Source of the DNA: an uncultured bacterium
Lineage (GTDB): Bacteria > Bacillota > Clostridia > Oscillospirales > Oscillospiraceae
Reading direction: 5' to 3'
Length of the DNA stretch: 64,000 nucleotides
Assembly (NCBI GenBank): GCA_949840775.1
Contig: CATKXO010000004.1
Span: 40,826-104,825, forward strand
Position numbers and translations under genes: made by a program. Positions 1-64,000 of this stretch are shown piece by piece (the first letter of the stretch is position 1; the number at the start of each line of letters is the position of its first letter). Below the pieces are notes generated by a model. The model did not search any database. It was not told the DNA's origin and saw only the letters and a list, made by a program, of their open reading frames with translations.

Positions 1-1397
1 AGTTTAAGCAGCTCATGGAGGAGCAGCGCCAGCGGGCCCGGAAGGCCCGTGAGGCTCTGGGCGACCTGGGCTGGGCCGGGGTGGAGTTCGGCAAGGAGGT
101 GCCCGCCACCGAGTTTGTGGGCTATGACCATACGGCCATCCAGGATGCCAAGGTGGTAGCCCTGGTGGTGGAAAACGAGCTGGCTGAGGAGCTGATGCCC
201 GGCGTGGAGGGCATTGTGGTGCTGGATAAGACCCCCTTCTACGCCGAGATGGGCGGCCAGGTGGCCGACCATGGCCGGATCGCCCGGCACGACGAAAACG
301 CCATGTGCTTTGAAGTCACCGACGTGCAGAAGAACAAGGGCGGCAAGTATATGCACTACGGCAAAATGACCGGGGGTGTGCTCAAGGTGGGGGATACCGT
401 CTGGGCCTCCATTGACATCCAGCGCCGCCAGGCCGTCATGCGGGCCCACTCCGCCACCCACCTGCTGGACGCCGCCCTGCGCTCCGTCCTGGGCGACCAC
501 GTCCACCAGGCCGGTTCCCTGGTGGAGCCAGACCGCTTGCGCTTCGACTTCACCCACTTCTCCGCCATGACCCCGGAGGAGCTGGGCCGGGTGAGCGCCA
601 TTGTCAACGACATGGTCCTTATGGGCAGCAGCGTCAACGTGGAGGAGCTGCCCATCGAGCAGGCCAAGGAGCGGGGGGCCATCGCCCTCTTTGGCGAGAA
701 GTACGGCGACACCGTCCGGGTGGTATCCATGGGCGACGGCTTCTCCGTGGAGTTTTGCGGCGGCACCCATCTGGACAACACCGCCAAGGTGGGAGTGTTC
801 CATATCCAGAGTGAGTTCTCGGTGGCCAGCGGCGTGCGCCGCATCGAGGCCACCACCGGCCGGGCCTCACTGGAGACTATGAACCGCAACCAGGAACTGA
901 TCTTCCGGGCTGCCGCCGCATTGAAGGCCAAGCCCGGCGAGCTCCAGGAGAAGGCGGAGGCCGCCATGACCGAGATGAAATCCCTGCGCCAGCGCATTGA
1001 GAAGCTGCTGGCCAAAGAGGCCGCCGGCGAGACGGACCGCATCCTCTTTGCCGCCCACGAGGTGGGCGGCCTGAAGGTGCTCACCTCCGTGGTCCCCGAC
1101 GCGGACGCCCAGCGCCTGCGGCAGATGGGGGACATCCTCAAGGACCGGGAGCCCAATGTGGTGGCTGTGCTGGCCTCCGTGGGCGAGGGGAAGATCACCT
1201 TCCTGTGCGTGTGCGGCAAGGAGGCGGTCAAAAAGGGAATCAAGGCCGGGGACATCATCAAGCAGGTGTCCGCCATCGCCGGGGGCTCCGGCGGCGGCAA
1301 GCCCGACTCCGCCATGGGCGGCGGCAAGGACCCCCTGATGGTGGACAACGCCCTGGCTATGGTGGACAATGTGGTGTCCATGAAATTGGGGCTGTAA
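1..1397 (+). CDS. alaS: Alanyl-tRNA synthetase, C-terminal part (5' end outside window)
   Basis: Charges tRNA-Ala with alanine in the cytosol and hydrolyses mischarged Ser- or Gly-tRNA-Ala. About 464 C-terminal residues of a protein usually near 880 are visible. The frame is open to the window edge, so the start lies upstream. The editing domain shows HSATHLL and the downstream zinc-ligand motif CGGTHL. The C-terminal DHHA1 domain ends in the Gly-rich GGSGGGKPDSAMGGG stretch typical of the family. The catalytic aminoacylation domain is not in the window. The gene ends at TAA and a dispersed repeat begins within 10 bp. Confidence 0.96.
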   Translation, partial: FKQLMEEQRQRARKAREALGDLGWAGVEFGKEVPATEFVGYDHTAIQDAKVVALVVENELAEELMPGVEGIVVLDKTPFYAEMGGQVADHGRIARHDENAMCFEVTDVQKNKGGKYMHYGKMTGGVLKVGDTVWASIDIQRRQAVMRAHSATHLLDAALRSVLGDHVHQAGSLVEPDRLRFDFTHFSAMTPEELGRVSAIVNDMVLMGSSVNVEELPIEQAKERGAIALFGEKYGDTVRVVSMGDGFSVEFCGGTHLDNTAKVGVFHIQSEFSVASGVRRIEATTGRASLETMNRNQELIFRAAAALKAKPGELQEKAEAAMTEMKSLRQRIEKLLAKEAAGETDRILFAAHEVGGLKVLTSVVPDADAQRLRQMGDILKDREPNVVAVLASVGEGKITFLCVCGKEAVKKGIKAGDIIKQVSAIAGGSGGGKPDSAMGGGKDPLMVDNALAMVDNVVSMKLGL

Positions 1398-1404
1398 GAA
1401 ACGC

Positions 1405-1542
1405 AAAAAAGCCTCCTTTCGCAAAGGGAGGTGGCATTTGCGAAGCAAATGACGGAGGGTTTCCTCTAAAGATACAGATACGTTTCAACAGAAGCCCCCC
1501 CCCACCCGGCTTCGCCGGGAGCCCCCTTTGCGAAGGGGGCCT
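1405..1542. repeat. MITE-like dispersed repeat, copy 1
   Basis: About 140 bp, nearly identical to 4630-4771. The ends are imperfect terminal inverted repeats around CTTTCGCAAAGGG / CCCTTTGCGAAGGGG. Inside are two further hairpins, ATTTGC-gaa-GCAAAT and CCCGGC-ttc-GCCGGG. It has no coding capacity of its own. It lies between alaS and the DUF4250 gene. Confidence 0.85.
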
Positions 1543-1578
1543 ATCCCCCCGCAGGGGAGACAAAGAGGAGGGATATCT

Positions 1579-1752
1579 ATGCTTCCCCAGGACCCCATTA
1601 TCCTGCTCAGCTACGTGAACACCAAACTCCGGGACGAGTATGCCAGCCTGGACGACCTGTGCGCCGGCCTGGACGCGGACAAGGAGGAGCTGGTCCGTAA
1701 GCTGGAGGGCGTAAATTACAGCTACAGCCCGGAGCGGAATCAATTTATCTGA
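1579..1752 (+). CDS. DUF4250 domain protein
   Basis: A 57-residue protein beginning MLPQDPIILLSYVNTKLRD, with the conserved (L/M)P-x-DP-x-LLS-x-VNTKLRD pattern of DUF4250, a small Firmicutes family of unknown function. The internal ATG at 1579 is chosen because it follows the AGAGGAGGG Shine-Dalgarno and because the upstream in-frame residues fall in the repeat. It is probably monocistronic, with a strong terminator directly after it. No catalytic motif is visible. Confidence 0.85.
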   Translation: MLPQDPIILLSYVNTKLRDEYASLDDLCAGLDADKEELVRKLEGVNYSYSPERNQFI

Positions 1753-1757
1753 GTCAA

Positions 1758-1796
1758 AACCGGCTGGCCCCTGGGCCGGCCGGTTAAATTTTTTTT
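1758..1796 (+). terminator. Rho-independent terminator after DUF4250 gene
   Basis: GC-rich stem AACCGGCTGGCCC / GGGCCGGCCGGTT followed by a run of eight or more T. Confidence 0.85.
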
Positions 1797-1855
1797 GAAA
1801 CGCTCAACATTTCTTTCCTTCCGATTGTGTTATGAACAGAGAGGAGGCGGACTCA

Positions 1856-2344
1856 GTGGAGGGCATACGCAGTCAAGAGGAGGTGGCCAGCCTCTACCGG
1901 CGGCATGTGGACATGGTGTATCAGCTGTGCCTGGTGCTGATGAAAAATGTCCCCGACGCGGAGGACGCCGTCCAGACTGTCTTCCGAAAGGTGATGGAGT
2001 ACCCCAAGCCCTTCCGCGATCATGAGCACGAGAGGGCCTGGCTCATCGTCACCGCCCGGAACGAGTGCAGAAACCAGCTCAAGCACTGGTGGCGCACCCG
2101 CCGGGAGAGCGAAGAGGTTTTAAACAGGCTGGCCTGGGAACAGCCCGAGGACGGAACGCTGTGGGAGACCATCCTGCGCCTACCGGAAAAATACCGGCTG
2201 GTGCTCTATCTCCACTACTACCAGGGCTACACCGCCCTGGAGACGGCGGAGATACTGGGGAAGAATCCCTCCACCGTCCGTACCTGGCTGGTCCAGGCCC
2301 GCTGGAAGCTGAAAGAACTGCTGGAGGTGGAAGAGTATGGATGA
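1856..2344 (+). CDS. ECF-type RNA polymerase sigma factor
   Basis: Sigma-70 family regulator of about 162 residues directing RNA polymerase to alternative promoters. The region 2 helix (LYRRHVDMVYQLC, then DAEDAVQTVF) and the region 4 helix-turn-helix (LPEKYRLVLYLHYYQGYTA, then EILGKNPSTVRTWLVQAR) are both present. An ATG at 1832 is in frame but has no Shine-Dalgarno. GTG at 1856 follows AGAGGAGG at 8-nt spacing and is preferred. The 3' end overlaps the next gene by 8 nt, so the two are translationally coupled. A TGAAAC box at 1796-1801 could be part of an autoregulated ECF promoter; this is inference. Confidence 0.9.
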   Translation: MEGIRSQEEVASLYRRHVDMVYQLCLVLMKNVPDAEDAVQTVFRKVMEYPKPFRDHEHERAWLIVTARNECRNQLKHWWRTRRESEEVLNRLAWEQPEDGTLWETILRLPEKYRLVLYLHYYQGYTALETAEILGKNPSTVRTWLVQARWKLKELLEVEEYG

Positions 2345-2972
2345 AAATCTGCGCCGGGTCTTTGACCAGGTGAAGCCCTCCCCCGAACAGAAGGAGGCTA
2401 TGCTGCGCCGCCTTCTGGAATCGGAAAGGAAGGTTGTTCCCATGAAAAAACTGAAAAAATTGACCGTATTTGCCGTTGCCGCCGCGCTGATGCTGATAAG
2501 CGTCGCCGCTGCCAACCCGGAGGGGGTGCAGGCGTTTTTCAACAATATCGCCTCCGTTGTCCAGATGGACCAATACCGCAAGGACTTGACAAATGTTGAC
2601 AGTGAGACGGTAGCTGTGTACAAGATTCCTCAGCCCTCGGTGGAAAACCGGGACGGACGGGCCATTCTGGTCATCGATGGAAAGGACGCTGCCGACATCA
2701 CCGACGCACTGAGAACGGAGGGCCGCTATACCTACGACCTGGAGTCAGAGGAGGGCCAACTGCACATTGTTGTGGAGGGAACGACGGAGGAGTGGTCCGC
2801 TACCGTAATGATTGGTGAGCCAGGTGAAGAGAATATGCGCTACCTGTCTACCATCACCAATCGCAGTGATGGGAGCGGAGAGGCCAGTGCTCCTGCTTAC
2901 TCCGTTCCCTTCGCTGACAACGGCGATGGAGGTGAGGATATCTCCATAGAGGCCTCGACCCCAGCAGAATAA
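2337..2972 (+). CDS. Membrane protein, probable anti-sigma factor partner
   Basis: A 211-residue protein with a cytosolic N-terminus of about 38 residues, one membrane segment at about 42-59 (LTVFAVAAALMLISVAAA) and an acidic extracytoplasmic domain. It overlaps the sigma gene by 8 nt. That coupling and the topology (cytosolic anchor, one TM, sensor domain) match sigma/anti-sigma pairs of Clostridia. No zinc-anti-sigma HxxxCxxC motif is seen, so the assignment rests on context. The ligand of the outer domain is unknown. Confidence 0.65.
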   Translation: MDENLRRVFDQVKPSPEQKEAMLRRLLESERKVVPMKKLKKLTVFAVAAALMLISVAAANPEGVQAFFNNIASVVQMDQYRKDLTNVDSETVAVYKIPQPSVENRDGRAILVIDGKDAADITDALRTEGRYTYDLESEEGQLHIVVEGTTEEWSATVMIGEPGEENMRYLSTITNRSDGSGEASAPAYSVPFADNGDGGEDISIEASTPAE

Positions 2973-3003
2973 TTTTTGCCCTTGTGAAAGAGTAAATTCC
3001 CTC

Positions 3004-3032
3004 TTGCATATACTAGGGAGCGGTGGTATAAT
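3004..3032 (+). promoter_or_regulatory. Promoter for candidate antisense RNA
   Basis: TTGCAT-N17-TATAAT, a near-consensus sigma-A promoter pointing towards the shared hairpin at 3077-3108. The only thing downstream before that hairpin is about 70 nt of non-coding sequence. Confidence 0.7.
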
Positions 3033-3038
3033 AAACGT

Positions 3039-3110
3039 CGCCAGAAGTCAATCAAAACCAAGGCAGACACGCAAAAGGGAACCCGGAGGCTGCATCCTCC
3101 GGGTTCCCAT
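3039..3110 (+). ncRNA. Candidate antitoxin RNA of par-like locus
   Basis: Predicted transcript from the 3004-3032 promoter to the hairpin at 3077-3108. It contains AAGTCAATCAAAA (3045-3057), which recurs at 3192-3204 inside the convergent small gene. The RNA can therefore pair with the peptide mRNA both at the repeat and at the common terminator. The extent is inferred from promoter and terminator only. Confidence 0.55.
3077..3108. terminator. Shared bidirectional hairpin of par-like locus
   Basis: Perfect 13-bp stem GGGAACCCGGAGG / CCTCCGGGTTCCC with a 6-nt loop, placed between two convergent transcripts. The minus strand carries a short TTTT after the stem. The plus strand has no clear T-run. 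Confidence 0.75.
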
Positions 3111-3115
3111 TGTGC

Positions 3116-3220
3116 TTATGGGTTCTTGCGGTGCCGGCTAAGCCACTTGCTCACATAGCTGCCAACTATGCTCGCTCCTACCGACACCAAAAAGTCAATC
3201 AAAAGCTCCAAGACATTCAC
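3116..3220 (-). CDS. Small hydrophobic peptide, candidate type I toxin (Fst/Ldr-like)
   Basis: A 34-residue ORF with GTG start: MNVLELLIDFLVSVGASIVG as a single predicted membrane helix, then a basic, polar tail ending in SRHRKNP. The Shine-Dalgarno GAAGGGGG lies just upstream and a TTGCGA-N17-TATAAT promoter is at 3248-3276. Short TM-plus-charged-tail peptides of this size are typical of type I toxins such as Fst (33 residues). The convergent antisense transcript, the shared terminator and the repeated 13-mer support this. Toxicity is inference; the peptide could instead be an uncharacterised membrane microprotein. Confidence 0.65.
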   Translation of the reverse strand: MNVLELLIDFLVSVGASIVGSYVSKWLSRHRKNP

Positions 3221-3247
3221 CCCCTTCCCGGGGAAGAACCCAAAACG

Positions 3248-3276
3248 ATTATACCAGCTTTCGACAGCCTTCGCAA
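3248..3276 (-). promoter_or_regulatory. Promoter of small-peptide gene
   Basis: TTGCGA-N17-TATAAT read on the minus strand, about 28 bp upstream of the GTG start. It is divergent from the hinT-type promoter at 3294-3321. Confidence 0.7.
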
Positions 3277-3293
3277 CAGGTCAAAAGTAAATC

Positions 3294-3321
3294 TTGCAAT
3301 CTCCGGGAAATGGGGTACAAT
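3294..3321 (+). promoter_or_regulatory. Promoter of HIT protein gene
   Basis: TTGCAA-N16-TACAAT, 32 bp before the ATG at 3353. Confidence 0.65.
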
Positions 3322-3352
3322 GGAGATACCGACAAACGAAGGAGGTTTCCCA

Positions 3353-3691
3353 ATGTCCGACTGTTTATTCTGCAAGATTGCCGCCGGGGAGATTCCGTCC
3401 AGCAAGGTCTACGAGGACGACCAGTGCCTGGCCTTCTACGACATCGACCCCCAGGCCCCCACCCACTTCCTGGTGATCCCCAAGGCCCACATCGGCTCGG
3501 TGGCCGAAGTCACGGAGGACAACGCCGCAGTGGTGGCCCACATCTTCACCGTCATTGCCCAACAGTGCAAAAAGCTGGGGCTGGACAGCTACCGGGTGGT
3601 GTCCAACATCGGGGAGCAGGCGGGGCAGAGCGTGCCACACCTGCACTTCCACGTCCTGGCCGGCCGGGATATGACCTGGCCTCCGGGCTGA
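3353..3691 (+). CDS. HIT family (HINT-like) nucleotide-binding hydrolase
   Basis: A 112-residue histidine-triad protein. Family members hydrolyse purine nucleotide phosphoramidates and related adenylates in the cytosol. The N-terminal DCLFCKIAAGEIPS carries the CxxC seen in bacterial HINT proteins. The catalytic triad is in SVPHLHFHVLAGR near the C-terminus, and the length matches the family. The start at 3353 follows GGAGGT at 7-nt spacing, and the promoter at 3294 lies just upstream. The following LysR gene starts 7 bp downstream and may be cotranscribed. Confidence 0.93.
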   Translation: MSDCLFCKIAAGEIPSSKVYEDDQCLAFYDIDPQAPTHFLVIPKAHIGSVAEVTEDNAAVVAHIFTVIAQQCKKLGLDSYRVVSNIGEQAGQSVPHLHFHVLAGRDMTWPPG

Positions 3692-3698
3692 GCGGGCC

Positions 3699-4631
3699 AT
3701 GTTCGTCAAAAACCCGGAGTACTTTCTCACCATCGTCAAGGAGCGGAGCATCTCCAAGGCGGCGGAGCGGCTGTATCTGTCCCAGCCCTACCTGAGCCAG
3801 TACCTGGCCAAGCTGGAGGGCAGCCTGGGGGTGGTCCTGCTGGACCGCTCCCACTCCCCCCTGAAGCTCACCCCGGCGGGGGAGCTGTTCCACGCCTACC
3901 TGGAGCGGCAGGGCTTTCTGGACCGGCAGCTGGTCAGCGACCTGCGGGACCTGCAAAACAAAAAGCGGCCCCTGCTCCATATCGGGGTGTCCCCCTGGCG
4001 GGGGGCCACCCTGCTGCCCGACATCCTGCCCCTGTTTGAGGCCCAGTACCCCGACGTGCAGGTGGTCCTCCACGAGGCCCCGGTGCCCGAGCTGGGGGAG
4101 CTGGCAGAGGCCAATGTCATCGACTTCTGCGTAATGCAGCCCCCCGGGGACCTGTCGGAGCTGACCTATGAGCCGGTGATGCAGGAGCGAATATTTCTGG
4201 TGGCCCACCGGGACCACCCCCTGCTCCAGGGCCAGGACAGCGGCTGGGACGCCCCCAGGCCCTTCCCAGACCTGCGGCTGCTGGAGCACGAGCGGATCAT
4301 CATGCTCCCCGCCGGCTGGCGGCTGGCCCGGCTGCTGTACAACACCTTCTCTGTCCACAGCGTGGAGCCCCAGAACATCCTGGTCACCACCAACACCACC
4401 ACCGCCATCAACCTGGCGGCGGAGAAGATGGGCTTTGCCTTTTTGCAGGAGAGCGGCGTCCCCCGTACCCCTTACCTGGACCGGCTGGCCTGCTTCACCG
4501 TGGGCGAGCCGCCCCTGACCTGCCCGCTGGCGGTGGTCTATAAGAAAAACGGTTTCCTCTCCCCGGCGGCCCGGACCTTCATCGACCTGATTCGGGAGTT
4601 TTACAGCCGGTATGACCGGACAAGCGAGTAA
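3699..4631 (+). CDS. LysR family transcriptional regulator
   Basis: A 310-residue regulator. The N-terminal winged helix (about residues 1-60) contains ERSISKAAERLYLSQPYLSQ, the LysR recognition helix. It is followed by a coiled linker and a periplasmic-binding-type effector domain (residues 90-300). The effector is not readable from sequence. It begins 7 bp after the HIT gene, an unusual position for a LysR regulator, which is more often divergent from its target. A MITE-like repeat starts at its stop codon and can supply a terminator. Confidence 0.93.
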   Translation: MFVKNPEYFLTIVKERSISKAAERLYLSQPYLSQYLAKLEGSLGVVLLDRSHSPLKLTPAGELFHAYLERQGFLDRQLVSDLRDLQNKKRPLLHIGVSPWRGATLLPDILPLFEAQYPDVQVVLHEAPVPELGELAEANVIDFCVMQPPGDLSELTYEPVMQERIFLVAHRDHPLLQGQDSGWDAPRPFPDLRLLEHERIIMLPAGWRLARLLYNTFSVHSVEPQNILVTTNTTTAINLAAEKMGFAFLQESGVPRTPYLDRLACFTVGEPPLTCPLAVVYKKNGFLSPAARTFIDLIREFYSRYDRTSE

Positions 4632-4771
4632 AAAAGCCTCCCTTCGCAAAGGGAGGTGGCATTTGCGAAGCAAATGACGGAGGGTTTCCTCTAAAGAGAC
4701 AGATACGTTTCAACAGAAGAAAACCCCCACCCGGCTTCGCCGGGAGCCCCCTTTGCGAAGGGGGCCTTTTT
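4630..4771. repeat. MITE-like dispersed repeat, copy 2
   Basis: Second copy of the roughly 140-bp element of 1405-1542, same orientation. It starts within the LysR stop codon. Its right-hand hairpin ends in GGGGCC followed by five T, so this copy can act as the LysR terminator. Confidence 0.85.
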
Positions 4772-4790
4772 CTGCAAAAAAGGGGACTTT

Positions 4791-5540
4791 TTATAGAAAC
4801 GGGCTCAAGATAACGGCAATCAGGTTAATCAGGACGGGGAGCAGAAGGAATGCGCCCATAACACCCAGGATGACAGCCAGAATCACCCGGCCAAAGGACA
4901 GGGGCTGTCTGGGCCGGGGCGGTTTTTTAAAGGAGGTGCCGGGCCAGGAGGCCAGGACCTGGGGGTCCTCCTCGTCGCAGTTCTGGAAGAAGGAGAAGAG
5001 GGCAGGATTATACACCTTGTCCCGGATGGTCTGGACCTGGCCCTCAGACAGTCCCCTGGCCAGGACAACGGGGGCGGAGGCGGCCAGCGTTTCGGCCTCC
5101 TCCCAGGAGAGGGGGGCGTGCAGGGGGGAGTCCTCCAGAAAGATTCCGGTCTTGGATAGCCGCACCAGGTCCTCCGTGGGAGAGAAGGCCCCGTCCTTGG
5201 GGAGACGGAGCAGCAGAAGATAGCCGTCCGGCAGTGCGGCGCTTTTTTGCAGGCTGCGCCCGCAGGCGGGGCAGTACTGGTCCAGTCCGCTGACGATGGT
5301 CTGACAGTCGGGACACCGGGCGGCGGGCGCACCCTGGGCGCTCTCCTCCCCCAGCAGCAGCCAGTCGGAGGACACCGCCAGCAGCCGGCACATCTGGGCC
5401 ACATAGGCCACGTCCGGGTTGGCCTGGCCCGATTCCCATTTGCTCACCGCCTGACGGGACACTCCAAGCTTCTCGCCCAGCTGTTCCTGAGACAGCCCCG
5501 CCCGCTTCCGGGCCAGGGCGATTCGTTCGCCTAATGTCAT
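4791..5540 (-). CDS. XRE family regulator with zinc-ribbon and C-terminal membrane anchor
   Basis: A 249-residue protein. The N-terminal helix-turn-helix (residues 1-60) includes RAGLSQEQLGEKLGVSRQAV. A CPDC / CPACG zinc ribbon follows at about 75-95, then an uncharacterised middle domain and a C-terminal hydrophobic anchor of about 25 residues. This layout suggests a membrane-tethered regulator. The ATG at 5540 follows AGGAGGGGG; a longer in-frame start 54 nt upstream is not needed. The promoter at 5566-5594 is divergent from the cysE leader, but control of cysE is not implied. Confidence 0.85.
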   Translation of the reverse strand: MTLGERIALARKRAGLSQEQLGEKLGVSRQAVSKWESGQANPDVAYVAQMCRLLAVSSDWLLLGEESAQGAPAARCPDCQTIVSGLDQYCPACGRSLQKSAALPDGYLLLLRLPKDGAFSPTEDLVRLSKTGIFLEDSPLHAPLSWEEAETLAASAPVVLARGLSEGQVQTIRDKVYNPALFSFFQNCDEEDPQVLASWPGTSFKKPPRPRQPLSFGRVILAVILGVMGAFLLLPVLINLIAVILSPFL

Positions 5541-5565
5541 ATGAACCCCCTCCTTTTCTGCCTCC

Positions 5566-5594
5566 AGCATACCAAAGTCCGGCCGGATTGACAA
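5566..5594 (-). promoter_or_regulatory. Promoter of XRE regulator with nearby inverted repeat
   Basis: TTGTCA-N17-TATGCT on the minus strand. ATTGACAA (5587-5594) and TTGTCAAC about 20 bp further upstream form an inverted pair overlapping the -35, a plausible operator for autoregulation. Confidence 0.5.
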
Positions 5595-5654
5595 GAAAGA
5601 AAGCCTGGAAATTTGTCAACGCCAGGTTGACAGGGGGATTTTTCGGAAATTCCC

Positions 5655-5683
5655 TTGACACCTGTGGGCCGAAATGCTAATAT
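5655..5683 (+). promoter_or_regulatory. Promoter of cysE T-box transcript
   Basis: TTGACA-N17-TAATAT, immediately upstream of the T-box leader. Confidence 0.75.
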
Positions 5684-5689
5684 ACTATA

Positions 5690-5915
5690 CTATCAGCGCG
5701 AGGAACGGAAAAGTAGCGTCCCGCCCAACGGACAGAGAGGGCCCCTCACCGGCTGCAAGGGGGCTTACAGCGGGGAGACGTGAAGTGCGTCCGGGAGTGC
5801 GGCGGGTAATGCCGTCCGGTTTGGCCCCGATAGCGGCCAATCGAGTGAAACTAAGAGTGGAACCGCGAGTGATCGCCTCTTACGCCCATATGGGCGTAGG
5901 AGGTTTTTGTTTTTG
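5690..5915 (+). promoter_or_regulatory. T-box leader, probably cysteine-specific
   Basis: Contains the T-box core AGAGTGGAACCGCG (5854-5867). A terminator follows: CCTCTTACGCCC (5876-5887) pairs with GGGCGTAGGAGG (5892-5903), then TTTTTGTTTTT. A TGC triplet in GAAGTGCGTCC sits where the specifier would be expected. Uncharged tRNA-Cys should stabilise the antiterminator and allow reading into cysE and cysS. The T-box class is certain; the specifier is inferred from TGC and the downstream genes. Confidence 0.9.
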
Positions 5916-5976
5916 TGGGACCCGGCCCCCTGGCTGGGTCATGATAGGATGGCCCGCCGAAGGCGCCGGGCCCCAC
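5915..5976. repeat. GTAGGGGC-type inverted repeat (GTGGGACC variant)
   Basis: Outward ends GTGGGACCCGGCC and GGCGCCGGGCCCCAC form an imperfect palindromic doublet between the T-box terminator and cysE. Same family as 30388-30460. Confidence 0.7.
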
Positions 5977-6005
5977 ATCCATCCTGATGGAGGTAATCGC
6001 AAATC

Positions 6006-6653
6006 ATGCTCAAAGCCTTAAATGAGACCCTGGAGGCCTACCAGCGCCGGGACCCGGCGGCCCGGTCCAAGCTGGAGATCCTCCTGCTGTACCAGGGGGT
6101 CCATGCCACCCTGTATCACCGGCTGGCCCACTGGCTATACTGTCACAAATGGAAATTCCTGGCCCGGGTCATCTCCCAGTGGTCCCGGTTCTGGACGGGC
6201 ATCGAGATTCACCCTGGGGCCAGAATCGGCCGGCGGTTTGTCATTGACCACGGCATGGGCATCGTCATCGGCGAGACCGCTGAGGTGGGGGACGACGTGC
6301 TCATCTACCACGGCGTCACCCTTGGGGGCACCGGCAAGGACCAGGGCAAGCGCCACCCCACCATCGGCAACAACGTGCTCATCTCCTGCGGGGCCAAGGT
6401 GCTGGGGCCCTTTAAGGTGGGGGACAACGCCCGCATCGCCGCCAACGCCGTGGTCCTCTCCGAGGTCCCGGAGGACGCCACCGCCGTGGGCATCCCCGCC
6501 CAGATCGTCCGCATTGCCGGCCGGGCTACCCACTACGCCGACGACGTGGACCAGACCAGTGTCAACAACCCCACCCTGGAGAAAATCGGTGCCTTGGCCG
6601 CCCGGATAGAGGCGCTGGAAAAATTGTTGGAGGAGAAGGAACATGCTGTTTGA
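6006..6653 (+). CDS. cysE: Serine O-acetyltransferase
   Basis: Transfers acetyl from acetyl-CoA to L-serine to give O-acetylserine, the first committed step of cysteine synthesis. The 215-residue protein has an N-terminal helical domain (1-60) and a left-handed beta-helix of hexapeptide repeats. Diagnostic motifs are IHPGARIGRRFVIDHG, IVIGETAEVGDDVLIYHGVT and GGTGKDQGKRHPTIG. The length suits the short Gram-positive CysE type. It is expressed from the Cys T-box and overlaps the VOC gene by 11 nt. Confidence 0.95.
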   Translation: MLKALNETLEAYQRRDPAARSKLEILLLYQGVHATLYHRLAHWLYCHKWKFLARVISQWSRFWTGIEIHPGARIGRRFVIDHGMGIVIGETAEVGDDVLIYHGVTLGGTGKDQGKRHPTIGNNVLISCGAKVLGPFKVGDNARIAANAVVLSEVPEDATAVGIPAQIVRIAGRATHYADDVDQTSVNNPTLEKIGALAARIEALEKLLEEKEHAV

Positions 6654-7023
6654 GCAGATGCACCATGTAGCCATCATCGTCTCAGACTATAAGAAGGCCA
6701 AGGAGTTCTATGTGGAGAAGCTGGGCTTTCCCGTCCTGCGGGAGAACTACCGGCCCGACCGGGGGGACTGGAAGCTGGACCTGAAATTCGGAGACGGGGA
6801 GCTGGAGATTTTCGCCATCCCCGGCGCGCCGCCCCGTCCTGACCGTCCGGAGGCCCGGGGCCTGCGCCACCTGGCCTTCCGGGTGGACGACATCCAGATT
6901 GCCGTCCTTCAGCTGAAGGCCCGGGGCATCGAATGTGAGCCCGTCCGCTGGGACACCTACAGCCAGCGGCAGTACACCTTCTTCCACGACCCGGACGGCC
7001 TGCCTCTGGAGCTGCACGAGTAG
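6643..7023 (+). CDS. VOC superfamily protein (YaeR/GloA2-like)
   Basis: A 126-residue single-domain vicinal oxygen chelate protein. The beta-alpha-beta-beta-beta modules begin with MHHVAIIVSDYKKAKEFY and end with FFHDPDGLPLELHE. Candidate metal ligands are His at about residue 7, the His in LRHLAF and the terminal Glu. Members include glyoxalase I-like and thiol-related enzymes, and the substrate here is unknown. It overlaps cysE and precedes cysS, so a thiol-linked role is an inference from context only. Confidence 0.85.
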   Translation: MLFEQMHHVAIIVSDYKKAKEFYVEKLGFPVLRENYRPDRGDWKLDLKFGDGELEIFAIPGAPPRPDRPEARGLRHLAFRVDDIQIAVLQLKARGIECEPVRWDTYSQRQYTFFHDPDGLPLELHE

Positions 7024-7030
7024 TTTGGAT

Positions 7031-7105
7031 GTAGGGGCCGCCCCCCTGGGCGGCCCGCAAGATGTGGAGTTATAAAAATGGGCCGCCGAGGGCGGCGGCC
7101 CCTAC
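7031..7105. repeat. GTAGGGGC-type inverted-repeat doublet
   Basis: Left half begins GTAGGGGCCGCCC; right half ends GGCGGCGGCCCCTAC. The two halves are reverse complements apart from their cores and are separated by about 25 bp of unrelated sequence. It lies between the VOC gene and cysS. Confidence 0.8.
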
Positions 7106-7122
7106 AAAATGGAGGAAAGAAT

Positions 7123-8568
7123 ATGCTGCTTTACAATTCTGCCACTCACAAGAAAGAAGAGTTCACCACCCACACCCCCGGCCACGTGGAGATGTACACC
7201 TGCGGGCCTACGGTGTACCACTTCGCCCACATCGGCAACCTGCGGTCCTACATCATGGAGGACGTGCTGGAGAAGTTCCTGCGGTACGACGGCTACGACG
7301 TGAACCGAGTGATGAACATCACCGACGTGGGCCACCTGTCCAGCGACGCCGACACCGGCGAGGACAAGATGCTCAAGGGGGCCAAGCGGGAGCACAAGAC
7401 CGTAATGGAGATCGCCCAGTACTACACCGACGCCTTCTTCGACGACTGCCGCAAGCTGAACATCAAGACCCCCGACGTGGTCCAGCCCGCCACCGGCCTC
7501 ATCGACGAGTTCATCAAGATCGTGTCCGGCCTTATCGACAAGGGCTACGCCTACGTGGCCGGGGGCAATGTGTATTTCGACACCTCCAAGCTGGAGCGGT
7601 ACTATGTCTTCAACGACCACGACGAGGAGGATTTGGCGGTGGGCGTCCGGGAGGGCGTGGAGGAGGACCGGAACAAGCGGAATAAGAACGACTTTGTCCT
7701 CTGGTTCACCAAGAGCAAGTTTGAGGACCAGGCCCTGAAGTGGGACTCCCCCTGGGGGGTGGGCTACCCCGGCTGGCATATCGAGTGCTCCGGTATCTCC
7801 CTGAAATACAACGGCGAGTACCTGGACCTCCACTGCGGCGGCATCGACAACGCCTTCCCCCACCACACCAACGAGATCGCCCAGAGTGAGAGCTACATCG
7901 GCCACCCCTGGTGCAAGCAGTGGTTCCACGTCCACCACCTGAATACCAACTCCGGGAAAATGTCCAAGTCCAAGGGGGAGTTCCTCACCGTCTCCCTGCT
8001 GGAGGAGAAGGGTTACGACCCCCTGGTCTACCGCTTCTTCTGCCTCCAAAGCCACTACCGCAAGGGGCTGGTCTTTTCCTGGGAGAACCTGGACAACGCC
8101 ACGGTGGCGTTCAACAAGTTGATTGCCAAAATCGCCGCCTTGGATACGGCCGTTGAGAGTATGGATCTGGCGGAATATGAAAGGCTGGATGAGAAATTCC
8201 GGAAAGCTCTGGGAAACGATCTGAGTACCTCTCTGGGAATTACAGTCCTCTACGATGTACTGAAGTCCCCGGCCAATGATACGACCAAGCTGGCCCTGCT
8301 GGAGCATTTCGACCAGGTGCTGTCCCTGTCCCTGCTGGACAAGGCGGCGGTCGTCCGGGAGGAGCAGAAGAAGCAGAAGACCGCCTCCCAGGGGGGGTAC
8401 ACCATCACCGGCGAGGGGGACCCCGCTGTGGACGCCCTGGTTCTCCAGCGGTACGAGGCCAAGAAAGCCAAGAACTTCGCCGAGGCCGACCGCATTCGGG
8501 ATGAACTGAGGGCGCAGGGGATTGAGGTCACCGATGTGCCCGGCGGCGCGAGCTGGAAGAAGCTGTGA
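7123..8568 (+). CDS. cysS: Cysteinyl-tRNA synthetase
   Basis: Attaches cysteine to tRNA-Cys. The 481-residue class I synthetase has CGPTVYHFAHIGNLR carrying the HIGH-type motif and a zinc Cys, further zinc ligands in HIECSGIS and CGGIDNAFPHHTNE, and the KMSKS loop as GKMSKSKGEF. The C-terminal helical anticodon domain ends near residue 480. ATG at 7123 follows GGAGG; an in-frame start upstream falls inside the repeat. It shares the Cys T-box transcript with cysE, so supply and use of cysteine respond to the same tRNA. Confidence 0.97.
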   Translation: MLLYNSATHKKEEFTTHTPGHVEMYTCGPTVYHFAHIGNLRSYIMEDVLEKFLRYDGYDVNRVMNITDVGHLSSDADTGEDKMLKGAKREHKTVMEIAQYYTDAFFDDCRKLNIKTPDVVQPATGLIDEFIKIVSGLIDKGYAYVAGGNVYFDTSKLERYYVFNDHDEEDLAVGVREGVEEDRNKRNKNDFVLWFTKSKFEDQALKWDSPWGVGYPGWHIECSGISLKYNGEYLDLHCGGIDNAFPHHTNEIAQSESYIGHPWCKQWFHVHHLNTNSGKMSKSKGEFLTVSLLEEKGYDPLVYRFFCLQSHYRKGLVFSWENLDNATVAFNKLIAKIAALDTAVESMDLAEYERLDEKFRKALGNDLSTSLGITVLYDVLKSPANDTTKLALLEHFDQVLSLSLLDKAAVVREEQKKQKTASQGGYTITGEGDPAVDALVLQRYEAKKAKNFAEADRIRDELRAQGIEVTDVPGGASWKKL

Positions 8569-8572
8569 AAGA

Positions 8573-8616
8573 AAGCGAGGAGCCATCTCATCAGGTGACT
8601 CCTTGCTTATTTTAAG
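8573..8616 (+). terminator. Terminator after cysS
   Basis: AAGCGAGGAG pairs with CTCCTTGCTT (one G-U), followed by ATTTT. Confidence 0.6.
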
Positions 8617-8862
8617 AATCAATAATCTTGATTAGTATCGCTTATCGCTAATGCGTCATCAGAATCTGTTGTTGTGAACTTATATTGATTATAACCATCC
8701 TCCAGTACGATTTCATGATTGCTTTTCCGCAAGGGGCGGGGCGCAAGCCTGTTACCCTTGTGCCCCGCTCCCGTTCCGGCTCCTGCGTGCACCGTCCTCT
8801 TACGCTTTCCGTTCCATGAAAAACGCCCCTATTGAAGTAGGAGCGTTAGGTGTATTATATAT
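8617..8862. other. Intergenic region with hairpins, no gene seen
   Basis: No convincing ORF. A strong hairpin near 8734-8772 (GGGGCGGGGCGCAAG with CTTGTGCCCCGCTCC, two G-U pairs) has no T-run and no assigned function. The AT-rich accessory block begins here. The minus-strand terminator for the next gene is at 8822-8847. Confidence 0.5.
8822..8847 (-). terminator. Terminator of the minus-strand accessory cluster
   Basis: AACGCTCCTA / TAGGGGCGTT stem read on the minus strand, followed by TTTT. Confidence 0.75.
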
Positions 8863-9390
8863 TCAAGTTTTTCTGAAAATGTCCAATGTGTCCGAAGTGC
8901 CTATGGCTATGTAATTTCCGCATTTGCTAAATCCAAATGCCTTTATTTCATAATCCTCAAAGATTGTGGTACATTTCTCCGGATTTAAGGTATAAAGAGT
9001 ATAATTGGGCATAAAGATGATTTTCACCATCGGCCAAAAGGGGGCTACTGGTACCAATGTGTTTCCGTCTTTGGAAAATCGCCGCAAACCGCCGCCCCCA
9101 TCCCCCGCGATTGGCACAATTTCATCCCCCAATTCCTCAGCGAGGGCAATCAAATCATCTTCATCATAATTTTCAGTACAATATGTTTTACTGCCTGTTT
9201 TGCAATCTATAATGCTTTGCCTTTGGCTCGATATGACAACTAATTTCTCAGTATGTACGTTTGAAAAGCCTAAATACATTAAACCACCGACTGCATAAGT
9301 AATTTTCTCCCACCCGTCAGGGACACCCGTTGGAATGCACCGGATGATGCCCTGCATCTTTTTTCTATGCTCAATCTCATTTGCGTCCAT
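8863..9390 (-). CDS. Hypothetical protein, accessory cluster
   Basis: A 175-residue soluble protein not matched to a known family. No signal peptide or TM segment. The C-terminus (KAFGFSKCGNYIAIGTSDTL) resembles one beta-propeller-type strand set, as in some immunity or knob proteins, but this is weak. Base composition is clearly more AT-rich than the flanking chromosome. It is the last gene of a four-gene minus-strand block ending at 8863 and has its own terminator. Function unknown. Confidence 0.7.
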   Translation of the reverse strand: MDANEIEHRKKMQGIIRCIPTGVPDGWEKITYAVGGLMYLGFSNVHTEKLVVISSQRQSIIDCKTGSKTYCTENYDEDDLIALAEELGDEIVPIAGDGGGGLRRFSKDGNTLVPVAPFWPMVKIIFMPNYTLYTLNPEKCTTIFEDYEIKAFGFSKCGNYIAIGTSDTLDIFRKT

Positions 9391-9425
9391 AGCATACCTC
9401 TATTACACGTTGTTTTTGATACTGA

Positions 9426-10076
9426 TTACTTGGAATGTAGGTTTATCAAATTGTTATCGACTATATATTTCAAATTGCTTCTGTTAATCATCCAAACGCT
9501 GTTCCTTGCCCCGTTTTGATATGCCAATACCTGCTGCCGCATATCATCGGAAAGGCTGTCGTATATTTCCTGGGCCTTTTCCCGTATGGCGGGTGACATA
9601 CCAAGTTTATCTGCGATAAAATCCAAATACACACGATATTCATCAAAATGTTCGCGGAACAGTATTTCCACTCCTCCAAGGTAATCCTGTTCAAATTGTG
9701 CGCACAAGCTGCCTGCCGTCTGTTGTATCTGGCGGTTTAACTCATCAAAGGCAGAAAGAAGTTTTTCCTCAGTAGAAATGTCATACCAATGTTCGCTGTC
9801 AGAATTACAAGACTCCGGGCAATATGACATCATGGCAATTACGTTGTTTGCAGGCAGTTTCCCATAACTTTTGCACCACAGCTTAAATTCGGCGCTCACT
9901 TCAACCCTCTCATATGAAACATTCCATTTTGATGTGAAAAAATTTATCTGAAAAACCAAATCCTTAACTGATTTTTTAAGGCATTGCTGGCTTTTCAAGT
10001 ATTTCCAACCTGTTGCTTCAGAAAGTTTTGTAAATAATTTTTGAGTGGCTTCTTCCACAGAAAATATGCGTTCCAT
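9426..10076 (-). CDS. Hypothetical protein, possibly DUF4304-like
   Basis: A 216-residue soluble protein. The N-terminal part (GWKYLKSQQCLKKSVKDLVF, then INFFTSKWN) has the look of DUF4304-type proteins, in which a Lys-rich strand is followed by an F-Q-x-S-K-W-N-like motif. This is pattern memory, not a search result. ATG at 10076 is preferred because GGGGAGAG lies 8 nt upstream; an in-frame alternative lies six codons earlier. AT-rich, and about 35 bp upstream of the 8863-9390 gene. Such proteins recur beside toxin-immunity loci. Confidence 0.65.
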   Translation of the reverse strand: MERIFSVEEATQKLFTKLSEATGWKYLKSQQCLKKSVKDLVFQINFFTSKWNVSYERVEVSAEFKLWCKSYGKLPANNVIAMMSYCPESCNSDSEHWYDISTEEKLLSAFDELNRQIQQTAGSLCAQFEQDYLGGVEILFREHFDEYRVYLDFIADKLGMSPAIREKAQEIYDSLSDDMRQQVLAYQNGARNSVWMINRSNLKYIVDNNLINLHSK

Positions 10077-10122
10077 TTTTATCTCTCCCCACAATTTTTG
10101 ACTTACAAGTTTAGCTGGCCAA

Positions 10123-10365
10123 TCAGAACGAATAAAATCCCTCCCTCAAAATGATTGCTAAGAAGTAAAGTGCTACAAAAGCGCAGAAGCCGCCCAAAAG
10201 CAGAGGGATAATTGCCAAAATTTTGAACCGCGCCTTTTTCCAGATTTCCCACGCCGCTTTTAGCATAACAACCGCTATCCCCGCCGCGCCCAATATCACA
10301 ACAAAAATGGAAAAATAAGCTAATCCCACGGTTCTCACCTGCTTTCTTTGTTGAAATGATTTCAT
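10123..10365 (-). CDS. Small two-TM membrane protein
   Basis: An 80-residue protein with two predicted membrane helices (about residues 14-38 and 48-73) separated by a short basic loop, EIWKKARFK. Its ATG directly abuts the TAA of the upstream gene, so the two are translationally linked. AT-rich like its neighbours. No family recognised. Confidence 0.65.
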   Translation of the reverse strand: MKSFQQRKQVRTVGLAYFSIFVVILGAAGIAVVMLKAAWEIWKKARFKILAIIPLLLGGFCAFVALYFLAIILREGFYSF

Positions 10366-10941
10366 TTATCTGTGTTCATCCAATGTTACCGAAATTGTTT
10401 CGTTCCCTCCGGCTCCGTTTGCAACAGATAGCGTCACGGTATCTCCTTGCCAAACGAGCGAGTATTTCCCGGCGCAGACCGGCCTATATCCATCGTCGGT
10501 GATGATGCGTCCTTTTGGATCAAGATCAATCAGAAATGGATTGACCCGCTCATATAGAGTTACCTGTCCAGAGATTAAGCTGACTTTTTCCATGATAACG
10601 ACGGTATGTATTCCGTCTGGTGAAGTGAAGCTGTGGTATTCCTCAAATCCATCAAAAAAGATGCAAAGGAAATTCCCACACAACAATAAAAAGGCCGTAC
10701 CAGCGGCAATCACCGCAAGTATTATTTTATTTTTCGGTGCTTTTTTGGTTTCTCGATAATGCAGAAACGCAAGTGTTATTCCACAAACCGCCGCAATGCA
10801 GTTTAGTATGCCCTGTATACGAAATGCCGTCCCCGTAGTGCCAATCAGCAGATTATAGTCCATCATCCAAATAATGATTACGATGCAAGGGAAAGCAAGC
10901 CACAAGGCAAGGTATAAGTACAAGAATTTTCGCAATTTCAT
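10366..10941 (-). CDS. Membrane protein, possibly DUF5412-like
   Basis: A 191-residue protein with three to four hydrophobic segments in the first 100 residues, then a beta-rich outer domain. That domain contains FTSPDGIHTVVIMEK and RIITDDGYRPVCAGKYSLVW. The SPDG-H-T and TDDGY elements recall DUF5412-type proteins, with moderate confidence. It is first in the AT-rich four-gene minus-strand cluster. An in-frame TAA-ATG junction couples it to the 80-residue protein. Confidence 0.65.
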   Translation of the reverse strand: MKLRKFLYLYLALWLAFPCIVIIIWMMDYNLLIGTTGTAFRIQGILNCIAAVCGITLAFLHYRETKKAPKNKIILAVIAAGTAFLLLCGNFLCIFFDGFEEYHSFTSPDGIHTVVIMEKVSLISGQVTLYERVNPFLIDLDPKGRIITDDGYRPVCAGKYSLVWQGDTVTLSVANGAGGNETISVTLDEHR

Positions 10942-11098
10942 TTTTGCTTATCTCCTGAACGGCCTTTGTATGCTTCTATGAGGTATTATACCGTAGGGGG
11001 CAAAAATTTTCCACTATTATCGTGTTATGGAAACAGGGGATTGGGTCATCCTTCCGTATGACGAAGAAAACTGATTTCTTTTAAGGAGACGCAAAGCA

Positions 11099-11635
11099 AT
11101 GGTCTACTTTATCGCAGATACGCATTTCGGGCATGAAAACGTGATCCGCTTCTGTGGCCGGCCCTTCTCCTGTGCGGCGGAGATGGACGAGGCACTGATT
11201 GAAAACTGGAATGGCCGGGTCCACCGCCAGGATACCGTCTATATTGTTGGGGATATGTTCCTGCACTCAGTCAACGTGGAACAGATTTTGAAGCGCCTCA
11301 AGGGAAGAAAGCGGCTGATTGCCGGCAATCACGACGGTTCCTGGATGGCGGCGCTGGACACCGCAAAATACTTTGAGAGCGTGGACCTGTTCCTCGAAAT
11401 AAACGACGGAAAGCGGGCGGTCACGCTGTGCCACTACCCGCTGCTGAGCTGGAAGCATTCTGCGCGCAGCTACATGATCCATGGGCACATCCACAACGAC
11501 AGGCGGGCCGATTTCTGGCCGCTGATCGCTGCCCGGGAGCGGGTGCTGAACGCAGGTGTGGACATCAACGGGTTTATGCCGGTCACATTTGAGGAGCTGA
11601 TGGAGAACAATACGAGGTTCAAAGGGACAATATAG
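11099..11635 (+). CDS. Calcineurin-like metallophosphoesterase
   Basis: A 178-residue hydrolase of the MPP superfamily. The dinuclear metal site motifs are all present in order: ADTHFGHENVI (DxH), VGDM (GD), AGNHD (GNHD), CHYPL (H) and IHGHIHND (GHxH). This short single-domain form resembles phage- and plasmid-associated phosphoesterases. The substrate is unknown. ATG at 11099 follows AAGGAGACGC. It sits alone, convergent with nothing and beside the AT-rich block, so a mobile origin is possible. Confidence 0.88.
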   Translation: MVYFIADTHFGHENVIRFCGRPFSCAAEMDEALIENWNGRVHRQDTVYIVGDMFLHSVNVEQILKRLKGRKRLIAGNHDGSWMAALDTAKYFESVDLFLEINDGKRAVTLCHYPLLSWKHSARSYMIHGHIHNDRRADFWPLIAARERVLNAGVDINGFMPVTFEELMENNTRFKGTI

Positions 11636-12018
11636 TTTGATGTTGAAGCTGTTTGCTGTGTGCCCGTCCGTCTCGCAAGAGCCTGCGGAAGAACGGGCCG
11701 GGACAGAGCCCGGCCCCTACAAAAACCCCAGGAACACGCTGCCGAATTGGGATTTTTAAAAACTGTTGAAATACCTGGATTTTTGTAGTATTATTTTTAC
11801 ATGTAAGTCAAAATAATTTTTGCTTTTACAGAAACGATCAACCCTTGCAGCCGTAGAGAATAGTTTAAAAAGCCCCTGAAATAAAAGAGTACGATTCTCG
11901 CATTCTGTTCCAGCGGGTTTTTATTGTATTGTCTTTCGCTTTTCGCAATTTGCCGCTATCATTTCTCAGTTTGCAGTCGTGCTCAGTTGACCGTTCAGTT
12001 TACGTATGCCCGATGTAA
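11636..12018. other. Intergenic, AT-rich, no intact gene
   Basis: Contains one half-element of the GTAGGGGC family (about 11694-11722: GGGCCGGG-acagag-CCCGGCCCCTAC). Otherwise AT-rich with no ORF I can support. Confidence 0.5.
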
Positions 12019-12177
12019 CTTTTTGTAGCGCAAAAGGGAGGTAGACGACTCTTCGATGTTGTGGAGGTTGCCGTTCCCGAAACGAAAGGCAAGACGTTTG
12101 GGGCTTGGCGCAAAGAATTAGATAAAAACGTCAGTCACATTTTAGGCAGATATCTGGAAAAATTGGATGGCCTATAA
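12019..12177 (+). pseudogene. C-terminal remnant of an unrecognised gene
   Basis: An open stretch of 52 codons with coding-like composition but no start codon or Shine-Dalgarno, preceded by an in-frame TAA. It reads LFVAQKGGRRLFDVVEVAV, continues with VPETKGKTFGAWRKELD, and ends in GRYLEKLDGL before TAA. It looks like the tail of a deleted gene lying between the accessory region and addB. The family is not recognised. Confidence 0.45.
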
Positions 12178-12230
12178 CCTTGCGGCACATAAAAGCAACT
12201 TGGAATCCTGTGAAAGGAGTCAAAATACCG

Positions 12231-14885
12231 ATGGAACAGACCCTTACGGCTCTGCACCGGTTTTTGCAGACCCGCCCCGGCTTTGAGGCAGTGCTGATTG
12301 CCCCCACCCTATCCATGGGCCGCCAGCTCCTGGACGCCTGTGCCGCCCGCTTCGGCGGGGTCCTGGGCGTCCGGGTCCACACCCCGGACACCCTGGCCCT
12401 GGAGCTGTGCGGGGCGGACTGCCCGGGCGTTCTGTCCCGCGAGTCCGGAGCGCTGCTGGTCCTCTCTCTGCTCCGGGAGAACGGGACTTCCTGGCCTTTC
12501 TTCTCCGCCTCAGACGCGGACCGCGTGACCCTGTCTGCCGCCCGGGCGCTGTTGGACGACCTCCTGCTGCTGGAGCAGGAGGGGAAAGCCTTTCCGGCGG
12601 AGCAGGAGAATCCCCGCCTGGCAGGGCTGTCCGCGCTGCTGGCCGCCTACCGGGAGGCGAAAAAACGCCGGGGCCTTTGGGACCGGTACGACCTCTTTGC
12701 CGGCGCGGCGGAGCGCTTGAAGGAGAAGCCGCTGGCCGTTCCCGCAGCAATCTGCGCCAACGTCACCGGGGAGGGGATTGTCCAGGCATTCCTGAAGGAG
12801 CTGAACGCCGGGCTGCTGCCTGTCCCCTGCGCCTGGCAGGCGCCCCCGGTCCCGGCGCTGTTCCTGCCCCAGACTGTGGAGGCACCCGCCGCCCGCCTGC
12901 GCTTTGTCAAGGGCTACGGGCAGGAAAACGAGGCGCTGTTTCCCTTTTATGATCTGCTGGAGCGCCAAATCCCCTTTGGGCAGGCGGCCATCCTCTGTGC
13001 CGGGCGGGACACCCTGCCCCTGCTCCGGGAACAGGCCGCCCGGCTGGGCGTACCCCTGACCTTGGACGGCGGTATCCCCCTGGAGCGGGGGACGCTGGTG
13101 CCCCTGCTCCGGGGGCTGGTGTCCTGGTACAGTGGCGGCTGTCCGGTGGAGGGCCTGCCCGGCCTGATGGCGGGCGGGCTGGCTGTGCCCCACGGGGCGG
13201 GATTCTTGCGGCATCTGCGGAAATACCATGTGGGAGGGCAGCTCTCCCGCTATCTGGACTGCCTGGAGCGGACCAGACAGCCTGCCGGCGGCAGCCCGGA
13301 GGAGGCCCCGCCCCGCGGCCTCAGTGATTGGATCGTGTTCTGCGGGGAAATCAAAGCGCTTTTTGATGAGGCCACCACGGTGGAGGAGGGTCTGGCTCTG
13401 CTGCGGCCCTTCCTGCTGGCGCGGTATGTGAAGCGCCTGCCCCAGGTGCGGGGACCGGAGTATGCCGCGCTTCTCTCCTCCTTAGAGAGCCTGGCGGGGC
13501 ATGTCCCAGGCGGGAGCTTTTGCGCGCTCCTCCCGGAGCTGCTGGACGCCTCCGCCCGGACTCCCTGGCTGTCCGCCGCCCCCCGGGACGGGGCGGTCCA
13601 CGCCGCCCCCCTGTCCAGGGGCGCTTTCCTGGGCCGGCCCCACACCTATATCCTGGGCCTGGGCCGGGACGCTCTCACCGCCCCAGGCCGGGAGTCCCCC
13701 CTGCTGCGGGACGAGGAGCGGGCGGCCCTGGGCTTTCCGCCCTCCGACTCCGGGGCGGAGCTGCCGGCGTACCACCTGGGCGCCGTCCTGGCCGCCGCCG
13801 GGGGAGAGGTCACCCTGTCCTACAGCTGCTTCGATACGGAGAAAATGCTTGCCGCGCCTCCCGCGCCCGACTATGAAAAGCTGCGGGGGACGGCCGAACC
13901 CATCTTCTTCGGCTATCACCGGCCGGTGTCCCTCACCGGGGCGGACCGCTGGCTGGAGGGACACGGAAGCCCCGCTCCGGTGATTGCGGCGGCGGGGACG
14001 GCGGAGCTTCCGGAGGATTTTGTCTTCTCGGCCTCCTCCCTGGAGCTGGCGATGAAGTGCCCCCGGCGCTTCTATTTCCAATATATCCTCAAAATCCCCC
14101 AGGTGGAGAAGACCGGCCTCTCCAAGCGAAGCTGGCTGCCCTCCAATGCATTTGGCTCCCTGGTGCATGAGACCCTGGAGGACTATTTTAACCGCCTGAT
14201 CCGGGAGCGGGAGGAACCGGATTTTGACTCCGTCTGGAATTTGCATCTGAAGGATTATGAACAGGGCTGGCCCTGTGCCGACCCGGCCCTCCGGGAGCGG
14301 GAGACCCTGCGGGCCAGGGGCTGCGTCCAAAGTGCCGTGGAGTATTTCCGTCAGGCGCAGAAGCCGAAAGGCCATGTTCCCCTGGCCACTGAGCTGGCCT
14401 TTGGCCGGGGGCAGGAGAAGTTTACCCTTGCGCTGGACGGGGAGCTCTCCTTTCCCTTCTCCGGTTCCATCGACCGGCTGGACCAGCTGCCCAACGGCGG
14501 GGGGCTGGAGATTCTGGACTACAAGACCGGGAGGATAGAGACCTTTGACCGGGAGTCCGACAGCAAGCTGCAGTACTATCTCTACGCCAGGACCGCCGGG
14601 CAGCTGGGACTGGGGCAGGTGAAGCGGGCGGTCTATCTCTTTTTGACCCCTGCCGGTGTCCGGCCCGTGTCCTGTAGCGACCCCGGCGAGGATACCGAGC
14701 GTCTGGACCGGGTGAAATCCCTGATCGCGCTCCTGCGCGGGGGCGAGGCCGCAAACTTTGCCCAGCCCACCTGGCAGGGCAAGGTGCCTGTGTGCGATAA
14801 AGATGACAGGGACCGGCAAAACCATTTGAAAGCTTGCGCCAACTACTGCCCCTACGCGGCGCTCTGTCAGGAGGTGAGACCATGA
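12231..14885 (+). CDS. addB: ATP-dependent nuclease subunit B
   Basis: Second subunit of the AddAB helicase-nuclease that resects double-strand breaks for RecA loading. The 884-residue protein has an inactivated helicase-like N-terminus: the usual Walker A position reads IAPTLSMGRQLLDACAA and lacks GxGKT. The C-terminal nuclease domain carries the first Fe-S Cys in MKCPRRFYFQYIL, active-site residues in SIDRLDQ and LDYKTGR, and the remaining cluster Cys in CANYCPYAALC. Start at 12231 after GAAAGGAG. ATGA overlap with addA. Confidence 0.93.
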   Translation: MEQTLTALHRFLQTRPGFEAVLIAPTLSMGRQLLDACAARFGGVLGVRVHTPDTLALELCGADCPGVLSRESGALLVLSLLRENGTSWPFFSASDADRVTLSAARALLDDLLLLEQEGKAFPAEQENPRLAGLSALLAAYREAKKRRGLWDRYDLFAGAAERLKEKPLAVPAAICANVTGEGIVQAFLKELNAGLLPVPCAWQAPPVPALFLPQTVEAPAARLRFVKGYGQENEALFPFYDLLERQIPFGQAAILCAGRDTLPLLREQAARLGVPLTLDGGIPLERGTLVPLLRGLVSWYSGGCPVEGLPGLMAGGLAVPHGAGFLRHLRKYHVGGQLSRYLDCLERTRQPAGGSPEEAPPRGLSDWIVFCGEIKALFDEATTVEEGLALLRPFLLARYVKRLPQVRGPEYAALLSSLESLAGHVPGGSFCALLPELLDASARTPWLSAAPRDGAVHAAPLSRGAFLGRPHTYILGLGRDALTAPGRESPLLRDEERAALGFPPSDSGAELPAYHLGAVLAAAGGEVTLSYSCFDTEKMLAAPPAPDYEKLRGTAEPIFFGYHRPVSLTGADRWLEGHGSPAPVIAAAGTAELPEDFVFSASSLELAMKCPRRFYFQYILKIPQVEKTGLSKRSWLPSNAFGSLVHETLEDYFNRLIREREEPDFDSVWNLHLKDYEQGWPCADPALRERETLRARGCVQSAVEYFRQAQKPKGHVPLATELAFGRGQEKFTLALDGELSFPFSGSIDRLDQLPNGGGLEILDYKTGRIETFDRESDSKLQYYLYARTAGQLGLGQVKRAVYLFLTPAGVRPVSCSDPGEDTERLDRVKSLIALLRGGEAANFAQPTWQGKVPVCDKDDRDRQNHLKACANYCPYAALCQEVRP

Positions 14886-17800
14886 ACGCAGCCGAGCAAG
14901 CCCTCCGGAATCGTCTGGAGACAGCCGATTTTCAGTGCAGCTTTCTGGTGGAGGCCGGGGCCGGGGCCGGGAAATCCCACACCATCTGCCAGCGCATTCT
15001 CCACCAGCTCCAGGGAGGTCGGGCTCCCGAAACCATCGCCGCCATCACTTTTACGGAGAAGGCCGCTCTAGAGCTCCAGGAGAAGCTGGACAGGCAGGCC
15101 CTGGACTACGACAAAAATCATGGAACCAGCCTGGCGGCGCTGACGGCCAAGGTCCACATCTCCACCATCCACAGCTTCTGCCAGACGGCCCTGGGACTGT
15201 TCCCTCTGGAGACCGGGGGAGAGCTCCAGGTCCTCCCGGACGAGAGCGGCCGGGCGCGGGACTTCTTCCGGGCCTGGACCGCCCGGGACGAGAGCGGGGC
15301 CGTGTCCGTCTTCGAGGTTTTCGGCGGCTCTGTCCGGAGCCTGGAGGACACCTTCCTTGCAATGGCGGCGGAGGGCCATGTGCCCGCCCTCCCCAGTGCG
15401 GCGGAGGTTCAGGCCCGTCAGTCGGCGCTGGACCGCTTGACGGACAGGGCGCACAAGGAACTGCAAAAGCACCTGCTGCCCCACAGCGGTCTTTTTGCCG
15501 CCCTGACAGAGGAACTGCGTCAAGCGGCGCAGGCCGCATCCCTCACGCCGGAGCTGTCCGCCGCCCTGCGGCGGATTTTGAAAGCGGCCTGGAAAAAACC
15601 GTCCTCCCGGCCCAAACGGCTGAGGACCCTCTTTTTTGCCGGGGATTCCTCCGTCAGCGCTTGGCTGGAAGAATATATCGAGGCCAGCAAAAAGTCCAGT
15701 CAAAAGACGGACCCCAAGCGTTTGGGGAAGGTTCCGCCCATCTTCGCCGCCGTGGACGCCTTCCAGGCCGGGCTGGACAAGGCCAATCCCGACCGGTCTC
15801 TGGTTGAGGAGATTGTCCAGGCGGAGATGCCGCTGGGCTACGACCTGGCGCTGAACATCCTGGCCCCCGCCCTGGAGGCGTATGTTTCAGAGCGGGACCG
15901 GGCGGGCCTTGTGACCTTCTCCGGCCTGCTCACCCGGACCCGGGACCTGGTGCGGGACAACCCCGCCGCCCGGGCGCTGCTCCACCGGCGGTATCAGGTG
16001 TTCTACGTGGACGAGTTTCAGGATACCGACCCGGTTCAGGCGGAGCTGCTGTTCCTCATCACCGACCGGGGCGGGACAGAGACGGACTGGAGGCGCTGCC
16101 ATCCCACGCCGGGGAGCCTCTTTCTGGTGGGGGACCCAAAGCAGGCTATCTACCGCTTCCGGGGGGCGGACCTGGGCGTGTACAAGCAGGTCAAGGACCT
16201 GTTTACCAACCCTCAGTCTCCCGTCGGGGAGGTGGTGTACCTCCGGGCCAACTTCCGCAGCGCCCACGAGATATGCTCCTTCGTGGATCAGGTCTTCGCT
16301 CCCAGAGATGAAGACGGGAGCATCCTCTCCCTTGCGGAGCAGGCAAAGAACCGGAACAGCAGGGCGGTGACCGGGTTTTTGGACGACGGGGCCTATCAGG
16401 CCCCATATGTCCCCATGGAGGCCCAGCGGAAGAGCCAGGGGGCCGTATTCTCCTACCCTGCCCGGCTTTCGGGGAACGGTCCGGACGACGCGGACCGGGT
16501 GGCCCGGTTCATCCGGCACTCCACAGCGGGGGGATTTGCCCTCCCGGACCGGGATGGAAACCCCGTTCCTGTCCGGTACGGGGATTTCCTGATCCTCACC
16601 TGGAGGAAGAGCTCCGCCGGGCGGTATCTGGACGCCCTGTCCCGGCTGGGCGTCCCCGTGTCCTTCGGCGGCAGCCGGTCTCGGGCGGGGAACTGCCAAA
16701 TGAAGCGGCTGACGGCGTGGCTGCAATGGCTGTTGGAGCCGGGGGACGAGATTGCCCTGCTGTCGGCACTGCGGGACTGCTTTGGCCTTGAGGACTTTGA
16801 ATCCGTCCGGCAGCTGGAGGCCGCGTCGCAGTGCTCCCTGACGGTGCTGGCGAGCTGGAAGGAGAAACGGGACAAGGTGACCAGTCCCGCGCTGAAGCCC
16901 CTTCTGGACGCCCTGGCGGACATGAACGCCGTTCTGACGGACTGCCTCGCCCTGCCCCCCATGGCCTTTTTGGAGAAGCTGGCAGAGGAGCGGCTGTTCC
17001 GGGAAGGGGATGCCTCTGACCTCCGGGAGCGCGCGCAGCAGTACGGCGACATGCGTCTGTTTTTCAGCCAGCTCCGTCAGTACCCGGCGGGGGATTTTCC
17101 CGCCCTGGCCCAGGCCGCTCTGACCCTGTGCCAGGACCCTCTGGAGCGGGAGCTGCCCCTCGCCCCGCTGCCGGACGCCGTACGGGTGATGAACCTCCAC
17201 AAGGCCAAGGGCCTGGAGGGGAAGATCGTCATTCTGACTGCGGATACCCGGGCAAGCCTGCCGCCCCAAAAGGCCCTGGGCGTCTATCCCGTCGTCCGGA
17301 GCAACAGTTTTGGGACCGGCACCCTGCTTTACGCCCCCGAGGATTGGAGCAAAAAGGCGGGGCAGGAGGAGGCATGTCTGGCAGCGGAGCGGGTACGGCT
17401 TGACTATGTGGCCGCCACCCGGGCGGAGCAGCTGCTGCTGATTGCCGGGGATCAGGCTGGCAGGAATGACAAAGCCTGCTGGCAGGCTATGGCGGACAAG
17501 GCCCCTTCCGTCTCCGCCCAAGACCCGCAGTGGAGAGACTTTTTTGCGCCCCTGTTGGACTCCAACGGGACAGCTCCGCCGGTGCCCGCTCCCACTGCGG
17601 GCTCTGCGCCTCAGGACCTGACGGCCAGCCGGGAGAGCCGAATCCAAACGCAGAGCGCTCCCGCCTCCCTCCATGCCAGCCCCAGCACCCTGGACAAATC
17701 CCATACCCGCCGCCCCCTGGACCCGGAGGACCCGCCGGAGGATTCCCCGGTTCCGGAGGAGGCACCGGAGGAGCTTGAAACACCGGAGCGGGAAGAAAAC

Positions 17801-18448
17801 ACCCCTCACGGAGCGGACTGGGGCACCGCCGTCCACCGGCTTCTGGAGCTGTGCGTATCCCAAGAGGCGTGGGACGAAGCAGCGGCCCGGCCCCTCGTTG
17901 CCCAGGCCCTGCGGGATACCGTCCCGCCCCTCTCCCACATGACCGGGACACAAAAAAAGCTGCTCTTTGGCAACAGCCTGCCTGAGAGCGATGAGGCGGG
18001 CGCTGAACGCCTTGCCGGGCAACTGGAAAAGGCGGTCTCCTTCTGGTTCGACGAAAATTCCCCCCTCCGCCGCCTGGCCGGAGAGGGGACCTGTTACTGT
18101 GAGCTCCCCTTCCGCCTGACGCTGTCCCGGGAGGACGAGAGCTGGCGCTTTCTCCGGGACCGGATGGACTGCCAAGAGGACTTTGGGGGGAGCATCAGCG
18201 TCTCCGGTATCCTGGACCTGGCCATCCTCACGGAGGAGGGCTGGCACATCGTGGACTACAAGACCGACCGGCTCCGCCCCGGGGAGGAGGTTGCGGCCTA
18301 CTGCCGCCGCCTGGCCGGGGAGTACGAGGCCCAGTTGAACGCCTATATCCGGATTCTCTCCAAGCTGTCCGGGAAGACGGTCCTGGACGCCCGGCTGTGC
18401 GCCATCCCCCTGGGGGGCGAGTGGATTCCGGTTTCTAAGAGCCTGTAG
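14882..18448 (+). CDS. addA: ATP-dependent helicase/nuclease subunit A
   Basis: Motor and second nuclease of AddAB. The 1188-residue SF1A helicase has Walker A EAGAGAGKSHT, motif Ia ITFTEKAALEL, motif II YVDEFQDTDPVQ, motif III LVGDPKQAIYRFRGAD, motif V VMNLHKAKGLEG and motif VI LDYVAATRAEQL. The C-terminal PD-(D/E)XK nuclease shows HIVDYKTDR. A Pro/Glu-rich linker at about 900-990 separates the motor and nuclease parts. The start at 14882 overlaps the addB stop (ATGA). Confidence 0.96.
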   Translation: MNAAEQALRNRLETADFQCSFLVEAGAGAGKSHTICQRILHQLQGGRAPETIAAITFTEKAALELQEKLDRQALDYDKNHGTSLAALTAKVHISTIHSFCQTALGLFPLETGGELQVLPDESGRARDFFRAWTARDESGAVSVFEVFGGSVRSLEDTFLAMAAEGHVPALPSAAEVQARQSALDRLTDRAHKELQKHLLPHSGLFAALTEELRQAAQAASLTPELSAALRRILKAAWKKPSSRPKRLRTLFFAGDSSVSAWLEEYIEASKKSSQKTDPKRLGKVPPIFAAVDAFQAGLDKANPDRSLVEEIVQAEMPLGYDLALNILAPALEAYVSERDRAGLVTFSGLLTRTRDLVRDNPAARALLHRRYQVFYVDEFQDTDPVQAELLFLITDRGGTETDWRRCHPTPGSLFLVGDPKQAIYRFRGADLGVYKQVKDLFTNPQSPVGEVVYLRANFRSAHEICSFVDQVFAPRDEDGSILSLAEQAKNRNSRAVTGFLDDGAYQAPYVPMEAQRKSQGAVFSYPARLSGNGPDDADRVARFIRHSTAGGFALPDRDGNPVPVRYGDFLILTWRKSSAGRYLDALSRLGVPVSFGGSRSRAGNCQMKRLTAWLQWLLEPGDEIALLSALRDCFGLEDFESVRQLEAASQCSLTVLASWKEKRDKVTSPALKPLLDALADMNAVLTDCLALPPMAFLEKLAEERLFREGDASDLRERAQQYGDMRLFFSQLRQYPAGDFPALAQAALTLCQDPLERELPLAPLPDAVRVMNLHKAKGLEGKIVILTADTRASLPPQKALGVYPVVRSNSFGTGTLLYAPEDWSKKAGQEEACLAAERVRLDYVAATRAEQLLLIAGDQAGRNDKACWQAMADKAPSVSAQDPQWRDFFAPLLDSNGTAPPVPAPTAGSAPQDLTASRESRIQTQSAPASLHASPSTLDKSHTRRPLDPEDPPEDSPVPEEAPEELETPEREENTPHGADWGTAVHRLLELCVSQEAWDEAAARPLVAQALRDTVPPLSHMTGTQKKLLFGNSLPESDEAGAERLAGQLEKAVSFWFDENSPLRRLAGEGTCYCELPFRLTLSREDESWRFLRDRMDCQEDFGGSISVSGILDLAILTEEGWHIVDYKTDRLRPGEEVAAYCRRLAGEYEAQLNAYIRILSKLSGKTVLDARLCAIPLGGEWIPVSKSL

Positions 18449-18488
18449 CGGTTCAAAAACCCGGCAGAGGGCGCTGAAAGGGCCTGTA

Positions 18489-18531
18489 AACAAACGGACC
18501 GCCGCCTGAAATGGGCAGCGGTCCGTTTGTT
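18489..18531. terminator. Bidirectional terminator between addA and toxin gene
   Basis: Perfect 14-bp stem AACAAACGGACCGC / GCGGTCCGTTTGTT between convergent genes. It reaches the 3' end of the YafQ-like gene. Confidence 0.75.
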
Positions 18532-18808
18532 AGAACAGGTCACTGTGAGAGCCGGTACGAATCAGCTTTAAAATCAATGTCTCTTCCATGATTTTGTAGA
18601 CAAGCAGCCAGTCCGGTTGAATGTGACACTCCCACATCCCTTTGTAGTTCCTCGAATTTTCCAGCGGATGATTACGATATATTTTGGGCAGAGGCTTTTG
18701 ACTGCACAGGAGCAGGATTACTTTTTCCAATTTTTTAGGATCGAAGCCCCGCTTGACAGCCAGCTTATAATCTTTTTTAAACTGTCCAGTAAATTCGGGC
18801 CTAAGCAT
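18530..18808 (-). CDS. Type II toxin, YafQ/RelE family mRNA interferase
   Basis: A 92-residue RelE/ParE superfamily protein. YafQ toxins cleave mRNA on the ribosome. Features are the N-terminal FTGQFKKDYKLAVKRG helices, the HPLENSRNYKGMWECHI strand and the characteristic C-terminal RTGSHSDLF, which supplies the catalytic His and Asp. It overlaps the antitoxin gene by 8 nt in the usual antitoxin-first order. The stop lies within the bidirectional hairpin. Confidence 0.93.
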   Translation of the reverse strand: MLRPEFTGQFKKDYKLAVKRGFDPKKLEKVILLLCSQKPLPKIYRNHPLENSRNYKGMWECHIQPDWLLVYKIMEETLILKLIRTGSHSDLF

Positions 18809-19070
18809 CCAGCGCCTCCATCAATTCGGCAACGCTGTTGAAGGGCCCATAAATGTCCTGGTCATGCTCCGCCTCGTCCATGGCTTTGTAAGTGACTTCA
18901 TTAGGTTCGTCTATCTTCAACTCAAAAGGAAGCCCCCGGTGCCGCAGCGCCTGGCGGTAAAAAATTCCTGTGGCGGTGCTCAGGTCCATTCCCAATTCTT
19001 TGAACAGGGCAGTGGCCTGTGCCTTTAGCTCGGGCTCCACCCTGAGCGTCATGTTGACCTTGTTTGCCAT
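18801..19070 (-). CDS. Type II antitoxin, RelB/DinJ family
   Basis: An 89-residue antitoxin. The N-terminal ribbon-helix-helix (MANKVNMTLRVEPELKAQA) binds DNA, and the acidic C-terminal tail (YGPFNSVAELMEALDA) would wrap the toxin. ATG at 19070 follows GAAGGGGAG; upstream in-frame residues lack coding character. The promoter at 19102-19130 lies directly upstream, allowing autorepression by the complex. Confidence 0.93.
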   Translation of the reverse strand: MANKVNMTLRVEPELKAQATALFKELGMDLSTATGIFYRQALRHRGLPFELKIDEPNEVTYKAMDEAEHDQDIYGPFNSVAELMEALDA

Positions 19071-19101
19071 TAAGATACTCCCCTTCATCGTTTGTGCCTC
19101 T

Positions 19102-19130
19102 ATTATATGCAAAATTGCTTTGCTTTGCAA
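19102..19130 (-). promoter_or_regulatory. Promoter of toxin-antitoxin operon
   Basis: TTGCAA-N17-TATAAT on the minus strand. TTTTGCA and TTGCAAA repeats within and around the spacer are candidate RHH operator half-sites. Confidence 0.75.
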
Positions 19131-19202
19131 GTGTTTTGCACATATAAATTTTGACGGTAGGATTGCCCGGTGGAATGAACTGGAAAAAACGATAAAAAGG
19201 CA

Positions 19203-19235
19203 GCCGCACTCTGCGGTCAAATGATAGAGTGCGGC
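19203..19235 (-). terminator. Terminator of 132-residue protein gene
   Basis: GCCGCACTCT / AGAGTGCGGC stem, followed on the minus strand by TGCCTTTTTA. Confidence 0.8.
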
Positions 19236-19243
19236 GATATCTA

Positions 19244-19642
19244 TCAGGAATAGACGTAATTGTCAATCACTTTCTTGATATTACCTGGAAGCTTTTTCTG
19301 TTTATAGATACCATAGCCCGATGTAAGAGCAAGAGGCCATAAAATAAACATTGCTGTTGCCATAATCGCTGCTTTATCACCCCATTTTGCTTCGCCGAGT
19401 TCAACTGTTACAGAATTTCCGTTTTCTATAAAACGAACTGTCAAGGCTTTATCCATGCCGATAAATTGCTTAATGCCACCATTTTTTGCTCTGGCTTGAA
19501 TAGCGGTCATATTTGCAGAACCGCCGCTAATGGTTTGAGTTTCCATATTTTCAACAACAGAAAGGTATTGGCGGGTAGCATCCATCATGCCTTGCACTGA
19601 TTTTCCAACAGGTAGTGTATACATAAACTGTTGATTTGCCAT
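19244..19642 (-). CDS. Hypothetical protein with C-terminal hydrophobic segment
   Basis: A 132-residue protein. A small alpha/beta N-terminal domain (MYTLPVGKSVQGMMDATRQY) is followed by ARAKNGGIKQFIGMDKALTV, a basic-aromatic strand region. One TM helix lies at about residues 92-112, with the tail KQKKLPGNIKKVIDNYVYS facing the cytosol. The gene has its own terminator and a GAGAACG-type Shine-Dalgarno. It is AT-richer than the surroundings. I do not recognise the family; the layout suggests a tail-anchored protein. Confidence 0.65.
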   Translation of the reverse strand: MANQQFMYTLPVGKSVQGMMDATRQYLSVVENMETQTISGGSANMTAIQARAKNGGIKQFIGMDKALTVRFIENGNSVTVELGEAKWGDKAAIMATAMFILWPLALTSGYGIYKQKKLPGNIKKVIDNYVYS

Positions 19643-19741
19643 TTCGTTCTCTCCTTTTGGTTATGATTTGAGTGTTTTTCATTTATGAGTCGAATTTGGA
19701 GATCATTTAGGTGTACTGCCCCCTTTTATTTGTTTTCCCTA

Positions 19742-20010
19742 GTCCCCAGGGGTAAGAATACCCCTGGGAGCTGGGCAAAACAAAAACACTGCGCAGTTAA
19801 GCCTGCACAGTGTGAGAAGCATATTCCACCTAACAAAAAATGGCAGGAACAAATACGCCAAAGGCACTCTTGCCAACAAGAGTGAAATGTCGTATAATAT
19901 CCCATGCGGAAGCGGTTTGAGGCCGTTGTATAGGTGGTGTTCGCACCTGTGCAGGCTTGCGGGTGCGCCAACACCCGTAAGCCGCCGCATTTTTGTTTTC
20001 CTGTCGATTA
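19742..20010 (+). ncRNA. Candidate structured non-coding RNA
   Basis: There is no credible ORF here, but the structure is dense. CCCAGGGGTA-agaa-TACCCCTGGG lies at about 19745-19768. A promoter TTGCCA-N17-TATAAT is at 19870-19898. From about 19903 an ATGCGG...CCGCAT pair encloses a hairpin AGGTG-gtgttcg-CACCT and a long stem GGCTTGCGGGTG / CACCCGTAAGCC, ending in TTTTTGTTTT. The transcript would be about 100 nt. The SRP RNA signature GGAAGCAGCC is absent. Class unknown. Confidence 0.45.
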
Positions 20011-20090
20011 TATCACGGGATTTGCAGTAGTGCAAGAGAAACGGCGAAAAAATACAGGCTGGAAGGGGAAGTCCTTCCAGCCTGACGCTG

Positions 20091-20363
20091 TTAATGCAAG
20101 AAAAACCACGCCAAAACCGCAACTGCGGCCAGCCCCAGGATGATCCAGGGCGCGGCGCTTTTTTTCTTCTCCTGGGGGGCGCTGCGGGTGACGTAAAAGC
20201 TCATATCTTCCTTTCGCTTGTCGGTCTGCTGAGGGGCGGTGTCCTTCTGCTTCTCCAGGTCCTGAATCAGGCGGAGATGCGGGTCCAGGGTGGCGCCGCA
20301 GTAGGTGCAGAAGGTGCGCGCGTCCTCGTTCATGCGCAGGCATTCGGGGCAGCGTTTTGACAT
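20091..20363 (-). CDS. Zinc-ribbon membrane protein
   Basis: A 90-residue protein. The N-terminal zinc ribbon (CPECLRMNEDARTFCTYCG, residues 5-23) is followed by a charged linker and a C-terminal TM helix (WIILGLAAVAVLAWFFLH). The ATG at 20363 follows AAAAGGAGTG; earlier in-frame codons overlap the upstream gene and are rejected. It follows the M19 dipeptidase gene by 32 bp and is probably cotranscribed. Function unknown. Confidence 0.8.
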   Translation of the reverse strand: MSKRCPECLRMNEDARTFCTYCGATLDPHLRLIQDLEKQKDTAPQQTDKRKEDMSFYVTRSAPQEKKKSAAPWIILGLAAVAVLAWFFLH

Positions 20364-20395
20364 GATTACACTCCTTTTCCGCAAGATGATATCGC

Positions 20396-21415
20396 TCAAA
20401 TGAGCTGCTTCCTGAAAAATTCCAGGGCGTTTTTCCATAGAATGCCCTCTGCCAGCGCAGGGGAGAGCCCCCGGCCCAGGAAGTACCGGTACAGCCCGGC
20501 GAATTTTTCGGGGCAGTCCAGGCCGGGGGGAACGTCGGTGCCGTCAGCGTCGGAGCCCAGGGCCAGGCAGTGCTCCGCCCCCAGCTCCAGAAAGCGCTCC
20601 ACATGGCGCCACAGGTCGTCCAGGACGGCGGGGCGGTCCCCGGTGCGGAGGAAGTCCTGGGAGTAGTTCAGCCCGATGAGGCAGTCCCGGCGGACCATCT
20701 CGGTGATTTGCCCGTCGGTGAGGTTGCGCCGGTGCCCGCAGACAGACCGGGCGTTGGAGTGGCTGGCCGCGAAGGGCTTTTGGGCCACGGACAGGAAGCC
20801 GTCAAAGCCCCGGTCGTTGAGGTGTGATATGTCAGCGATAATCCCCGCCCGCTCCAGCTCCCGGACGGCCTCCCGCCCGAAGGGGGACAGGCCATGGTCC
20901 GTCACGTTCCCGGAACCCAGCTCATTTTCCCCGTTCCAGGTGAGGGTCATCATCCGCACGCCGTCTTGGGCCAGGGTCTCCACCCGGTCCAGCCGGCCCG
21001 CCAGGGCGGAGCCGTTCTCCACCGTGAGGATGGCGGCGGTCTTGCCCATGGCCCAGGCGGATTCGATGTCCCCGGCGGTGCGGCAGGGGAGGACTTTTTC
21101 AGACAGCGCCTCCATCTGCCGGCGGAAATTGCGCTGATGGAGGTCGTAGTAGGCCACGGCCTCCTCCTGCGTCAGGCCGTCGGGGACGAAGATGGCGCAG
21201 CACTGGCACCAGCGGACCTCCTCCGGGAGGGCGGACAGGGAGAAGTGCCGGCCGGGGAGGTCCAGGGTGTTGGTGCTTTGTATCTGCTCTGCCAGAGCAG
21301 CAGCGGCCTCTCCCCGCCGGGCGGGGTCGTGGAGGGCCTCCATCAGCGTTCGGGTGTCGGGCGTCAGGGCGGCGAGGGTGTCGCAGTGCAGGTCAATCAG
21401 GGCGTAGGGATACAT
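20396..21415 (-). CDS. Membrane dipeptidase, peptidase M19 family
   Basis: A 339-residue zinc dipeptidase related to renal dipeptidase. The metal-binding motifs are in order: IDLHCDT (HxD), LTVENG (bridging Glu), ISHLND (His), ASHSNARS (His) and LGSDADG (Asp). Family members hydrolyse dipeptides with broad, often D-residue-tolerant, specificity. No signal peptide is visible, so it is probably cytosolic. The start follows GAAAGGAG. Confidence 0.93.
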   Translation of the reverse strand: MYPYALIDLHCDTLAALTPDTRTLMEALHDPARRGEAAAALAEQIQSTNTLDLPGRHFSLSALPEEVRWCQCCAIFVPDGLTQEEAVAYYDLHQRNFRRQMEALSEKVLPCRTAGDIESAWAMGKTAAILTVENGSALAGRLDRVETLAQDGVRMMTLTWNGENELGSGNVTDHGLSPFGREAVRELERAGIIADISHLNDRGFDGFLSVAQKPFAASHSNARSVCGHRRNLTDGQITEMVRRDCLIGLNYSQDFLRTGDRPAVLDDLWRHVERFLELGAEHCLALGSDADGTDVPPGLDCPEKFAGLYRYFLGRGLSPALAEGILWKNALEFFRKQLI

Positions 21416-21451
21416 AGGAGAGCTCCTTTCAAAAACGGACTGTAGCCAAGC

Positions 21452-22456
21452 TTATGTGGGTTTGCTGTGTTCCAGACCATACTGGAAAAAGCACATGTCG
21501 AGCAGCTTCATGGGAGGGTATTTTATCCCCTGGCCGGAGCACTTGGCCCGCAGAGGCTCCAGCCGCTCCCACTGGACCGCATAAAACCGGCCCAGCTGCC
21601 GCAGAGACTGACTGCCGAATGTGGGGGAGGCGGCCCTGGTTTCACGCAGCGCCCAGCGGAGATAGCGGTCGTAAGCGGGGGTGCAGCCCACCGTCCCCAG
21701 CATGATTTTGGTCAGCAGCGTGTCGGAGGGCGTTTTATGAATTGTATCCTGATAAAGCCGGCGCAGCGCGGCAGCCAGCTCCATGGCCGGCTCCGCGAAA
21801 GCTCCGTCCATCAAGTCCCGGCGGGACAGGGACCAGAGAGGGCCCCATCGCGCCTCCATCAGCAGCCGGACCGCCGGAATGTGGACCTTGTAATCCTTTT
21901 GCAGCAGAAAGGCCCCTCCCCGAAGCATTCCCCAGCTGGCCAGATACCAGGCCAAATGGAGGGACAGATAGTCCAGCGCGTCCGGTGAGCTGGCCCCCTG
22001 ATGGGCCTGAAAAGCCCCGTAACAGTGCTCCCAGGAGCGGTACCGGCTGTTAGGGTCAGACAACAGGTCCTGATGGAAATGACTGGCCGACAGCACAAGG
22101 GGCAGCATATCCACGGTTTCCGCCAGGGCGGCGTGGGTGCGGCAGTAACGGTCATAGTCCTGCCGGTCTTTGGCTCTCTTGGCGGGCCGGGCCAAATAGT
22201 CGTCAGCCTGCTTGGGCTGATGGGAAAACACAACAGTCTGCTGTTCCAAGTCGTACTGGTCTGCGATATAGCCGGCCAGCAGCCAGCCGTAGCCCAACGA
22301 TGTCTCGGATGAGTTGCTCCAACAGGCGGGCCAGCGGTAGGCGGAGGCGGGTAAGCCGCACAGGGCTTCCAACTCCGCGAAGGTCATGGCGACCTGTTCC
22401 TGGCCGCTGTTGGCCAGGTATTGGGTCAAAGCGGAATATTTATCCCCTTTTGGCAC
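21452..22456 (-). CDS. DUF7662-like N-terminus fused to an uncharacterised helical domain
   Basis: A 334-residue protein. Residues 1-70 (KYSALTQYLANSGQEQVAM, TFAELEALCG, WPACWSNSSE, GYGWLLAGY) have the DUF7662 pattern of KY-x-L-x-x-YL, F-x-E-x-E and WW-N-x-x-x-H-x-x-x-x-W. The remaining 250 residues form an all-alpha, Trp- and His-rich domain with no family I can name. The gene lies 12 bp downstream of tex and is probably cotranscribed. Most DUF7662 proteins I know of are short, so the long C-terminal extension is unusual. Confidence 0.75.
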   Translation of the reverse strand: MPKGDKYSALTQYLANSGQEQVAMTFAELEALCGLPASAYRWPACWSNSSETSLGYGWLLAGYIADQYDLEQQTVVFSHQPKQADDYLARPAKRAKDRQDYDRYCRTHAALAETVDMLPLVLSASHFHQDLLSDPNSRYRSWEHCYGAFQAHQGASSPDALDYLSLHLAWYLASWGMLRGGAFLLQKDYKVHIPAVRLLMEARWGPLWSLSRRDLMDGAFAEPAMELAAALRRLYQDTIHKTPSDTLLTKIMLGTVGCTPAYDRYLRWALRETRAASPTFGSQSLRQLGRFYAVQWERLEPLRAKCSGQGIKYPPMKLLDMCFFQYGLEHSKPT

Positions 22457-22468
22457 CGGACCGCCCCC

Positions 22469-24616
<2,148 letters not shown>

Positions 24617-24715
24617 AGTTTGTCTCCTTGGTCGTATAGAGTCAGGGAACAGTTTACCGCAATTTTTGGAAAAAGTCCAGTTGGCTTTTTGTCAAAGCTG
24701 TGGTATGATATCTCC

Positions 24716-24870
24716 GCCCCAGGTGCCCGGATGGGAAAATCCAGGAGAATAGGGAAGAAATACACGGTCCCGCCGCTGTGAGGGGGGAGCCGGGCCTCAA
24801 GACGCCACTGGGAAACCGGGAAGGCGAGGCCGGGCGGTGAGCCTCAAGTCAGAAGACCTGCCTGGGGAAA
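24716..24870 (+). promoter_or_regulatory. Cobalamin riboswitch
   Basis: Carries the conserved B12-box elements in order: AATAGGGAAG, CCCGCCGCTGTGA, GCCACTGGG, GGGAAGGCG and AAGTCAGAAGACCTGCC. It lies 40 bp upstream of the DUF4430 gene, so binding of adenosyl- or related cobalamin should repress it and the following transporter gene. Confidence 0.95.
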
Positions 24871-24906
24871 TATACTGACGCCGCGAGAGACGGCGAGGAG
24901 GTACGT

Positions 24907-25299
24907 ATGAAAGGAAACAGAAAAACACTGCTTGCCGTGGCCGCCCTGGCGGTGGCTGCGGCCCTGATGCTGGGCATCTGGTACTTCACCAGGCCCCAGC
25001 CCCAGGAGGGAGCCAAGACGGTAGTGGTGGAGGTGGTCCACGGGGATCAGAGCACCAGGGAGTTTACATACCACACCGATTTGGAGTACCTGGGGGAGCT
25101 GCTGCTGGCCGAACAGCTGGCGGAGGGGGAGGACAGCGCCTATGGCCTGTTCATCACCGCCGTGGACGGCGAGGCCGCCCAGGACAGCCTGCACCAGTGG
25201 TGGTGCATCACCAAGGGGGGCGGCCGGGTGGACACCGGGGCGGATACCACCCCCATCAACCACGGAGACCACTTTGAGCTGACCCTGTCCACCTACTGA
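24907..25299 (+). CDS. DUF4430 domain protein, probable cobalamin-binding surface protein
   Basis: A 130-residue protein with an N-terminal signal anchor (LLAVAALAVAAALMLGIWYF) and one DUF4430 domain. The C-terminal DUF4430 fold resembles the transcobalamin C-terminal domain; the WWCITKGGGRVDTGADT loop region is typical. It directly follows the cobalamin riboswitch and precedes an ECF S component by 5 bp. I infer that it captures cobalamin or an intermediate outside the membrane. No lipobox Cys is seen, so it is more likely a membrane-anchored than a lipidated protein. Confidence 0.85.
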   Translation: MKGNRKTLLAVAALAVAAALMLGIWYFTRPQPQEGAKTVVVEVVHGDQSTREFTYHTDLEYLGELLLAEQLAEGEDSAYGLFITAVDGEAAQDSLHQWWCITKGGGRVDTGADTTPINHGDHFELTLSTY

Positions 25300-25304
25300 C
25301 GGCT

Positions 25305-25823
25305 ATGGACAGGAACAGCCTGCGGACGGCCAGCCGCCGGGTGGTGCTGTGCGCTCTGCTGGCGGCGGTGACGGTGGCGCTCCAGGTGGCTATGTCCCCC
25401 CTGCCCAACATTGAGCCGGTGTCTCTGCTGGTGCTGGTATACGCCCTGGTCTTTGGACGGGATGTGTTCTACATCATTGTTACCTTTGTCCTGCTGGAGG
25501 GGCTGGTTTTCGGCTTCCACCTGTGGTGGGTGAGCTACCTGTATGTCTGGCCCCTGTGGGGGCTGGCGGTGCTGCTCCTTGGGCGGGGCAGGGAGAACGG
25601 GCCGCTGCTGTGGGCCGCGGCCAGCGGGGCCTTCGGACTGTCCTTCGGGGCGCTGTGCGCCCTGCCCTATCTGGCGGGAGGGCCCTGGGCGGCTTTCTCC
25701 TACTGGGCGGCGGGCATCCCCTTCGACCTGCTCCACTGCGGGGGGAACTTTGTTTTGACGCTGCTTTTGATGCGGCCCCTGTGCCGGGCGCTGGAGGCGG
25801 CCCGGCACAGTATCGGGGGATAA
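25305..25823 (+). CDS. ECF transporter S component, probable cobalamin/intermediate uptake (CblT-like)
   Basis: A 172-residue integral membrane protein with about five to six TM helices. The LPNIEPVSLLVLVYALVFGR motif after TM1 is typical of ECF S components. No EcfA/EcfT genes are nearby, as expected for group II S components that share an energising module. Position under a cobalamin riboswitch supports cobalamin or precursor specificity, as for CblT. The substrate is inference. Confidence 0.85.
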   Translation: MDRNSLRTASRRVVLCALLAAVTVALQVAMSPLPNIEPVSLLVLVYALVFGRDVFYIIVTFVLLEGLVFGFHLWWVSYLYVWPLWGLAVLLLGRGRENGPLLWAAASGAFGLSFGALCALPYLAGGPWAAFSYWAAGIPFDLLHCGGNFVLTLLLMRPLCRALEAARHSIGG

Positions 25824-25831
25824 ACGTGACC

Positions 25832-25867
25832 AAAAATGGGGCGCAGCGTGGTCTGCACCCCATTTTT
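25832..25867 (+). terminator. Terminator of cobalamin uptake unit
   Basis: AAAAATGGGG / CCCCATTTTT hairpin ending in a T-run. Confidence 0.85.
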
Positions 25868-25943
25868 TCAGGAAGAAATCGTCAAAAACTACAACTTAAG
25901 GAAAAAGTTGAAAAATATTTTAAAGAAAATAACGGATATCCTC

Positions 25944-25972
25944 TTGACAAACCGGCAGGATGGGTTTACAAT
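25944..25972 (+). promoter_or_regulatory. Promoter of small-ORF transcript
   Basis: TTGACA-N17-TACAAT. Just downstream is a 5' hairpin, CAGCGGGGCACTG with CAGTCTGCCGCTG (about 25980-26016, with mismatches). Confidence 0.75.
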
Positions 25973-26238
25973 AACGACATCAGCGGGGCACTGTATCCGT
26001 TAACAGTCTGCCGCTGACACAACGATTTTGCCGGAAAAGAGGTGGGCACAGATGCGACAGCGTTATGTAACCCAGGGAGCTCTCTTACTCTGCAAGCGAT
26101 TGGGGCATACTGTGCGCGTCTCTGCGGCCTGATGGGCCGTACCTCAGCGGTTACACAGCATTACCTCCATCGTTTGCATGGCAGACGGTGGTATTTTTAT
26201 ACCCATTTTTCAGCAGTAACAGAAAGGAGATGACAGTT

Positions 26239-26367
26239 ATGACAATGCCTAAGCGTGAGGTCAACACTATTTGGTCCAAGGTCCGCAGTGATGTGGATGT
26301 TGACGACCTGATCTTCAACTATGAAGCTTATCATACCGATGAGGATGACACTTGCAGCGACCGTTGA
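26239..26367 (+). CDS. 42-residue acidic small protein
   Basis: Begins MTMPKREVNTIWSKVRSDVD and ends EDDTCSDR, a strongly acidic peptide with a single Cys. AGAAAGGAG lies 10 nt before the ATG. The gene has a dedicated promoter (25944-25972), a roughly 260-nt leader and a strong terminator (26408-26437). Not SCIFF- or mycofactocin-like, and no maturase is adjacent. Function unknown. Confidence 0.6.
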   Translation: MTMPKREVNTIWSKVRSDVDVDDLIFNYEAYHTDEDDTCSDR

Positions 26368-26407
26368 GGGCCGCTTGTGACCAGCGGAAGGCTGACTGAG
26401 AGGGGAA

Positions 26408-26437
26408 AACACCGCGGCAGGGTCCGCGGTGTTTTTT
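26408..26437 (+). terminator. Terminator of small-ORF transcript
   Basis: AACACCGCGG / CCGCGGTGTT stem with a seven-T tail. Confidence 0.9.
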
Positions 26438-26485
26438 TGCACAAGAAAGCGCAGAAAAAAGGCCAGAATATTCCGCTGGAGGGAC

Positions 26486-26514
26486 TTGCTTTCTTGAAGG
26501 TTTTATACTAAAAT
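26486..26514 (+). promoter_or_regulatory. Promoter of oxaloacetate decarboxylase-type gene
   Basis: TTGCTT-N17-TAAAAT, about 90 bp before the start codon. Confidence 0.55.
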
Positions 26515-26602
26515 AAATGGCAAGCGACTAAAACGTCCGCCCTCAGGGGCAAATTACCCCCGACAGTTTGCGACCGGGAGCAATATGGAGGTTAAAAACA
26601 TT

Positions 26603-28585
26603 ATGAGCAAGACCAGAAAAGTAGGCTTTACCGAAACCGTCCTGCGCGACGCCAACCAGTCCCTTATCGCCACCCGCCTGCCCTACAGTAAGTTCGAGCC
26701 CATCCTGGAGACCATGGACAAGGCCGGCTACTACTCCGCCGAGGTGTGGGGCGGCGCCACCTTCGATGTCTGCCTGCGCTATCTCCAGGAGGACCCCTGG
26801 GAGCGGCTGCGGAAAATCCGGGCCAAGATGCCCAACACCAAGCTCCAGATGCTGCTCCGGGGCCAGAACATCCTGGGCTATAAGCACTACCCCGACGACG
26901 TGGTGCGCAAGTTCGTGGAGCACTCCGTGAAGAACGGCATCGATATCATCCGCATCTTCGACGCCCTGAATGACGCCCGCAACTTGGAGGTTGCCATCGA
27001 CGAGACCGTCAAGCAGGGAGCCCACGCCTCGGGCACCATCTGCTTCACCACCAGCCCGGTCCACACCCTGGAGAAGAACGTCCAGATGGTGAAGGACCTG
27101 CAAAAGATGGGCGTCAAGTCCATCTGCATCAAGGACATGGCCGGCATCATGGGTCCCAAGGAGTCCTACGACTTGGTGTCCGCCATCAAGGACGCCGTTC
27201 CCGAGCTGCCCGTGGTTATCCACACCCACTGCACCACCGGCCTGGCCTTCATGACCTGCCTGAAGGGCGTTGAGGCGGGCGCCGATGTCATCGACACCGC
27301 CATCTCCCCCATGTCCGGCGGCACCGCACAGCCCGCCACCGAGACCCTGGCCTACGCCCTGCGGTCCTTCGGCTATGAGGTGGACCTGGACGACAAGGTG
27401 CTTATCGAAATGGCCGACTTCTTCAAGGGCGTTCGGGCCGACTTCATCAAGGACGGCACCCTGGACCCCATCTCCATGGCTACCGACACCCAGTGCCTGA
27501 ACTACCAGATTCCCGGTGGGATGCTGTCCAACCTGATCTCCCAGCTGAAGATGATGAACGCCATCGACAAGCTGGACCAGGCCCTGGCCGAGACCCCCAA
27601 GGTCCGGGCCGACCTGGGCTATCCCCCCCTGGTTACCCCCACCAGCCAGATGGTGGGCTCCCAGGCTGTGCAGAACGTGCTGGCCGGCGAGCGGTACAAG
27701 GTGGTGGGCAAGGAGATCAAGGCCTACTGCCGGGGCGAGTACGGCCGTACTCCCGCCCCCATCGACCCCGATATCCAGAAGAAGATTTTGGGCAACACCC
27801 CCGTGGTGGAGGGCCGCTTTGCCGACTCCCTGGCCCCCGAGTTTGAGAAGACCAAGAAGGAGCTGGGCGCCACCGCCAAGAGCGACGAGGACGTGCTGAG
27901 CTATATTGCGTTCCCCCAGGTGGCCATGGCCTTCTTCAAGGACCGGGAGGCCGGCTTCCCCAAGAAGGAGGAGCCCAAGAAGGATGCCGCTGCTCCGGCG
28001 GCGCCCAAGGCGTCCGACCTGCCCCCGATGCCCGCCTGGCAGGGCCATGTCTACTACGCCAACGTGCCCGCCTCCGTGTCCAACGGGGTAACCGCCCGGC
28101 CCATCCAGCCCTTTGCCGCCAGCTATCAGCCCCCCCACCTGGTGCTGGCCCCCAAGGACACCTGCCCCGGTACCTATACCATCACCATCGACGGCAAGCC
28201 TTATCAGATCTCGGTAGCCGCTGCTGACGGCCCCGCCCCCGCCGCTGCCGCACCTGTGGCCGCCGCCCCGGCTCCCGCTGTTCCTGTAGCTGCCCCTGCG
28301 GCTCCCGCGCCCGCCCCGGCCCCTGCGCCTGTCCCCGCCGCCGCGCCTGCGCCCGCTGCCCCCGCTGCCGGTGAGACCCCCGTCCCCAGCCCCATGCCCG
28401 GCAATGTGTTTAAGGTGGAGTGCAAGCCCGGCCAGGCCGTGAAGGCCGGCGATGTGCTGGTGATTCTGGAGGCCATGAAGATGGAGATTGAAGTGACCGC
28501 CCCCGTGGACGGCACCGTCAAGTCCGTGGCCGCCGCTGTGGGCACCGCCGTCAATACCGACGACCTGCTGGTGACCCTGGGTTAA
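26603..28585 (+). CDS. Oxaloacetate decarboxylase alpha subunit / pyruvate carboxylase subunit B-type protein
   Basis: A 660-residue biotin-dependent carboxyltransferase. The N-terminal HMGL-like TIM barrel begins TETVLRDANQSLIATRL and includes IKDMAGIMGPKESYDLV with the metal-site HTHCTTG. The central PYC/OadA domain includes DTQCLNYQIPGGMLSNL. An Ala/Pro-rich linker of about 60 residues precedes the biotinyl domain with EAMKMEIEV (biotin on Lys). ATG at 26603 follows GGAGG; an upstream ATG at 26585 lacks a Shine-Dalgarno. No beta subunit is adjacent, so the sodium-pump role cannot be confirmed. Confidence 0.92.
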   Translation: MSKTRKVGFTETVLRDANQSLIATRLPYSKFEPILETMDKAGYYSAEVWGGATFDVCLRYLQEDPWERLRKIRAKMPNTKLQMLLRGQNILGYKHYPDDVVRKFVEHSVKNGIDIIRIFDALNDARNLEVAIDETVKQGAHASGTICFTTSPVHTLEKNVQMVKDLQKMGVKSICIKDMAGIMGPKESYDLVSAIKDAVPELPVVIHTHCTTGLAFMTCLKGVEAGADVIDTAISPMSGGTAQPATETLAYALRSFGYEVDLDDKVLIEMADFFKGVRADFIKDGTLDPISMATDTQCLNYQIPGGMLSNLISQLKMMNAIDKLDQALAETPKVRADLGYPPLVTPTSQMVGSQAVQNVLAGERYKVVGKEIKAYCRGEYGRTPAPIDPDIQKKILGNTPVVEGRFADSLAPEFEKTKKELGATAKSDEDVLSYIAFPQVAMAFFKDREAGFPKKEEPKKDAAAPAAPKASDLPPMPAWQGHVYYANVPASVSNGVTARPIQPFAASYQPPHLVLAPKDTCPGTYTITIDGKPYQISVAAADGPAPAAAAPVAAAPAPAVPVAAPAAPAPAPAPAPVPAAAPAPAAPAAGETPVPSPMPGNVFKVECKPGQAVKAGDVLVILEAMKMEIEVTAPVDGTVKSVAAAVGTAVNTDDLLVTLG

Positions 28586-28600
28586 CCCTTGAATAGATTC

Positions 28601-28630
28601 AAGTCCCCGGTGAAAACCGGGGACTTATTT
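28601..28630 (+). terminator. Terminator after decarboxylase gene
   Basis: AAGTCCCCGG / CCGGGGACTT stem followed by ATTTTG. Confidence 0.85.
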
Positions 28631-28641
28631 TGTGTTTGGGA

Positions 28642-28670
28642 TTGTTTTTCGTCACAACAGCGTGTATAAT
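28642..28670 (+). promoter_or_regulatory. Promoter of Lrp-aminotransferase operon
   Basis: TTGTTT-N17-TATAAT, 41 bp before the Lrp start. Confidence 0.75.
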
Positions 28671-28711
28671 GTAAACTAGCAAGATGTTGACCGCACATAA
28701 GGAGGAATATT

Positions 28712-29191
28712 ATGGAAAAGCTGCTGGAGCTGCTGGAGCAGGACTGTACCATGCCGGTATCGGCGCTGGCCGCCGCTGCGGGGGTCCCGGAGGACGAGGC
28801 CAAAGCCGCCATTAAAAGATATGAGGATGACCGGACCATTCTGGGCTACCAGGCCATCATCGACTGGGACCGGGTGCGCAAGGAAAATGTGACCGCCCTC
28901 ATTGAGGTCAACGTCACCCCCCAGTCCATCGACGGCTTCGACCGCATCGCCGAGCGCATCTACCAGTACGACGAGGTGGAGAGCATGTACCTGATGAGCG
29001 GCTCCTTTGACCTGACCGTCATCATCTCGGGCCGCACCCTGCGGGAGGTGGCCCAGTTTGTGGGCGAGCGGCTGGCCCCCATCCAGGGTGTCACCGGTAC
29101 GGCCACCCACTTTATCCTGAAAAAATACAAAGAAAAGCATCTGGTGTTCCGTCCCCAGGACCCGGAGGAAAGGGAGTATATCTTCGTATGA
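28712..29191 (+). CDS. Lrp/AsnC family transcriptional regulator
   Basis: A 159-residue regulator. A short N-terminal winged helix (MPVSALAAAAGVPEDEAKAA, residues 14-33) precedes an ALYDAB/RAM effector domain (NVTALIEVNV, then VESMYLMSGSFDLTVIISG). Such proteins sense amino acids and form octamers or dimers. It overlaps the aminotransferase gene by 4 nt (ATGA), suggesting it regulates, or responds to a product of, amino-acid transamination. Confidence 0.92.
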   Translation: MEKLLELLEQDCTMPVSALAAAAGVPEDEAKAAIKRYEDDRTILGYQAIIDWDRVRKENVTALIEVNVTPQSIDGFDRIAERIYQYDEVESMYLMSGSFDLTVIISGRTLREVAQFVGERLAPIQGVTGTATHFILKKYKEKHLVFRPQDPEEREYIFV

Positions 29192-30375
29192 ATTACGACA
29201 GCATCCTCAACCAAAAGATTCAAAACATCAAGCCCTCCGGGATCCGGAAGTTCTTTGACATCCTGGAGGAGATGACCGACGCCATCTCTCTGGGAATCGG
29301 CGAACCCGACTTTGTCACCCCCTGGCACATCCGGGACGCGGGCATCTATTCCCTGGAGCGGGGCCACACCAAGTACACCTCCAACGCCGGCATGCTCCAG
29401 CTGCGGCGGGAGATTTCCGCCTACCTCAACCGCCGCTTTGACCTGCAATACGACTATGCCGGAGAGATTCTGGTCACGGTTGGCGGCAGCGAGGCCATCG
29501 ACCTGGCCCTGCGGGTGCTGGTCAATCCGGGGGACGAGGTCATCGTCCCCACCCCCTCTTTCGTGTGCTACGGGCCCCTGGCCGAGATGGCGGGAGGCGT
29601 GCCAAAGTACCTGGAGCTGAAAGCGGAGAACCAGTTCCGCCTCACCCCTGAGGAGCTGAAGGCGGCCATTACCGACAAGACCAAGGTGCTGGTGCTGCCC
29701 TTCCCCTCCAACCCCACTGGGGGAACCATGGACCGCAAGGACCTGGAGGCCATTGCCCAGGTGCTGAAGGGCACCGATATTATGGTCCTCTCCGACGAGA
29801 TCTACGCCGAACTGACCTACGGCCGGCGCCACGTCTCCCCGGCTAATCTCACCGATCTCTATGACCGTACCATCGTGGTCAATGGCTTCTCCAAGAGCCA
29901 CGCCATGACGGGCTGGCGGATGGGCTATGTCTGTGCCCCCAAGCCCATCATCGGGGCCATGACCAAGCTGCACCAGTTCGGCATCATGTCCGCCCCCACC
30001 ACCAGCCAGTACGCCGCCGTGGAGGCCATGCGCAGCGGGGACGGGGATATCGAGCACATGCGGGAGGAGTACGACTGCCGCCGGCGGTATCTGGTGGAGA
30101 ACCTGAACCGCATCGGCCTGAGCTGCTTTGAGCCCAAGGGGGCCTTCTATGTGTTTCCGGATATCCGCTCCACCGGGCTGAGCAGCGAGGAGTTCTGCGA
30201 GCGGTTCCTGCTGGAGGAGAAGGTGGCCGTGATCCCCGGCTCCGCCTTCGGACCGGGGGGCGAGGGCTTTGTCCGGGCTTGCTACGCCGCCTCCATGAAG
30301 GACATCGCCGAGGCAGTGGCCCGGATGGACAATTTCCTCACCAATTTGAGAAGAAAACAGGGGAGAGAGGGGTAA
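29188..30375 (+). CDS. PLP-dependent aminotransferase, class I/II
   Basis: A 395-residue fold-type I aminotransferase. The N-terminal region has SLGIGEPDFVTP; the aromatic and Asn ligands appear in PSNPTGG and LSDEIYAELTY; the PLP Lys is in NGFSKSHAMTGWRMGY; a substrate-binding Arg is in GEGFVRACYA. It resembles the PatA/aromatic or aspartate aminotransferase group of Firmicutes. The substrate is not fixed by sequence. Coupled to the Lrp gene by an ATGA overlap. Confidence 0.93.
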   Translation: MNYDSILNQKIQNIKPSGIRKFFDILEEMTDAISLGIGEPDFVTPWHIRDAGIYSLERGHTKYTSNAGMLQLRREISAYLNRRFDLQYDYAGEILVTVGGSEAIDLALRVLVNPGDEVIVPTPSFVCYGPLAEMAGGVPKYLELKAENQFRLTPEELKAAITDKTKVLVLPFPSNPTGGTMDRKDLEAIAQVLKGTDIMVLSDEIYAELTYGRRHVSPANLTDLYDRTIVVNGFSKSHAMTGWRMGYVCAPKPIIGAMTKLHQFGIMSAPTTSQYAAVEAMRSGDGDIEHMREEYDCRRRYLVENLNRIGLSCFEPKGAFYVFPDIRSTGLSSEEFCERFLLEEKVAVIPGSAFGPGGEGFVRACYAASMKDIAEAVARMDNFLTNLRRKQGREG

Positions 30376-30387
30376 ATACCCCCATAT

Positions 30388-30460
30388 GTGGGACCCGCCC
30401 CCCTGGGCGGGTCATCAAAAGGAACCATAGAAATGGTCCGCCGAGGGCGGCGGGCCCCAC
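30388..30460. repeat. GTAGGGGC-type inverted repeat (GTGGGACC variant)
   Basis: GTGGGACCCGCC ... GGCGGGCCCCAC halves around CAAAAGGAACCATAGAAAT. It sits between the aminotransferase and thrH-like genes. Confidence 0.75.
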
Positions 30461-30477
30461 AGAAAGGATAGAGCGTT

Positions 30478-31080
30478 ATGAACATTGTGTGTTTGGATAT
30501 GGAGGGTGTCCTGGTCCCCGAAATCTGGATCGCCTTTTCCGAGGCCAGCGGCATCCCAGAGCTGCGGCGTACCACCCGTGACGAGCCCGACTACGACAAG
30601 CTGATGACCTGGCGGCTGGGCATCCTCAAGGAGCATGGGCTGGGACTGCGGGAGATTCAGGATACCATCGCCAAAATCGACCCCCTGCCCGGAGCCAAAG
30701 CGTTTTTAGACAAGCTGAGGGCCGAGACCCAGGTGGTCATCCTCAGCGACACCTTTGAGCAGTTCGCCAAGCCCCTGATGGAGAAGCTGAACTGGCCCAC
30801 CATCTTCTGCAACACCCTGGAGGTGGGGGAGAACGGGGCCATCACCGGGTACAGGATGCGGTGCGAGAAGTCCAAGCTGACCACGGTGAGGGCGCTTCAG
30901 TCCATGGGCTACGACACCATTGCCGCCGGAGACAGCTTTAACGACTTGGCCATGATCCAGGCCAGCAAAGCGGGGTTCCTGTTTAAGTCTACCGATGCCA
31001 TCAAGGCCGCCCACCCCGAGCTGCCCGCCTTTGAGGAGTTCGACGGCCTGCTGGCCGCCATTGAGCGTGCGCTGGACTGA
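30478..31080 (+). CDS. ThrH-type phosphoserine phosphatase / homoserine phosphotransferase
   Basis: A 200-residue HAD-superfamily enzyme. HAD motif I is CLDMEGVLVPEIW, motif II VILSDTF, motif III Lys in RCEKSKLTTV, motif IV AGDSFNDLAMI. ThrH proteins dephosphorylate phosphoserine and can move phosphate to homoserine. The DMEGVLVPEIW signature distinguishes it from ordinary SerB. Nearby aminotransferase and DUF1015 genes fit a serine/threonine pathway. Confidence 0.9.
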   Translation: MNIVCLDMEGVLVPEIWIAFSEASGIPELRRTTRDEPDYDKLMTWRLGILKEHGLGLREIQDTIAKIDPLPGAKAFLDKLRAETQVVILSDTFEQFAKPLMEKLNWPTIFCNTLEVGENGAITGYRMRCEKSKLTTVRALQSMGYDTIAAGDSFNDLAMIQASKAGFLFKSTDAIKAAHPELPAFEEFDGLLAAIERALD

Positions 31081-31097
31081 GAGAAAGGAGCTTGGCA

Positions 31098-31325
31098 ATG
31101 TTCTGGACCGTACTGCTGCTGATTGTCTGCTTTTCCGCTGTCGCCTCCATATTCTTTTGGATGCTTGCGATGCTGATCGGGGAGTGGGCCCTTGTTGTGG
31201 CTGGCGTTCTGCTGCTGGCGGGCGCCATTACGACGCTGGTTTCGGCCTATCAGAAGATTACGGCCCGGCTGGACAGTGTGGAGCAGAAGCTGGACCAGAT
31301 GTTAGAGCAAAAAGAAGATGTGTAG
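31098..31325 (+). CDS. Small membrane protein with C-terminal coiled coil
   Basis: A 75-residue protein with two TM helices (about 3-24 and 29-48) and a C-terminal amphipathic coil (KITARLDSVEQKLDQMLEQK). ATG at 31098 follows AAAGGAG at 7 nt. It lies 17 bp after the thrH-like gene. The TM-coil layout suggests an oligomerising or scaffold protein. Function unknown. Confidence 0.65.
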   Translation: MFWTVLLLIVCFSAVASIFFWMLAMLIGEWALVVAGVLLLAGAITTLVSAYQKITARLDSVEQKLDQMLEQKEDV

Positions 31326-31412
31326 GGGGCGGCGCCCTCGCCGCCCCGCCGCAACATGGGCACCCCTGCTGCCCCGCCGTGACAACGGGCCGCCGAGGGC
31401 GGCGGCCCCTAC
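31322..31412. repeat. GTAGGGGC-type inverted-repeat doublet
   Basis: GTAGGGGGCGGCGCCC at the left and GGGCGGCGGCCCCTAC at the right, with about 35 bp between the inner hairpins. The left end overlaps the stop codon of the upstream gene. Confidence 0.75.
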
Positions 31413-31430
31413 AAAAAACAGGTGAGAGAG

Positions 31431-32702
31431 ATGAACGATATGTGTAAGGACCTGCCCTTCAAGCCGGCCGACATTTTACTGCCACGGGACTGCGACATGT
31501 CCCTGTGGTCGGTGATTGCCTGCGACCAGTACACCTCCCGGCCGGAGTACTGGCAGCGGGTGGAGGAGCGGGTAGGCCGGGCCCCCTCCACGCTGCGGCT
31601 GATTCTGCCCGAGAGCTGCCTGGAGGGCCCCAGCGTGGAGACGGACATCATGGAGGTCAACAACACCATGAGCCGCTACCTGCGGGAGGGCCGCTTTCAG
31701 GAGTACCCGGAGGCCCTGATCTATGTGGAGCGCACCCTGGACAACGGCAGGGTCCGCCGGGGGCTCGTGGGCGCGGTGGACCTGGAGGCCTACGACTACG
31801 AGCCGGGAAGCGCCTCCCCGGTCCGGGCCACCGAGGGGACTGTCATGTCCCGCATCCCGCCCCGGGTGGCGGTGCGGAAGAACGCCCCTATCGAGCTGCC
31901 CCACGCCATGCTGCTGGTGGATGACCCCCACCGCATGATGATCGAGCCCCTGTCTGCCCGGACAGGGGAGATGGAAAAGCTCTACGACTTTGAGCTGATG
32001 GAGCGCGGGGGCCATATCAGGGGCTGGCTGCTGACGGAGGAGCTGAAAGTCCAGACGCTCCAGGCGCTGAACACCTGGAAGGACCGGGCGGAGCAGGACC
32101 TGGACGGTCTGCTGTTCGCCGTGGGGGACGGCAACCACTCTCTGGCCACCGCCAAGGAGTGCTGGGAGCGCCGCAAGGGGATGGTTCCCCAGGACAGGTG
32201 GGACGCTGAGCCCGCCCGCTATGCCCTGTGCGAGCTGGTCAACCTCCACGACGATTCCCTGGAGTTTGAGCCCATCCACCGGGTGGTCTTCGGCGTGCGG
32301 CCGGAGGAGCTGCTGGATGCCCTGATGGATTACTACCCCTCCGCCGTCCAGGGCCGGGGGGAGGGGCATGTCATCCCCTTTGTCATCAACCGGTGGAGCC
32401 GGGGGGAGATCACGGTCACCCAGCCCCAATGCCAGCTGGCGGTGGGCACTCTCCAGGGCTTTTTGGACAGCTACATAGCCGCCCGCCCCAGGGCCCGGAT
32501 AGACTACATCCACGGGGAGGATGAGGCCCGGAAGCTGGCCGGGGAGCGGGAGGACGCGGTGGCCTTTCTGATGCCCGCCATGGACAAGTCCCAGCTGTTC
32601 CCCACAGTGGTCCATGACGGGGTGCTGCCCCGGAAGACTTTCTCTATGGGGGAGGCCCACGACAAGCGGTTCTACCTGGAGGCCCGGAAAATCAGGAAAT
32701 AA
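31431..32702 (+). CDS. DUF1015 family protein
   Basis: A 423-residue protein of the DUF1015 family, which recurs beside serine biosynthesis genes in Firmicutes and has no settled function. The conserved VGDGNHSLATAKECWE core is present at about residue 240, with FELMERGGHIRGWLL upstream. ATG at 31431 is preferred over a GTG three codons earlier because of AGGTGAGAG. It is followed by a solo repeat half and ispE. A role near the thrH-like gene is inference. Confidence 0.88.
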   Translation: MNDMCKDLPFKPADILLPRDCDMSLWSVIACDQYTSRPEYWQRVEERVGRAPSTLRLILPESCLEGPSVETDIMEVNNTMSRYLREGRFQEYPEALIYVERTLDNGRVRRGLVGAVDLEAYDYEPGSASPVRATEGTVMSRIPPRVAVRKNAPIELPHAMLLVDDPHRMMIEPLSARTGEMEKLYDFELMERGGHIRGWLLTEELKVQTLQALNTWKDRAEQDLDGLLFAVGDGNHSLATAKECWERRKGMVPQDRWDAEPARYALCELVNLHDDSLEFEPIHRVVFGVRPEELLDALMDYYPSAVQGRGEGHVIPFVINRWSRGEITVTQPQCQLAVGTLQGFLDSYIAARPRARIDYIHGEDEARKLAGEREDAVAFLMPAMDKSQLFPTVVHDGVLPRKTFSMGEAHDKRFYLEARKIRK

Positions 32703-32703
32703 T

Positions 32704-32730
32704 GTGGGACCCTCCCCCCTGGGCGGGTCG
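32704..32730 (+). repeat. Solo half of the GTGGGACC-type repeat
   Basis: GTGGGACCCTCCCCCC with GGGCGGGTCG, a single half-element without partner between the DUF1015 gene and ispE. Confidence 0.55.
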
Positions 32731-32752
32731 TTCCAAAGAGGAGGGAGCTGTC

Positions 32753-33607
32753 ATGGAGGTACAGGCCCGCGCAAAGCTGAATCTGACCCTGGATGTGCTG
32801 GGCAGACGGCCCGACGGCTACCACGACATGCGGATGATTATGCAGTCCATCGAGCTGGCCGATATCCTCAGCCTGTCGTATAACGATACCGGGGAGCTGC
32901 GGGTGCGCACCAATCTCCACTTTCTGCCCAACAACGAGAAGAATCTGGCCGCCCAGGCCGCTCTGCGCTGGTGGGAAGCCAGGGGGGAGTCCCCTCGGGG
33001 GTTGGACATCGCCATTGAGAAGCGCATCCCCGTCTGCGCCGGCATGGCGGGGGGGAGCAGCGACGCCGCCGCCGTCCTCCGGGCGATGAACCGGATGGAG
33101 GAGGCGGGCCTGTCCCCGGAGGCGGTGGCTGAAATCGGGGAGCGGGTGGGCTCCGACGTGCCCTACTGCGTCATCGGCGGCACCGCCCTGGCCGAGGGGC
33201 GGGGCGAGGTCCTCACCGCCCTGCCACCCCTGCCCAGGTGCTGGGTGGTGCTGTGCAAACCGGAGTTTTCCATCTCCACCCCCGCCCTCTTCGCCAAAAT
33301 TGACAGCGTCCGCCTGCGCTGCCGCCCGGACACCCAGGGGGTGATCGCCGCCCTGGAGGCAGGAGACCTGGCCGGGGTGGCCCGGAGGATGTATAACGTC
33401 TTTGAGGATGCCCTGCCCGACCGGCAGCGGGCCCGAGTGAATGACATCAAAAATACCCTGATTCAGTGCGGGGCCCTAGGGGCCAGCATGAGCGGCACCG
33501 GTCCCACCGCCTTCGGCCTTTTTGACGATGAGGCCCTGGCCCAAGAGGCCCAGGAGCGGCTGACGGAGTTTGGAGGCGAGATATTCTGCGTTCAAACGCA
33601 GCAGTGA
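32753..33607 (+). CDS. ispE: 4-diphosphocytidyl-2-C-methyl-D-erythritol kinase
   Basis: Phosphorylates CDP-methylerythritol in the MEP isoprenoid pathway. The 284-residue GHMP kinase starts with ARAKLNLTLDVLGRRPDGYH, where K and N are catalytic. The ATP loop is PVCAGMAGGSSDAAAVLRAM and the C-terminal GHMP motif is GASMSGTGPTAFGLF. ATG at 32753 follows GAGGAGGGAG. The gene is full length. Confidence 0.96.
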   Translation: MEVQARAKLNLTLDVLGRRPDGYHDMRMIMQSIELADILSLSYNDTGELRVRTNLHFLPNNEKNLAAQAALRWWEARGESPRGLDIAIEKRIPVCAGMAGGSSDAAAVLRAMNRMEEAGLSPEAVAEIGERVGSDVPYCVIGGTALAEGRGEVLTALPPLPRCWVVLCKPEFSISTPALFAKIDSVRLRCRPDTQGVIAALEAGDLAGVARRMYNVFEDALPDRQRARVNDIKNTLIQCGALGASMSGTGPTAFGLFDDEALAQEAQERLTEFGGEIFCVQTQQ

Positions 33608-33636
33608 GATGGGAGCAAAAGGAGAACGCTTGTGTT

Positions 33637-34416
33637 ATGAAAAAGAAGGTCCTATTCCATATTTTAGAGTTGCTGTTGCTGATTGGTCTTAGCGGATTGG
33701 CTGTTTATACATTGCGGATGCATGAAATAGAGTTTAAGCGATGTGAATGGTGGTTTAGAAGAAACGGGAATGGAGTCCCGCCGCAGGCTGAGTGGGGAGC
33801 GGGGTTTTTACGCCGGTATGACGCGTATTATCTGGGAGATATCAAGGAAAAAGTTATATATTTAACCTTTGATGAGGGGTATAAAAACGAGAATGCTCAC
33901 AAAATATTGGACATACTGAAGGAAAACAATGTCCCTGCCGCTTTTTTTGTTACCGCTTCATTTCTGAAAAAAGCCCCGGAAATCACGGTCCGGATGGTAG
34001 AGGAGGGACATGTGGTTGGCAACCACACAGCGCACCATGCGGACATAACAGAGATTTCTAAGGAGGAACTGGCGCAGGAGCTGGCAGAATGCGAACAGTT
34101 ATTTCAAGAGGTTACCGGGCGGGAAATGGACCCGTTTTTTCGTCCCCCAGAGGGCGTGTATAATATCCATGCTTTGAAGGAAATAAAAGAGCTTGGGTAT
34201 AAAACAGTTTTTTGGAGCATGGCTTACAGGGACTGGGATGTTGACAATCAGCCAACCGAGCAGGAAGCCTACAGCCATATGCTGACATATTGTCATAGTG
34301 GCTGTATTCCACTTCTTCATGTGGTTTCGTCCACAAATACAAAAGTTTTAGACAGCGTAATCAAGGAATTAAAAGCGGAGGGCTATGAATTTAAGAGCCT
34401 CTATGACCTCCCCTGA
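33637..34416 (+). CDS. Polysaccharide deacetylase, PdaA-like (spore cortex)
   Basis: A 259-residue NodB-fold deacetylase with an N-terminal signal anchor (about residues 6-25). NodB motif 1 is YLTFDEGYKNENA, motif 2 NHTAHHAD (metal His ligands), motif 3 FFRPPEGVYN. The GYKNE and WFRRNGNGVPPQA contexts resemble PdaA, which makes muramic delta-lactam in spore cortex. The neighbouring spoIIR supports a sporulation role. The gene is less GC-rich than its neighbours. A hairpin terminator follows at 34468-34504. Confidence 0.85.
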   Translation: MKKKVLFHILELLLLIGLSGLAVYTLRMHEIEFKRCEWWFRRNGNGVPPQAEWGAGFLRRYDAYYLGDIKEKVIYLTFDEGYKNENAHKILDILKENNVPAAFFVTASFLKKAPEITVRMVEEGHVVGNHTAHHADITEISKEELAQELAECEQLFQEVTGREMDPFFRPPEGVYNIHALKEIKELGYKTVFWSMAYRDWDVDNQPTEQEAYSHMLTYCHSGCIPLLHVVSSTNTKVLDSVIKELKAEGYEFKSLYDLP

Positions 34417-34467
34417 GGAGATCGCGGTCCCTGTTTCCGGCGGAGATGTATAAGGTCCGCTTTTTTT

Positions 34468-34504
34468 GCCCATACTGTAAGAAAATTACAGTGTGGGCGT
34501 TTTT
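34468..34504 (+). terminator. Terminator/attenuator before spoIIR
   Basis: 13-bp stem GCCCATACTGTAA / TTACAGTGTGGGC and GTTTTT tail, only 17 nt before the spoIIR start. Transcription reading through from pdaA would be limited here. Confidence 0.8.
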
Positions 34505-34521
34505 CGTCCCAAGGAGGACAT

Positions 34522-35136
34522 ATGGACCGAAAATTGAAAACCTGGGAGATTGCACTGATGTTCGGCGTTTTGATTGCGGTGGTGGCGGGCAGCTGGCTGG
34601 GTCAGGAGCAGAGGGAGCTGGCGGACAGCGTAATCCGGTTCCACGTCATCGCCAACTCAGACAGCGAGGAGGACCAGGCGCTGAAGCTGGCCGTCCGGGA
34701 CCGGGTGCTGGCTCAAGCGGAGGAGCTGTACCCGGAGGGGGCCACCCTGACCCAGGCCCAGGAGGCCCTGGAGGGGCACCTGAACCTGCTGGCCGCCGCC
34801 GGGCGGCAGGTGGTGGAGAAGCAGGGGTACGACTACCCCGTCACCGCCCGGCTGGAGGACTGCTGGTTTCCCACCAAGGAGTATGAGGGCTTTGCCCTCC
34901 CCGCCGGGAACTACACCGCACTGCGGGTGACCATCGGGGAGGGGAAGGGCCGGAACTGGTGGTGCGTGGCCTTTCCGCCCCTGTGCCTGGGGGCGGCCAG
35001 TGAGACGGTGGACCAGGCGCTGGAGGCGGGGTATTTCACTCCGGACCAGGGGGCGCTGGTCACGGGCGAGGGCTATGTCCTTAAATTCAAGGCCCTGGAG
35101 CTGCTGGGCGAGTTGCAGGGCTTTTTAGACAGGTGA
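34522..35136 (+). CDS. spoIIR: Stage II sporulation protein R
   Basis: Secreted signal that triggers SpoIIGA processing of pro-sigma-E across the septum. The 204-residue protein has an N-terminal TM/signal segment and the conserved VIRFHVIANSDSEEDQALK block, then VRDRVL. The Cys-containing WWCVAFPPLCLG motif is also typical. ATG at 34522 follows AAGGAGG. It is placed after pdaA with a hairpin in between. Confidence 0.95.
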   Translation: MDRKLKTWEIALMFGVLIAVVAGSWLGQEQRELADSVIRFHVIANSDSEEDQALKLAVRDRVLAQAEELYPEGATLTQAQEALEGHLNLLAAAGRQVVEKQGYDYPVTARLEDCWFPTKEYEGFALPAGNYTALRVTIGEGKGRNWWCVAFPPLCLGAASETVDQALEAGYFTPDQGALVTGEGYVLKFKALELLGELQGFLDR

Positions 35137-35181
35137 GCGTCGGCGGTCCTGCTGCCCTGCTCCCTGGGATACTGGGATACT

Positions 35182-35225
35182 ATCCCCCCTTCTCCCCGCA
35201 TACGATGTGGAGGAGAAGGGGGGAT
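35182..35225 (+). promoter_or_regulatory. Hairpin sequestering the downstream Shine-Dalgarno
   Basis: Perfect 14-bp inverted repeat: ATCCCCCCTTCTCC (35182-35195) and GGAGAAGGGGGGAT (35212-35225), loop 16 nt. The right arm contains the GGAG-rich Shine-Dalgarno for the next ORF. It has no T-run, so an RNA switch or coupling element is more likely than a terminator. Confidence 0.6.
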
Positions 35226-35905
35226 TTGGATTGCTTGGACAGCTGGTCCTCACGCCGGGGGGACGGGGAAAGACGGCGGCAGGCAGGCTGTACGGCCTGC
35301 CTGTGCTGCGCGCGGAGGCGGACCCGGCAGGTTTTTGGGGGGAACGCCGCCTCCGCCGGGCGGGACGTACGCTGCGCCGGGGGGGTGCCCTGCGGGTGCT
35401 GGCCCCTAGGGATGTTCTGCCGCTGCTGGCCGGTTTTGGCCTGCACCCCGTGGACCCCCAACCCTTTGTCCGGGCCCAGGGGACATCCCTGGTGCTGGCG
35501 GCCCTGGAGCGGCTGCACCTGGCTCCGGACCGGGCGGCGGTGGCCCTGCGGGGCGGGCGGGTGGACCGGGACATGGTCCGGACGGCGGAACAGCTGTGCC
35601 GGCGGGTGCGCAGTCTGGTCATCGACGCCCCCCAGGGCGGCGGGGAGCTGGCGGCGCGGCTGCGCCGGGAATACGGCGTGCCCGTCCTGCCTCCGGGGGA
35701 GCGGGGCCATGCGGCCCTGCTCTTTCAGGAGGGCTGCGCCGCGGAGGAGGAGGTTCTTCTGGAGGTGTTCGGCCCCCAGCCCCGGCTGGCCGGGCTGACC
35801 CTCTCCGCCCCAGGGCTGGAGGAGGGGGACCGGGAGAGCCTGCCGCTGCTGGCTGTCCTGTGGGAGTGTGGAAGGCTGGCACCCCAGGACATAAAAATCA
35901 CTTGA
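35207..35905 (+). CDS. Hypothetical protein following spoIIR
   Basis: Up to 232 residues, starting at GTG 35207 or, with better Shine-Dalgarno spacing, TTG at 35231 (LLGQLVLTPGGRGKTAAGRL). Very Arg-, Gly- and Ala-rich, no clear TM or named domain. The middle has RSLVIDAPQGGGELAARLRR, suggestive of a Rossmann-like strand-loop-helix. The start region is buried in a hairpin. Its stop overlaps the greA promoter. I treat it as a real but unrecognised protein. Confidence 0.55.
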   Translation: MEEKGGFGLLGQLVLTPGGRGKTAAGRLYGLPVLRAEADPAGFWGERRLRRAGRTLRRGGALRVLAPRDVLPLLAGFGLHPVDPQPFVRAQGTSLVLAALERLHLAPDRAAVALRGGRVDRDMVRTAEQLCRRVRSLVIDAPQGGGELAARLRREYGVPVLPPGERGHAALLFQEGCAAEEEVLLEVFGPQPRLAGLTLSAPGLEEGDRESLPLLAVLWECGRLAPQDIKIT

Positions 35906-35930
35906 CAGACGGTGGGAAAACACATATAAT
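35902..35930 (+). promoter_or_regulatory. Promoter of greA-lysS transcript
   Basis: TTGACA-N17-TATAAT, essentially consensus. The -35 overlaps the stop codon of the upstream gene. Confidence 0.85.
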
Positions 35931-35956
35931 GGCACAGAATATAGTTAAATTGAAGC

Positions 35957-36018
35957 GGGCCGCCGAGGGCGGCGGCCCCTACGGTTTGTGTAGGGGCCGG
36001 CCCCTGGCCGGCCCGTCC
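35957..36018. repeat. GTAGGGGC-type halves in inverted order
   Basis: Here the CCCCTAC half (GGCGGCGGCCCCTAC) comes first and GTAGGGGCCGGCCCC second, the reverse of the other doublets. It lies in the greA leader. Confidence 0.7.
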
Positions 36019-36049
36019 ATATCATGTTTGGAAAGGTGTGCGAATCTTC

Positions 36050-36535
36050 ATGGCGAAGTATAAGCTGAGCCCGGAGCGGCTCAAGGAATTGCAGGACGAG
36101 CTGACCTACCTGAAGACCACCCGGGAGAAGGAAGTGGCCGAGCAGCTGAAGGAGGCCCGCTCCTTCGGTGACCTGAGCGAAAACAGCGAGTATGACGAGG
36201 CCCAAAAGGAGCGGGACAAGCTGTATGCCCACATCGGTGAATTGGAGGATATCCTGAGCAACTATGTGGTCATCGACTATGAGGACGTGGAGGAGGGCGA
36301 GGCCGAGGGGGATTATGTCCGCCTGTATTCCACCGTTACTCTGCTGGATAAGGAGTTTAACGAGGAGCTGACCTATAGGATTGTGGGCTCCCAGGAGGCC
36401 GATCCCATGAAGGGGGCCGTGTCAGAGGACGCCCCCCTGGGGAAGGCCCTGCTGGGCAGAAGCGCCGGGGACAACATTATGGTGGACGCCCCCGCCGGTC
36501 CTGTGGAGTACAAGATACTGAAGGTTGAGCGGTAA
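36050..36535 (+). CDS. greA: Transcription elongation factor GreA
   Basis: Rescues backtracked RNA polymerase by stimulating transcript cleavage. The 161-residue protein has the N-terminal antiparallel coiled coil with the catalytic tip ARSFGDLSENSEYDEA (acidic residues) and the C-terminal FKBP-like domain ending SAGDNIMVDAPAGPVEYKIL. ATG at 36050 preferred over GTG 36038. It is transcribed with lysS from 35902-35930. Confidence 0.95.
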   Translation: MAKYKLSPERLKELQDELTYLKTTREKEVAEQLKEARSFGDLSENSEYDEAQKERDKLYAHIGELEDILSNYVVIDYEDVEEGEAEGDYVRLYSTVTLLDKEFNEELTYRIVGSQEADPMKGAVSEDAPLGKALLGRSAGDNIMVDAPAGPVEYKILKVER

Positions 36536-36565
36536 CATTAGAAACAGAAGGTAGGAGTGGGCAAT

Positions 36566-38071
36566 ATGGCCGATAAGAATAACCAGAATGCAGCCCCGGA
36601 GCGGGAGGACCTGTCCCAGCTGCTCCAAATTCGCCGGGACAAGCTGAAGCAGCTCCAGGAGAGCGGAAACGATCCCTTTCAGATCACCCGGTATGTGGCG
36701 GATAACGACTCCGCCAATATCAAGGACAACTTCGACGCCCTGGAGGGACAGGAGGTGTCCGTCGCCGGGCGGCTCATGTCCAAGCGGGGGATGGGCAAGG
36801 TGTCCTTCTGCGACTTGCAGGACAAGAGCGGCCGCATCCAGCTCTACGCCCGGAAGGACGAGATGGACGAGGAGGAGTATAACCGCTTCAAGAAGTATGA
36901 CATCGGCGACATCGTGGGGGTGAAGGGGATCGTCTTCCGCACCCAGCGGGGGGAGATGTCCGTCCGGGTGGTCACCGTTACCCTGCTGTCCAAGTCCCTG
37001 CTGCCCCTGCCCGAGAAGTTCCACGGCCTGACCAACACCGAGCTTCGCTACCGCCAGCGGTACGTGGACCTGATCGTCAACCCGGAGGTGAAGCGGAATT
37101 TTGTCATCCGCTCCCAGTTCATCAAGCACGTCCGGGACTTTATGGACGGCCGGGGCTTTATGGAGGTGGAGACCCCGGTGCTGAACACCATCTCCGGCGG
37201 GGCCACCGCCCGGCCCTTCATCACCCACCACAACACCCTGGACATCGACATGTATATGCGCATCGCCACCGAGCTGCCCTTGAAGCGGCTTATCGTGGGG
37301 GGCATGGACCGGGTGTATGAGATTGGCCGCATCTTCCGCAACGAGGGTATGGACCCCAAGCACAACCCGGAGTTCACCACCATCGAGCTCTACCAGGCCT
37401 ACGCCGACTTCAACGACATGATGGACCTGTTTGAGGACCTGCTGTCCTCCGCCGCCCGGAAGATTCTGGGCACCTATCAGGTCCGGTGGCAGGGGGAGGA
37501 CATCGACCTGACCCCCGGCTGGCCCCGGATGCCCATGCACGAGGCGGTGAAGCAGTACTGCGGCATCGACTTTATGGCCATTACCTCTGACGAGGAGGCG
37601 GTGGCCGCCGCCAAGACCATCGGCGTGGAGCTGCCCGAGACGGCGGACAAGACCTGGGGCAACGCCCTGTATGAGTGCTTCGACCAGCGGGTAGAGGAGA
37701 AGCTGATTCAGCCCACCTTCATCACCATGCACCCGGTGGATGTCTCCCCCCTGGCCAAGCGGTCCCCCAAGGACCCCCGGCTCACCGAGCGGTTTGAGCT
37801 GTTTATCTGCCACAGCGAAATGGGCAACGCCTTCTCCGAGCTCAACGACCCCATTGACCAGCGCCAGCGCTTCCAGAAGCAGGTGGAGCTGCGGGATAAA
37901 GGGGACGACGAGGCCGGCATGATGGATGAGGACTTCCTCACCGCCCTGGAGTACGGCCTGCCTCCCACGGGCGGCCTGGGCATCGGCATCGACCGATGCG
38001 TCATGCTCCTTACCGGCGCCGACTCGATTCGGGAAGTGATTCTCTTCCCCACCATGAAGCCCCAGGACTGA
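36566..38071 (+). CDS. lysS: Lysyl-tRNA synthetase, class II
   Basis: Charges tRNA-Lys. The 501-residue enzyme has an N-terminal OB anticodon-binding domain ([18 protein letters not shown]) and class II motifs: motif 1 around [16 protein letters not shown], motif 2 [20 protein letters not shown], motif 3 [18 protein letters not shown] at 36566 follows GTAGGAG. It lies 30 bp after greA, a common arrangement. Confidence 0.97.
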
Positions 38072-38080
38072 CAAGCTGAA

Positions 38081-38115
38081 AAAATTCCCTTCCCGGCAGT
38101 GGGAAGGGAATTTTT
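38081..38115. terminator. Bidirectional terminator between lysS and DHHW gene
   Basis: 14-bp stem AAAATTCCCTTCCC / GGGAAGGGAATTTT with T tails on both strands, between convergent genes. Confidence 0.9.
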
Positions 38116-38116
38116 G

Positions 38117-39235
38117 CTATCTGGCCAGTACAAACAGGTTTTGGTCTGTGGAGAAGTTGGCGAAGGAGTAGAGCACGATTACAAGGTCAATGCCGTTGTC
38201 CTCCACATAGTTCTTGACGCTGGTCAGGTTGTCCCGGGGATCAAAGAGGTGGACCTGAGAGAAGCGCTCTGTGAGGAAGGGGGTGAGGGAGTCGGAGTAG
38301 GAATCCCGGATGAGGAGCACGCTGGGGCCGTCGCTGTCCTCCTTCTCCACCACGCACAGAGTCTGCCGCCCCCCCAGAAAGTAGGAGTACTTATCCTTTT
38401 CTGCCAGCCAGCGGTCTGCATAGAGGCTGCCCTCCTCGGGGACGCCCTTGAACCAGGAGGTCACCTTGATGCCCTGGTCCGGGACATAGGTGTCGATCTG
38501 GTCCGGAGGCAGCCAGCGCACCCCGGAGGTGGAGAACAGGGTGCCGTTAAACTGGCCGGTGACGGTGGTTTTTCGGTAGTCGTTCAGGTCGATGGGGTCC
38601 AGGCCCAGGGCTTCAAAGATTGCGTTGGCCCCGTAGAAGGCCCCCAGGCTGGTCCAGTGGTGGTCGGTGCGGTAGTAAATATCTTCGTCCTTATGGGGAG
38701 CCAGAGCGCCGTACATATCAATGGTGGAGGCTCCGGTGGAGAAATACAGCTGGTCGATAATGGATTGCTCAGCGGCGGTGGGAGCGCCCTCTGGGAGGCG
38801 GTCTCCCCAGATTTCTGCCGCAGAGGGGATGAGGCCGAAGTACACCGGGACGGACACGTTGCCCACCAGGGCGTCCACATAGCCCATGTCCTTGTCCAGC
38901 TTGGCCGGGTCGGGCGGGTCTACCCGATTGATGAGGGTGTCCTGGGCGGCGAAGTAGACCCCATTGTTCTCCTTCTTGCCGGACAGCCGTTCGCTCCAGG
39001 CCTTGGCCGCCACCCAGAAGTCCCGGCCCAGGATGTGGTCGGAGACATAGTCCTCCGCCTCCTCCATGAATTTGCCGCTGCTCAGGCTCTCTGCCGACAG
39101 CTTGGGAGGCTTTTGGGGGTAGCGGTTTTCCAGGGGGAGGAAGTCCTTGTCAGGCAGCAGCAGGCTGATGACTGACATGCTTCCGATGAAGGCGCAAAAC
39201 AGGACGGTGAGGAGTACACTGAATTTTTTTGACAT
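38117..39235 (-). CDS. DHHW family protein
   Basis: A 372-residue protein with one N-terminal TM/signal segment (about residues 8-27) and a large extracytoplasmic domain. The eponymous YYRTDHHWTSLGAFYGA motif and the later LLIRDSYSDSLTPFL block correspond to an SGNH/AlgJ-like fold used in surface-polymer O-acylation. It is third in a minus-strand set with a DUF4358 lipoprotein and an MBOAT acyltransferase. Acetyl transfer to an exopolysaccharide or teichoic polymer is inference. Confidence 0.88.
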   Translation of the reverse strand: MSKKFSVLLTVLFCAFIGSMSVISLLLPDKDFLPLENRYPQKPPKLSAESLSSGKFMEEAEDYVSDHILGRDFWVAAKAWSERLSGKKENNGVYFAAQDTLINRVDPPDPAKLDKDMGYVDALVGNVSVPVYFGLIPSAAEIWGDRLPEGAPTAAEQSIIDQLYFSTGASTIDMYGALAPHKDEDIYYRTDHHWTSLGAFYGANAIFEALGLDPIDLNDYRKTTVTGQFNGTLFSTSGVRWLPPDQIDTYVPDQGIKVTSWFKGVPEEGSLYADRWLAEKDKYSYFLGGRQTLCVVEKEDSDGPSVLLIRDSYSDSLTPFLTERFSQVHLFDPRDNLTSVKNYVEDNGIDLVIVLYSFANFSTDQNLFVLAR

Positions 39236-39247
39236 GCTCGCGCCTCC

Positions 39248-40651
39248 TTAAAAGTTGGAATACAGGAAGGGGTTGTAGGTGCCGTCAACCAGGTAGGCAG
39301 TGCACACCAGCAGGCCCGCCGCAACCAGGACGGTACAGACAATCTGCTGTGTCCGGGCCCCCAGACGATGGTAGAGGGCCGTCCCCAGAGGGGTGGAGGC
39401 CAGGGCCGCTGCGCACAGGATGGGCAGGTAGCAGAGCAGATAGTAGCCGAAGGCCCCGTCGGCCAGAGGAACGCCTCCCAGGCCGAACATGACCTTGAGA
39501 TAGCTTCCCAGGTGGGGGAAGTCCTCGATGGCGAAGATGGCCCAGCTCACCATGACAAAAAACATGGTGTAGACATGCCCCACCAGGGCGGGGGCCCTCT
39601 CCAGGGGCTTGAGCAGGAGGAACTTCTCCGCCATCAGCAAAGCGAAGAAGTACAGCCCCCAGCACAGGAAGTTCCAGCTGGCCCCATGCCAGATGCCGGT
39701 GGCGGCCCACACCACAAACAGGTTGAACATCCACCGGGGCCTGGAGCAGCGGTTGCCCCCCAGGGGGATGTATAGGTACTCCCGGAACCAGGTGGACAGG
39801 GAGATGTGCCACCGCCGCCAAAATTCGGTAATGCTTTTGGAGATATAGGGATAGTTGAAGTTGGGCAGGAACTCAAAGCCCAGCATCCTGCCCAGGCCGA
39901 TGGCCATGTCGGAGTAGCCGGAGAAGTCGAAGTAAATCTGGAAGGTAAAAGCCAGCACCCCCAGCCAGGCCCCGGCCACCGTCAGCTCGGACGGGGCCAT
40001 GGCTTTGTAGCTGTCCCACAGCATCCCCACGTTGTTGGCGATGAGCAGCTTTTTCCCAAGGCCCACCATGAGAATCTGCACCCCGGAGGCAAATTTTTCG
40101 GTGGAACAGGTGCGCCGGTCAATCTGGTCCCCCAGATCCTTGTACTTGATGATGGGGCCGGCGATGAGCTGGGGGAAAAGGGTGACGAAGGTGCCGAAGT
40201 TGAGGATGGACCGCTGCGCCCGGGCGTCGCCCCGGTAGACATCAATGGTGTAGCTCATGGTCTGGAAGGTGTAGAAGGAGATGCCGATGGGCAGATGGAT
40301 GCCCAGCACCGGCATGAAGGTCAGGCCGACAGACTGGAGGGAGCCGGCAATGAAGTCCCAGTACTTGAAAAAGCACAGCAGAGCCAGGTTGAAGACGATG
40401 GAGGAGGTCACCGCCAGCTTTGCCCCCCGGTCGTTCCCCCTGGCCTTGCACCGCTCCACCAGCAGGCCGTGGGTGTAGTCGATGGCGGTGGACAGAAACA
40501 TGATGGCCACATAGGCCCGCTCGCCCCACCAGTAGAAAAACAGGGAGGCGCACAGCACCACCACATTGCGCCCCTTCCTGGGTACGATGTAGTACAGGAA
40601 AAGGGTGAGCGCCAGAAAGTAAAACATGAAAATGGGGGTGGAGAAGACCAT
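39248..40651 (-). CDS. MBOAT family O-acyltransferase (AlgI/DltB-like)
   Basis: A 467-residue integral membrane protein with about ten TM helices. The active-site His is in ATGIWHGASWNFLCWG, preceded by SITEFWRRWHISLSTWFREY, the conserved MBOAT cytosolic block. It passes acyl groups across the membrane for extracellular polymer modification. The DHHW gene starts 12 bp downstream and is probably its extracellular partner. The true polymer is unknown. Confidence 0.92.
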   Translation of the reverse strand: MVFSTPIFMFYFLALTLFLYYIVPRKGRNVVVLCASLFFYWWGERAYVAIMFLSTAIDYTHGLLVERCKARGNDRGAKLAVTSSIVFNLALLCFFKYWDFIAGSLQSVGLTFMPVLGIHLPIGISFYTFQTMSYTIDVYRGDARAQRSILNFGTFVTLFPQLIAGPIIKYKDLGDQIDRRTCSTEKFASGVQILMVGLGKKLLIANNVGMLWDSYKAMAPSELTVAGAWLGVLAFTFQIYFDFSGYSDMAIGLGRMLGFEFLPNFNYPYISKSITEFWRRWHISLSTWFREYLYIPLGGNRCSRPRWMFNLFVVWAATGIWHGASWNFLCWGLYFFALLMAEKFLLLKPLERAPALVGHVYTMFFVMVSWAIFAIEDFPHLGSYLKVMFGLGGVPLADGAFGYYLLCYLPILCAAALASTPLGTALYHRLGARTQQIVCTVLVAAGLLVCTAYLVDGTYNPFLYSNF

Positions 40652-40681
40652 GGGGGTTCACCTCATCATTTTTAACGGAAT

Positions 40682-40751
40682 GTAGGGGCCGGTGCCTTCG
40701 CCGGTCCGCTTTTTACAGGAAAGAAGGGCCGCCGAGGGCGGCGGCCCCTAC
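40682..40751. repeat. GTAGGGGC-type inverted-repeat doublet
   Basis: GTAGGGGCCGGTGCC left half and GGGCGGCGGCCCCTAC right half, separating the MBOAT and DUF4358 lipoprotein genes. Confidence 0.75.
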
Positions 40752-40761
40752 TCAGGATGCC

Positions 40762-41739
40762 TTAAAACAGGGCGTTAAACTCCTTGACGATGTCGTCGCA
40801 CTTCTCGTGGGCAATCAGCATCAGGTAGTTGCCATTGACCGCGATACGGGCGTACTCCTCCCAGGTGGTCTGCTCCATGGGGTAGAAGGCGCCGCCGGGG
40901 CCGTTGCCGTCGCCCACCATGTAGTCGATGCGGGCCTGGAGGATGGCTTTTGCCTTGTCAACGTCCTTGCTGTCCTTCACCTGAATCAGGGTAAAGTCCC
41001 CGTTCGGGGAGGGCATCATGCCGCACAGGTAGACGGCCTTTTGAGACAGGGAGAGATCGGACAGCCCGGCGTAGAAATTATTTAGTGTGGCGTCGTCGGC
41101 CTCCGTCATAAAGGAGAAGTCATACTTGCCGGTGACGGTGGTATAGAAATCGGACAGATTTACACTGGAGGAGGAGCTGGAACCGCTGGAGGAGCTGGAA
41201 CCGCCATTGGAGGTCTCATCCCACTTGCACCGGACGGTGCAGGCGGCTTTGGCGCCGTCGTACTCCACAGTGATGGTGGCGGTGCCGGGGGCCACGGCGG
41301 TGACGTTGCCGGCCTCGTCCACCGTGGCGATTTCGGGCTTGTCAGAGGTGAAAACAGCGATGCCGTCGGTGTCCGGGGTGGCGGTGTAGCGCAGGCGGAA
41401 GGTGGCCCCCGTCTTTTTCAGGGTCACGTCGGTCTTGTTCAGGGTGAGGGTGACGGCGGAGCTGCCGGGCTTGGAGCTGTCCCCGGAGGAGGCGCTGCCG
41501 CTGGCGGACCCGCTGGGGTTGGATGCGTCCGGCTGGGAGCCGTCGGGGGTGGAGGCGTCGGGCAGGGAGGCGTCCGGAGCGGAGCCGTCGGGCTGGCTGG
41601 AAGAAGCGCCGGGGGCCATGGTGCTTACGTCAGAGCCGCCGGGGTTGGAGGAGGTCCCCCCCTTGTTTCCGCCGCCGCAGGCGGCCAGGGACAGGACCAT
41701 GGCGGTGGCCAGCACCGCCGCAAAGATACGTCTTTTCAT
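40762..41739 (-). CDS. Lipoprotein with Big2 domain and DUF4358 C-terminus
   Basis: A 325-residue surface lipoprotein. The signal peptide ends in the lipobox LSLAAC (Cys at about 21). Then come a long Ser/Asp/Pro/Gly low-complexity linker, a Big2-type Ig domain (LTLNKTDVTLKKTGATFRLR, later VTAVAPGTATITVEYDGAKA) and a C-terminal DUF4358 domain beginning SDFYTTVTGKYDF. DUF4358, MBOAT and DHHW genes commonly occur together in Clostridia. It is first in the minus-strand set. Confidence 0.88.
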   Translation of the reverse strand: MKRRIFAAVLATAMVLSLAACGGGNKGGTSSNPGGSDVSTMAPGASSSQPDGSAPDASLPDASTPDGSQPDASNPSGSASGSASSGDSSKPGSSAVTLTLNKTDVTLKKTGATFRLRYTATPDTDGIAVFTSDKPEIATVDEAGNVTAVAPGTATITVEYDGAKAACTVRCKWDETSNGGSSSSSGSSSSSSVNLSDFYTTVTGKYDFSFMTEADDATLNNFYAGLSDLSLSQKAVYLCGMMPSPNGDFTLIQVKDSKDVDKAKAILQARIDYMVGDGNGPGGAFYPMEQTTWEEYARIAVNGNYLMLIAHEKCDDIVKEFNALF

Positions 41740-41910
41740 AGTAAGTAAACTCCTTTTCTGTTGGGGTTGTGATCGACCCTTTTTGGGTTCTGAGAGGTTT
41801 GACGAGGGAAGGGAAAAAAGGTTCCCGCTTTTTTAAAAATTTTGAAAGCGGAAATATTATACTGTCTTTTCCCACCGCTGGCAAGGAAAATAAAAATTTT
41901 TAACAGGCCC

Positions 41911-41939
41911 TTGACAAAGGGGGATCAGTGGAGTATGAT
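41911..41939 (+). promoter_or_regulatory. Promoter of metal-response operon
   Basis: TTGACA-N17-TATGAT, followed at once by the ArsR/CadC-type operator. Confidence 0.8.
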
Positions 41940-41949
41940 ACAAATAACA

Positions 41950-41967
41950 TATGAACAAATGCTCATA
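41950..41967 (+). promoter_or_regulatory. ArsR/CadC-type operator
   Basis: Inverted repeat TATGA-N8-TCATA just downstream of the -10, the usual half-site spacing for ArsR/SmtB/CadC family repressors. Confidence 0.7.
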
Positions 41968-41991
41968 CATTGAAAACGAGAGGAGAACCCT

Positions 41992-42351
41992 ATGGAGATG
42001 AAAAACGTCCCCTGCTGCGAGGAGCCCTGCGTCCACGGGGATGTGGTGGACTGCGTCCGGGCCCAGCTGCCCCCCGACGAGCAGCTCTACGACCTGGCGG
42101 AGCTGTTCAAAATCTTCGGGGACAGCACCCGGGTAAAAATCCTTTACGCCCTGCTGGAGTCGGAGCTGTGCGTGTGCGACATCGCCAAGCTGATGGAGGT
42201 CACCCAGTCCGCCGTGTCCCACCAGCTGCGGGTGCTGAAAAACAGCAAGCTGGTGAAATTCCGCCGGGAGGGGAAGACGGTGTACTACTCCCTGGCCGAC
42301 GACCACGTGATCCATATCCTGGCCCAGGGGATGGAACACATTTTGGAGTAG
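41992..42351 (+). CDS. ArsR/SmtB family metal-responsive repressor
   Basis: A 119-residue winged-helix repressor. The alpha3 metal motif is ESELCVCDIAKLM (CxC), and an N-terminal Cys-rich arm (VPCCEEPCVHGD) could supply extra ligands, as in CadC. The recognition helix is VTQSAVSHQLRVLKNSKLV. It is divergent from nothing and heads the operon, with its operator at 41950-41967. Cd/Pb/Zn response is likely but not proven. Confidence 0.92.
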   Translation: MEMKNVPCCEEPCVHGDVVDCVRAQLPPDEQLYDLAELFKIFGDSTRVKILYALLESELCVCDIAKLMEVTQSAVSHQLRVLKNSKLVKFRREGKTVYYSLADDHVIHILAQGMEHILE

Positions 42352-42392
42352 GGCGCGACGACCCGGCGCGCCGTTTGGCTGGAGGAGCCCCT

Positions 42393-42467
42393 GTAGGGGC
42401 GCACATTGTGCGCCCGCATTCACCGGAGCATTTCCATATATCGCGGGCGGACAATGTCCGCCCCTAC
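42393..42467. repeat. GTAGGGGC-type inverted-repeat doublet
   Basis: GTAGGGGCGCACATTGTGCG ... GGGCGGACAATGTCCGCCCC, with a different core (ACATTG/ACAATG) from other copies. It lies between the ArsR and HMA genes. A shorter solo relative, GGGCGCGACGACCCGGCGCG, is at about 42352. Confidence 0.75.
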
Positions 42468-42504
42468 AGAACATCATCATAATAATCAGAAAGGAAGTAT
42501 CCCC

Positions 42505-42717
42505 ATGAAAAAGACCTTTAAGCTCATCGACCTGGACTGCGCCAACTGCGCCGCCAAGATGGAGACCGCCATTAAGAAGCTCCCCGGCGTAACCGATGCC
42601 TCTGTGTCCTTCATGGCCCAGAAGATGACCATCGAGGCGGAGGATGTGGACGCCGTGATGAAGGACGTGGTGAAGTGCTGTAAAAAGGTGGAGCCCGACT
42701 GCGAGATCGTGCTGTGA
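42505..42717 (+). CDS. Heavy-metal-associated (HMA) domain protein
   Basis: A 70-residue ferredoxin-like metallochaperone. The metal-binding loop is LDCANCAAKMETAI (CxxC at about residues 10-13), and a second Cys pair near the C-terminus is KCCKKVEPDCEI. The downstream P-type ATPase lacks an N-terminal HMA, so this protein probably supplies that domain in trans. ATG at 42505 follows AAAGGAAG. It overlaps the next gene by 4 nt. Confidence 0.9.
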   Translation: MKKTFKLIDLDCANCAAKMETAIKKLPGVTDASVSFMAQKMTIEAEDVDAVMKDVVKCCKKVEPDCEIVL

Positions 42718-43328
42718 GCACCTTTTGGGACCGCTGGGCCCGGTTTTACGACCTGGCGGAGCGGAGCAACCGGAGGGTGAACCGGGCCGCCGCAGTCCGG
42801 GTGGGGTCGCTGATCCTCCCAGGGGCCCGTGTGCTGGACTGCGCCGCCGGGACAGGTGAATTTTCCCTGGCTGCGGCAGGGCGGGCGTCCTCGGTGCTGT
42901 GTACCGACCTGTCCCTGCCCATGCTGGACCGGGCCCGGAGGAAGGCCGAAAAGCGGGGCCTGACCAACATCCGGTTTGCCCGGCGGGATGTGACCGCCCT
43001 GTCCGACCCGGGGGGCAGCTTCGATGTGGTTATCGCCGCCAATGTGCTCCACCTGCTTCCGGAACCGGAAAAAGCGGTGCGGGAGCTGTGGCGGGTGGCC
43101 GCGCCTGGAGGACGGCTTATCCTGCCCACCTATCTCCAGGGGAGGGCGGGGGCGGCCTACGGGGCCATGATTAAAATTTATCAGGGCGTGGGCTTCCACT
43201 ACGAGCACGCCTTTACCCCCGAGACCTACCGGCAGTTCCTGGAGGGGCTGGAGCTGGCCCCTGTGACGGTGGAGGTGATTCCAGGCCGGGTGCCCGAGGG
43301 CATCGCCCTGCTGGAGAAACCCCTGTAG
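42714..43328 (+). CDS. Class I SAM-dependent methyltransferase
   Basis: A 204-residue Rossmann methyltransferase. SAM motif I is VLDCAAGTGEFSLAAAGRAS, motif II DLSLPMLDRARR, and the post-III region is AANVLHLLPEPEKAVREL. GTG start in GTGA overlaps the HMA stop. The substrate is unknown. Its place between an HMA protein and a metal ATPase hints at a metal- or quinone-related role, but this is inference. Confidence 0.88.
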   Translation: MSTFWDRWARFYDLAERSNRRVNRAAAVRVGSLILPGARVLDCAAGTGEFSLAAAGRASSVLCTDLSLPMLDRARRKAEKRGLTNIRFARRDVTALSDPGGSFDVVIAANVLHLLPEPEKAVRELWRVAAPGGRLILPTYLQGRAGAAYGAMIKIYQGVGFHYEHAFTPETYRQFLEGLELAPVTVEVIPGRVPEGIALLEKPL

Positions 43329-43391
43329 GGGCGGCCTGTGGCCGCCCGTGAGACCTGCAATTCTTGTCGGGCGGCCACAGGCCGCCCCTAC
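43325..43391. repeat. GTAGGGGC-type inverted-repeat doublet
   Basis: GTAGGGGCGGCCTGTGGCCG ... CGGCCACAGGCCGCCCCTAC, a near-perfect copy with core CTGTGG/CCACAG. The left end overlaps the methyltransferase stop codon (TAG). Confidence 0.85.
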
Positions 43392-43407
43392 GAAACGAGG
43401 CGTAACT

Positions 43408-45345
43408 ATGACCCGAAAGCAAAAAAAGATGCTCTGGCGCATAATTGCGGCAGCGGCGCTGTTTATGATCGCCGTCCTCATCCCGGATCAGATCTATCCG
43501 GCGGACCGCTGGGTGATCGACCTGACCGGGCAGTGGGTTCCGCCCGCCGACTGGCTAAAAACCGGCTATACCGCATATATGTGGGGCCCGCTTAAACTTC
43601 TCTCCTTCCTGATTCCCTATCTGGTCATCGGCTGGGACGTGCTGTGGAAAGCGGTCCGGAACATCGCCCACGGCCAGGTCTTTGACGAGAACTTTCTCAT
43701 GTGTGTAGCCACCATCGGGGCGCTCATCATCGGTGAGTACCCCGAGGCGGTGGCTGTGATGCTCTTCTATCAGGTGGGAGAGCTGTTCCAAAATGTGGCG
43801 GTCTCCCGGTCCCGGCAGTCCATCGCCGCCCTCATGGACATCCGTCCCGACTACGCCAACGTGGAGCGGGACGGCCAGCTGGTCCAGGTGGAGCCGGAGG
43901 AGGTGGCGGTGGGGGATGTGATCGTCATCAAGGCCGGGGAGCGGGTGCCCCTGGACGGCACTGTGCTGGAGGGGACCTCCGCTCTGGACACCGCCGCCCT
44001 CACCGGCGAGTCCCTGCCCCGTGACGTGGTGGCGGGGGACGAGGTAATCTCCGGCTGCGTCAATCTGTCCGGGCTGCTCCATGTGCAGGTGAGCAAGCCC
44101 TTCAGGGAGTCCACCGTCACCCGCATCCTGGACCTGGTAGAGAACTCCAGCGAGAAAAAGGCCCAGGCGGAGCACTTTATCACCAAATTTGCCCGGTACT
44201 ACACCCCTATTGTGGTCTTCGCGGCCCTGGCCCTGGCAGTCATTCCCTCCCTGATTACCTGGCAGTGGGGCACCTGGGTGCCCCGGGCGCTGAACTTCCT
44301 GGTGGTATCCTGTCCCTGCGCCCTGGTCATCTCCATCCCCCTTTCCTTCTTCGGCGGACTGGGGGGCGCCTCCAAACAGGGCATTTTGGTGAAGGGCAGC
44401 AACTACCTGGAGGCCCTGGCCCAGGCGAGAATCGTGGTTTTTGACAAGACGGGCACCCTGACCCAGGGAAAATTTTCCGTCACGGCGGTACACCCGGAGG
44501 GTCTGACAGAAGCGGAGCTGCTGGAGCTGGCCGCCTTGGCGGAGCAGTTTTCCACCCACCCTATCTCCAAGTCCGTCGTAGCCGCCTGGGGGGGTACGCC
44601 CGACCAGACACGGGTTTCCGGAGTGGAGGAAATCGTCGGCCACGGCGTCCGGGCGGCGGTAGACGGCCGTCAGGTGCTGGCGGGCAACGGCCAGCTGATG
44701 GACCTGGAAAAAATCTCCGTTGCGTCGGACCACGACCACCCCGGCACCGTGATCCATGTGGCGGTGGACGGCAAATATGCCGGCCATCTGGTCATCACCG
44801 ACCGGCCCAAGGAGACCTCCGCCCAGGCGCTGCGGGAATTGAAGGCGGCGGGGGTGCGGCAGACCGTCATGCTCACCGGAGACGCCCAGGGGACCGCCCA
44901 GGTGGTGGCCGGTGAGCTGGGGCTGGACCGGTTCTATGCCCAGCTGCTCCCCGCCGGTAAGGTGGAGCGGGTGGAGGAGCTGCTCCGGGACAAGCGGCCC
45001 GGGGAGAAGCTGGTCTTCGTGGGGGACGGCATCAACGACGCCCCCGTCCTGTCCCGGGCGGACATCGGGGTGGCGATGGGTGCCCTGGGCTCCGACGCCG
45101 CCATCGAAGCGGCGGACATCGTCCTTATGGACGACGACCTGCTCAAGCTCCCCGTGGCGGTGCGCATTGCCGGTCAAACCTTGTCCATTGTACGGCAGAA
45201 TGTGGTCTTCGCCCTGGGGGTGAAGCTGCTGGTGCTGGTACTGTCCGCCATGGGCCTGGCCAACATGTGGGCCGCCGTCTTTGCCGACGTGGGAGTATCT
45301 GTGCTGGCCATTTTGAACGCAAGCCGTATGCTGAAAGCGAGATGA
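43408..45345 (+). CDS. Heavy-metal translocating P-type ATPase
   Basis: A 645-residue P1B-ATPase, probably a Zn/Cd/Pb exporter. The TM6 ion motif is VVSCPCALVISIP (CPC), phosphorylation site DKTGTLTQG, the P1B HP motif in STHPISKS, and hinge GDGINDAPVLSRAD. It has no N-terminal CxxC domain; the first residues run straight into TM1. ATG at 43408 follows ACGAGG; earlier in-frame codons lie in the repeat. Zn/Cd specificity follows from CPC with the CadC-like regulator. Confidence 0.94.
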   Translation: MTRKQKKMLWRIIAAAALFMIAVLIPDQIYPADRWVIDLTGQWVPPADWLKTGYTAYMWGPLKLLSFLIPYLVIGWDVLWKAVRNIAHGQVFDENFLMCVATIGALIIGEYPEAVAVMLFYQVGELFQNVAVSRSRQSIAALMDIRPDYANVERDGQLVQVEPEEVAVGDVIVIKAGERVPLDGTVLEGTSALDTAALTGESLPRDVVAGDEVISGCVNLSGLLHVQVSKPFRESTVTRILDLVENSSEKKAQAEHFITKFARYYTPIVVFAALALAVIPSLITWQWGTWVPRALNFLVVSCPCALVISIPLSFFGGLGGASKQGILVKGSNYLEALAQARIVVFDKTGTLTQGKFSVTAVHPEGLTEAELLELAALAEQFSTHPISKSVVAAWGGTPDQTRVSGVEEIVGHGVRAAVDGRQVLAGNGQLMDLEKISVASDHDHPGTVIHVAVDGKYAGHLVITDRPKETSAQALRELKAAGVRQTVMLTGDAQGTAQVVAGELGLDRFYAQLLPAGKVERVEELLRDKRPGEKLVFVGDGINDAPVLSRADIGVAMGALGSDAAIEAADIVLMDDDLLKLPVAVRIAGQTLSIVRQNVVFALGVKLLVLVLSAMGLANMWAAVFADVGVSVLAILNASRMLKAR

Positions 45346-45351
45346 ATGGGC

Positions 45352-45387
45352 AAAAAAGGGGCTGCGGCGAAGCATCGCCGTAGCCCC
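45352..45387 (-). terminator. Terminator of tRNA-Ser transcript
   Basis: 13-bp stem GGGGCTGCGGCGA / TCGCCGTAGCCCC (one G-U) with TTTTTT on the minus strand. It may also end the ATPase transcript. Confidence 0.8.
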
Positions 45388-45389
45388 CA

Positions 45390-45478
45390 TGGCGCAGCGG
45401 GAGGGATTCGAACCCTCGTGGGATTGCTCCCAAACTGATTTCGAGTCAGCCCCGTTATGACCACTTCGATACCGCTGC
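45390..45478 (-). tRNA. tRNA-Ser(CGA)
   Basis: 89 nt including encoded CCA. Acceptor stem GCAGCGG / CCGCTGC, discriminator G. Anticodon loop CTCGAAA gives anticodon CGA (complement at 45441-45443). A long variable arm (class II, as for Ser) and the T-arm GGTTCGAATCC are present. Reads UCG codons. Confidence 0.93.
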
Positions 45479-45527
45479 ATAGCTCATACAGAATACCAGA
45501 CATTTGCAAAAAAATCAAGATGTTCCG

Positions 45528-46175
45528 TCAATCTTTTATAACCGGTTCCCGCCACGGGACATCCTTGAACTGCTCCCCAGCCTCCAAAACCGAGATAGTA
45601 CCGGCGGAAGCGTCCAGAATATGGGCGGCGAACTGACCGGCGCGCTCCTCTGGGATCAGCGCGGACAGCAGCACGTCGGCGCCGTAGTCCACGTGCTCCA
45701 CCACGCCGCCGTGATGGAGCACCTCCCGGCGAGCCTCCTCGAACTGGGCATAGGAGCAGGGCACCTCCATGGCCACCCAGCGGCGGACGACGGAGATACC
45801 GGAGGCGTCCAGGGCGTCCTTGGCGGACTGGGTGTAGGCCCGAACCAGGCCCCCGGCCCCTAGGAGGACGCCGCCGAAGTACCGGGTGACCACGCAGACC
45901 ACGTCGGCGACCTCCTCCCGCTGGAAGACGTTGAGCATGGGCTGACCGGCGGTGCCCTGGGGCTCGCCGTCATCGGAGTAGCGCTCCGCGCCCCCCTCCC
46001 GGAGGCGGTAGCACCAGCAGTTGTGGCGGGCGTCGTAGTGCTTTTTTCTGGTCTCCTCAATCCGCGCCCGGGCCTCCTCCTCGGAGGCCACCTGCCACAC
46101 CTGGCCGATAAACCGGGACCGCTTTTCCACCAGCTCCGTCTCGCTGTGGCCGGTGGGGATGTAATACTCTATCAT
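45528..46175 (-). CDS. yigZ: YigZ/IMPACT family protein
   Basis: A 215-residue protein of the UPF0029/IMPACT family. The N-terminal domain shows EKRSRFIGQVWQV, DARHNCWCYRL and YSDDGEPQGTAGQPML, then VVCVVTRYFGGVLLGAGGLV. The C-terminal half is the ferredoxin-like YigZ_C domain. Function in bacteria is not settled. It starts 4 bp after the small XRE gene and is probably coexpressed with it. Confidence 0.92.
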   Translation of the reverse strand: MIEYYIPTGHSETELVEKRSRFIGQVWQVASEEEARARIEETRKKHYDARHNCWCYRLREGGAERYSDDGEPQGTAGQPMLNVFQREEVADVVCVVTRYFGGVLLGAGGLVRAYTQSAKDALDASGISVVRRWVAMEVPCSYAQFEEARREVLHHGGVVEHVDYGADVLLSALIPEERAGQFAAHILDASAGTISVLEAGEQFKDVPWREPVIKD

Positions 46176-46179
46176 GGGG

Positions 46180-46374
46180 TCACTCCTCTTCCGGGAATAC
46201 CTTGATTTGCAGTGCCTCGCAGATATGGAAAAACTGCTCCAACGATGGATTTTTTCTGCCGCGCTCTATCTCACTTAGAAATGTCTGCGTAATTCCAAGT
46301 TGCTCCGCTAGCTTATGCTGGCTCAGCCCCAAAGACTCCCGCTTCCGTTTCAGGATCAGCCGATATTCTTCCAT
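46180..46374 (-). CDS. Small XRE family DNA-binding protein
   Basis: A 64-residue single helix-turn-helix protein (ESLGLSQHKLAEQLGITQTF, then LSEIERGRKNPSLEQF). ATG at 46374 follows GGAAGGTG. It is divergent from the 76-residue gene at 46499, and the intergenic region holds four AGCTNNNAGCT sites. Probable autoregulatory repressor. YigZ follows by 4 bp. Confidence 0.88.
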   Translation of the reverse strand: MEEYRLILKRKRESLGLSQHKLAEQLGITQTFLSEIERGRKNPSLEQFFHICEALQIKVFPEEE

Positions 46375-46394
46375 ACAATCACCTTCCACATCAT

Positions 46395-46479
46395 ATTATA
46401 GCTGACAGCTATTTATTTGAAAATGAGAGCTTTTAGCTCTTGACAAAATAAGAGCTGTAAGCTATAATAGCTAATAGCT
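46395..46479. promoter_or_regulatory. Divergent promoters with four AGCT-N3-AGCT operators
   Basis: Sites: 46400-46410, 46428-46438, 46453-46463 and 46469-46479, each AGCTNNNAGCT. The plus promoter is TTGACA (46440-46445)-N17-TATAAT (46463-46468); the minus promoter is TTTTCA (46418-46423)-N17-TATAAT (46395-46400). Sites abut or flank both -10 boxes, as expected for repression by the small XRE protein. Confidence 0.75.
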
Positions 46480-46498
46480 CTATAGGAAGGTGATTGAA

Positions 46499-46729
46499 AT
46501 GCGAGAAACCTATTGGCTGGAAGACTTCGATGAGACCTGTCAGGCAATCATGGAGGACGCCTTTCTTCTGGATGCGCTGGCTTTTTACCTGTTCGGAGAC
46601 GGGGAATTTACGCGCGGCGAACGGGCCGAGTATTTTCCCTCCGTGTTCCGCCGCCTGTGTGGCTGCCTGTCTCAGCACACCTTGGACCTGTATAACCTGA
46701 ACCAACGGCTCAGGCCGGACCCGCAATAA
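46499..46729 (+). CDS. 76-residue hypothetical protein, divergent from XRE gene
   Basis: Begins METYWL-like (MRETYWLEDFDETCQAIMED), acidic N-terminus and Cys/Leu-rich C-terminus (RLCGCLSQHTLDLYNLNQR). No family recognised. ATG at 46499 follows AGGAAGGTG. It is expressed from TTGACA-N17-TATAAT that overlaps the AGCTNNNAGCT operators. A toxin- or defence-like partner of the XRE protein is possible but unproven. Confidence 0.6.
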   Translation: MRETYWLEDFDETCQAIMEDAFLLDALAFYLFGDGEFTRGERAEYFPSVFRRLCGCLSQHTLDLYNLNQRLRPDPQ

Positions 46730-46740
46730 GGTCCCGGCTC

Positions 46741-46769
46741 TTGACACAGCGCATAACGCGTGGTAAAAT
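46741..46769 (+). promoter_or_regulatory. Promoter of candidate antisense RNA
   Basis: TTGACA-N17-TAAAAT; downstream is non-coding sequence ending in the hairpin at about 46835-46867. Confidence 0.75.
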
Positions 46770-46775
46770 AACAAC

Positions 46776-46873
46776 ATAAAAGGGCGCTGCGATAAGCGGT
46801 TAGCCTGTGTAAAGGTGCCTAAGTGTATAACCTAGACAGCCGTCACTGGGCCGAGTGGCGGCTGTCCCATTTT
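46776..46873 (+). ncRNA. Candidate small RNA convergent with 27-residue peptide gene
   Basis: Predicted from the promoter at 46741-46769 to the hairpin GACAGCCGTCACT / AGTGGCGGCTGTC (one G-U) followed by CCATTTTA. Its 3' part is antisense to the end of the peptide gene. Its 5' part (CGATAAGCGGTTAGCC, 46790-46805) is 14/16 identical to the peptide mRNA leader read on the minus strand (46954-46969). Boundaries are inferred. Confidence 0.55.
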
Positions 46874-46926
46874 ACCTTCACTGTCACGGTCATACCGAAC
46901 AGATGAAACGTAATCGTCAGGGGCAT
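46843..46926 (-). CDS. 27-residue small peptide, candidate type I toxin-like
   Basis: Sequence MPLTITFHLFGMTVTVKVKW followed by DSRHSAQ. It is amphipathic and strand-like rather than a classical TM helix. A strong AGGAGGTGAG Shine-Dalgarno precedes ATG. The leader starts with a perfect 10-bp hairpin (46991-47020). Promoter at 47022-47051. A convergent RNA overlaps the 3' end. The layout fits a type I toxin-antitoxin locus; toxicity is inference. Confidence 0.55.
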   Translation of the reverse strand: MPLTITFHLFGMTVTVKVKWDSRHSAQ

Positions 46927-46990
46927 TTGCCTCACCTCCTTTGCGGAGGACTTGGCTGACCGCCTATCGTTTTCCCCGTGTTTATGCAGC

Positions 46991-47020
46991 GCCCTGGTCC
47001 CTCTTTCGGGGGACCAGGGC
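46991..47020 (-). promoter_or_regulatory. 5' leader hairpin of the 27-residue peptide mRNA
   Basis: GCCCTGGTCC / GGACCAGGGC, loop 10 nt, at the predicted transcription start. Such 5' stems are common in stable type I toxin mRNAs. Confidence 0.6.
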
Positions 47021-47021
47021 C

Positions 47022-47047
47022 ATTTTATCATGCCGCATCGATTTTTG

Positions 47048-47051
<4 letters not shown>
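47022..47051 (-). promoter_or_regulatory. Promoter of the 27-residue peptide gene
   Basis: TTGACA-N18-TAAAAT on the minus strand. The -35 overlaps the hflX stop codon. Confidence 0.65.
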
Positions 47052-48334
<1,283 letters not shown>

Positions 48335-48339
48335 ATGGG

Positions 48340-48609
48340 TCAAAATTCCTCGTTTCTGTTTGGTTGTTTCATGGATTCTGTGACGAAGAGGAGAAGCAGC
48401 ATTGCATACTCCTCCGCCGCCAACGCGTCTTTTATCGCAATTTGGATTTCCTCTAATGTCATCTCTGATTTTCTGCCCATCTCCTGCAATGCCTCATAGT
48501 TTTCCACAGCCCAGAAAAGAGCGTTCTGTAATTTGACAGGCAGTGCTTTTATTGCTTCCTCAAGTTCTGTGATCCGCTCCAACCGATAATCTCTGCTTTC
48601 TTCCATCAT
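48340..48609 (-). CDS. 89-residue hypothetical helical protein
   Basis: A highly charged, alpha-helical protein (RLERITELEEAIKALPVKLQ, later EMTLEEIQIAIKDALAAEEY). No family recognised; the pattern suggests a coiled coil. It is divergent from a small XRE gene across two GGAT-type palindromes and lies directly upstream of hflX. Promoter TTGATT-N18-TATAAT at 48649-48678. Confidence 0.6.
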   Translation of the reverse strand: MMEESRDYRLERITELEEAIKALPVKLQNALFWAVENYEALQEMGRKSEMTLEEIQIAIKDALAAEEYAMLLLLFVTESMKQPNRNEEF

Positions 48610-48633
48610 AAATCAACCTCCACTTTTTCTGCT

Positions 48634-48695
48634 GGATGTATTCATCCAATTATAGCAGACATAAGCTAATAAAATCAAGATGGATATATTTATCC
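48634..48695. promoter_or_regulatory. Divergent control region with two GGAT palindromes
   Basis: GGATGTATTCATCC (48634-48647) and GGATATATTTATCC (48682-48695) flank the minus-strand -10 (48649-48654) and -35 (48673-48678). Likely operators for the XRE protein at 48722. Confidence 0.65.
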
Positions 48696-48721
48696 ACCAG
48701 ATCTTATTTGGAGGTCAATTT

Positions 48722-48967
48722 ATGTCAAACGGATTAAAGCAGGATATTTCAATAGGTCCCAATTTAAAGGCATTGCGCAAGAAAAATGGGTTACTTCAAA
48801 AGGAAGTGTCTGCCCAATTGGAAGTTATGGGGATTCCTATCACAGAGGATATTTTAGCGAAAATAGAGCAGGGACGTTACAGTGTAAAAATCAGTGTTCT
48901 TTTGGCCCTAAAAAAGATTTATAAAGTCGATACTTTTGACGAATTTTTCTCTGGCCTCCACATCTGA
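48722..48967 (+). CDS. Small XRE family regulator
   Basis: An 81-residue helix-turn-helix protein (LKALRKKNGLLQKEVSAQLE, then ITEDILAKIEQGRYSVKISV). ATG at 48722 follows TTGGAGG. It is divergent from the 89-residue gene. The second-half pattern DILAKIEQGRYSVKI is typical of one Clostridial XRE subgroup. AT-rich. Confidence 0.85.
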   Translation: MSNGLKQDISIGPNLKALRKKNGLLQKEVSAQLEVMGIPITEDILAKIEQGRYSVKISVLLALKKIYKVDTFDEFFSGLHI

Positions 48968-49000
48968 CAAACTCATTCATATTACAGAGTATAGCAGGTG

Positions 49001-49339
49001 TTATGTCAAATGCTCCCGGCTCCACTCCAGCATGGTGTGGAGCAGCGGGGCAAAGCTCTCCCCCAGGGGGGTGAGGGTGTACTCCACCCGGGGCGGCACC
49101 TCGCCGTAGACCTCCCGGTGGAGGAAGCCGTCCTCCTCCAGCTCCCGCAACTGCTTGGTGAGGGTGGACTGGGTGATGCCCTCCAGCCGCCGGCGCAGCT
49201 CGCCGAACCGCTGGACCTTGTAGAAGGCCACGTACCACAGAATCAGGATTTTCCACTTGCCCCCCAGCACCGACTGGAGCCTGCCCATGGCCTCGCACCG
49301 GGCCAGGGCCTCGGGGGCGGTAAACTTGTTGTCCGCCAT
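49001..49339 (-). CDS. HxlR family transcriptional regulator
   Basis: A 112-residue winged-helix protein. The MarR-like core has LGGKWKILILWYVAFYKVQR, FGELRRRLEGITQSTLTKQL and DGFLHREVYGEVPPRVEYTL, the HxlR signature. It is divergent from a radical SAM gene. No Cys suited to aldehyde sensing lies in the N-terminal helix except C14 in ALARCEAMGR, the position used by HxlR-type aldehyde sensors. Confidence 0.93.
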   Translation of the reverse strand: MADNKFTAPEALARCEAMGRLQSVLGGKWKILILWYVAFYKVQRFGELRRRLEGITQSTLTKQLRELEEDGFLHREVYGEVPPRVEYTLTPLGESFAPLLHTMLEWSREHLT

Positions 49340-49473
49340 GCTTGTCCCCTCACGGTATCAAAAAGTGTACTATTTCCAAAAAAAGACCGTACTTGCGCTC
49401 CTTTTCCCCCTGTAGTATGGTAATGACAGCGGCGGAGGGCCCCCGCCGGTCCCACTTGAAAGGAGCGCTTTGT

Positions 49474-50409
49474 ATGCACTTTACCGGCACCATCTGGCGG
49501 CCGCCCTACGAGGCCGCCTCCCTGCTCATCCAGGTCACGGCGGGCTGCACCCACCACCGCTGCAAGTTCTGCACCCTGTACAGCGACCTGCCATTTCCCT
49601 TCCGCATGTCCCCCCTGGAGGAGGTGGAGGCCGACCTGCTGGAGGTCCAGACGGCTCTCCACTCCCCGTTGGGGAAGCTGACCGCAGCCCTCCAGGGCCT
49701 GCCCCTCCGGGAGGGCCCGGACCGGGCCTTCCTCACCGGGGCCAACCCCTTCGTCCTGAAAACGGACCGCCTGCTGGAGATTTCCCGGCTCATCGGGCAG
49801 TATCTCCCGTCAGTTAAGACCGTCGGCTGTTTTGCCCGGATCACCGACGTGGGGCTGAAAACCGACGGGGAGCTGGAACAGCTCCATGCCGCCAGGTACG
49901 ACGGCCTGACCATCGGTGTGGAGACGGGGGATGGCCCTTCCCTAGCCTTCATGGACAAGGGGTATGCCCCGGAGGACATCCTCGTCCAGTGCCAACGGCT
50001 GGACCGGGCGGGCATCGGCTACAATTTCTTCTACCTCACCGGCGTCGCCGGGGCGGGACAGGGGGATCGGAGCGCCCTGGCCAGCGCGGCGCTGTTCAAC
50101 CGGCTCCGCCCCCGGCTTATCGGCTCCTCCATGCTCACCGTCTATCCCGATTCCCGGCTGTATCAGGAGATTCAGGCGGGCAGCTGGACGGAGGCCGGGG
50201 AGGTGGAAAAATATGAGGAGCTGAAAATTCTGGTCTCCCACCTGGATATCCCCGTCACCTTTGCCGCCCTGGGGGCCTCCAACGCCTACCAGTTCCAGGG
50301 CCGGCTCCCGGAGGACCGGGAAGCCCTCCTGTCCGCTTTGGACGGAATCATCCGGCGGGAGAACGAGGACAGGCTCCGGTCCTACCGGACCGCCCTGCCC
50401 CACCTGTAA
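49474..50409 (+). CDS. Radical SAM protein
   Basis: A 311-residue radical SAM enzyme with CTHHRCKFC, a C-x4-C-x2-C cluster motif found in one radical SAM subgroup instead of C-x3-C-x2-C. TIM-barrel elements GIGYNFFYLTGVAG and VGCFARITDVGLK follow. The reaction is unknown. ATG at 49474 follows GAAAGGAG; upstream residues have no coding support. It is divergent from the HxlR gene, which may regulate it. Confidence 0.88.
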   Translation: MHFTGTIWRPPYEAASLLIQVTAGCTHHRCKFCTLYSDLPFPFRMSPLEEVEADLLEVQTALHSPLGKLTAALQGLPLREGPDRAFLTGANPFVLKTDRLLEISRLIGQYLPSVKTVGCFARITDVGLKTDGELEQLHAARYDGLTIGVETGDGPSLAFMDKGYAPEDILVQCQRLDRAGIGYNFFYLTGVAGAGQGDRSALASAALFNRLRPRLIGSSMLTVYPDSRLYQEIQAGSWTEAGEVEKYEELKILVSHLDIPVTFAALGASNAYQFQGRLPEDREALLSALDGIIRRENEDRLRSYRTALPHL

Positions 50410-50415
50410 AGCTCT

Positions 50416-50443
50416 GTAGGGCGCAACGACCCGTCGCGCCGTT
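50416..50443 (+). repeat. Solo GTAGGGC-type repeat half
   Basis: GTAGGGCGCAACGACCCGTCGCGCC, related to the solo element at about 42352. Between convergent genes. Confidence 0.5.
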
Positions 50444-50940
50444 TACCGCACCAGGACCTCCACAATTTCCCCGATATACATGACGTGGTAGTCCTTCGCT
50501 GCATAGAAGCGGTCCTTCACATCCTGGGGGATGTTGTCCGGGTCCATAGGCTGGACGAACCGCTTGCGGCAGACAATCACCAGCTCGGCCTCCTCAAAGT
50601 AGGGGGCGCCGCAGTCTGTTGCCTTCACTGTAAAGCCGCACTCCTTTACCTTGTCGATGTCCCGGCCGCTCTTGGAGCCGCAGAGCTGTAAAGCCTTTCT
50701 GCTTTCTTCTCCGAAGAAAGCCAGGGTGAAATACTCCTCCCGGTCCACAAACTCCTTGGTATACCGCTGGGGGCGGATGTAGCAGGTGGCGGAGGGGGCG
50801 TTCCAGATCACCCCCAGCCCGCCCCAGGAGGCGGTCATGGTGTTGCAGTGGTCCACGGTCCCGGCGGTGATGAGCATCCACTGGTCACCGATGGCGGAAA
50901 AGACGTTTTTGTCCAGCTGTTTCGGGTCAATTTTGCGCAT
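50443..50940 (-). CDS. Flavin reductase family (FMN-binding split-barrel) protein
   Basis: A 165-residue protein. The split-barrel FMN motif includes NTMTASWGGLGVIWNAPSAT and CYIRPQRYTKEFVDREEYFT. Family members reduce flavins or act as flavoproteins. The substrate is unknown. It is flanked by a repeat half and a bidirectional terminator and is probably monocistronic. Start after GAGGAGGATA. Confidence 0.9.
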   Translation of the reverse strand: MRKIDPKQLDKNVFSAIGDQWMLITAGTVDHCNTMTASWGGLGVIWNAPSATCYIRPQRYTKEFVDREEYFTLAFFGEESRKALQLCGSKSGRDIDKVKECGFTVKATDCGAPYFEEAELVIVCRKRFVQPMDPDNIPQDVKDRFYAAKDYHVMYIGEIVEVLVR

Positions 50941-50985
50941 GGGGGTATCCTCCTCAAATCATAAAATATAAATCAGTATATGCAC

Positions 50986-51019
50986 AAAAAGCCGCACCGA
51001 ATACACGGTGCGGCTTTTG
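50986..51019. terminator. Terminator between rpmE and flavin reductase gene
   Basis: AAAAGCCGCACCG / CGGTGCGGCTTTT with T/A tails. It ends rpmE on the minus strand. Confidence 0.85.
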
Positions 51020-51029
51020 TACACGGGGA

Positions 51030-51233
51030 TTACTTGTCGAAGCCGAACTTCTTGTTGAAGCGGCTGACACGGCCACCGGTGTCCACCATCTTCTGCTTGC
51101 CGGTGTAGAAGGGGTGACACTTGGAACAAACTTCTACGCGGATGTCCTTCTTGGTGGAGCCGGTCTCGATCACATTGCCGCAGGCGCACCGGATGGTGGT
51201 CTGTTGATAGTTGGGGTGGAGGCCTTCCTTCAT
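51030..51233 (-). CDS. rpmE: 50S ribosomal protein L31, zinc type
   Basis: A 67-residue ribosomal protein, [20 protein letters not shown] then [20 protein letters not shown]. Zinc ligands are the CxC and CxxC pairs (the L31 C+ form). Promoter TTGCTT-N17-TATGAT at 51286-51314. ATG at 51233 after GAAAGAGG. Confidence 0.96.
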
Positions 51234-51285
51234 TTTATCTTCACCTCTTTCTCCACAGGAGGGTATTCTTGTAAACGCAACTGGT

Positions 51286-51314
51286 ATCATAACACAGTTC
51301 CCACGGAAAAGCAA
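51286..51314 (-). promoter_or_regulatory. Promoter of rpmE
   Basis: TTGCTT-N17-TATGAT on the minus strand, about 50 bp upstream of the start. Confidence 0.65.
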
Positions 51315-51347
51315 CTGTTTTTTCAAATTTTTTCTACGGAACTGCCG

Positions 51348-52241
51348 TTATTCCCATACCATGTTTTTGTCCAATACGCTGTCTACATAATCCTTCTGCT
51401 CCTGAGACAGCGGCAGGAAGGGCTTTCTGGGCGCGCCCACCGGATAGCCCTGCCGCTCCAGCTCGTACTTAATGGCGGGGATCAGCCCCACGGCGCACAT
51501 GGCCTCCATGCAGTTGTTGGCCCTGTGCTGGAGCTCCAGTGCCTCCGCCTGTGCTCCCCGGTTAAACAGGTCAAAAATTTTCTTATAGTGGGGCAGCATC
51601 ATGTTAAAGGTGCTGCCGATGGAGCCGGTACAGCCCAAGGCCTGGCCGGCCACCATGGTCTCGTCGTAGCCGTTGAAAGCGATGAGGTCGGGATTCAGGT
51701 TCAGGATGCGCTCCATCTGGAACAGGTTGTAGTTGGTCTGCTTTACCCCCAGGATGGCCCCGCTGCGGAACAGCTCCACGTAGGCCGGGTCGCTGACGGA
51801 AAACTCCTTGTGGGTGTTGCCCGGGAAATTGTAGATGAGCACCGGGGCGCCGGCGGCCTCGGCGATGTCGTAGTAGTATTGGCAGATCTCCCTGGGGGAG
51901 AAGCCGTAATAAAAGGGGGCGGTGGCGGCGGTAAAGTCAAAGCCCATGGACATGGCGGCCCTGGCATAGCGCACCGCCTCATCGGTGGAAATGGCCCCCA
52001 CGTGGGCAATCAGGTTTGTCTTCCCCGCAAAGGCGGAGGCGGCCCGGAAGACCTCCAGGCGCTCCTCTTCGGTGAGCAGGAAGCACTCCCCGCTGCTGCC
52101 CCCGATGAAGAAGCCGGCGGCCCCCTCCTTCCGGTTGCGCTCCATTACCCGCCGGAGAGCGGCTCCGTCGACGCGGCCCGTCCGGTCATAGGCGGTGATG
52201 CTGGCGGCGTAGATACCCCCCAGCTGTTCCTTCGTTTTCAT
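51348..52241 (-). CDS. Dihydrodipicolinate synthase/N-acetylneuraminate lyase family protein
   Basis: A 297-residue class I aldolase. It has GGSSGECFLLTEEERLEVF (GxxGE), YNFPGNTHKEFS (Tyr in YNFPG) and the Schiff-base Lys in LGVKQTNYN. The YNFPG-GVKQ pairing is closer to N-acetylneuraminate lyase than to DapA. It has no neighbours in sialic acid use here, so the substrate is not assigned. Promoter at 52277-52305, divergent from the T-box promoter. Confidence 0.88.
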   Translation of the reverse strand: MKTKEQLGGIYAASITAYDRTGRVDGAALRRVMERNRKEGAAGFFIGGSSGECFLLTEEERLEVFRAASAFAGKTNLIAHVGAISTDEAVRYARAAMSMGFDFTAATAPFYYGFSPREICQYYYDIAEAAGAPVLIYNFPGNTHKEFSVSDPAYVELFRSGAILGVKQTNYNLFQMERILNLNPDLIAFNGYDETMVAGQALGCTGSIGSTFNMMLPHYKKIFDLFNRGAQAEALELQHRANNCMEAMCAVGLIPAIKYELERQGYPVGAPRKPFLPLSQEQKDYVDSVLDKNMVWE

Positions 52242-52276
52242 GTATCGTTTCCTTCCTTCCCCGCTAAGTTGGGAAT

Positions 52277-52305
52277 ATTATACCACAGGGCGGGCCGCTG
52301 TGCAA
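52277..52305 (-). promoter_or_regulatory. Promoter of DapA/NanA family gene
   Basis: TTGCAC-N17-TATAAT on the minus strand. Confidence 0.75.
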
Positions 52306-52314
52306 ATTTTCTTC

Positions 52315-52343
52315 TTGACAAAGCCCGGTTTTTCCGCTAAAAT
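52315..52343 (+). promoter_or_regulatory. Promoter of leuA T-box transcript
   Basis: TTGACA-N17-TAAAAT, just upstream of the T-box leader. Confidence 0.8.
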
Positions 52344-52349
52344 ACCCCT

Positions 52350-52608
52350 CAGCAAATGCAATGAAGGGGAAAAAGACAGCTTTCTCCCACGCAGAGAGCC
52401 GGCGGGCGGTGTGAGCCGGTGTGGAGCAGCTGTGGATGACTGGCCCCTGAGCAGCCTGCCTGAACCGCAGTAGGGCAGGACGTATGGCCCCGTTACCGGC
52501 CGAAGCCTTGTTGGAGGCTGTGAGGGCGGGCAGGTAACTGTCCGCTGAACCAGGGTGGTACCGCGTGTAATGAACACGCCCCTGACTTGAAAAAGTCGGG
52601 GGCTTTTT
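52350..52608 (+). promoter_or_regulatory. T-box leader upstream of zinc-ribbon gene and leuA
   Basis: T-box AGGGTGGTACCGCG (52552-52565). Terminator stem GCCCCTGACTT / AAGTCGGGGGC (one G-U) at 52578-52603, then TTTTT. Stem I shows AGAGAGCCGG and GGTGTGAGCCGG. The specifier is not certain: GATGACTGGCC contains CTG (Leu), in register with the TGC of the cysE T-box, but ACT, GAC and TGG cannot be excluded. leuA downstream favours leucine. Confidence 0.88.
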
Positions 52609-52634
52609 GCTGTTTCCGTATAAAGGAGGCTGTT

Positions 52635-53252
52635 ATGCCGAAAAATCGAATCAGGGATAGGTGCTACGGAGCCTACAGCGTCCATTCCGTCCTGCGGGCA
52701 GGGGGGCTGTATGTGACCTGTCCCCGCTGCGGCGGACTGGGGATGGTCACCCTGGAGAACGAACACGGCCGCTTCCGCTGTACCCGTTGCGGGTACACGG
52801 TGGCAAAGGCGCGGACCCAGTACCGATACAGAATCCAGAACCTGTGTGAATCCTGCGGCCGGTACTACAACGTCCCCATTCTGGACCGCCGCCAGTCCTT
52901 CCCGGTGCTCCGGGTTCCCTGCCCCTACTGCGGTCATGTGATGCCAGGGCGGGTGGAAAAGACCTGGCAGCCATACAGTTGGATCAGCGGCGATGGAGAA
53001 ATTCGTCGGGGTCGCGACCCCATTTTCGGATTTGATTTGTGGTTTCTGACCAGCTTCGACGGCAAACCGGTGTGGGCGCTGAACCGGGAACACCTGGCTT
53101 ATCTCATTGGCTATCTCAGCGCCAATCTGCGGGAAAAGGCACCGGACAATCCCGGCCTGCGAACCCAGGCGGACATGCTGCCGTCTTTTATGAAAACAGC
53201 GAAAAATCGGGAGCGGCTTGTAAAACGCCTGGAAAAGTTACAGCAAAAATGA
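52635..53252 (+). CDS. Zinc-ribbon-rich hypothetical protein
   Basis: A 205-residue cytosolic protein with three Cys pairs: CPRCGGLG and CTRCGYT (residues about 29-53) forming one ribbon, CESCGRYYN and PCPYCGHVM forming another. The C-terminal half is basic and helical. It lies between a T-box and leuA and is probably cotranscribed, but no link to leucine synthesis is known to me. ATG at 52635 after AAAGGAGG. Confidence 0.8.
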   Translation: MPKNRIRDRCYGAYSVHSVLRAGGLYVTCPRCGGLGMVTLENEHGRFRCTRCGYTVAKARTQYRYRIQNLCESCGRYYNVPILDRRQSFPVLRVPCPYCGHVMPGRVEKTWQPYSWISGDGEIRRGRDPIFGFDLWFLTSFDGKPVWALNREHLAYLIGYLSANLREKAPDNPGLRTQADMLPSFMKTAKNRERLVKRLEKLQQK

Positions 53253-53279
53253 TTGTATATTTTAAGGAGGATACCTTAC

Positions 53280-54965
53280 ATGAAACCCGGATTTGAAAAG
53301 TACATTCCCTTTACTCCCCAGCCCATTCGGGGCCGCACCTGGCCCGACCGGGTGATTACCAGGGCCCCCGTCTGGTGTTCCGTGGACCTGCGGGACGGCA
53401 ACCAGGCCCTGGTGGACCCCATGAACCTGGCCGAAAAGCTGGAGTATTTCCATACGCTGGTGGACATCGGCGTGAAGGAGATTGAGATCGGCTTTCCCTC
53501 CGCCAGCGAGACGGAGTATGAGATCTGCCGGGAGCTCATCGAGGGGGGGCACATCCCCGACGACGTGACCATCCAGGTACTGGTCCAGGCCCGTGAGCAC
53601 CTGATTAAGAAGACCTTCGAAGCCATCCAGGGGGCCAAAAACGTCATCCTCCACTTTTACAACTCCACCTCCACCCTCCAGAGGAAGGTGGTCTTCCACA
53701 TGGACTGCGACGGCATCACCAAAATTGCCACCGACGCCGCCGATTTGATCTACGAGATGTCCCAGCCCATGATTAAATCCGGTATGAATCTGCGGTTTGA
53801 ATACTCTCCGGAATCGTTTATGGGCACCGAGATGGACTACGCCGTGGAGATATGCCAGGCGGTGCTGGATCACCTCCACGCCACCCCCGACAACAAGGTC
53901 ATCCTCAACCTTCCCACCACCGTGGAGAACTGTATGCCCAATCAGTTCGCCGACATGCTGGAGTACTTCATCCGCACCCTGCCCGGCCGGGACAGCGCCA
54001 TCATTTCCCTCCATCCCCACAACGACCGGGGCTGCGGCGTGGCCACCACCGAAATGGGCCTGCTGGCCGGGGCCGACCGGGTGGAGGCCACCCTCTTCGG
54101 CAACGGTGAGCGCACCGGCAACGTGGACATGGTCACCCTGGCCATGAACATGTACACCCAGGGGGTGGACCCGGATCTGGACTTCTCCCAGATCAACAAG
54201 ATCAAGGAGATGTTCGAGCGGTGTACCAAGATGCCGGTGGGCGACCGCCAGCCCTACGCCGGCAAGCTGGTGTTCACCGCCTTCTCCGGCAGCCACCAGG
54301 ACGCCATCAACAAGGGCGTGCAGTATATGAAATCCTCGGGCACCGAGTACTGGGAAATCCCTTACCTGCCCATCGACCCCGCCGACGTGGGCCGGGAGTA
54401 CGAGCCCATCATCCGCATTAACTCCCAGTCGGGCAAGGGGGGCGCCGCCTACATCATGGAGCACGACTTCGGCTTCGACCTGCCCAAGTCCATGCACCCG
54501 GAGTTTGGCCACATCGTCCAGGTGGAGACCGACAAGGTGGGCAAGGAAATCGCCCCGGAGCGGATCAGCGAACTGTTCCATCAGGAGTATGTGGACGTGA
54601 AGCAGCCCTACCAGCTGCTCAAGCACTCCTTCCACGAGACCATCGACGACGAGGGGCACTCCCACGTAGCCTTCCAGGGCACCCTGCGCCACACCGACAC
54701 CGTGTTTGAGGTGTCCGGCGAGGGCAACGGCCCCATCGACGCCTTCTTCAACGCCATCCAGGGGGAGAAGATTTCCCGCTTCACCTTCCTGGACTACGCA
54801 TCCCACGCCATTACCGACGGCTCCGACTCCCAGGGCGTGGCCTATATCCTCCTTCAGGACCAGCGCACCGGAAAGCAGTACTGGGGCGTGGGCCTCAGCC
54901 ACAACATCAACCTGGCCCCCCTCCGGGCCATCCTGGCCGCCATCAACCGGGCCAAGAGAGCATAA
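53280..54965 (+). CDS. leuA: 2-isopropylmalate synthase, type 2
   Basis: Condenses acetyl-CoA and 2-oxoisovalerate, first step of leucine synthesis. The 561-residue enzyme belongs to the longer type 2 group: VWCSVDLRDGNQALVDPMNL (catalytic DLRDGNQ), HPHNDRGCGVATTEMGL (metal His), FGNGERTGNVDMV and a C-terminal allosteric domain. ATG at 53280 follows TAAGGAGG. Likely under T-box control with the upstream gene. Confidence 0.95.
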   Translation: MKPGFEKYIPFTPQPIRGRTWPDRVITRAPVWCSVDLRDGNQALVDPMNLAEKLEYFHTLVDIGVKEIEIGFPSASETEYEICRELIEGGHIPDDVTIQVLVQAREHLIKKTFEAIQGAKNVILHFYNSTSTLQRKVVFHMDCDGITKIATDAADLIYEMSQPMIKSGMNLRFEYSPESFMGTEMDYAVEICQAVLDHLHATPDNKVILNLPTTVENCMPNQFADMLEYFIRTLPGRDSAIISLHPHNDRGCGVATTEMGLLAGADRVEATLFGNGERTGNVDMVTLAMNMYTQGVDPDLDFSQINKIKEMFERCTKMPVGDRQPYAGKLVFTAFSGSHQDAINKGVQYMKSSGTEYWEIPYLPIDPADVGREYEPIIRINSQSGKGGAAYIMEHDFGFDLPKSMHPEFGHIVQVETDKVGKEIAPERISELFHQEYVDVKQPYQLLKHSFHETIDDEGHSHVAFQGTLRHTDTVFEVSGEGNGPIDAFFNAIQGEKISRFTFLDYASHAITDGSDSQGVAYILLQDQRTGKQYWGVGLSHNINLAPLRAILAAINRAKRA

Positions 54966-54974
54966 GACGCCGCA

Positions 54975-55004
54975 ATCCCCCTGGCGAAAACACGTCAGGG
55001 GGAT
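54975..55004 (+). terminator. Hairpin after leuA
   Basis: ATCCCCCTG / CAGGGGGAT, loop 12 nt. No long T-run, so a weak terminator or processing site. Confidence 0.6.
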
Positions 55005-55038
55005 GACAGCAGGCTTTATATTTTGCCGGCAGCGGCAA

Positions 55039-55932
55039 TCAGCTTTGGGAGGAATACTCAAAGCTGGCGTTTTCATCCGTATGTTGAAACAGCAGGTCTT
55101 TCCCATGCCAGAAGCGGTAGCAAACTTTTGCGCAGAGGCTCTCGTGGATGGTGCGCTCCATGCGGCCCTCCACCGGGGCGCGGAGTGCCTGCCGCCGCTG
55201 GTTCAGCAGCTGCGCTTCCAGGCGGTACTTCCCCTGACGGATTACCGCACCGGAGGGGGACCACACCTTGATTTGGGCTCCCCGATAGGTGGCCAGACGG
55301 TATTCCCGGCCACGGTACAAAACAGAGCAGATGCAGCCGGTGAAACCGCCCACAGGCAGGGGGACCGTCGCCGCCGCAAGCATCAGACTGCCGGATTCCG
55401 TCCCGCCCCAGGTGCACTGCGTCCAGAGGTACTTTCTGGGGAAGGAGCGGCCCCGGTCCGTCTCGATATATCCGGTCCCGTCGGAGAAATCAAGGCGCTC
55501 ACCGTTCAGCTCCAGTGTTCCGCTCAGGGAGTGTCCCATGCTGATGACGCCGTGGGCGCACTGCATTCCCGCAAAAAAACGGAACGGCCCCATGATGTCA
55601 GAGCGCAAAGCGGTAAAAGGGCCGTAGTGCAGCCTGCCGCAGAGGGAAAGGCCGTCCCGCTGGATGTGAAGGCCGATCCCCTGACTGTCAAAGTGGGACT
55701 GTCCGACCTGGATATGAAGCGGCCGGCGGGAGACTTGCAGCTGTGTTTCCGGGTACTCCAGCCACCATGCCTGATCCCTTGAAATAACCTGGAGGGAGGC
55801 GGTGCGGTGTCCCCCTCTGTCGGTATGAAACGCCGGGATTAGTGCAAGGTTCTGCCCCTGCGGATTCTGGTGCTTGAAATACCAGCCCTCAAAATAGGGG
55901 CCGGTCCTGTTTGTGCCGCAGAAAAATCCCAT
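55039..55932 (-). CDS. Tocopherol cyclase-like family protein
   Basis: A 297-residue beta-rich protein of the tocopherol-cyclase-like family in Firmicutes. The N-terminal GPYFEGWYFKHQN and later GTGYIETDRGRSFPRKYLW with WTQCTW are the conserved blocks (FEGWY-K, Y-E-x-x-G). Its function in bacteria is not tocopherol synthesis, as no other pathway genes are present. ATG at 55932 follows GGGGTG; the upstream GTG is less likely. A hairpin at 55944-55973 overlaps the ribosome-binding site. Confidence 0.85.
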   Translation of the reverse strand: MGFFCGTNRTGPYFEGWYFKHQNPQGQNLALIPAFHTDRGGHRTASLQVISRDQAWWLEYPETQLQVSRRPLHIQVGQSHFDSQGIGLHIQRDGLSLCGRLHYGPFTALRSDIMGPFRFFAGMQCAHGVISMGHSLSGTLELNGERLDFSDGTGYIETDRGRSFPRKYLWTQCTWGGTESGSLMLAAATVPLPVGGFTGCICSVLYRGREYRLATYRGAQIKVWSPSGAVIRQGKYRLEAQLLNQRRQALRAPVEGRMERTIHESLCAKVCYRFWHGKDLLFQHTDENASFEYSSQS

Positions 55933-55943
55933 GATAATGATCA

Positions 55944-55980
55944 CCCCAGATTCAGTTTTCCCTGAATCTGGGGCTTTTAT
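55944..55980 (+). terminator. Hairpin between yaaA and cyclase-like gene
   Basis: CCCCAGATTCAG / CTGAATCTGGGG, perfect 12 bp. T-run (CTTTTAT) only on the plus strand. On the minus strand it overlaps the Shine-Dalgarno of the 55932 gene and could limit its translation. Confidence 0.65.
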
Positions 55981-56037
55981 AGGGGGCGGATTCCTGCTGG
56001 ACGCAGGGGATTCAGCTGGTTCCGGTCAGAAAGCCAC

Positions 56038-56796
56038 TCAATCCTTGCGGGACTGTATCCAAAGAAGCACCGTGTGGCTCCCCTCCGATGTGGAACGGCA
56101 GAATTGATAGCCCAGCTGGTCAAAGGCCCGGAGGTCATCCAGGCTTTTGATTTGATTCTCCGCCAGCCAGCGCACCATCTGCCCGCGGGCCATTTTACAT
56201 TTGGTGCCCTTTTCGATGATCTTGCCATCTTTCCGCTCTCCAAAGATACAGGTGACAAACCGGACGGCTTCGGGAAGATGGGCCTCCACCGCTTTGCTGT
56301 ACTCCTTGGAGGCCAGATTCAGCACTACGTCCGTCTCCGAGGCCAGCTGACGGGCCAGGCGGTCGCCCCAGAACTGATATAAATCTTGGCAGCCGTCCAC
56401 CGCCAACCTGGCCTGCATCTCCAGCCGGTAGGGGGTCACGCCGTCGAAGGGCCGCAGCAGGCCGTAGAAGCCGGAGAGGATGCGCAGGTGCTCCCGGAGA
56501 TAGTCCAGGTGGGCCGCCTCCATCACGCCGGGGGCCATGTAGCGGTACTGGATGCCCTCGTAGGAGAGAATCGCTGGAGTGAGACTGCGGTACAAATCCA
56601 TCTGCTCCAGCCGCTCCACATTCAGCTTGGCGATGGAATCGTTGCACTTCCAGAGAACCTGCAAATCTTTGGGGGACATACTCTGAAGGGCAGCCTTCAG
56701 CCGTTCTGTCTGCACCAGGAACTGGGGCGGGCTGTCCACGGCAAAGCTGTCCGCATCCACCACCATTTTCTTGGCGGGGGCGATGATGACGCGCAT
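56038..56796 (-). CDS. yaaA: Peroxide stress protein YaaA
   Basis: A 252-residue DUF328/UPF0246 protein. YaaA limits free iron and oxidative damage in E. coli. The conserved blocks are IIAPAKKMVVD, SGFYGLLRPFDGVTPYRLEM and LASKEYSKAVE with FGERKDGKIIEKGTKCKMAR. The start is the ATG at 56796. It follows the 152-residue gene by 3 bp on the minus strand, which places it downstream of the deformylase gene in one operon. Confidence 0.93.
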   Translation of the reverse strand: MRVIIAPAKKMVVDADSFAVDSPPQFLVQTERLKAALQSMSPKDLQVLWKCNDSIAKLNVERLEQMDLYRSLTPAILSYEGIQYRYMAPGVMEAAHLDYLREHLRILSGFYGLLRPFDGVTPYRLEMQARLAVDGCQDLYQFWGDRLARQLASETDVVLNLASKEYSKAVEAHLPEAVRFVTCIFGERKDGKIIEKGTKCKMARGQMVRWLAENQIKSLDDLRAFDQLGYQFCRSTSEGSHTVLLWIQSRKD

Positions 56797-56799
56797 AGG

Positions 56800-57258
56800 T
56801 CAGGCCCCCTGATTTCCCAATGCACTGATTTTTTCCAGCGCCGCTACAATGTCCTTCAAAACCAGAGGCTGCATACTGTCCGGATAGCCGCTCAGGTCGG
56901 CACGCTCCAGTACCGCCCGAATACGGGGGATCAGTTCCGGTTTTGCCTCCGCAATTTCCGGAAGCGCCGCCACGCACTGACGGGCCGTGATTGGCTTTAC
57001 ATCGGTCACATGGGATAGAAATTCGTCCAGCAGTAAGTCAAATTTACCCTCCCTGTCCCAACGGGCATTGGCCGCAAGGATGGAGATGGCCCGGTTGCGG
57101 AGCAGGGAGTTTTTGTGCTGCAGGAGAGCGGCAAACTCATCAAAGTGAGGATACCAGGCATCAGAAGCTCTGCTTTCTTCGGTGATCTGCTGGGTGAAGG
57201 CATAGGCGTCTCTGGCGTTTTTCGCCGTCAGGCGGGCGATACAGGTATCGAAGTCCAT
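56800..57258 (-). CDS. Hypothetical HEAT-like helical protein
   Basis: A 152-residue all-alpha protein with HEAT-repeat-like helices (NSLLRNRAISILAANARWD, TARQCVAALPEIAEAKPELI). Such proteins often act as binding scaffolds. It lies between a peptide deformylase and yaaA with 1- to 3-bp gaps, so the three are one transcription unit. No specific partner known. Confidence 0.75.
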   Translation of the reverse strand: MDFDTCIARLTAKNARDAYAFTQQITEESRASDAWYPHFDEFAALLQHKNSLLRNRAISILAANARWDREGKFDLLLDEFLSHVTDVKPITARQCVAALPEIAEAKPELIPRIRAVLERADLSGYPDSMQPLVLKDIVAALEKISALGNQGA

Positions 57259-57259
57259 A

Positions 57260-57670
57260 TTAAATCAGCACTCCCTCGCAGTGGTCGATTTCATGCTGGA
57301 TGATTTGGGCCGTCCAGCCGGTGAAGGTCTTAAAGCGGGTCTGGAACTGTTCGTTCCGGTACTGCACCTTGATGGACTTCCAGCGCTTGGCTCTCCGGGT
57401 GCCGGTGAGGGAGAGACAGCCCTCCTCCGCCTCGTAGGGTCCGGATTTCTTGACGATTTCCGGGTTAAACATCACCATGTACTTTCCCTCGTTGTCAAAG
57501 ACGATAATCCGCTTGTTGACGCCGATCATATTGGCCGCCATGCCCACACAGCCGGCCTGATGGGCGGTCAGGGTGTCCAGCAGGTCCTGGGCCACGGGCA
57601 AGTCCTCCAAGGTGGCCGGCTCAGCTTTTTGGGAAAGGAACGTTTCGTCCTGCATAATCTCTTGTACCAC
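57260..57670 (-). CDS. def: Peptide deformylase
   Basis: A 136-residue metalloprotease that removes N-formyl from nascent proteins. Motif 1 is reduced to AGCVGMAANMIG (GxGxAAxQ without Gln), motif 2 EEGCLSL (metal Cys), motif 3 IIQHEIDHCEGVLI (HExxH). The missing Gln in motif 1 resembles Gram-positive secondary deformylases. Start GTG/ATG near 57670; the length is at the short end. It heads a minus-strand operon. Confidence 0.88.
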   Translation of the reverse strand: MVQEIMQDETFLSQKAEPATLEDLPVAQDLLDTLTAHQAGCVGMAANMIGVNKRIIVFDNEGKYMVMFNPEIVKKSGPYEAEEGCLSLTGTRRAKRWKSIKVQYRNEQFQTRFKTFTGWTAQIIQHEIDHCEGVLI

Positions 57671-57818
57671 AGCATTGCACCTCCGGTTTTATTTCCCCGG
57701 CGGGGGATCTGGAGCGTATCAGGGGACAGCCGGTCCGGTATTGGGATTCCTGCGGCGCATATTCTGGACGGGCCTGGCCTCATCTGCAAGCAGAACCACA
57801 AAAATTTTCTGAATCCCC

Positions 57819-57847
57819 TTGCACAGCAGAGAGAAGTTTAGTATAAT
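57819..57847 (+). promoter_or_regulatory. Promoter of SprA-like gene
   Basis: TTGCAC-N17-TATAAT, 38 bp before the GTG start. Confidence 0.75.
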
Positions 57848-57885
57848 ATCCCTGTAAAGCTTTGTGAAAGAAAGGGGTGTCCGCA

Positions 57886-58557
57886 GTGGCTGGCATTGGA
57901 GCGATTGGAAGCTATGGCAGCGCCGGCGGCTACTATTCCATCTATCAAAATAGAAACACCTGGCAGAGCCGGGGGACCAGCGCCGGCGGAACCGAGCCGG
58001 TCAGCCCGGTGTCCCGGGCCCAGGCCACGCCGGTTCCTCCTGTAGAGCGGACGCCCGCCGTCCACCGGGGGGCAGCTCAGCCTACTCAGGAGGACAGTCC
58101 GTTCCCGTTTCCCACCCTGCGGGAGGGGGCCGACCCCGCTGAGATGGCGGTTCGGTCCCGGATTCAGTATCTGGATGAGGAGGCAGAGGAGACCAAGTCC
58201 CCCCGGGAGGTTTTGGAGGAGGCCGAATGCCAGACCTGCAAGAAGCGCAAGTACCAGGACGGCTCCGATGATCCCGGCGTCTCCTTCAAAACCGCTACCA
58301 ACGTGGACCCCAAGCTGGCGGCCTCCGCCGTCCGGGGCCATGAACAGGAACACGTGGTCCGGGAGCAGGCCAAGGCAAAGCGGGAGGACCGGAAGGTGGT
58401 CAGCCAGTCGGTGACCATCCACACCGCCATCTGCCCCGAGTGCGGCGACGTATATGTCTCCGGCGGCACCACCCGCACCAGCACCAAGGCCAACCCCGTG
58501 GAGGAGCCCCGGCAGGAGGAGAATGAACAGAAGTCCGGATTTCAGGCCTTGGCATAA
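57886..58557 (+). CDS. SprA-related putative metalloprotease
   Basis: A 223-residue protein of the SprA-related/CJM1_0395 family of putative metalloproteases. It has AECQTCKKRKYQDGSDDPGV then ASAVRGHEQEHVVREQA (HExEH zinc motif) and a C-terminal ICPECGDVYVSGGTTR. The N-terminal 100 residues are Pro/Ser/Gly-rich and low in structure. GTG at 57886 follows AAAGGGG at 8-nt spacing, better than GTG 57877. Catalysis is unproven in this family. Confidence 0.85.
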   Translation: MAGIGAIGSYGSAGGYYSIYQNRNTWQSRGTSAGGTEPVSPVSRAQATPVPPVERTPAVHRGAAQPTQEDSPFPFPTLREGADPAEMAVRSRIQYLDEEAEETKSPREVLEEAECQTCKKRKYQDGSDDPGVSFKTATNVDPKLAASAVRGHEQEHVVREQAKAKREDRKVVSQSVTIHTAICPECGDVYVSGGTTRTSTKANPVEEPRQEENEQKSGFQALA

Positions 58558-58598
58558 CAGAAAAAATGTATTGTGGGCGCATCATGACTGAATAAGTG

Positions 58599-58631
58599 AG
58601 AGCTGTACCGGAAGCTGGTGCAGCTCTTTTT
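58599..58631. terminator. Shared hairpin after SprA-like gene
   Basis: AGAGCTG / CAGCTCT with inner CC/GG pairs, then TTTTT on the plus strand. It overlaps the stop of the micro-ORF at 58630-58683 on the minus strand. Confidence 0.75.
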
Positions 58632-58683
58632 ATATGGTGATGCTGTCCCACTGGCGGGCGATGCACAGAACGTTTGTAAACAT
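58630..58683 (-). CDS. 17-residue micro-ORF
   Basis: MFTNVLCIARQWDSITI with TAA directly before the shared hairpin. GGAGGGACGG lies upstream. A sigma-A promoter TTGACA-N17-TATCAT at 58706-58734 reads into it. It may encode a regulatory or toxic micropeptide or mark a structured RNA. A second ATG 4 nt upstream in another frame (MNVYKRS...) runs antisense through the SprA-like gene and is rejected. Confidence 0.35.
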   Translation of the reverse strand: MFTNVLCIARQWDSITI

Positions 58684-58705
58684 TCATAGCCGTCCCTCCG
58701 CAAAT

Positions 58706-58734
58706 ATGATATGTCATATAAAATATATTGTCAA
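58706..58734 (-). promoter_or_regulatory. Promoter of micro-ORF transcript
   Basis: TTGACA-N17-TATCAT on the minus strand, in an AT-rich stretch with repeated TTGACAAT. Confidence 0.6.
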
Positions 58735-58770
58735 GTATTGTCAAGGAGCACTGTGTCGGAAATACAATAT

Positions 58771-60459
58771 TTATCGTGCCGCTTGCAGAGGGAATATAAC
58801 CGAAATGCTCGTGCCAGTACCGGCATCGCTTTGCAGCTCAATGACTGCATGGTGATACTGCGCGATATGCTTCACAATAGACAAACCCAATCCTGTCCCT
58901 CCGGAAGCTTTCGACCGGCTCTTATCCACCCGGAAGAATCGTTCAAATACGCGGGATTGGTACTCCGGGGGGATGCCGATGCCGGTATCTCTGACAGTGA
59001 GGGAGGCATTTCGCGTCCCTTTGGAGACGATGATTTCCACGGAGCCATTTTCCACATTGTACTTGATGGCGTTGTCGCAGAGATTGCAGATCATCTCATA
59101 CAGAAAGCCCCGTACCCCATTTACCTGGGCACTTTCCCCCGCAACGGAGATTTGAACCTGTTTTTTCTCAGCGTTGTCCTGTAGTGCGGATACCGCGCTA
59201 TGGGCCAGCGGGAGAAGGTCCACCGCCTCCCACCCCATCTCTGAACCCTCGTCCAGTTGGGAAAGGTGAATGATATCCTCCACCAACGTGACCAGCCGGG
59301 CGGCTTCCTTATGAATCACTTCAGAAAATTGAGGGATGTCCTCCTGCCTGACCATCCCGTTTTTCAGCAGTTCCGCGCTGCCCAGGATAGATTGCAGCGG
59401 GGTTTTCAGCTCGTGGGACACATTGGCGGTAAACTCCCGCCGGCTGCGCTCTGCCGCCGCCTGCTCCGTCACGTCAAAGGCCAGTAATACCGTTCCAATC
59501 ATCGCGCCGTCCGACTCGACCCGGCTGATGTCAACCTGGATTTCACGGCCGTTCCGCACCGCCCGCACCTCACTGTGCCCCTCCTCCAGCGCGGTCAAAA
59601 TTGCCTGGCTCATTTCATGGTTGCGGTCCACTGTCAGAAAGTCTTTTTGGATACAGGAGCGGTCGGTATCGAACAGTCTCTGTGCCGCCGGATTGATGCT
59701 CAGAATCACGCCTTTTTGATTCAGCACCACCAATCCCTCATTCATACTTTTCGTAATCTGCTCAAACTCATCCGTCCTGGCCCGCAGTTCCCGCATTTGC
59801 GCACTGATTTGACTGCGCTGCTGTTGGATACGCCGCAGCAATGGCGACAACTCCTCGTAGGCGTCATTTTCCAGCGGGTGTTCCAGGTCCAGAGCATTGA
59901 AGGGCTGAACGATTTTCTTCGCCATCCGGCCGGCCAGGACCGCCGAAAGAATCACAGCGAAAATCCCCACCAGCAAAATTGGCTGGAGCATGACCAATAC
60001 CAGGGCCGGCACTGTCACCTGGCTGGCGGAAATACGCAGTACAGTCCCATTGTTCAGTGCTCGTGCATAATAGAGCGTCCGCTCCGTCAATGTGTCGGAG
60101 TAGCGGACAGTGCTGCCTTCCCCCTTGGCAAACGCCTCCCGAATTTCCACGCGGTTCCCATGATTCCTCATAGCCTCCGCAGGTTCCTCCGTGTCGAACA
60201 GCACTGTCCCGTCCGAAGCGATCCATGTCAGCCGGTACTCCGGCGTCCAAGGGTAGCGGTAATCCGTGGCAGTCAGTTTTTCCAGATATGCCTGTCCGCT
60301 CTCCTCCACCGCATAGGCGGCCAGCCGCAGCTCGTCCCTGAGCTGGTTGGCCTGCACCGTTCCAAAGTAGTCATATAGGCAGCCCAGTACGATTACAAGG
60401 CTGGCCAGCAGTACCGCCGCCGCAACCGTCAGGGCAGATCGAAAAATTCTCTTGCTCAC
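58771..60459 (-). CDS. phoR: PhoR-type sensor histidine kinase
   Basis: A 562-residue membrane kinase. N-terminal TM (about 10-30), an extracytoplasmic sensor domain, second TM (about 150-175), then a HAMP-like linker, a PAS domain (about 230-330) and the kinase core. H box is ANVSHELKTPLQSILGSAEL, N box CDNAIKYNVENGSV, G boxes VRDTGIGIPPEYQSRVFERF and GGTGLGLSIVKHIA. It overlaps the regulator by 4 nt (ATGA). The Pho assignment rests on the PhoP boxes and cotransporter next door. Confidence 0.9.
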   Translation of the reverse strand: MSKRIFRSALTVAAAVLLASLVIVLGCLYDYFGTVQANQLRDELRLAAYAVEESGQAYLEKLTATDYRYPWTPEYRLTWIASDGTVLFDTEEPAEAMRNHGNRVEIREAFAKGEGSTVRYSDTLTERTLYYARALNNGTVLRISASQVTVPALVLVMLQPILLVGIFAVILSAVLAGRMAKKIVQPFNALDLEHPLENDAYEELSPLLRRIQQQRSQISAQMRELRARTDEFEQITKSMNEGLVVLNQKGVILSINPAAQRLFDTDRSCIQKDFLTVDRNHEMSQAILTALEEGHSEVRAVRNGREIQVDISRVESDGAMIGTVLLAFDVTEQAAAERSRREFTANVSHELKTPLQSILGSAELLKNGMVRQEDIPQFSEVIHKEAARLVTLVEDIIHLSQLDEGSEMGWEAVDLLPLAHSAVSALQDNAEKKQVQISVAGESAQVNGVRGFLYEMICNLCDNAIKYNVENGSVEIIVSKGTRNASLTVRDTGIGIPPEYQSRVFERFFRVDKSRSKASGGTGLGLSIVKHIAQYHHAVIELQSDAGTGTSISVIFPLQAAR

Positions 60460-61130
60460 GGCTTTCCCTCCCAGCGGTAGCCCACACTGCGGACCGTTTC
60501 GATCATCGCACCATACGCCCCCAGCTTCTGCCGCAGTGTTTTGATGTGTACATCCACTGTCCGCGTCTCTCCGGCATAATCCACTCCCCAGACGGCAGAC
60601 AGCAGCTGCTCTCGGGTAAAGGCAGTGCCCGGGTGGGTAAGGAACAGACGCAGCAGTTCAAACTCCTTGAAGGTGAAGGTAAGCCGCTGGCCGTCCATTA
60701 TGACGGTATGCTCCTCCAAATCCATAGTCAAACCGCCCGCTGCCAGGACATTCCGCTCCTGCCTGGGCCGGCAGCGGCGCAGCACCGCCTTGACACGGGA
60801 GACCATCTCCATCATACCGAAGGGCTTGACCAGATAATCGTCCGCCCCCAGATCCAAGCTCTGGATTTTGTCGTACTCCGCACCCTTGGCCGTGGCCATG
60901 ATGACGGGGATGCCCCAAGTGTCGCTGGAGGATTTCAGTTCCCTCAACAGCTCCACACCGTTTTTCCCCGGCAGCATCACATCCAGGATGACAAGCTCCG
61001 GTTTTTCTGTCCGCAGTGCACGCAAAAAGGAATCGCCGCAGGCAAATCCCCTGGCCTCAAAGCCGGCAGAAATGAGAGTATACAATTCCAAACTCTGAAT
61101 GCTCTCATCATCCTCGACACAGTAGATCAT
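60456..61130 (-). CDS. phoP: PhoP/PhoB-type response regulator
   Basis: A 224-residue OmpR-family regulator. Receiver domain: YCVEDDESIQ (acidic pocket), LVILDVMLPGKNG (phospho-Asp), ATAKGAEYDKI and ADDYLVKPFGM (Lys). Winged helix: TFKEFELLRLFLTHPGTAFT and TRTVDVHIKTLRQKLG. ATG after AAAGGAGGCG. It is between the cotransporter gene and phoR, all minus strand. Confidence 0.93.
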   Translation of the reverse strand: MIYCVEDDESIQSLELYTLISAGFEARGFACGDSFLRALRTEKPELVILDVMLPGKNGVELLRELKSSSDTWGIPVIMATAKGAEYDKIQSLDLGADDYLVKPFGMMEMVSRVKAVLRRCRPRQERNVLAAGGLTMDLEEHTVIMDGQRLTFTFKEFELLRLFLTHPGTAFTREQLLSAVWGVDYAGETRTVDVHIKTLRQKLGAYGAMIETVRSVGYRWEGKP

Positions 61131-61172
61131 ATACGCGCCTCCTTTTGCTGATAAACTGATTATACCACAACT

Positions 61173-62918
61173 TTATCCCAGCGTATATTTTCGCTGATAT
61201 TCCCTGAACTGCTCCTGAAATCCCTCGCTGCCGCTTCGCACTTCCCGCAGGGACTGGTGCAGGTTCATGGTGTCGTGGGTGGTGTCGATCACGCACCCGG
61301 CGATGTTGGAGCAGTGGTCCGCTGTGCGCTCCAGGTCAGTAAGCAGGTCCAGCCAAGTGAATCCCGCGTCAATGGTGCAGTCACCCTTCTGCATACGGAG
61401 AATGTGCCGCGTGCGAAGCTGCTCTTTTAATTGGTCGATCACCTGCTCCAGCGGTTCCACCAGGGCGGCGGTGTCCGGGTCGTTTTTCAAAAAGGCAGTG
61501 AGGGACAAATCCAGAATATCACTGACCGCCGTGGAAATGACAGCAAGCTCCCTGTCCGCCGCGCTGGTCAGGCGAAGCCCCTTGTTCCGCAGCTCCTCCG
61601 CTGATTCCAGAAGGTTGACTGCGTGGTCGGCAATCCGTTCAAAGTCGCCAATCATTTTCAGCAGCTTAGCCGCTTCCCGGCTGTCTGTTTCGCTGATTTG
61701 CCGCGTGCTCAGGTTTACAAGATATGTGCCTAAAATATCCTCGCAGTGGTCGGTCCTGTCCTCTTTTTTCCGAACAGACGCGGCAAGCTCCGGGGAAAAC
61801 TCCCGCAGGGAGGCCAGCGATTCCTTCAGGGCTGCTGCGGCAGTCTCCGCCATGTCGGCAGCAACCGCGTGGCACCGCTCCAGAGCGATGGAGGGAGTCG
61901 CGAACAGGCGCTCATCCAACTCCTCAAAGGCCTCCGGCTGTTTGGTGTCAGGCACTAAAATCGTGACCAGCCGCTCCAGGAAGCCGGACAGGGGCAGCAT
62001 AAAGATGGTACACAGAACATTGAACACCGAGTGGGCCACGGCGATGCCCACCAGCGAGGCCGGTTCATCCAAAAACGCAGGGTGAAGGAGCGGCCGTATC
62101 ATGCAGAATATGGCCAGCCAGACCGCTGTGCCAACGACATTGAAAGAGAGATGGACCAGTGCTGCCCGTCTCGCGTTTTTATTGGCCCCCACGGAGGAGA
62201 GCATGGCGGTGACGCAGGTGCCGATGTTCTGTCCCATGATGATGGGGATGGCTGCGCCGTAGGATACCTGCCCGGTAACGGCCAGCGCCTGCAAAATACC
62301 CACCGACGCGGAGCTGGACTGGATGATTGCCGTCAGGCCCGCCCCTGCAAGTACGCCCAGTACCGGATTTTTGAACATGACGAACATCTGCTGAAAGGCC
62401 GGGACATTCCGCAGACCAGACACTGCTTCCGACATGGTTTCCATGCCAAACATCAATGTGGCAAAGCCCAGCAGGATCATACCCGTGTCCTTTTTCTTTG
62501 CGTTCTTGCAGAACATATAAAAGATAATCCCCAAAAAAGCAAGCATTGGGGTGAAAGAGGACGGCTTCAACAGCCTGACGAACAGATTCCCGCTGTCGAT
62601 TCCTGCAAGGCTCAAAATCCACGCTGTGACCGTGGTGCCGATGTTGGCTCCCATGATAATGTTGATGGCTTGTTTCAGATTCATAAGTCCGGAGTTGACG
62701 AAACCTACCACCATGACGGTTGTAGCCGAAGAACTTTGAATCACCGCCGTGACACCCAGTCCGGTCAGAAGTCCGGTCAGCTTTCCGGTGGTCAGCTTCT
62801 CCAGAAGGGCGCGGAGTTGTCCGCCAGCTCTGCGCTCCAATGCCTGTCCCATGATGTTCATGCCAAACAGGAACAGGCTCAATCCGCCAATTAGGGTCAG
62901 CATATTGAAAAAATCCAT
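61173..62918 (-). CDS. Na/Pi cotransporter family protein with PhoU domain
   Basis: A 581-residue phosphate transporter (NptA/YjbB type). About eight to nine TM helices with two repeats of the QSSSATTVMVVGF / QSSSASVGILQAL motif. A C-terminal PhoU-like helical domain covers residues about 340-560. It is first in a transcription unit with phoP and phoR, with a PhoP-box promoter upstream. Phosphate uptake or efflux direction is not fixed by sequence. Confidence 0.93.
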   Translation of the reverse strand: MDFFNMLTLIGGLSLFLFGMNIMGQALERRAGGQLRALLEKLTTGKLTGLLTGLGVTAVIQSSSATTVMVVGFVNSGLMNLKQAINIIMGANIGTTVTAWILSLAGIDSGNLFVRLLKPSSFTPMLAFLGIIFYMFCKNAKKKDTGMILLGFATLMFGMETMSEAVSGLRNVPAFQQMFVMFKNPVLGVLAGAGLTAIIQSSSASVGILQALAVTGQVSYGAAIPIIMGQNIGTCVTAMLSSVGANKNARRAALVHLSFNVVGTAVWLAIFCMIRPLLHPAFLDEPASLVGIAVAHSVFNVLCTIFMLPLSGFLERLVTILVPDTKQPEAFEELDERLFATPSIALERCHAVAADMAETAAAALKESLASLREFSPELAASVRKKEDRTDHCEDILGTYLVNLSTRQISETDSREAAKLLKMIGDFERIADHAVNLLESAEELRNKGLRLTSAADRELAVISTAVSDILDLSLTAFLKNDPDTAALVEPLEQVIDQLKEQLRTRHILRMQKGDCTIDAGFTWLDLLTDLERTADHCSNIAGCVIDTTHDTMNLHQSLREVRSGSEGFQEQFREYQRKYTLG

Positions 62919-62954
62919 GATGCCCTATCCTTTCTTCCTTGTTATTACTCCCCT

Positions 62955-63010
62955 ATTTTAACATGCGGATGTAAAATTCATTATCAAGGTCGTGTAAAAT
63001 CTATGTAAAA
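62955..63010 (-). promoter_or_regulatory. PhoP-box promoter
   Basis: TTTTACA at 62970-62976, 62993-62999 and 63004-63010 (minus strand), the last two exactly 11 bp apart as in PhoP boxes. TAAAAT -10 at 62955-62960 lies downstream. Low-phosphate activation is predicted. Confidence 0.8.
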
Positions 63011-63520
63011 TTAGCAGGGTAGTTATATTTGTGTTCCGTTTCCGGACGTGCGTCAGCCCCGGCAAGTGGCTGGCTGCGCGGCATTCTGCCGCTTCCGGCT
63101 CCACTCCTGGGACTGCCGTGGCCGCTTCGAGGGCGTCCGCTATGTTGAAACCACGACCTTTACGGTGGCAGATAGCTGCCCTTTTCTTTACCTGGATACT
63201 CTCCTTTTAATTGAGTATTGGATTTCCTATCTTTTACCACAGCGGGGAGAGCGGCGATCACAGAAGCATAGCGAAAATGACGCAGACCAAAATAAAAGGC
63301 AGGTTACAGCAGATAAAGGAGGGCACACAGGTATCTCAGTTGTGGTCGTGCTGTCAATCCATACCAAAGGTCGCAGTGGGGATCAGTGTCTGGCTAGAGG
63401 CGGGCGAGCCAGAATCCCCCAAAGCGGCAGCGGCAATCTTGACCTCCCGCTGGTAAAACCGGCGGGAGGCCGAAGCATATCGAAAAGCGGATACTCCGCT
63501 CCATGGAGCGCTGCCGCCGC
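63011..63520. other. Region with weak ORFs, probably non-coding or remnant
   Basis: Longest frame 63211-63456 (81 codons, MSIGFPIFYHSGESGDHRSI ...) lacks a Shine-Dalgarno and resembles nothing I know. A hairpin CCTCCCGCTGGT / ACCGGCGGGAGG lies at about 63441-63468. No confident gene. It could be relic mobile DNA. Confidence 0.4.
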
Positions 63521-63522
63521 CC

Positions 63523-63855
63523 CTAATCGTCCCCGATCTCTACATCCGAATCATGCTCATCAAGTCGGAAGATTGTATCACCCAGACGGATGATGGTCAG
63601 AGACGCGCCCGCTCCGCCGCCCAACAGCGTGGCGGTCCCATCCGGGCCAAACATCTCCAGTGAAATCGTGGAGCCCGGGGTCAGATTGATCTTCACATGG
63701 TTCTCAAAGCTGGACCGGGGCGCCGTCGGAGGGATGGTAGACGCGGTGGTGTCGGTATAACGGAAGCCCGATTTGATATTCAGCCGGGTCCCCACCGTCA
63801 CAGGTTCCGTGGTATTCACATGATAAGAGATCAGATAGGCGCCCCCCTCATCCAC
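63523..63855 (-). pseudogene. BclA-type C-terminal domain fragment
   Basis: About 110 residues. EGGAYLISYHVNTTEPVTVG, then ISLEMFGPDGTATLLGGGAG and LTIIRLGDTIF match the TNF-like trimerising C-terminus of BclA/exosporium collagen-like proteins. There is no GXX collagen region and no start with Shine-Dalgarno. The reading frame enters from a different gene (63848-63937), so it is a truncated fragment. Confidence 0.7.
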
Positions 63856-63937
63856 CGTAGCCGTGATCCTGCAAATGGGTTGAAAGCAATTCAGTCAGGA
63901 TGGGTTCGTCATCAACGATCAAAATTTTGTATGCCAT
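63848..63937 (-). pseudogene. Truncated response-regulator start
   Basis: MAYKILIVDDEPILTELLST then HLQDHGYGG and TGA, i.e. the first strand and acidic pocket of a receiver domain with nothing after it. ATG follows CTGGAGG. It runs into the BclA-type fragment in another frame at about CAGGATCACGGCTACG. Either a genomic deletion/recombination or an assembly chimera. Confidence 0.7.
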
Positions 63938-64000
63938 GCGGACACCTCCAGTCTTTTTCATCATATAGGGAGAAAGTCAAAATTCCGTCAAGGTCATATA

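What the first reader, a model, noticed from the sequence alone, without database searches (positions are those of the whole stretch)
3004..3276. par(pAD1)-like type I toxin-antitoxin candidate
A 34-residue TM peptide gene (3116-3220, minus) and a short plus-strand RNA (about 3039-3110) have convergent near-consensus promoters. They share one 13-bp bidirectional hairpin. Both carry the same 13-mer AAGTCAATCAAAA (3045-3057 and 3192-3204), which in the peptide mRNA lies in codons 7-11. Convergent transcription, a shared terminator and direct repeats allowing 5' pairing are the defining layout of the Fst/RNAII par locus of plasmid pAD1. I know of no description of it in this type of chromosome.
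Basis: partly seen in the sequence, partly recalled or inferred. Interest (0 to 1): 0.85.

Follow-up and report, generated by a model that had tools for sequence, protein, structure and literature searches.

The report
Par-like RNA-guarded toxin peptide module
A gut bacterium's chromosome carries a tiny gene pair in which a short antisense RNA probably silences a small membrane-poisoning peptide; it belongs to a large, unannotated family of such pairs, related to a system known from enterococcal plasmids, in which each RNA appears tailored to its own peptide gene.

Summary
The layout is that of par(pAD1): convergent promoters, a shared hairpin, two repeats that let a roughly 77-nt antisense RNA cover the toxin's start region. 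In 102 distinct homologous loci, 69 have a repeat of at least 10 bp between toxin 5' end and antitoxin region, against 1.3% of non-cognate pairings; 87 have an antisense promoter, against 3.1% of shuffles. In 51 of 54 copies the strongest predicted antitoxin of the genome is the copy's own. The window peptide meets no Pfam or NCBIfam cut-off, but three bridge peptides match both its family and the Fst model. The family is common (124 of 189 genomes of one bacterial family); my searches of an open-access library found no description. Best reading: a new subfamily of par-type type I toxin-antitoxin modules. Toxicity and both transcripts are inferred, not shown.

The parts
3116..3211 (-). toxin peptide ORF, 31 aa (LELLIDFLVSVGASIVGSYVSKWLSRHRKNP as read, TTG start), single hydrophobic helix-like stretch plus basic tail
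   Evidence: start set by homology and SD; pooled pN/pS 0.32 in the window type
3218..3225 (-).
3248..3276 (-). toxin promoter TTGCGA-17-TATAAT, extended TGG
3070..3241 (-). predicted toxin mRNA (about 172 nt); 5' end GGGTTCTT can pair with AAGAACCC at the last codons, and CCCC with the SD
   Evidence: predicted TSS and folds
3004..3032 (+). antitoxin promoter TTGCAT-17-TATAAT, extended TGG
3039..3115 (+). predicted antisense RNA antitoxin (about 77 nt)
   Evidence: predicted ends
3045..3057 (+). direct repeat b, antitoxin copy
3192..3204 (+). direct repeat b, toxin copy (codons 3-7)
3058..3070 (+). direct repeat a (imperfect), antitoxin copy
3208..3220 (+). direct repeat a (imperfect), toxin copy over start codon and end of SD
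3077..3108 (.). shared bidirectional terminator hairpin, 13 bp stem, 6-nt loop

Best explanation
A chromosomal type I toxin-antitoxin module of the par/Fst kind. The minus strand gives a roughly 172-nt mRNA for a 31-residue membrane peptide with a basic tail. The plus strand gives a roughly 77-nt antisense RNA from a convergent promoter. The RNAs are fully complementary in their shared terminator hairpin. In addition two direct repeats (DRa over the Shine-Dalgarno tail and start codon, DRb over codons 3-7) let the antisense RNA cover the toxin's ribosome entry site although it is transcribed from beyond the end of the gene. Inferred steps: contact at the terminator loops, spread to DRa/DRb, block of translation; if antitoxin synthesis stops, the shorter-lived RNA decays and the peptide damages the membrane. 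The peptides probably form a branch of the Fst family with a membrane helix shortened by about one turn. The repeats differ between loci, so each antitoxin should act mainly on its own toxin. Shown by sequence: the anatomy, its conservation in most loci tested, constraint on the peptide, predicted pairing specificity. Inferred: transcription, RNA stabilities, toxicity, physiological role.
For: Cognate repeat of at least 10 bp in 69 of 102 distinct loci against 1.3% of non-cognate pairings; codons 16 to end give 0 of 102. Hairpin and antisense promoter in the expected order in 88 of 102; over those 88, cognate duplex -39.6 against -20.2 kcal/mol; own antitoxin best in 51 of 54 copies in the 10 genomes with at least 3 usable copies. 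Antisense promoter in 87 of 102 against 3.1% of shuffles. Two repeat blocks, -9..+4 and +7..+20 (88 loci). Window against its G025 relative: two changes in the toxin repeat, TTTTGATTGACTT to TTTTAATCGACTT, are both mirrored in the antitoxin copy. pN/pS 0.32 in the window type. Fst loci treated alike: at least 10 bp in 17 of 20 against 1.8%; without the three bridge peptides 14 of 17. Bridge peptides match both families. A family-type peptide lies about 480 bp from an Fst gene in one genome. Weak match to NCBI's C. difficile type I toxin model: window 16.6 bits against a cut-off of 60, 8 of 34 members, best E 0.0015.
Against: 33 of 102 loci lack a repeat of at least 10 bp, 45 of 102 are matched as well or better by some other locus's downstream region, and several Selenomonadaceae loci (L131, L137, L161, L166) show neither repeat nor a good antisense promoter in the stretch read; in a second set 12 of 23 lack the repeat. 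The window and G005 differ at one place in the toxin repeat that is not mirrored in the antitoxin. SD pairing in the mRNA is no higher than with shuffled leaders (0.71 against 0.70, higher in 37 of 73 loci; window itself 0.70 against 0.81). No direct sequence match to Fst: profile comparison probability 2.7%, window peptide -3.1 bits with my Fst profile, and no family member scores above shuffled peptides there. No U-turn motif (YUNR, named in PMC7472228) in the loop by reading. The review gives about 230 and about 40 nt for the pAD1 RNAs, other than the 172 and 77 nt predicted here. In the window's own genome 2 of 6 copies pair better with another copy's antitoxin. No expression or toxicity data.
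Confidence: 0.85

Rival explanations
1. The same RNA circuit controls a small membrane protein that is not a toxin, e.g. a modulator of a membrane complex or transporter; the antisense RNA then sets its dose.
For: Chromosomal and multi-copy, beside housekeeping genes (HIT gene; a peptidyl-tRNA hydrolase-like ORF named by eye); no toxicity data; apart from loss of plasmid stability no phenotype is known for deletion of any Fst/Ldr system according to PMC7472228 (passage read).
Against: Layout shared with Fst loci, presence/absence polymorphism at one site, 18 loci on viral contigs, per-locus pairing.
Confidence: 0.1
2. A separate type I family like the C. difficile CD0956.2/CD2517.1 systems, with the par-like layout evolved independently.
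For: The only NCBIfam match of the window peptide is the C. difficile toxin model (E 0.0078, below cut-off); those genes are convergent too (PMC6563280, passages read).
Against: The passages read describe a long overlapping complementary region for C. difficile and mention no direct repeats (I did not test the C. difficile loci); DRa/DRb and the Fst bridge peptides point to par.
Confidence: 0.12
3. Chance: an open frame over a bidirectional terminator between two genes, with a coincidental 13-mer.
For: 13-mer repeats within 200 bp occur at 4 places in the window.
Against: Conserved peptide with pN/pS 0.32, homologues with SD in many genomes, repeats that match own partner and change from locus to locus.
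Confidence: 0.01
4. A mobile intergenic repeat (MITE-like) spread for its own sake, the peptide being incidental.
For: Many copies, tandem groups about 330 bp apart, empty site next to HIT.
Against: Constraint on the peptide; copies differ strongly while the pairing is kept. Terminal repeats and target duplications were not tested.
Confidence: 0.03

Closest known systems
par locus of plasmid pAD1 (Fst / RNA I / RNA II) and chromosomal Fst-family loci
   Same: Convergent promoters, shared bidirectional terminator, two direct repeats DRa/DRb that bring the antitoxin onto the start region, membrane peptide of about 30 residues with conserved Trp, locus-specific repeats (layout from PMC7472228, passages read; own test on Fst loci).
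   Different: Window peptide not recognised by the Fst model; Ala in place of Pro in PxxxG and about 4 residues fewer in the helix by alignment; no U-turn motif seen in the loop; predicted RNA lengths differ from those given for pAD1.
C. difficile type I systems (CD0956.2-RCd10, CD2517.1-RCd8, CD2907.1-RCd9; NCBIfam NF047374)
   Same: Convergent small hydrophobic toxin and antisense RNA in a clostridial genome; weak profile match.
   Different: Toxins of 50-53 aa with a long overlapping complementary region (PMC6563280, passages read; other family members there are 34-47 aa, PMC7699646, passages read); window score 16.6 against a 60-bit cut-off.
Ldr of E. coli
   Same: Placed with Fst in one superfamily of peptides (PMC7472228, passage read); tandem copies (recalled).
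   Different: Different RNA regulation according to PMC7472228 (passage read); 3 of 34 members match the Pfam Ldr model, best E 0.065.

Membership tests
par/Fst type I toxin-antitoxin (RNA layout) | convergent promoters for toxin mRNA and antisense RNA | tested here: met
   window both present as sequence; antisense promoter score >=9.5 in 87 of 102 loci against 3.1% of shuffles; toxin promoter >=9.5 in 67 of 102 against 2.8%
par/Fst type I toxin-antitoxin (RNA layout) | shared bidirectional intrinsic terminator | tested here: met
   (window, both strands); hairpin plus promoter in order in 88 of 102 loci
par/Fst type I toxin-antitoxin (RNA layout) | direct repeats DRa and DRb giving a second region of complementarity over the translation start | tested here: met
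   window yes; 69 of 102 loci with >=10 bp, 33 without
par/Fst type I toxin-antitoxin (RNA layout) | 5' stem-loop sequestering the SD | tested here: inconclusive
   window fold shows CCCC-GGGG pairing, but SD pairing is not above shuffled leaders: 0.71 against 0.70 over 73 loci, window 0.70 against 0.81
par/Fst type I toxin-antitoxin (RNA layout) | upstream helix sequestering the mRNA 5' end | tested here: inconclusive
   5' end against own stop-codon region -14.8, non-cognate -12.0, mid-ORF control -10.2; median rank 14 of 74
Fst peptide family (NF033608) | score over the curated cut-off of the Fst model | tested here: not met
   window peptide no hit at E<=10; 1 of 34 members at E 0.98
Fst peptide family (NF033608) | sequence link to Fst through intermediates | tested here: inconclusive
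   for: L248 and L249 peptides over the Fst cut-off (31.3, 29.2 against 26), L256 just under (25.1), and 32.1, 23.4, 36.9 bits with the profile of this family, best shuffle 13.6; against: the three score only -1.7 to 1.8 bits with my own 13-sequence Fst profile
Fst peptide family (NF033608) | PxxxG motif in the helix | tested here: not met
   Ala at the Pro position, G not general
Type I toxin-antitoxin | peptide toxic, RNA antitoxin labile, no toxicity when co-expressed | not testable with these tools
   needs expression and RNA half-lives
C. difficile type I toxin (NF047374) | score over 60-bit cut-off | tested here: not met
   16.6 bits; 8 of 34 members match weakly, best E 0.0015

The most novel reading that the evidence does not exclude
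A large unrecognised branch of par-type toxin-antitoxin modules in anaerobic Firmicutes (Clostridia, Negativicutes): a Fst-like helix shortened by one turn, with up to eight matches per genome and tandem groups, whose per-copy repeats are kept matched by compensating change or conversion, i.e. a natural set of near-orthogonal RNA-toxin pairs, several in one cell and dozens across relatives. Recombination between a module's own repeats (the scar in L227) would be its built-in route of loss, and orphan antitoxins (L221) possible anti-addiction relics.
Probability: 0.4. Interest if true: 0.65.

Novelty: new variant of a known kind. Interest (0 to 1): 0.52.

Why it matters
If true, commensal gut anaerobes carry many unannotated type I modules; annotation pipelines would miss them, since the family libraries give only weak matches for 34 members (best E 0.0015 in NCBIfam, 0.004 in Pfam). 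The set gives a natural library to ask how antisense specificity diversifies among paralogues that sit in one cell, whether chromosomal par modules do anything beyond persisting, and supplies candidate orthogonal RNA switches and counter-selection cassettes for anaerobes with few genetic tools.

Tried and rejected
Direct profile comparison of the family with four Fst peptides was inconclusive (hhalign probability 2.7%, E 0.017). A profile made from 13 Fst peptides scored no family member above shuffled peptides. The search against solved structures gave only a chance match. Rfam gave no match of note at the locus. The group test for a sequestered SD was negative. The alignment mixed orientations and was discarded. 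In one search the 74% mirrored differences (2071 of 2805, 558 non-independent pairs) come from loci pre-selected for at least 10 of 13 matches, so I use only the window's own pairs from it (G025 mirrored, G005 not). The set, meant as a hold-out, is not independent: at least five of its 23 distinct peptides (L268, L270, L272, L275, L280) are identical to ones of the first set (L161, L166, L156, L137, L131). No structure was predicted: a lone helix would not discriminate. Literature: searches listed no paper describing this family in the open-access library held; two founding surveys of Fst-like loci (references 13 and 15 of PMC7472228) are not held, so earlier mention there cannot be excluded.

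Rows dropped: of 78 places, 65 were used (13 weak or broken ones left out); of 96 loci had no usable start; 150 of the remaining 157 were long enough, 102 after removing near-identical coding sequences. itself kept the best 80 of 117 confirmed stretches (78 loci). One search used 88 of the 102; its within-genome part left out 3 copies that it names, copies too near a contig end, and genomes with fewer than 3 usable copies. In one search, 30 places of the long, capped list and 29 of 32 places were used (one with an internal stop and two without a locus left out). Of the HIT matches in 58 of 61 genomes the 30 best-scoring loci were read, not a random sample; for L232 one search printed the wrong stretch, because its HIT gene lies near a contig end.

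Full report
WHAT IS THERE. The window is G000:C4:40826-104825 of a 2.6-Mb assembly; contigs of equal length link relatives of its genus to records named Lawsonibacter, Flintibacter muris and Colidextribacter. Between an anti-sigma-like ORF (2337-2972; named from its place behind an ECF sigma factor, no family match) and a HIT-domain gene (3353-3691) lies a 270-bp unit. One search checks every piece: toxin promoter TTGCGA-17-TATAAT on the minus strand, antitoxin promoter TTGCAT-17-TATAAT on the plus strand, both with an extended TGG; hairpin 3077-3108; the exact 13-mer repeat; and a second, imperfect repeat CCAAGGCAGACAC / CCAAGACATTCAC. In the antitoxin the two repeats are adjacent; in the toxin gene three bases separate them. 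The start codon is most likely TTG 3211: most homologues have a start codon at that place behind AGGAGGTG or GGGGGTG.

A FAMILY. A protein search of 60 relatives gave matches in 22 at E<=10, of which I count 15 with best E<=0.001, all of the same genus; the window's genome has 7 matches, one with an internal stop. Three of these lie head to tail about 330 bp apart. The consensus of 34 sequences is MxxLxxFLVSVxANVxGxYVCKWLDRHxKGx, with Trp invariant. A scan of genome contigs confirmed 117 stretches (78 loci kept), from records named Oscillospiraceae, Ruminococcus, Lachnospiraceae, Selenomonadaceae, Veillonella, a Synergistaceae MAG and others; a scan of viral contigs gave 18 loci, some alike; three annotated-phage-collection records match weakly. 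Frequency with the profile at E<=0.001: 17 of 295 genomes of the order, 9 of 299 of the phylum sample, 124 of 189 genomes of one other family, against 16 of 189 for the Fst model there (8 over its cut-off); the Fst model is found in 2 of 299 genomes of the phylum sample and not in the window's genome. Pfam gives nothing for the window peptide at E<=1 and only weak matches for 34 members (best E 0.004). NCBIfam gives a weak match to the C. difficile type I toxin model.

THE RNA LAYOUT IS CONSERVED AND CO-VARIES. For 102 distinct loci I compared the toxin's 5' region with the DNA behind its own stop codon and with that of every other locus: the longest exact repeat averages 10.8 bp for own and 6.5 for foreign partners; at least 10 bp in 69 of 102 against 1.3%. 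The same test with codons 16 to the end gives none. 57 of 102 loci match their own downstream region better than any other. Averaged over 88 loci the match has two blocks, about -9..+4 and +7..+20 around the start codon, with a trough between them: DRa and DRb. Antisense promoters of score 9.5 or more, mostly with the -10 some 80-120 bases behind the stop codon, are found in 87 of 102 (3.1% in shuffles). Predicted duplexes of toxin 5' region and antitoxin 5' region over 88 loci: -39.6 own, -20.2 foreign; 60 of 88 toxins have their own antitoxin as the best of all 88, and 77 of 88 antitoxins their own toxin; within the 10 genomes with at least 3 usable copies, 51 of 54. The window and its near relative G025 differ at two places in DRb, both silent in the peptide by codon reading and both mirrored in the antitoxin copy; the one difference to G005 is not mirrored. 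The window's antitoxin promoter pattern occurs 8 times in 7 of 61 genomes of the genus, never in the reversed control; 7 lie at copies already listed (one, G005:C50, with an internal stop in the toxin), and the eighth (L299) begins another module by reading.

LIMITS OF THAT. 33 of 102 loci lack a 10-bp repeat; some Selenomonadaceae loci (L131, L137, L161, L166) show neither repeat nor a good promoter in the stretch read. In a second set, from the family rich in these peptides, 11 of 23 distinct loci have it, against 1.4%; that set overlaps the first in at least five peptides and so is no independent hold-out. The layout is typical, not universal. In the window's own genome 2 of 6 copies pair better with a neighbour's antitoxin.

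KINSHIP WITH FST. Fst-model loci treated in the same way show the same kind of repeat: 17 of 20 with at least 10 bp against 1.8%; without the three bridge peptides 14 of 17. In one genome a family-type peptide and an Fst peptide lie about 480 bp apart, each with its repeats. Direct comparison is weak. But L248 and L249 peptides exceed the curated Fst cut-off, L256 falls just short, and all three score 23 to 37 bits with the family profile, best shuffle 13.6; with my own small Fst profile, however, they score near zero. Alignment places the difference as about four residues missing from the helix and Ala in place of the Fst Pro. I therefore call it a probable branch of Fst and do not file the window peptide as a member of the Fst model.

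OTHER RNA FEATURES. In the predicted window mRNA the 5' end GGGTTCTT pairs with AAGAACCC in the last codons, and CCCC with the SD, which resembles the upstream helix and 5' stem-loop described for pAD1 (PMC7472228, passages read). Across loci the first is mildly supported (-14.8 own, -12.0 foreign, mid-ORF control -10.2; median rank 14 of 74); the second is not (0.71 against 0.70; window 0.70 against 0.81).

EVOLUTION AT THE SITE. 58 of 61 genus genomes have the HIT gene. Of the 30 best-scoring HIT loci, 10 carry a family toxin directly upstream and divergent, of different peptide types. By reading: L222 joins the anti-sigma-like stop directly to the HIT promoter, an empty site; L227 keeps antitoxin promoter and start of the antitoxin fused to the toxin's start and promoter, without hairpin or ORF, as expected from loss between the repeats; L221 carries an extra promoter-antitoxin-hairpin without toxin. 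Constraint: pooled pN/pS 0.32, 0.35 and 0.46 in three subgroups (pairs not independent, and pairing constrains silent sites too).

LITERATURE. par layout and DRa/DRb function, and the statement that these repeats are poorly conserved and RNA II of pAD1 does not protect against a chromosomal paralogue: PMC7472228 (passages). Clostridial type I systems and the earlier prediction of Ldr/Fst-like sequences in C. bolteae and C. asparagiforme: PMC6563280 (passages). C. difficile prophage systems with cognate-specific antitoxins that tolerate a few mismatches: PMC7699646 (passages). PMC10903887 (passages) mentions Fst toxins generally. Searches listed no paper on this family; founding surveys are not held.

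VERDICT. A real, probably functional par-type type I toxin-antitoxin module, one of a large unannotated subfamily. The mechanism follows from the anatomy; toxicity and both transcripts await experiment. On checking, the Fst link was lowered from met to inconclusive and the main confidence from 0.86 to 0.85, because the second set proved to overlap the first and the bridge peptides fail my own Fst profile.

Noticed in passing
window 5692-5883 (+): T-box leader below Rfam's gathering score (56 bits against 93, E 9.5e-12), ahead of a serine acetyltransferase-like ORF (6006-6653) and, further on, a cysteinyl-tRNA synthetase-like ORF (7078-8568); names of the ORFs by eye.
   Followed up: partly
window 52352-52586 (+); 24704-24879 (+); 45393-45478 (-): T-box leader, cobalamin riboswitch and tRNA over Rfam gathering scores.
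   Followed up: no
window 1405-1542 and about 4630-4767: Intergenic repeat with a GGGAGCCCCCTTTGCGAAGGGGG motif, two copies about 96% identical.
   Followed up: no
G000:C15:51764-52518 (L056, L210): Three tandem copies of the module about 330 bp apart; in at least two the antitoxin begins with a TTGGCGAAAGCCAA-like stem (by reading).
   Followed up: partly
L227 upstream of HIT (genome G003): Scar: antitoxin promoter and 5' end fused to toxin start region, hairpin and ORF gone, as if lost between the module's own repeats.
   Followed up: partly
L221 upstream of HIT (genome G009): Orphan antitoxin unit (promoter, antisense RNA, hairpin) without a toxin next to an intact module.
   Followed up: partly
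L197 (G600:C10:94535-97597): A family-type peptide and an Fst-model peptide about 480 bp apart, both with own repeats.
   Followed up: yes
L248, L249, L256: Bridge peptides matching both the Fst model and the profile of this family.
   Followed up: yes
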